Shown here piece by piece: positions 1-17,151 of a stretch of DNA of 17,151 nt (positions are counted from its first letter, which is position 1; every line of letters begins with the position of its first letter). A program made the translations under genes and the position numbers. The DNA comes from Bacteroidales bacterium (GTDB lineage: Bacteria > Bacteroidota > Bacteroidia > Bacteroidales > VadinHA17): NCBI GenBank assembly GCA_025455505.1, contig JALOMK010000008.1, positions 1-17,151 on the forward strand, read 5' to 3'. A model generated the notes under the pieces. The model was not told where the DNA came from. It saw only the letters and a list, made by a program, of their open reading frames with translations, and searched no databases.

Positions 1-174
1 GATTCGCTCCTGCTCGCGGTGACCCTTGCCATGGTCATGGTCACCTTCTCGAGTTTCAGGACCGCGGTCGTCCATGGGGCTGTTTATCAGATTCTGTTTG
101 CGGCCTGTCTGGAGATGATGTTGACTGAACCCCGCGGGGATGACGACCATTTCAACAAGGAGATCGGCCTTTAA
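1..174 (+). pseudogene. C-terminal fragment of a ChaA-type Ca2+/H+ antiporter
   Basis: Plus-strand frame open from base 1 to a TAA at 172-174. Residues 1-35 read DSLLLAVTLAMVMVTFSS, then FRTAVVHGAVYQILFAA, which resembles the last transmembrane helices of ChaA/y4hA-type cation:proton antiporters (E. coli ChaA ends with a TFSTGRTNVLNG...HLALFAAYL-like stretch). In the family the protein stops about 8-10 residues after FAA. Here the reading continues as CLEMMLTEPRGDDDHFN, which looks like the antisense of the AsmA-like gene. Codon third positions in 1-105 are strongly G/C and local GC (about 55-58%) is above that at 181-240 (about 47%), which supports real coding on this strand and a different origin. 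The junction lies within about 105-150. It may be a real rearrangement or an assembly chimera at a contig end. The family resemblance is from memory, not a search. Confidence 0.5.
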
Positions 175-681
175 GTTGGTATAGCTGGCAAGCATTCCGC
201 TGAGATGTATCCTTTCAAGATCGAGCCTGAAGTCATCTTCCTCCTGGTTCCCTTTCTCTTCGGCAATTTCGTAATTGACCTTTCCGGCCCTGTCGGCCAG
301 GAGAATGACTTTCCCTGATTTAGCGCCAATGCGTTCTATCCTGTAGTTTCCGGTAAGCACATTTCGCAGCCTGAACTCAACACTTACTGATGGAGCTGCA
401 AGGAGCGTGTCTGTAGTTCCGGGGTCAAAGGCACTCCGGTCGAATTTCTGCGATGAATGCACAAGAACATTCCTGAGTTCAAGAGAAGCCAGGGGAAACC
501 TCCTCAGGAAGGAAAGACGGTAGGAACCTGCTTCGAGCTTAGTTGAAATATTACGGTTAAGGGAATTGATCACTACTTCTGCAACTTTCTCCTGCATCAC
601 CTGCGAAACAATGAAGAGAAGAAGCACTAAGCCTCCACAAACCAGCCCTGCAAATTTAAGCACACTCAGGATCCTCTTCAT
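1..681 (-). CDS. AsmA-like protein, N-terminal part; distal end doubtful
   Basis: Open frame from an ATG at 679-681 to the window edge, 227 codons with no stop. Residues 1-30 form an N-terminal membrane anchor, followed by a stretch containing SFLRRFPLASLELRNV, which is the pattern of Bacteroidota AsmA-family envelope proteins (usually 800 residues or more, one N-terminal TM and a long periplasmic beta-rich body involved in outer-membrane lipid homeostasis). The start lies 16 nt after the stop of the peptidase E gene, so it is probably the third gene of that operon. The AsmA-like character holds to about residue 178 (position ~150). Beyond it the translation becomes rich in H, Q, R, G and E and no longer looks like this family, while the opposite strand reads as a different protein (see 1-174 plus). 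The true gene is therefore either truncated here or joined to foreign sequence. The N-terminal assignment is fairly sure; the end is not. Confidence 0.65.
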   Translation of the reverse strand, partial: MKRILSVLKFAGLVCGGLVLLLFIVSQVMQEKVAEVVINSLNRNISTKLEAGSYRLSFLRRFPLASLELRNVLVHSSQKFDRSAFDPGTTDTLLAAPSVSVEFRLRNVLTGNYRIERIGAKSGKVILLADRAGKVNYEIAEEKGNQEEDDFRLDLERIHLSGMLASYTNLKADLLVEMVVIPAGFSQHHLQTGRKQNLINSPMDDRGPETREGDHDHGKGHREQERI

Positions 682-697
682 ATTAAATAACGTTCAA

Positions 698-1405
698 TTA
701 TTTAAGCAAAAACGAAAGATCATCTGAAGCAGAACATTCAAGCGGGGGATTGCCTTTCCTGAATATCCTCAGGTTTCTCGGACCGACGAGTGAAAGCCTG
801 CCTCCGTCGAGAATCAGCATTGTCCCCTCCCTCAACCCGGCAACGTAAAGGTCCGGGTTCATTTCGATGAATTCCTCTATCCTCTGTTCCCTTGTTTCCC
901 CGGCATGTCCTTCAGGATTGGCATCGAGATAATGCGGATTAATCTGAAACGGGATGAGTCCGAAAGCCTCAAAGGAGTCGGGTTGTACAACAGCCATGTC
1001 ATTTGTTGTCCTGATAGTGGGGCATGCCATGTTTGAACCGGCGCTCCAGCCTATGTACGGAGTTCCGGAAAGGACCCTGTTCTTCACGGGCTCTATTAGT
1101 TTAAGATCGCGAACCGTCCTTAGCAGTTTCCATGTATTTCCTCCTCCAACGACAATTGCCTCGGCATTTTGCACTGCCTCAACAGGATCAGGGAGGCGGT
1201 GAATTGAAACAATGTCATGTCCCACCTGCCTGAAACGCTCCCTGACTTTTTCCTCGTAAATGTCATATGAAAAAGTTACGGCAGCATATGGAATGAAAAG
1301 GGTTTTTACTGGCGCATTTCCCAGGAAGTCACGGATATTGTATTTAGGATAATCAAGGTATGGTTCACCTGGATTTGTTGAATTGCTTATCAGTAGTAAT
1401 CTCAT
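698..1405 (-). CDS. pepE: Peptidase E (alpha-aspartyl dipeptidase, family S51)
   Basis: 235 residues, the usual length for cytoplasmic peptidase E, which hydrolyses dipeptides with N-terminal aspartate. The family signatures are in order: VVGGGNTWKLL at about 85-95, the nucleophile elbow GWSAGSN with Ser121, INPHYLD with His158, and LREGT with Glu193, giving a complete Ser-His-Glu triad. No signal peptide is visible. The start ATG (1403-1405) overlaps the end of the upstream E1-like gene by 41 nt, so the two are co-transcribed and probably translationally coupled; an AsmA-like gene follows 16 nt downstream. The biological reason for pairing with an E1-like adenylating enzyme is not evident from the sequence. 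Confidence 0.92.
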   Translation of the reverse strand: MRLLLISNSTNPGEPYLDYPKYNIRDFLGNAPVKTLFIPYAAVTFSYDIYEEKVRERFRQVGHDIVSIHRLPDPVEAVQNAEAIVVGGGNTWKLLRTVRDLKLIEPVKNRVLSGTPYIGWSAGSNMACPTIRTTNDMAVVQPDSFEAFGLIPFQINPHYLDANPEGHAGETREQRIEEFIEMNPDLYVAGLREGTMLILDGGRLSLVGPRNLRIFRKGNPPLECSASDDLSFLLK

Positions 1406-2141
1406 TGTGAGTTTTTAATTTATAAGTGATGAAAGTATTGTCATGAATATTGAAAACGAGAATCATGCCCGAGAGAACAGACCCGGTGCCCGTGATTATT
1501 TTTATAGCTTCATTGGCCATTATTGTCCCTGTTATCCCTGGAAGAACGCCGAAAAGACCTGTTTCCCCGGGAGAAGGGTTTCTGCTTGACCCTCGGTCCT
1601 TTTGAGGATTATAGTCCCTGTAGCCGGGCCCGCCCTTGTAATTGAAAACAGACACTGATCCCTCGGACCTGTAAATTGATCCATGCACCATTGGTTTTCC
1701 TGAGGCGGAGCAGGCATCATCTATTGCATAGCGGGCTTCAAAATTGTCGGTTGCATCAACAATTATGTCAAAGCTGCTGCATATGCGACCTGAATTGGAG
1801 GAGTCCAGTCTGATATTGAATACTTCTATCTTGCTCAGGAGAGCTATCTCTTCGAGTCTTTGCTTTGCAATCACTGATTTTAGCTTGCCCAGGTCGGAGC
1901 TGCCGTAAAGGATCTGCCTCTGCAGGTTAGTTTCATCCACCGTGTCAAACTCCACGATGCCTATCCTTCCGGTTCCGGCGGCGGTAAGATATTGGAGTAC
2001 AGGGCATCCAAGCCCGCCGGCTCCAACGACAAGAACTGAAGAATTCCGGATCTTCTCCTGACCCTCAATGCCGATTCCCGGAAGCATTATCTGTCTTCCG
2101 TATCTTCTGCGCTCCCGCTGTGACAGGTAAGGTGATTCCAT
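1365..2141 (-). CDS. E1-like ThiF/MoeB/HesA-family adenylyltransferase lacking the family cysteines
   Basis: 258 residues with the full adenylating core of ThiF/MoeB proteins. An N-terminal RRYGRQIMLPGIG motif (about 12-24) is followed by the nucleotide-binding GAGGLG at 40-45, D66 and the NLQRQ motif at 72-76 with Arg75, Lys88 after a conserved glycine, and DATDNF at 129-134 with Asp132. The family adenylates the C-terminal Gly-Gly of a sulfur carrier (MoaD or ThiS). The zinc-binding CxxC pairs and the ThiF-type cysteine expected around 172-195 and near the C-terminus are missing: the family's CYRC reads GYRD (172-175), SCAEAG reads SPGETG (190-195), and the tail has no CxxC. There is no rhodanese domain and no ThiS/MoaD gene in the window. 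It is the first gene of an operon with pepE. The enzyme class is clear, but the substrate is not predictable and the protein may not be a sulfur-carrier activator. Confidence 0.85.
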   Translation of the reverse strand: MESPYLSQRERRRYGRQIMLPGIGIEGQEKIRNSSVLVVGAGGLGCPVLQYLTAAGTGRIGIVEFDTVDETNLQRQILYGSSDLGKLKSVIAKQRLEEIALLSKIEVFNIRLDSSNSGRICSSFDIIVDATDNFEARYAIDDACSASGKPMVHGSIYRSEGSVSVFNYKGGPGYRDYNPQKDRGSSRNPSPGETGLFGVLPGITGTIMANEAIKIITGTGSVLSGMILVFNIHDNTFITYKLKTHNEITTDKQFNKSR

Positions 2142-2163
2142 TGCAACCGGATATGACCAGCTG

Positions 2164-2171
2164 CAAATATA
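2164..2171 (-). promoter_or_regulatory. Candidate Bacteroidota -7 element for the E1-like/pepE operon
   Basis: The minus strand reads TATATTTG, an exact match to the TAnnTTTG -7 consensus of Bacteroidota, 22 nt upstream of the E1-like ATG. No clear TTTG -33 element is seen about 20 nt further upstream, so only half of the promoter is supported. Confidence 0.4.
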
Positions 2172-2227
2172 CTTTTTTTATTCAGTAGCGACGTCTTCGT
2201 TGCTATCCTGCGGGTTGGAATTATTGC

Positions 2228-3367
2228 TCAGGGAAGAGGTCTTTCGCTCCTCACAGGAGCGTTCACTTTCAGAAGGCGTGAGCTGAAGTATACTGAACTG
2301 ACATCCCCGGTCTCGTTTGTATTCCTGCTGATTGCCATTTCCCAGCCCAGCAGCTTGTTAATTCCGCTTACCCCGGCTTCGGCGATCTCATATGCTTTAA
2401 GAGGGCTTTCTTCAGGAGTCTCCTCTTTCAGGATTTTCTCCCTGAAATTCCTGGCAATAAAGCGGCCTATTGTACTGCGGTCTTCGTCCTGGTTGTAATC
2501 CGGGATTTCGATCCTTGAAACTGCAAGTGCTGCATGCATTTGCTGTCCGCTTATCCCGATCCTGTTTTCAAGGTTTATGCGCCGGGGAAAGGCTCCTGCC
2601 GGGGTTTCACGCATTGAGCCGACTTCAGGAATTGTAACATTTGTTACATCCCGGGTTCTGAAATCTGCTTCTCCTGAAGCAGACCGTGTATCATACGTGT
2701 TTACACTGCCTTCGGAGACTGATTCCTTTTCTCCCTCCTTTACTGGATCAGCCATTGTTAATTGTTTTTCTGCCTTGGGGCTGGTTGCAGCTATTTCTGA
2801 CACGTTTTCCGGTGACTTAATGCCGTTGGCAGCTGCTATTTCTGAAGGGGAAGATGGAGATGGCTCATTTACAAGGATAAGCCTGTAAAGCGAAAAAAGA
2901 AGAAGAAGCGATGCGGCAGCCCCCATGATTTTATAGGCAAGGCTCAGGGTCCGGGTCCTGCCTTCAGGGTGTTTAAGCCTGTGTTTCCCGGGGAAAACCA
3001 TTTTACCAGGTTTCAGCCTTGTTTTAATAATGAGTTCATAGCTGATCCTCCTCGCAGGGTCAGTTGCCAGCAGTTCATTCAGCTCTGCCTCTCCATCCGG
3101 GGTGATATCATTTTCAAGTTTTGAGACTGCAAGGAGATCGAACTGGTCGGAAGAAATCTGTGAAAGGTCCTTTTTTAGTGAGGACTTGGAGGGGAAAGTG
3201 GAAAAATTATCGGACAGGAGGCTGAAAAGACCAAGATCGGCATATTCCTCCCTGAGGTCAGGGTTTTCATCAAGAAATTCCTGCAAAACAAAATACTGGT
3301 CTCTTGTAAGATTACCGTCCTCAAGGTCGATAAGCCAGATCTGGTAGTTATTCCTGTCGATCTTCAT
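2228..3367 (-). CDS. Anti-sigma-factor-like single-pass membrane protein
   Basis: 379 residues, not recognised as a named family. The N-terminus (about 1-45: NYQIWLIDLEDGNLT...QEFLDENPDLREEYADL) resembles the short acidic helical segment that opens many Bacteroidota anti-sigma factors. A single transmembrane helix lies at about 146-166, followed by a Ser/Pro/Glu-rich linker (about 167-250) and a C-terminal domain (about 295-379) predicted to be periplasmic. The topology is N-in, C-out. Its ATG lies 2 nt after the stop of an ECF sigma factor gene, the usual arrangement of a sigma factor with its membrane anti-sigma. The inferred role is to hold the sigma factor at the membrane until an envelope signal acts on the C-terminal domain. 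It is not a recognisable FecR-type protein and no TonB receptor is adjacent. The function is inferred mainly from topology and gene order. Confidence 0.65.
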   Translation of the reverse strand: MKIDRNNYQIWLIDLEDGNLTRDQYFVLQEFLDENPDLREEYADLGLFSLLSDNFSTFPSKSSLKKDLSQISSDQFDLLAVSKLENDITPDGEAELNELLATDPARRISYELIIKTRLKPGKMVFPGKHRLKHPEGRTRTLSLAYKIMGAAASLLLLFSLYRLILVNEPSPSSPSEIAAANGIKSPENVSEIAATSPKAEKQLTMADPVKEGEKESVSEGSVNTYDTRSASGEADFRTRDVTNVTIPEVGSMRETPAGAFPRRINLENRIGISGQQMHAALAVSRIEIPDYNQDEDRSTIGRFIARNFREKILKEETPEESPLKAYEIAEAGVSGINKLLGWEMAISRNTNETGDVSSVYFSSRLLKVNAPVRSERPLP

Positions 3368-3369
3368 TG

Positions 3370-3855
3370 TTAAATTACAGTTTCAATTTTACCGATATAG
3401 CTTTTCAGTGCAATCCGTCCCCTGTAGATGTTTATTTTAACCTGTGCTTCGCTCTGGCCTGTAATTTCCCCTATTTCCTTGTAACTGTATCCCTCGTAAT
3501 CGCGCAGAAGCACTGATGATCGCTGAATATCGGGCAATCTTGAGAGTGCCTGGTGCAGTATTTCGTTGAGGTCGCTGTACTTGTCCTCATGAGTTTGGCC
3601 CGGCAAAGTGTCCCAGCCTGTGAATGAGATCCTGTTTTCCTTCCGGATTATGTCGATCATCCTGTTGTAGGCGCATGTGAAAAGCCAGGACTTTGCTACC
3701 CTGAATTCAATTCCGGCAACATTTCTCCATAGTTTCTCATAGCTGTCCTGTACGATGTCTTTTGCCTTTTCATCGTCCCTTATATCGGCCCTGATGAAAC
3801 GGTAAACCGCATCGGCAAACTCCTCAACAGCCTTGTTGTATTCCGCTACTGTCAT
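3370..3855 (-). CDS. RNA polymerase ECF-type sigma factor (sigma-70 family)
   Basis: 161 residues, the normal size of an ECF sigma factor. Region 2 spans about 12-75, with DIVQDSYEKLWRN (33-45) in the core-binding helix and SWLFTCAYNRMIDIIRKENR (56-75) as the -10-recognition segment. Region 4 spans about 98-154, with LPDIQRSSVLLRDYEGYSYK (107-126) leading into a helix-turn-helix, EIGEITGQSEAQVKINIYRG. It directs RNA polymerase to a specific regulon, probably under the control of the membrane protein encoded 2 nt downstream. A short perfect palindrome and a TTTG element lie 30-45 nt upstream of the start and could be part of its own promoter. The assignment is secure; the signal and regulon are unknown. 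Confidence 0.93.
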   Translation of the reverse strand: MTVAEYNKAVEEFADAVYRFIRADIRDDEKAKDIVQDSYEKLWRNVAGIEFRVAKSWLFTCAYNRMIDIIRKENRISFTGWDTLPGQTHEDKYSDLNEILHQALSRLPDIQRSSVLLRDYEGYSYKEIGEITGQSEAQVKINIYRGRIALKSYIGKIETVI

Positions 3856-3866
3856 ATTTTGTTTTG

Positions 3867-3898
3867 CAAAGTAAAGACGGTTAAACTATCAAATAGTT
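3867..3898 (-). promoter_or_regulatory. Possible promoter/operator of the sigma/anti-sigma operon
   Basis: A perfect 6-bp inverted repeat AACTAT-CAA-ATAGTT occupies 3884-3898. On the minus strand its centre contains TTTG (3893-3890), followed 16 nt later by TACTTTG (3873-3867), a one-base-short version of TAnnTTTG, 11 nt before the sigma factor ATG. The spacing is shorter than usual, so this is a weak candidate. Confidence 0.3.
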
Positions 3899-3946
3899 AC
3901 AGGAAGGATCTTTTTTTCCAAGGCTTTAAGCGGTTAACGGGCATGA

Positions 3947-3998
3947 GCCGGATTTTTTCCCCGGGGGATCAGTTGTCAAATAAAAAATTCAATCCGGC
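3947..3998. repeat. Long stem-loop, perfect 8-bp arms
   Basis: GCCGGATT at 3947-3954 is exactly complementary to AATCCGGC at 3991-3998, with 36 nt between. A T-run follows the left arm and an A-run precedes the right arm, so the stem could continue after a small bulge. The loop contains CCCCGGGGG (3959-3967). It sits in the non-coding region between the divergent sigma operon and the small ORF at 4047. It could be an attenuator-like or structured leader element; no family is recognised. The remainder of 3899-4046 shows no gene. Confidence 0.4.
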
Positions 3999-4046
3999 GG
4001 AACAAAAGCCGTTCATGTCTGTTTATTAAGGATATAATAAGAAAAG

Positions 4047-4124
4047 ATGATCACATTGACAATACTTGTACTAGCTCTTGCCGCCAGGCGTATTGCAGCA
4101 TTGGTGCTTACACTGATAAAATAA
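4047..4124 (+). CDS. Putative 25-residue hydrophobic small protein
   Basis: Small ORF from ATG 4047 to TAA 4122-4124. The product starts MITLTILVLALAARRIAALV, then LTLIK; it is almost entirely hydrophobic with a central Arg-Arg, compatible with a single short membrane helix or an amphipathic peptide. A purine-rich stretch (AAGAAAAG) precedes the ATG. The stop lies 4 nt before the ATG of the frameshifted cupin-like gene, in the manner of a leader or upstream cistron. No family is recognised. It is short enough to have arisen by chance, hence the low confidence. Confidence 0.3.
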   Translation: MITLTILVLALAARRIAALVLTLIK

Positions 4125-4128
4125 GGTT

Positions 4129-4451
4129 ATGAGGCTGAATTTAATGAGGTTGTTCTTTATGGCAGGCATTTTCGTTTTTGCAATTACTTCATCTGCGCGG
4201 AAGCAGGAGCCTGTTGTTTTAAAAGCTGCAGACAGCCGTTTCGGGGTCCGACGCCTTTCAAGGTTGTAAACACAAACGATCTAAAGTTGTCCTCACGCGA
4301 CACGCGCGGGGAATTTTTGTTCAGTCTGCTCTGCAGAAATGACAGGATAAAGCTTGAAAAGGGAGACATTGTTTTTGTTCCTCGAGGTCTGCCTCGCGAA
4401 TGGGAACGCAGTGCAAAAGCAGGATGGATGCTCATCCTGATGCAGCCATAA
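4129..4451 (+). pseudogene. Small exported cupin-like protein, frameshifted
   Basis: The frame from ATG 4129 codes for an N-terminal signal-like segment (MRLFFMAGIFVFAITSSA) and then QEPVVLKAADSRF before a stop at 4267-4269. A different frame then continues with clear coding character to TAA 4449-4451, containing GEFLFSLLCR, DRIKLEKGDIVFVPRGLPRE and WMLILMQP, the pattern of the last strands of a small cupin barrel. Adding one G to the GGGG run at 4243-4246 joins the frames into a 107-residue protein. The usual metal-ligand histidine region of cupins is not evident, so it would be an atypical or shortened cupin. The break could be a real pseudogene, a phase-variable tract or a sequencing or assembly error. 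It is transcribed divergently from the sigma factor operon. Confidence 0.6.
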
Positions 4452-4474
4452 GATTAGATTGACCCGGCTAAACG

Positions 4475-5890
4475 TTATTTCGGCTGGTATACCCTTATCC
4501 AGTCAACTTCAAGCGATGTAACCGATCCGACTGCCTTTTCAAGTCCTCCGGAGAAGATTACATACATTGGCTCCTGAGGAACATCGCTTGTCTGCCTGAA
4601 TACCTCGGTGTTGTTTATTTTCCAGACAAGCGAACCGGAAGTCCATTCGAGGGTATAGATGAAAAAATCGTTCGCATATCTCGATCCGAGGGCTGTCATG
4701 GCCCTGGCGCCTTTTGATGAGAAATAATCAAACCATACCTTTCCCTGTCCTGTCCTGCAAACATCGATATGCGGAGTAATCCTGTCAGAAAGCATCCAGA
4801 AGCCGTGCTTTGCGTGGGGGTCGCCAAGTTTTACCTTGGCTGAAAATATGCCGTATTTCTGCCTGAAGCTGCTTCCTGAGTTAATAAGACCCGAGGTATA
4901 GCTGAATTCCTTCATGTAGAATCCCTTATCGGCCGACCATGCCTTGCCTTGTTGTTTCTGTGGCTTTGTTATTATCCTGAGAACGCTGTTGCGCACTTCA
5001 AAGTTATCCTTTGTATATGCCTGCAGGTCGGTGTCAACAGAATAGTTATCCTTCAGAAGCTTTTCGCCCCAGTAGTAGTTCGTTATCCATTTTGATGAGT
5101 CGAGCCTGTCGCCTTCGAATTCATCATGGAAGGTGAGGGTCCTGGTTTTGAGGATATTGAACTTGTCGGAGTCTTTTGTTTTGAAGTACCATACAATATC
5201 ATCACTCTTCTTAAGCGCCTGGAACTCCTGCTCTTCCCTGAACATTTCAGACTTTTCATAACGCTTGCTGTCGAGAAGGTAGGTCTTCCTGTTCCTGAAT
5301 TCGTCAGTTGCAAGGTATTCCTTCAATTCATTATATCTTGTCAGCCGTGCCGATTTTTCAGTGGCCAGGTAATTTGCAAGCTCCTTTGAGGACTTGAATT
5401 TATAGAAGCCTTTTATGTCGGGACTGCTTTTAAGATTCTTGTATTCGATAAGCTTCTTGTATTCTTCGCTTTCCCTGAAATGCTTTTTGTCTGCTTTTTT
5501 CTTCGCCTTGAAGTCGGTGGCTGAGATGAATTTCTCAAGGGCTTCGAAATTCCTGATTTTCTCAGAGCTTTCGAACTGTCTGAAACTTTTCAGGTCGGGT
5601 CCTGAAAGGGTTTTGAAATAGAGGACGAGGTCCCTGGCCTTCTGAAGCGACAGAAACTCCTTTTCTTTTGAATACTCCTGCGATTCCTTGTATTTAAGGG
5701 AAATTATCTCTTTTTTCTTCTGGATAAATCCGCCGGATTCAACAATATCCTTGAGCTTGGTGAATTTTGCAAGCTTTTCGGAGGAAGCCAGCTGCTGAAG
5801 TTTTTCGAATTCACTTATAAGTGCTTTTTCTGTTTGTTCAATTTTGGATGTTGAAGGGATAAGTCCCAGCATGAACTTGAGGCTTGCCAT
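4475..5890 (-). CDS. Triple-helical-repeat protein with a GH16-like domain that lacks the catalytic glutamates
   Basis: 471 residues. The N-terminal half holds three charged helical repeats of about 72 residues (about 37-108, 109-180, 181-250), aligned on SSEKLAKF, SSEKIRNF and SARLTRY and on KYKESQEYSKEKEF, HFRESEEYKKLIEY and RYEKSEMFREEQEF; each ends near a YFK/FYKF motif. The C-terminal half (about 251-471) has the glycoside hydrolase family 16 (laminarinase/agarase-type jelly-roll) pattern: FHDEFEGDRLDSSKW, NSVLRIITKP, YGIFSAKVKL, HGFWML and a final VDWIRVYQP. The family's catalytic E-[IL]-D-x-x-E motif reads H374-I-D376-V-C-R379, so both catalytic glutamates are replaced and only the central Asp remains. 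No clear signal peptide is visible (MASLKFMLGLIPSTS), which is unusual for a GH16 protein. It probably binds rather than cleaves a ligand. It is divergent from the TetR gene. Confidence 0.75.
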   Translation of the reverse strand: MASLKFMLGLIPSTSKIEQTEKALISEFEKLQQLASSEKLAKFTKLKDIVESGGFIQKKKEIISLKYKESQEYSKEKEFLSLQKARDLVLYFKTLSGPDLKSFRQFESSEKIRNFEALEKFISATDFKAKKKADKKHFRESEEYKKLIEYKNLKSSPDIKGFYKFKSSKELANYLATEKSARLTRYNELKEYLATDEFRNRKTYLLDSKRYEKSEMFREEQEFQALKKSDDIVWYFKTKDSDKFNILKTRTLTFHDEFEGDRLDSSKWITNYYWGEKLLKDNYSVDTDLQAYTKDNFEVRNSVLRIITKPQKQQGKAWSADKGFYMKEFSYTSGLINSGSSFRQKYGIFSAKVKLGDPHAKHGFWMLSDRITPHIDVCRTGQGKVWFDYFSSKGARAMTALGSRYANDFFIYTLEWTSGSLVWKINNTEVFRQTSDVPQEPMYVIFSGGLEKAVGSVTSLEVDWIRVYQPK

Positions 5891-6011
5891 TAGAAAAATG
5901 TTTTAGGTTCAACAGGTTAAAGATAAATATTCTTTTCACATAAACAGTAGAACGGACAATTAACAAATTTATTCTGCCTGTCATTGAAATAGGGGCTGAA
6001 AGAAAAAAAAA

Positions 6012-6043
6012 TTTGCATTTTAAAAATTCTTGATTTAACTTTG
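6012..6043 (+). promoter_or_regulatory. Bacteroidota-type promoter of the tetR operon
   Basis: TTTG at 6012-6015 and TAACTTTG at 6036-6043 match the -33 (TTTG) and -7 (TAnnTTTG) consensus of Bacteroidota, separated by 20 nt. An A-rich run (6002-6011) lies immediately upstream. The -7 element is 22 nt before the TetR ATG. The rest of the divergent gap 5891-6065 is AT-rich with no other clear element; a near-match TATCTTTA to the -7 consensus lies on the minus strand toward the GH16-like gene. Confidence 0.65.
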
Positions 6044-6060
6044 ACCAACCGTTCAGTCAA
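6041..6060. promoter_or_regulatory. Probable TetR operator overlapping the -7 element
   Basis: A 20-bp imperfect palindrome with perfect outer arms, TTGAC and GTCAA, and a symmetric A-n-C-G-n-T core (14 of 20 positions self-complementary), typical in size and shape of TetR/AcrR operators. It shares TTG with the -7 promoter element and ends 5 nt before the TetR ATG. Binding there would block transcription of the tetR-lolA-ABC operon, so autorepression is inferred. Confidence 0.55.
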
Positions 6061-6065
6061 CAAAC

Positions 6066-6707
6066 ATGTCACCGCGTACCAAGAAGCAATTTGAGGAGAT
6101 AAGGGAGGAACGAAAAGCCCTGATCATGAACACGGCCCTTGAACATTTCGCCCGCGAAGGCTATCATTCTGCAACGATAAGCCACATAGCGCGTCATGCA
6201 GGAATATCAAAAGGGCTTATGTACAACTATTTCGAAAGCAAGGAAGCCCTGCTTGCGGCAATAATTCAGCGTTCCGTGACCGAGGTATACAAGGATTTCG
6301 ACATGAATCGCGATGGTTTCCTTTCAGAGGATGAGTTTGTTAATTTCATCAGGCGGATTGCACTTGTACTTAGCGAAAACCGCTCATTCTGGCGGCTTTT
6401 CTTCCAGCTCATGATGCAGAAGGAAGTTCGGGAGGAACTGCTTAATCTGTTTCTCGGTTCAGGATCTCTTATTATCCCTTTCGAAAAAGGAACAAAGGGT
6501 CTCCTGCTTTCAGATATAATGTCGCTGATATATGACTACTTCGGCAGGAAGCGGAATTCCCGCAATACGGAATACGATCCGCGTCTCGAAATGAATATGT
6601 TCATAATCACGATAAAGGGCTTTGCGCTTACATATATTTTTTCAGATGATGAGGATAAGGAATTTACTGAAAAAACAATAAACAGGATAATAGAAACTTT
6701 CAAATGA
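6066..6707 (+). CDS. TetR/AcrR-family regulator with an embedded EF-hand loop
   Basis: 213 residues. The N-terminal TetR DNA-binding domain spans about 16-62, with HFAREGYHSATISHIARHAG then ISKGLMYNYFESKEALLAAI. Just after the third helix, residues 79-90 read DMNRDGFLSEDE, a textbook EF-hand calcium loop: Asp79, Asn81, Asp83, Gly84, a hydrophobic residue at loop position 8 (Leu86), Ser87 and Glu90. It is flanked by helices (SVTEVYKDF before, FVNFIRRIALVL after), as a helix-loop-helix requires. The C-terminal ligand-binding domain spans about 95-213. The gene opens an operon; its TGA overlaps the next ATG (ATGA, 6704-6707), so it is co-translated with the LolA-like gene. A palindrome and promoter just upstream suggest autorepression. 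The TetR fold is secure; calcium binding is an inference from the motif alone. Confidence 0.92.
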   Translation: MSPRTKKQFEEIREERKALIMNTALEHFAREGYHSATISHIARHAGISKGLMYNYFESKEALLAAIIQRSVTEVYKDFDMNRDGFLSEDEFVNFIRRIALVLSENRSFWRLFFQLMMQKEVREELLNLFLGSGSLIIPFEKGTKGLLLSDIMSLIYDYFGRKRNSRNTEYDPRLEMNMFIITIKGFALTYIFSDDEDKEFTEKTINRIIETFK

Positions 6708-7477
6708 AAAACACTGCTTTTAACACGAAGCTGATTCCGGCAACAGTTCTGTTTTTTGCATCCGGACTGCTCCTTTTTTCCCAGGCACCCGACGCGAAGG
6801 AGATAGTAAGACGCGCCGATGAAAAATTCAACGGCGAGAAATCGAGCCTCATGACAATGGCAATGACAATTATAAGGCCTTCGTGGCAGCGGACTGTTGA
6901 GTTTAAAAACTGGACCAAGGGCAGGGATAATGCACTCACGTTAATAACAGCCCCGGCGAGGGATGCCGGCCAGTCTTTTCTTAAGAGAGGTACAGAAATG
7001 TGGAGCTGGAATCCTGCCATAAGCAGGCTTATCAAGCTCCCTCCCTCGATGATGTCGCAGGGCTGGATGGGCTCCGATTATACAAACGACGACATCCTAA
7101 AGGAATCATCAGTTGTGGACGACTATGAACATATCCTCAGGGGGGAGGAAAATGTCGACGGCAGGCCCTGCTACAGGATCGAAATGATTGCCCGGGAAGA
7201 GTCAGCTGTAGTCTGGTCAAAACAGATCAGGTGGATAGACAAGAAGGAATTCCTTGTGCTCAGGGCAGAGCTTTACGATGAAGACGGCGCAATTGTAAGA
7301 ACAGAAACGGGAAGCGAGATAAAAATGATGGACGGCAGGACAATCCAGACAAGGATAGAGCTTGTGCCTGCCGATGAACCGGGGAACAAAACAATTGTAG
7401 TAATAAAGGATATTAAGTTCAATATTCCGATTGAAGACAGCTTCTTTTCGCAGCAGAATATGAAAAACGTGAGGTAA
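6704..7477 (+). CDS. LolA-like periplasmic lipoprotein-sorting protein
   Basis: 257 residues with an N-terminal signal peptide (about 1-27, hydrophobic FFASGLLLFS, cleavage likely near SQ-AP) and no lipobox cysteine, so it should be soluble and periplasmic. The body matches the LolA-like outer membrane lipoprotein-sorting protein family (Pfam PF17131 from memory): EIVRRADEKFNGEKSS at the start of the mature protein, MWSWNPAISRLIKLPPSMM, the hallmark MGSDYTNDDILKES, and a final IEDSFFSQQNMKN. Members have an open half-barrel that can carry an acyl chain through the periplasm. It lies between a TetR regulator (4-nt overlap) and two LolCE-type permeases (30 nt downstream), which supports a carrier role between the inner-membrane ABC complex and the outer membrane. 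Whether the cargo is a lipoprotein or another lipid cannot be told. Confidence 0.87.
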   Translation: MKNTAFNTKLIPATVLFFASGLLLFSQAPDAKEIVRRADEKFNGEKSSLMTMAMTIIRPSWQRTVEFKNWTKGRDNALTLITAPARDAGQSFLKRGTEMWSWNPAISRLIKLPPSMMSQGWMGSDYTNDDILKESSVVDDYEHILRGEENVDGRPCYRIEMIAREESAVVWSKQIRWIDKKEFLVLRAELYDEDGAIVRTETGSEIKMMDGRTIQTRIELVPADEPGNKTIVVIKDIKFNIPIEDSFFSQQNMKNVR

Positions 7478-7507
7478 CCGCTGTAAAGATATATAATACA
7501 CGGAACT

Positions 7508-8920
7508 ATGAGAAATTATAAAATGGCATGGAGGAATCTCTGGAGGAACCGCAGGAGGACTCTCATAACAGTTGCATCGGTCTTCTTTGCCGTATTTTTT
7601 GCCCTTGTGATGCGCTCGCTTCAGCTTGGAGCCTATGACCATATGTTCAGGAATATTATTGAGTCCTATACTGGGTATCTGCAGATTCAGCACGAGGATT
7701 TCTGGGATACGCGGAGCATTGACAACCTGATCGAAAACAGTCCTGAACTTGAGAAGCTTATCCTGAAAAATGAAAATGCGGATTTACTCATTCCCAGGAT
7801 CGAATCCTTTGCCCTGGCGTCATCGGGGGAAGTCTCGAAAGGCGTGCTTGTGATGGGAGTGGATCCTGAAAGGGAAAAGTACCTTTCAAATATCGGATCG
7901 AGACTTATCAAGTATTACATAACAGAAGAATCAATCGAGCTCATCAGGAACTCAGGGGCACCTGAAGATGTTGCAAAGCGCATAAGTGAGCTTAAAGGTA
8001 ATGCTTACCCATCGAATTCCTCCCTTGAACTTGACCTCGGTATTCGTGCAGGCGATTCAGCATCGCTGATGCCTCTTATCCGGTCGAACACTAACTTCCG
8101 GAACGGCTACATAAAAAGCGGGGAAAGCTCTGTGCTCACGGGTAAGGCGCTGGCGGAATACCTTAAACTTTCAGTCGGTGATACTATCGTGCTTATAGGG
8201 CAGGGTTACCGGGGGGCTTCAGCAGCCGGAAAGTACCGTGTTGCAGGCATAGTAAAGCTTCCCTCTCCCGACCTTGACAATAAAATTGTATACCTCCCGC
8301 TCGATGTCTGCCAGGAACTCTATGACGCTCCGGGCATGGTTACATCTCTCGCTGTAAGCGTGAAGGATAACGGTGACAGGGCTGTCGATGCCATGACAGG
8401 CCTTATAGGGAAAGAGCTGAGCCCTCCCCTGAAGGCCATGGACTGGCGGCAGATGAACGAATTGCTTATTAACCAGATGGAAGGCGACAATAAAAGCGGA
8501 ATGGTAATGATAGCAATACTATACCTTGTGATAGCATTCGGGATCTTCGGTACAGTGCTTATGATGACTGCCGAAAGAAGAAGGGAGTTCGGGGTACTCG
8601 TGGCCGTGGGCATGCAGAAGACAAAACTTGCCCGCGTGGTGGTTTTCGAAATGCTCTACATAGGTTTCATGGGCATACTCTCGGGCACCCTGGCTGCGAT
8701 GCCGGTGATAATTTACGGCTATCTTCATCCTATAAGGTTTACAGGCGAAATGGGTAAAATGTACGAAGACTATGGTCTTGAGCCGGTTATGCCCTTTTTG
8801 CCCGCCGACTGGTACATCGTCTGGCAAATGGTGGTTGTTGCTGTAATTGTGCTTATTGCACTTATATACCCTGTAAGAAAGATAATGCGGACAGATGTAG
8901 TAAAATCCTTAAAAGCCTGA
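7508..8920 (+). CDS. ABC transporter permease, FtsX/LolCE/MacB type (first of two)
   Basis: 470 residues with the four-TM MacB/LolC topology: TM1 about 19-39, a large periplasmic domain about 40-330, then TM2 about 331-353, TM3 about 377-403 and TM4 about 434-455. The cytoplasmic loop after TM2 has the conserved ERRREFGVLVAVGM (356-369), the FtsX coupling segment that contacts the ATPase. The periplasmic domain carries an unusual extra segment (about 136-199, helical, IRNSGAPEDVAKRISEL) between the two expected lobes. It pairs with the second permease 3 nt downstream and the ATPase after it. By family knowledge such complexes extract lipoproteins or lipids from the outer leaflet of the inner membrane, or drive mechanotransmission, rather than import. 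The family is sure; the substrate is unknown. Confidence 0.9.
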   Translation: MRNYKMAWRNLWRNRRRTLITVASVFFAVFFALVMRSLQLGAYDHMFRNIIESYTGYLQIQHEDFWDTRSIDNLIENSPELEKLILKNENADLLIPRIESFALASSGEVSKGVLVMGVDPEREKYLSNIGSRLIKYYITEESIELIRNSGAPEDVAKRISELKGNAYPSNSSLELDLGIRAGDSASLMPLIRSNTNFRNGYIKSGESSVLTGKALAEYLKLSVGDTIVLIGQGYRGASAAGKYRVAGIVKLPSPDLDNKIVYLPLDVCQELYDAPGMVTSLAVSVKDNGDRAVDAMTGLIGKELSPPLKAMDWRQMNELLINQMEGDNKSGMVMIAILYLVIAFGIFGTVLMMTAERRREFGVLVAVGMQKTKLARVVVFEMLYIGFMGILSGTLAAMPVIIYGYLHPIRFTGEMGKMYEDYGLEPVMPFLPADWYIVWQMVVVAVIVLIALIYPVRKIMRTDVVKSLKA

Positions 8921-8923
8921 GCC

Positions 8924-10351
8924 ATGATAATTAAAACAGCATGGAAGAATGTGTGGAGGAACAAGGTGCGAAGCTTTGTTGTAATTGCCTCCGTAACAGT
9001 AGGGGTCTTCTCTGCAGTCTTCTCCGTTGCGGTGATGAACGGGATGATAGCCCAGCGGGTGAATGCTGCGCTTGATGAGGAGATATCACACATCCAGGTT
9101 TCGGCAAAGGGTTTTTCGCTGAACCAGGATCCTGACCTCGTTATATCTGATGCGGCGGCTGTTGAGAAGGTTATTTCGGGAATTCCCGGGATCGCAGGTC
9201 ATGTTCGGAGGACAATAGTTTCCGGCATGGCGGGAACAGCAACAAAAAGTGCAGGTGTAGAAATATCCGGAATAAACCCGGAAGAAGAGAAAACGATATT
9301 CTCACTCGATAAAAAAATAATCACTGGCACCGGCTCATTTTTTGATGGTGATTCAAGGCCCGACCTGGCGCTTATCGGCCAGGACCTGGCCAGGGATCTT
9401 AATATTATCCGCTATTCAGTTGACAGCCTTGTCCTCGGGAAGCTCAGGGAAGAAAATGTGCCCGCACCGGTTCTTGAGAAGCTGAATACACTCTCAGGCG
9501 AGAGGTTTGCAAATGAGAAAAAGTTCACCAGGAGAGTTAAAACACTTCTTTCTGCCAGGGAAACTGCCAGGTACGGGCATATTATAAAAGAGGCAGCCTG
9601 GAGTTTCAGGGAGGGATCGCGTTTCACACTGACATTTCTCGACAGGAATGAAGTCCAGGTCGGAGCCCGTTTCAGGATTACGGGAATTTATGATACCAAG
9701 AACTCTATGTTCGAGAGTACCCAGGTATTCGTCCGTGCTGCTGACCTGAGAAAATACACGGGCATGTCCGAAAGTGACTGCCATAAAATAATAATGAGGC
9801 TGGACGACAGTGACATGACTGTGCAGACTACAGAATCGCTTGCAAAGGCGCTTCCGGGCCTGGACGTCACAAACTGGAAAAAGCTTCAGCCCGATCTTGC
9901 GCTTATGACTGACTATGTACACCAGATCTACGGAATACTGTTTGCGATAATCCTTGCGGCACTTGCATTCGGAATTGTAAACACGATGCTGATGGTGGTC
10001 CTCGAAAGGACAAGAGAGCTCGGGATGCTAACCGCCATTGGGATGAACAAGCGAAAGGTGTTTTCGATGATAATGCTTGAGTCTGTTTTTCTTTCCCTTA
10101 CCGGGGGTGCAGCAGGAATGCTTGCAGGTTGGATAGCAATTCTCCTTACGGCTCGGAACGGGATTAATTTTGTAAAATATGCCGAAGGACTTGAAGCCTT
10201 TGGATATTCGGCACACCTCTACCCTGAAATTAGCTTCTCATTCTTCATAATGGCAACGATCCTGATAATTATTACAGGAATCCTGTCGTCAGTATACCCG
10301 GCCTTCAAGGCCCTGAAGCTTAATCCTGTTGAGGCGATCAGAACAGAATAG
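8924..10351 (+). CDS. ABC transporter permease, FtsX/LolCE/MacB type (second of two)
   Basis: 475 residues, with the same architecture as the preceding gene but clearly diverged: TM1 about 17-40, periplasmic domain about 41-334, TM2 about 335-358, TM3 about 383-408, TM4 about 437-458. The coupling motif is ERTRELGMLTAIGM (361-374). The N-terminal IIKTAWKNVWRNKVRS is the usual amphipathic start of LolC/E permeases. A helical segment of about 68 residues (about 162-230) is inserted in the periplasmic domain, at a different place and with a different sequence from the insert of the first permease. The two products probably form a LolC-LolE-like heterodimer with the ATPase encoded next. The start is 3 nt after the previous stop. 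Confidence 0.9.
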   Translation: MIIKTAWKNVWRNKVRSFVVIASVTVGVFSAVFSVAVMNGMIAQRVNAALDEEISHIQVSAKGFSLNQDPDLVISDAAAVEKVISGIPGIAGHVRRTIVSGMAGTATKSAGVEISGINPEEEKTIFSLDKKIITGTGSFFDGDSRPDLALIGQDLARDLNIIRYSVDSLVLGKLREENVPAPVLEKLNTLSGERFANEKKFTRRVKTLLSARETARYGHIIKEAAWSFREGSRFTLTFLDRNEVQVGARFRITGIYDTKNSMFESTQVFVRAADLRKYTGMSESDCHKIIMRLDDSDMTVQTTESLAKALPGLDVTNWKKLQPDLALMTDYVHQIYGILFAIILAALAFGIVNTMLMVVLERTRELGMLTAIGMNKRKVFSMIMLESVFLSLTGGAAGMLAGWIAILLTARNGINFVKYAEGLEAFGYSAHLYPEISFSFFIMATILIIITGILSSVYPAFKALKLNPVEAIRTE

Positions 10352-10355
10352 TAAC

Positions 10356-11063
10356 ATGAAACACAATAAGGCAATGAAAATTCTCGAACTTAAAGACGTG
10401 CACAAGATTTATAACAGCTCTGAGATCAAGGTCCATGCTGTCGACGGGGTCACGCTCAGCTTCAATGAAGGCGAATTTGCAGCAATTGTCGGGCCCTCGG
10501 GATCCGGAAAGACAACTCTTCTTAACCTTATAGGGGGGCTTGACATGCCCTCTTCAGGAGAGATAATCATTGATGGCACTAACCTTGCTACCCTGAAATC
10601 ATCTCAGCTTATAGACTTCAGGATGAGAAACATAGGCTTTGTATTCCAGGCATATAACCTGATCCCTGTGTTAACCGCAAAAGAAAATGTCGAATTCATA
10701 ATGACGCTGCAGAAGTGGTCGAGGGAAGAAAGGGATAAGCGCACTTTTGAGCTTCTGAAGGCGGTGGGGCTTGGAGACAGGGCCTCCAGCCGGCCCTCAA
10801 AGCTTTCCGGGGGCCAGCAACAGCGTGTTGCCGTGGCAAGAGCCCTGGCGTCAAGGCCGAAATTCGTCCTGGCAGATGAGCCGACAGCAAACCTAGACTC
10901 ACGGTCGGCAGCCACTCTCCTTGAGATAATGGAAAAATTAAACCACGAGGAAAAGATCACTTTTATTTTCTCAACTCACGATCCGAGGGTGATGAAGATG
11001 GCGCACAGGGTTATTACTCTCGAGGACGGCCAGGTTGTGTCTGACGATGTAAAGGAGGCATAA
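10356..11063 (+). CDS. ABC transporter ATP-binding protein, LolD/MacB type
   Basis: 235 residues from ATG 10356, 4 nt after the permease stop. An internal ATG at 10374 with AAGG upstream gives a 229-residue form (MKILELKDVHKIY) that fits the family start equally well, while an in-frame start at 10329 would lie inside the permease gene and is less likely. From 10356, Walker A GPSGSGKT is at about 46-53, the Q-loop FQAYNLIP at 97-104, signature LSGGQQQRVAVARAL at 150-164, Walker B FVLADEP at 170-176 and the H-switch STHDP at 206-210; all catalytic residues are present. The protein is the cytoplasmic motor for the two preceding permeases. The next gene starts 1 nt after its stop. Confidence 0.93.
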   Translation: MKHNKAMKILELKDVHKIYNSSEIKVHAVDGVTLSFNEGEFAAIVGPSGSGKTTLLNLIGGLDMPSSGEIIIDGTNLATLKSSQLIDFRMRNIGFVFQAYNLIPVLTAKENVEFIMTLQKWSREERDKRTFELLKAVGLGDRASSRPSKLSGGQQQRVAVARALASRPKFVLADEPTANLDSRSAATLLEIMEKLNHEEKITFIFSTHDPRVMKMAHRVITLEDGQVVSDDVKEA

Positions 11064-11064
11064 C

Positions 11065-12219
11065 ATGATCAGGCGCCTGTCTGCAATACTGCTTTTTTCT
11101 GTCCTTGCCTTTTCCCGTGCGGCCTCCCAGGAGCCTGAGAAGCGCTTGTCAGCGGCTGGTTACCTGTCAGCAATGCAAAGCGTGATGTTCGATTCCCTGT
11201 CGGGTCCCTTTATAAATGACAATCTTGTTCATAACAGGATCAATCTGAAAGCATGGCTGGATGATCATATCACTTTTGCGGCTGAATTCAGGAACAGGTT
11301 GTTTACCGGTGACATGCTGCGGATCAATCCGTCCTTCGCTGAAAACACAGGAGCTGACCAGGGCGTGATTGACATGTCGTGGAACCTTGTTAACGAACAA
11401 TCGGTGCTTCTGAATACTACTGTCGACAGGCTCTGGGCCGATTTCAATTACGGGAAGTTCCAGGCAAGGATAGGGCGTCAGAGGATAAACTGGGGCCAGA
11501 CAATGGTCTGGAATCCTAATGACATATTCAATGCATATTCATATTTCGACTTTGATTATGTTGAGCGCCCCGGAAGCGATGCCGTAAGACTGCAGTATTA
11601 TCCCGGGTTCTCCTCGGCAATTGAGCTTGCTGTTAAAGCCGACAATGAGGACAGGATAACAGCAGCACTCCTGTACAGGTTCAATAAGTGGGGCTATGAC
11701 ATCCAGTTCCTGGGCGGTTATTCCGGCAGCGAGGATTATGTCCTCGGGGCCGGTTGGTCCGGGGCGTTGGGTTCCGTATCGTTCAGGGGCGAATTTTCGT
11801 GGTTTCAACCGGCAGAAAACAGGCCCGGCGCTTCCGGAACCGGCATATTCACAACGGGGATCGACAAGGTCTTCACCAATAACTCGACGGTCCAGGCGCA
11901 GGTCATGTACTGCAATAACCCGTCTGACCCGGCAGGCTTCGGTTCAATCTACTATGGAAACATTTCAACAAAGGAGCTTGCCTTTTCTGAATTCTCTGCC
12001 TTCGGGTCCTTTTCATGGCCTGTCACACCCCTTTTTACGCTCGGCATATCAGGAATGTGGTTTCCCGACCTCGAAGGTTTCTTTACCGGCTCCTCCGCCG
12101 ACTTTTCAGTAGCTGAAAATGTCGACCTGTCGGTATTCTGGCAATATTTCAGGACTGAAGACAACAACATTGAGACAAGGCTGAACCTTGGTTTCCTGAG
12201 GTTTAAGGTAAGTTTCTGA
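11065..12219 (+). CDS. Outer-membrane beta-barrel protein of the ABC/LolA operon
   Basis: 384 residues. A clear signal peptide (about 1-22, LSAILLFSVLAFSRAAS) is followed by alternating amphipathic strands through to a C-terminal LGFLRFKVSF, with the terminal Phe typical of Bam-inserted barrels. A segment with RIGRQRINWGQTMVWNPNDI (about 138-157) resembles the DUF1302/alginate-export-like porins that often accompany LolA-like and transporter genes. It begins 1 nt after the ATPase stop. It would supply an outer-membrane step for the ABC-LolA route, or be the place where the cargo is delivered. A specific Pfam family is not asserted; about 16 strands would fit the length. The barrel nature is fairly sure. 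Confidence 0.8.
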   Translation: MIRRLSAILLFSVLAFSRAASQEPEKRLSAAGYLSAMQSVMFDSLSGPFINDNLVHNRINLKAWLDDHITFAAEFRNRLFTGDMLRINPSFAENTGADQGVIDMSWNLVNEQSVLLNTTVDRLWADFNYGKFQARIGRQRINWGQTMVWNPNDIFNAYSYFDFDYVERPGSDAVRLQYYPGFSSAIELAVKADNEDRITAALLYRFNKWGYDIQFLGGYSGSEDYVLGAGWSGALGSVSFRGEFSWFQPAENRPGASGTGIFTTGIDKVFTNNSTVQAQVMYCNNPSDPAGFGSIYYGNISTKELAFSEFSAFGSFSWPVTPLFTLGISGMWFPDLEGFFTGSSADFSVAENVDLSVFWQYFRTEDNNIETRLNLGFLRFKVSF

Positions 12220-12257
12220 AAAATATATACATTTGCCGCTTCTATAATCTGAATGCG

Positions 12258-12995
12258 ATGGCACTTGTACATGAACTTGAAATCAGCGGCAACTGGCTGT
12301 TCAAAAGGCGAAGCTGGCTGCCTGTTCTTATAATTATCCCCGGCATTCTTGCAATGTTCCTTGCCAACAGGCAGGCTTTGATCTTCGATATGAGTGAGGA
12401 ATTGCTGTTTCTCGGCGTGACTCTGGCCGGGCAGGTGATAAGGATAATCACAGTGGGTTTTGCTCCCGGAAACACCTCGGGCAGGAACACATCCGCAGGC
12501 CAGGTCGCTGATACAATTAATACAACCGGAATATATTCTCTCGTGCGCCACCCGCTTTACCTTGGCAACTTTTTCATGTGGCTCGGGCCGGTGCTTTTTC
12601 TGAATTCGGTTTGGTTTGTTATTGTTTTCTGCATGTTCTACTGGCTATATTATGAAAGAATCATTTTCGCCGAGGAGCAGTTCCTAAGAAGGAAGTTCGG
12701 GGATTCGTACGACGCGTGGTCGGCAAAAGTGGCCCCCTTCATACCCCTGTCGTTTAATTATATGAAACCCGCACTCCCTTTTTCGCTGAAAAGCGTTCTG
12801 AAAAGGGAATACAACAGCTTTGTTAATATTTTCGTGATATTCACACTCCTGGATCTCTGCAGGAATTACTTCCTCAGTGGGCATATTTTCATTACCGGAA
12901 TGTGGATGTGGATTTCCCTGGGAGGCCTGGCTGTATGGCTTGTGATCAGGGTTATCCATAAAAAAACCTCCCTTCTTGAGTCAGAAGGAAGGTGA
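12258..12995 (+). CDS. Membrane methyltransferase of the ICMT/PEMT superfamily, possibly LmtA-like
   Basis: 245 residues with several membrane segments (about 21-37, 49-66, 103-133, 187-207, 213-232). The SAM-binding signature of the isoprenylcysteine/phospholipid methyltransferase superfamily is present: GIYSLVRHPLYLGNF (91-105, with Arg97-His98-Pro99), then YYERIIFAEEQFLRRKFGDS with Glu139-Glu140, and YDAWSAKVAPFIP. Substrates of this superfamily include prenylcysteine, phospholipids and, for LmtA of Leptospira, the lipid A 1-phosphate; lipid modification fits a Bacteroidota envelope better than prenylcysteine. It follows the beta-barrel gene by 38 nt on the same strand and is probably the last gene of the operon, although the gap is larger than between the earlier genes. 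Exact substrate not determinable. Confidence 0.78.
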   Translation: MALVHELEISGNWLFKRRSWLPVLIIIPGILAMFLANRQALIFDMSEELLFLGVTLAGQVIRIITVGFAPGNTSGRNTSAGQVADTINTTGIYSLVRHPLYLGNFFMWLGPVLFLNSVWFVIVFCMFYWLYYERIIFAEEQFLRRKFGDSYDAWSAKVAPFIPLSFNYMKPALPFSLKSVLKREYNSFVNIFVIFTLLDLCRNYFLSGHIFITGMWMWISLGGLAVWLVIRVIHKKTSLLESEGR

Positions 12996-13003
12996 TTTTC
13001 TGC
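12971..13003 (+). terminator. Weak hairpin at the end of the tetR-ABC operon
   Basis: CCTTCT (12971-12976) pairs with AGAAGG (12983-12988) around a 6-nt loop at the very end of the methyltransferase gene, followed by TTTT about 7 nt later and then CTTTTT. The T-run is not immediately after the stem, so this is only a possible terminator between the convergent genes. Confidence 0.25.
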
Positions 13004-13027
13004 TTTTTATTATCTCACTAATACGGG

Positions 13028-13708
13028 TCAGTCTCGGCTCGCACCAGTAAATATCATCACATAGTAGAGAAGGGTTGCAAGCGAACCCAGTGCAGCTACA
13101 ACATATGTATAGGCAGCCCATTTAAGCGCATCCTTTGCCATGTCGTGGTTCTGGTACGATGTTACGCCTGCATTCGAAAGCCATGCGAGGGCCCTCTGGC
13201 TTGCATTGATCTCAACGGGCAGGGTTATGAAACTGAAGACCGTTGTGAGTGCAAACAGAACTATACCTGCAAATAGAAGAGCCGGAAAGGTCTGTACCAT
13301 AAGGACACCGGCAAGCAGTATCCATTGCACCCATTTCGATGAGAAGCTCACTGCCGGAACCATCTTCGACCTGAAGTTCAGCCAGGCATAGGCCTCTGCA
13401 TGCTGAACTGCATGTCCGCATTCATGTGCGGCAACAGCGGCAGCAGAAATGCTCCTTCCGTTGTAGACCTCGGGACTTAGGTTCACGGTTTTGTCAGTGG
13501 GATTGTAGTGATCGCTCAGATGGCCCTGTACGCTGACAACCTTCACATCAAAGATTCCATAGTGGTTGAGCATTCTCTCAGCCACTTCGCGTCCCGACAT
13601 GCCGTTGTCGAGGGCAACTTTCGAGTATTTCTTAAACTTTGATTTAAGAACCATGCTTACGATCCAGCTCAGGATCATGAATCCTATAAAAATAATCCAT
13701 ATATTCAT
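13028..13708 (-). CDS. Membrane zinc metallopeptidase, YugP type (Zn_peptidase_2)
   Basis: 226 residues, the usual size of the family. An N-terminal TM (about 2-21) precedes a cytoplasmic-type segment with GMSGREVAERML and SDHYNPTDKTVNLSPEVYNG. The zinc site HECGH lies at 95-99 (ligands His95 and His99, catalytic Glu96), and PVEINAS (164-170) supplies the probable third ligand Glu166. Further TMs lie at about 122-140, 143-162 and 200-220. It is probably a single-gene unit, convergent with the methyltransferase gene. A strong ribosome binding site precedes the start. The physiological substrate of the family is not known to me. Confidence 0.9.
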   Translation of the reverse strand: MNIWIIFIGFMILSWIVSMVLKSKFKKYSKVALDNGMSGREVAERMLNHYGIFDVKVVSVQGHLSDHYNPTDKTVNLSPEVYNGRSISAAAVAAHECGHAVQHAEAYAWLNFRSKMVPAVSFSSKWVQWILLAGVLMVQTFPALLFAGIVLFALTTVFSFITLPVEINASQRALAWLSNAGVTSYQNHDMAKDALKWAAYTYVVAALGSLATLLYYVMIFTGASRD

Positions 13709-13717
13709 ATGTTCTTT

Positions 13718-13724
13718 CCTCCTT
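13718..13724 (-). promoter_or_regulatory. Strong Shine-Dalgarno site of the YugP-type peptidase
   Basis: The minus strand reads AAGGAGG 9 nt before the ATG at 13708, a near-perfect anti-16S match. This is unusual in this window, where most starts have weak or no such site, and it fixes the start codon. Confidence 0.6.
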
Positions 13725-13753
13725 ATTTGGTTTACAATATAACATCAAAAAGG

Positions 13754-13775
13754 CTGCCATGTTCAATTCTGGCAG
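13754..13775. repeat. Inverted repeat CTGCCA-N10-TGGCAG
   Basis: Perfect 6-bp arms at 13754-13759 and 13770-13775 in the divergent gap between the peptidase gene and yidD. Read on the minus strand the hairpin is followed by CCTTTTT, so it could be a terminator for minus-strand transcripts or an operator; the sequence does not decide. Confidence 0.3.
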
Positions 13776-13795
13776 AAAGGTCGCCATTTTGTCAG

Positions 13796-13829
13796 TTTGA
13801 TTAATTAAAACTCCCAAACATTATCTTTG
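13796..13829 (+). promoter_or_regulatory. Candidate yidD promoter, near-leaderless
   Basis: TATCTTTG at 13822-13829 is an exact TAnnTTTG -7 match, and TTTG at 13796-13799 is a possible -33 element 22 nt upstream. The -7 element ends only 4 nt before the yidD ATG, so transcription would begin at or next to the start codon. Confidence 0.5.
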
Positions 13830-13833
13830 CAGA

Positions 13834-14145
13834 ATGACAGAAGTACTGAAAAGCATTTTGTCTTTTATCCTTTCGCTTCCTGTTTATTTTTACAGGGGTG
13901 CCATATCGCCTTTTCTTACGCCCTCTTGCAGGCACACTCCATCATGTTCGCAGTTCATGCTCGATGCCCTTAAACTTCACGGTCCCTGGCATGGTCTGAT
14001 AATGGGAACAGGAAGGATCCTGAGGTGCAGGCCCGGAGGAACTCATGGTTACGACCCGGTTCCTCTCTTCAGGTTCCGCAGATATCATCTGGTTTCCGGC
14101 TTTTTTGCAGGTTATAAAAGGGAGAACCGCTTACAGGAAAGATAA
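13834..14145 (+). CDS. yidD: Membrane protein insertion efficiency factor YidD
   Basis: 103 residues with the whole YidD signature: PVYFYRGAISPFLTPSCRHT, then PSCSQFMLDALKLHG, and RILRCRPGGTHGYDPVP. The N-terminal amphipathic helix (about 1-24) is normal for a protein peripheral to the inner membrane. It assists YidC/Sec-dependent membrane protein insertion. Elsewhere yidD commonly lies with rpmH, rnpA or yidC; here it stands alone between a minus-strand peptidase and a minus-strand response regulator (25 nt from the latter's stop), with its own promoter. Confidence 0.95.
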   Translation: MTEVLKSILSFILSLPVYFYRGAISPFLTPSCRHTPSCSQFMLDALKLHGPWHGLIMGTGRILRCRPGGTHGYDPVPLFRFRRYHLVSGFFAGYKRENRLQER

Positions 14146-14170
14146 GGAGGGGGGCCTTTGCAGAAAATGA

Positions 14171-14923
14171 TCAGAAATTGAGTTCGTCCTTAAGCAATTT
14201 ATAGCCCGCCCTGCTTACCGGGAGCCTGGCGTCGGAGTGAAGAACTGCTATGTGGTTGTCTTTTCCATAAGGTTCAATTTTCCTTATCTCACTGACTTTG
14301 ACGATGTATGACCTGTGTATCCTCAGGAAGTCTGTCCTGGGAAGGTTATCCTCATAATACTTCAGCGTTTGTTGCTTCATGGCCTTACCTTCGGCGTGAT
14401 GAATCATTACATAGTCATCCTGGGCCTCAACATAGCGAATATTGTCCACAGGAATGAGGCTTATTGAATTTCCCTTCCTCACAACAACCCTGTTTACAGG
14501 AGCTGCGGATTCAGGTTTCTTTTCAAGCAGCTGGCTCGCTGAAACCTTATTGCCCTGTCCTGCCCTGATTTTGTCTGTTGCCTTCTTAACAGCCTCGAGA
14601 AATCTTCTTTTCGGGAAGGGTTTCAGAAGGTAGTCGACTGCATTCAGTTCAAAAGCCCGGAGTGCAAACTGGTCGTAGGCAGTTGAAAATATTATCTCTG
14701 GTTTTTCTGTAAGAACCTCCACTAGTTCAATGCCTGTAAGCCTGGGCATCTGGATGTCGAGGAACACAAGGTCGGGCTTTAGCGAAGAGATAGTCTTCAG
14801 CCCGCTGAAGCCGTCGGAGCATTCAGCAATAATCTCTGCGCCTTCCACCTCTGTCAGATAATGCCTGATTATGTCCCTTGCGGGAGCCTCGTCGTCGATT
14901 ATTACAATCCTGATATTGTCCAT
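14171..14923 (-). CDS. LytTR-family response regulator
   Basis: 250 residues. The receiver domain (about 4-120) has the acidic pair Asp10-Asp11, phospho-acceptor Asp56 in VFLDIQMP, Thr81 in FSTAYD and Lys101 in LLKPF. A linker (about 121-143) leads to a LytTR DNA-binding domain (about 144-248) with VRKGNSISLIPVDNIRYVEA, DDYVMIH, FLRIHRSYIVK and RLPVSRAGYKLLK. It is the partner of the LytS-type kinase encoded 119 nt upstream on the same strand. LytTR proteins bind paired short repeats; no such site was searched for systematically. Confidence 0.94.
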   Translation of the reverse strand: MDNIRIVIIDDEAPARDIIRHYLTEVEGAEIIAECSDGFSGLKTISSLKPDLVFLDIQMPRLTGIELVEVLTEKPEIIFSTAYDQFALRAFELNAVDYLLKPFPKRRFLEAVKKATDKIRAGQGNKVSASQLLEKKPESAAPVNRVVVRKGNSISLIPVDNIRYVEAQDDYVMIHHAEGKAMKQQTLKYYEDNLPRTDFLRIHRSYIVKVSEIRKIEPYGKDNHIAVLHSDARLPVSRAGYKLLKDELNF

Positions 14924-15020
14924 AATTGCAAGGTTAAGAACTTTCTGCCATCTTTCCGCTATCAGTCCGTTTCCTGGAATATCATTAAGCCGGAAAAAGG
15001 AGAATTATGTGCCCTAAATT

Positions 15021-15051
15021 AAAAAAAAATTCCCGAAGTGCATTAAACGGG
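15021..15051 (-). terminator. Possible weak terminator between kinase and regulator genes
   Basis: On the minus strand CCCG and CGGG (15051-15048 and 15035-15032) can form a 4-bp stem at the kinase stop, followed by AA and a run of nine T. The stem is short, so partial termination at most. Confidence 0.25.
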
Positions 15052-16098
15052 TTCTGCGGGGATGCTTAGTATAACAGTAAAGGATGACTCTTCCTTAAGT
15101 GCTTCAACCGATGCCTTTTTGCCATAGAAAAGCTCAAGTCTCCTGGATACGTTCTGAAGCCCGGTCCCGGTTCCCTTCCTGGATGTGGCTGTGGGATCGA
15201 AGTTATTGCTGATTGTTATCCTCAGGTGTTCCCCGCTTATCAAAGCGCAGGTACTGATCATTACGCTTTCAGTACTTTCATAAACACCGTGCTTGACAGC
15301 ATTTTCGTAGAGCGGCTGGAGCAGCATGACAGGCATTTTAATATCGAGACAGTTCTCGCCGATACTTTCCTCCAGCTCAAGCCTGTTTCCGAACCTGACT
15401 TTTTCAATATCGAGATATAGCCTGAGGTTTTCGAGTTCACTTCTCAGGGAAACAAGCTGTTCGTCTTTCTTTGAAAGGGCATAGCGCATGAAGTCGGAAA
15501 GTTTTATTACCATGTCCCTTGCCCTGTCGGGATCTGTTATTGTAAGCGAGCTGACCGAGTTCAGGCTGTTGAAAAGGAAGTGAGGATTTATCTGGGAGCG
15601 GAGCATTTTGAGTTCGGTTTCCTTTACAAGGGTCTCCAGCCTGGCCTCGCGGGCATTCTTTTCGGATAGGTTTGTAAGGCTGACGAATAGATAATAGGTG
15701 AGGATTATTATGCCATAAATGAAAACACCCGTTCCTATCCTGTAGGGGAAGGTGGCGTCGAAATATGCAGCATAGTCATTTACTTCGGGAAGGATGAGCG
15801 ATACAAGGAGTTTTGTAAGAAGGACCCATATTGTTATACTGAATGCCCCGATAAGCACAAGGTTCAGTATCAGCGTAAAAGGTTTGACCTCTCCTGCATT
15901 GAAATAAACGAAGGGATACCAGAGCGAAAGGCCGATGCCGGCATAGAGGACAAGCGAAATAATGCTGTCGGAAATACTTTCCTTGGCAAAAGCCCCGTAT
16001 GCGAAATAAAAAAGAAGTGACTGGCCCAGCGTCAGAACGAACCAGACCAGCCACCAGATTATAAGCCTAACCCTGTTGGTAAGTACAGGATGTCTCAT
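15043..16098 (-). CDS. LytS-type sensor histidine kinase (His_kinase PF06580)
   Basis: 351 residues. Four predicted transmembrane helices (about 11-31, 44-64, 75-103, 122-143) are followed by a short coiled segment (about 144-165), then the PF06580 dimerisation box MLRSQINPHFLFNSLNS with phospho-acceptor His173, and an ATPase domain with LLQPLYENAVKHG (N box) and KGTGTGLQNVSRRLELFYG (G box). No periplasmic sensor domain is visible, so it may sense the membrane or a partner protein. The LiaF-like gene ends 9 nt upstream on the same strand, suggesting that the LiaF-like protein modulates this kinase, by analogy to LiaF-LiaS. The response regulator follows 119 nt downstream. Confidence 0.93.
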   Translation of the reverse strand: MRHPVLTNRVRLIIWWLVWFVLTLGQSLLFYFAYGAFAKESISDSIISLVLYAGIGLSLWYPFVYFNAGEVKPFTLILNLVLIGAFSITIWVLLTKLLVSLILPEVNDYAAYFDATFPYRIGTGVFIYGIIILTYYLFVSLTNLSEKNAREARLETLVKETELKMLRSQINPHFLFNSLNSVSSLTITDPDRARDMVIKLSDFMRYALSKKDEQLVSLRSELENLRLYLDIEKVRFGNRLELEESIGENCLDIKMPVMLLQPLYENAVKHGVYESTESVMISTCALISGEHLRITISNNFDPTATSRKGTGTGLQNVSRRLELFYGKKASVEALKEESSFTVILSIPAEPV

Positions 16099-16107
16099 GA
16101 TTTTGTG

Positions 16108-16851
16108 TTAATAGCTTTTTACCTCTCCGCCGCCGAATACAACTGCGCCTTTGATAATAAGCTGCTTTGTTGTGTCAATTGTCCTTCCGGGAAAGAGTTT
16201 CCTCGAGTCGCCGAAGCCTCCGAGTACCGGGACAACGTCAATTTTAACATTCCAGTCGTCGGGCACTATTATTGTTGTTCCGCCGAATACGCATGCTATT
16301 TCAAGTTCCGAGACCCCGGGGGCAAGCCTTGCCTTTGTAAGGTCTATCTCACTGCCGCCGAAAACTGCAGTGACCTTGCCTCCCCTGAAGTTGTCCGATA
16401 CTATCTGCCTTTCACCACCGCTGAAGATGTGAACGTAGTCGATATAATCATCGCCTGTCTGCCCTGTGGTTTTTACTGAATTCCAGCCTTTTCGCTTCGA
16501 AAAGATAAAGATAATTCCGATTATGATGAATATTGACGGCCAGAACATGTTTATGTCGAAGGTCTCCCTGAAGATGTGAGGAATCAGGAAGAAGGCTCCC
16601 ACTGCCATTACTATGATTCCTGATGTCTTCTCGCCTGATGAGCTTATGGTGATAACAAGCCCTATTGTTACAAGGAGCATAGGCCAGCTGAAAATTATGT
16701 CCTCGATTACATCGGGGAACAGGCCAGTGTTTCTGATGACAAGGAACAGGCCAACGATTACGAGAACCACTCCCACAACAGCCCTGTTGCTGTGCCTGCG
16801 CTCGATGTTGTCCTGCTGGCCATCCCTGTTATAGCTTTCATTTGTTTCCAT
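16108..16851 (-). CDS. LiaF-like membrane protein (cell-envelope stress modulator)
   Basis: 247 residues. The N-terminal part holds four transmembrane helices (about 24-40, 56-70, 77-93, 104-118) in the repeated WP...GxxLI pattern of LiaI/LiaF membrane domains. The C-terminal part (about 140-247) is a beta-rich domain with recurring VFGG/VLGG turns (163-166, 188-191, 209-212, 238-241) and SGGERQIVSDNFRGG, as in the LiaF C-terminal domain of Gram-positive LiaFSR systems. In those, LiaF restrains the kinase. Here it is encoded between a second small membrane protein and a LytS-type kinase, so the same role is inferred but unproven in Bacteroidota. Confidence 0.8.
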   Translation of the reverse strand: METNESYNRDGQQDNIERRHSNRAVVGVVLVIVGLFLVIRNTGLFPDVIEDIIFSWPMLLVTIGLVITISSSGEKTSGIIVMAVGAFFLIPHIFRETFDINMFWPSIFIIIGIIFIFSKRKGWNSVKTTGQTGDDYIDYVHIFSGGERQIVSDNFRGGKVTAVFGGSEIDLTKARLAPGVSELEIACVFGGTTIIVPDDWNVKIDVVPVLGGFGDSRKLFPGRTIDTTKQLIIKGAVVFGGGEVKSY

Positions 16852-16878
16852 AGCTGTAAATTTATCTTTTTATTTTAA

Positions 16879-17151
16879 TTATTTCTTCCTTCTTCTCAAA
16901 GATGACAATATGAATGCAATACCTGTCAGTACTATGACAGCCGGCCAGTAGAGGATCTTTATTTTCTCGGGGGTAACGATGAAAATGTCATCAAGGAGGA
17001 AAAACGTTCCCAGTGCCAGCATCCATAAACCGCCAACAAAGTGGAGGTTGAGCAGAAGCAGCACTCCGATGAAAAGAAGCGCTGTTTCCCAGGTGAAATA
17101 CCTGCTGACGCTCCCCAGGTTGAGGAGATCATTTGTTGCAACCAGCAAGGC
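16879..17151 (-). CDS. LiaI/LiaF-type transmembrane-domain protein, 5' end outside the window
   Basis: The last 90 residues of a membrane protein that continues past the right edge; no start is visible inside the window and the reading frame is open at 17151. Three hydrophobic segments (about 19-37, 40-52, 66-83 of the visible part) with WETALLFIGVLLLL, GLWMLALGTFFLLDDIF and YWPAVIVLTGIAFILSS match the LiaF/DUF5668-like membrane pattern, and the C-terminus is basic (SLRRRKK). It precedes the LiaF-like gene by 27 nt in the same operon. It could be a paralogue of that protein's membrane half without the beta domain. Confidence 0.7.
   Translation of the reverse strand, partial: ALLVATNDLLNLGSVSRYFTWETALLFIGVLLLLNLHFVGGLWMLALGTFFLLDDIFIVTPEKIKILYWPAVIVLTGIAFILSSLRRRKK

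Follow-up and report, generated by a model that had tools for sequence, protein, structure and literature searches.

We found that a TetR-family regulator of a Bacteroidales bacterium carries a canonical 12-residue EF-hand loop at the junction between its DNA-binding and ligand domains, where the preliminary description of this DNA had placed it, and that the motif is real and not a product of chance, as judged from shuffled sequences, background reading frames and conservation. The best explanation of the whole, for which we nevertheless see about as much to support as to doubt, is that a site for a divalent cation, probably Ca2+, at the hinge formed by helix α4 modulates the activity of an autorepressor. 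The regulator, a protein of 213 amino acids recognized from its open reading frame, Pfam matches, an AlphaFold2 model and fold neighbours, is encoded at positions 6066-6707 of the forward strand of the window, that is, of the whole stretch of 17,151 nucleotides that was analyzed. It has the N-terminal helix-turn-helix domain TetR_N by which Pfam defines the family (residues 20-66, positions 6123-6263, forward strand; E-value 1e-16, 60.8 bits against a cut-off of 24), together with the all-helical two-domain fold typical of TetR proteins.

The loop, DMNRDGFLSEDE, comprises residues 79-90 (positions 6300-6335, forward strand) and was identified from the sequence, Pfam, conservation and the AlphaFold2 model. 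It offers ligands at positions 1, 3, 5 and 12, glycine at position 6 and a hydrophobic residue at position 8. The span given for it originally, 6300-6338, starts correctly and ends one codon too late, since its last nucleotides take in F91. In the Pfam scan the regulator reached 24.2 bits with the EF-hand_1 family (E-value 2e-5), against a cut-off of 25.4. When its own genome, which is about 69% complete, was searched with the same family down to an E-value of 1, the regulator scored 27 bits and was the sole one of three matches above the cut-off. A PROSITE-type EF-hand pattern occurred in 29 of 20,000 shuffles of the regulator. In 980 further stop-to-stop frames from the fetched loci, each at least 200 residues long and taken whether or not it is a real gene, the pattern appeared twice. 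It was present at the α4-α5 hinge in 54 of 174 distinct TetR sequences, and at no other place in any. The regulator sequence contains a single DxDxDG and no second EF-hand; pairing is usual for EF-hands, not strictly defining. The idea of further calcium motifs in the operon was rejected, as the seven neighbouring proteins scanned contain neither the EF-hand pattern nor DxDxDG.

Conservation of the ligand positions, which the preliminary description had put forward for examination, was found to be very strong among the 120 homologues listed of 2,657 (query included): aspartate at position 1 in 119, asparagine, aspartate or glutamate at position 3 in all 120, aspartate at position 5 in 118 and asparagine in the other 2, glycine at position 6 in 118, leucine at position 8 in 119, serine or threonine at position 9 in all 120, and at position 12 glutamate in 119 and aspartate in one. 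It does not extend to every TetR protein encoded near a LolA-like gene, because 83 of 131 such relatives lack the pattern. In a diverse set of 62 sequences, chosen by a profile score of at least 200 and hence biased towards loop-bearing proteins, the corresponding counts were 57 (D1), 59 (N/D3), 55 (D5), 56 (G6), 62 (L/I8) and 59 (E12), with positions 2, 4, 7, 10 and 11 highly variable and position 9 intermediate. No EF-hand family matched any of 40 relatives picked as loop-free. Joint loss of the ligand positions was addressed by phylogenetically corrected sign tests; those read had few supported independent pairs (5-14) and a median p of 1.

In the AlphaFold2 model, the segment forms a helix-loop-helix and not a continuous helix, which agrees with the flanking helices proposed at the outset. 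By DSSP assignment the entering helix, α4, covers residues 59-75 (positions 6240-6290, forward strand), the loop region residues 76-87, and the exiting helix, α5, residues 88-104 (positions 6327-6377, forward strand). The latter helix starts at loop position 10, and the former stops about three residues ahead of the loop, earlier than is usual. A model of a motif-less relative, encoded divergently from the same LolA/FtsX genes, has at this place a helix of residues 58-81 followed by a 4-residue turn, and the hinge region of loop-free relatives is of the same length to within one or two residues. On these two observations, acquisition of the EF-hand by domain insertion was rejected. As judged from the contrasting model, the EF-hand seems instead to have formed in place, out of the final part of TetR helix α4 and the α4-α5 turn; since loop-free relatives possess a helix and turn of nearly equal length there, descent of the loop from an EF-hand domain is improbable. 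A separate observation concerns a relative of the same genus (L097), in which a lengthened and altered hinge, DADIPYISHDRPLSPDE, replaces the 12-residue loop.

The regulator gene heads an operon of the order TetR-LolA_like-FtsX-FtsX-ABC-DUF1302-like, all on the forward strand, so that its description as lying in front of an envelope transport operon was borne out by the LolA/LolCDE-like genes downstream. The start codon of the LolA_like gene (6704-7477; Pfam LolA_like, 1.4e-54) overlaps the TetR stop codon as ATGA. It is followed by two genes for FtsX-type, LolC/E-like permeases (7508-8920 and 8924-10351; Pfam and NCBIfam scans), by one for an ABC transporter ATPase in the LolD-like position (10356-11063; Pfam ABC_tran, 7.8e-36), the start of which is uncertain (a TTG is listed at 10329, and the scans used the frame from 10359), and by one for a weakly DUF1302-like protein (11065-12219; E-value 0.0064, below the cut-off), which recurs here in related loci and is perhaps an outer-membrane barrel. 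A gene for a PEMT/ICMT-like methyltransferase (12258-12995, forward strand; Pfam) lies after the operon, in the same place as in some near relatives (L001, L003 and L005). LolA-like matches are present at 67 of the 80 loci L001-L080, many of which also show the whole gene order, given sufficient contig. The operon resembles the LolCDE-LolA system of lipoprotein sorting in combining a LolA-like protein, two LolC/E-like permeases and an ABC ATPase in one transcription unit. It differs in that the DUF1302-like protein follows the ATPase and in that the permeases, at 94.7 and 111.5 bits, remain far below the NCBIfam lolCE equivalog cut-off of 362.45 bits.

Divergently from the TetR gene, at positions 4475-5890 of the reverse strand, lies a gene for a protein of 471 amino acids with a GH16 domain (Pfam 1.5e-7), preceded by what look by eye like several helical repeats, each some 60 residues long; no signal peptide was seen by eye. 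Such a gene is likewise divergent from the TetR gene in L002, L004 and L005. Some loop-bearing copies are encoded apart from the operon: in Parabacteroides sp. PFB2-10 (L038, positions 5959-6594), for example, a loop-bearing TetR of this family is found outside the Lol-like operon, adjoining genes for an AraC-type regulator and for a gyrase/topoisomerase subunit A.

A consensus scan revealed an operator-like inverted repeat of 20 bp, TTGACCAACCGTTCAGTCAA, at positions 6041-6060, which stops 5 bp short of the TetR start codon; it is the sole site in the window with no more than 6 mismatches to the operator consensus. It is overlapped by TAACTTTG (6036-6043, forward strand), which fits TAnnTTTG, the Bacteroidota consensus of the -7 box, and a TTTG at 6012-6015 (forward strand), 20 bp further upstream, is a candidate -33 element. 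The operator starts within the -7 box (TAnnTTTG continues as TTGAC...). Enough upstream DNA was available for 167 of the 174 sequences. With up to 5 mismatches, a single operator consensus was found upstream of all 53 loop-bearing proteins and of 85 of the 114 loop-free ones, being absent from the remaining 29, and in none of 835 shuffled upstream regions. TAnnTTTG runs into the operator in 52 of the 53 loop-bearing upstreams and in 39 of the 85 loop-free upstreams that have an operator, and promoter and operator thus appear to be merged at positions 6036-6060 and in related loci. By eye, the upstream regions of L021, L052, L056 and L095 seem to contain two operator copies. Since the conserved operator-like repeat overlaps the -7 box of the regulator's own promoter, the sequence points most likely to an autorepressor covering this box. 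The suggestion that metal occupancy of the loop could change operator spacing found no favour in these data, as there is no hint of different operators (53/53 and 85/114 share one consensus). A separate operator for loop-bearing proteins is likewise not supported, the sequence and half-site spacing being much the same without the loop. Because the operators are so much alike, the loop would hardly alter which DNA is read.

With a threshold of E ≤1e-20 and the own genome included, profile A1 was found in 15 of 41 relatives and in 113 of 393 genomes from the window's own order; at the levels of class and phylum it was found in 43 and 40 genomes, respectively, out of 395 each. Distinct TetR proteins encoded near a LolA-like gene, on either strand, had the pattern in 48 of 131 cases. 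A search of the order added 93 new distinct sequences, 51 of them with the pattern; among the 85 near a LolA-like gene, 49 had it and 36 did not, the latter including near misses such as NPNKDGVLTEEE and DPDHDSKLTDEE. Homologues at the same locus without the motif, named in the preliminary description as evidence against it, therefore do occur (83/131 and 36/85), and the loop is not universal to the system. As it is absent or decayed in so many relatives that keep the operon, the loop is dispensable. In a tree of 237 of the 267 sequences, calculated with the loop columns left out, a single branch (SH-aLRT 89) separated a group of 180 sequences, which contained all 103 loop-bearing ones, from the other 57, none of which had the loop. 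Gain and loss of the loop required at least 31 changes, 7 of them forced by well-supported branches, compared with 77 for shuffled labels. The simplest reading of this tree, whose root the data do not fix and whose support is moderate, is one origin followed by repeated decay of the loop; several independent origins are the alternative. In the sampled sequences the loop appears to be confined to one part of the Bacteroidota tree and to have been lost there repeatedly.

None of five alignments to solved TetR members, among the 60 listed of 174 distinct sequences matching profile A1 (E ≤1e-6), showed an acidic EF-hand loop between α4 and α5. The window protein differs from the one-component repressors of the TetR/AcrR family FadR, FasR, RutR, TtgR and QacR in that the end of α4 and the following turn form an EF-hand loop. 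All of 50 fold-neighbour entries were, by name, regulators or regulator complexes, and none was an EF-hand protein. With calmodulin-type proteins and the bacterial EfhP and calerythrin the regulator shares the 12-residue Dx[DN]xDGxLSxxE between two helices, whereas here there is one unpaired loop within a DNA-binding repressor. SczA-type metal-sensing TetR proteins respond to transition metals (Zn2+ for SczA) through other ligands and are not known to have an EF-hand; what the window protein would share with them is control of a TetR protein by a metal. The Dx[DN]xDG calcium motif is described as arising anew in unrelated folds (Rigden et al. 2011, PMC3123361); compared with the non-EF loops treated there, the window protein has a helix on either side of the loop and all 12 residues in register. 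A word search of that text gave no occurrence of transcription, repressor or helix-turn-helix, and 'tetr' solely as part of tetraurelia. The covered passages of a review of bacterial calcium proteins (PMC10574481) contain no TetR EF-hand, and the literature searched, which misses most subscription journals, yielded no account of an EF-hand in a TetR protein. Among the 120 homologues listed (of 2,657), 55 have an EF-hand family in their precomputed Pfam domains. The name that sources give to the homologues, where they give one, is mostly AcrR family transcriptional regulator. As far as we searched, the combination of TetR and EF-hand is thus already in domain data and has not been discussed in print.

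How might such a loop work? In the mechanism that we propose, the regulator would occupy the inverted repeat that runs across the -7 box at the promoter of its own operon. In one part of the Bacteroidota tree the last turns of α4 and the α4-α5 turn would have been reshaped into one EF-hand without a partner, the length of the segment changing hardly or not at all. From the sequence, binding of a metal by this loop is quite likely. That the metal is Ca2+ is a somewhat less secure yet still favoured assignment, because glutamate, which at the bidentate position 12 favours Ca2+ over Mg2+, stands there with hardly an exception. EF-hands change the angle between their two helices upon Ca2+ binding, and filling of the loop would fix the angle of α4 relative to α5 and so tune repression; the proposition that the metal modulates repression stands, in our judgement, evenly poised. 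The EF-hand is located at the far end of α4, the helix that by its pendulum motion links the DNA-binding domains of TetR proteins to the binding of ligand. In QacR and Bacillus halodurans FadR this motion distinguishes the induced and DNA-bound states (PMC8053128). We lean towards the filled loop being the repressing state, as the loop-free relative is modelled as rigid there and such relatives keep a like operator. The metal would then be a co-repressor: a filled, stiff loop would resemble the loop-free relatives, and an empty, floppy one would loosen DNA binding.

The main rival to such a cation switch is a structural site, an EF-hand permanently filled by Mg2+ or Ca2+ that staples α4 to α5 while all sensing is left to the C-terminal domain and a hydrophobic ligand bound there. 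An EF-hand without a partner usually binds weakly, and bacterial cytosol contains little free Ca2+, so that the site might have no metal in it, be occupied by Mg2+ or serve a constant structural purpose. The single DxDxDG, the absence or decay of the loop in many operon-keeping relatives, and the presence of acyl-CoA-binding FadR and FasR and drug-binding TtgR among the fold neighbours are all consistent with a structural site. However, a moving hinge would be an odd place for a purely structural role, a plain helix suffices in loop-free relatives (one of which was modelled), and glutamate at position 12 favours Ca2+, the switching ion, over Mg2+; we regard a permanently filled site as possible and on balance rather doubtful.

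Improbable, in our view, is a turn that binds no metal, in which an Asx-turn and an N-capping box mimic an EF-hand and the acids are kept for solubility or capping. Positions 9-12 (S/T-x-x-E) do double as a classic helix cap, and part of the conservation of positions 9 and 12 could be due to an N-capping box of α5. Moreover, 6 of the 56 members of alignment A1 miss EF-hand_1 at an E-value of 0.01, and two distant proteins, L038 and L048, show TetR_N alone at 0.001, L048 being the orthologue from marine Carboxylicivirga linearis FB218, with the loop DPNHDGVLTEEE and the full operon. Nevertheless, 50 of the 56 match the EF-hand profile, and the acids at positions 1, 3 and 5, Gly 6 and Leu 8, superfluous for a cap, are conserved to much the same degree as position 12, which makes this reading the less likely. 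A chance resemblance confined to the window regulator, which has nothing in its favour beyond the sub-threshold Pfam score, is practically eliminated by the conservation of the loop, the shuffles, the background frames and the exclusive occurrence of the pattern at the hinge of 54 of 174 TetR proteins.

To return to the cation switch, we would tentatively suggest, while considering it somewhat more likely to fail than to hold, that a large group of Bacteroidota runs an outer-membrane transport operon by a repressor reading a divalent cation, probably Ca2+, through an EF-hand made in situ from α4. Few bacterial examples are known of a one-component system that links Ca2+ directly to transcription, and a repressor with a hinge EF-hand would, if the proposal is true, be such a link: a bacterial transcription factor that is gated by an EF-hand of its own, and one in which the EF-hand arose by remodelling of a helix instead of domain fusion. 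Since loop-bearing, decayed and loop-free relatives have the operon and the operator in common, they constitute a natural experiment on the gain and loss of a metal switch.
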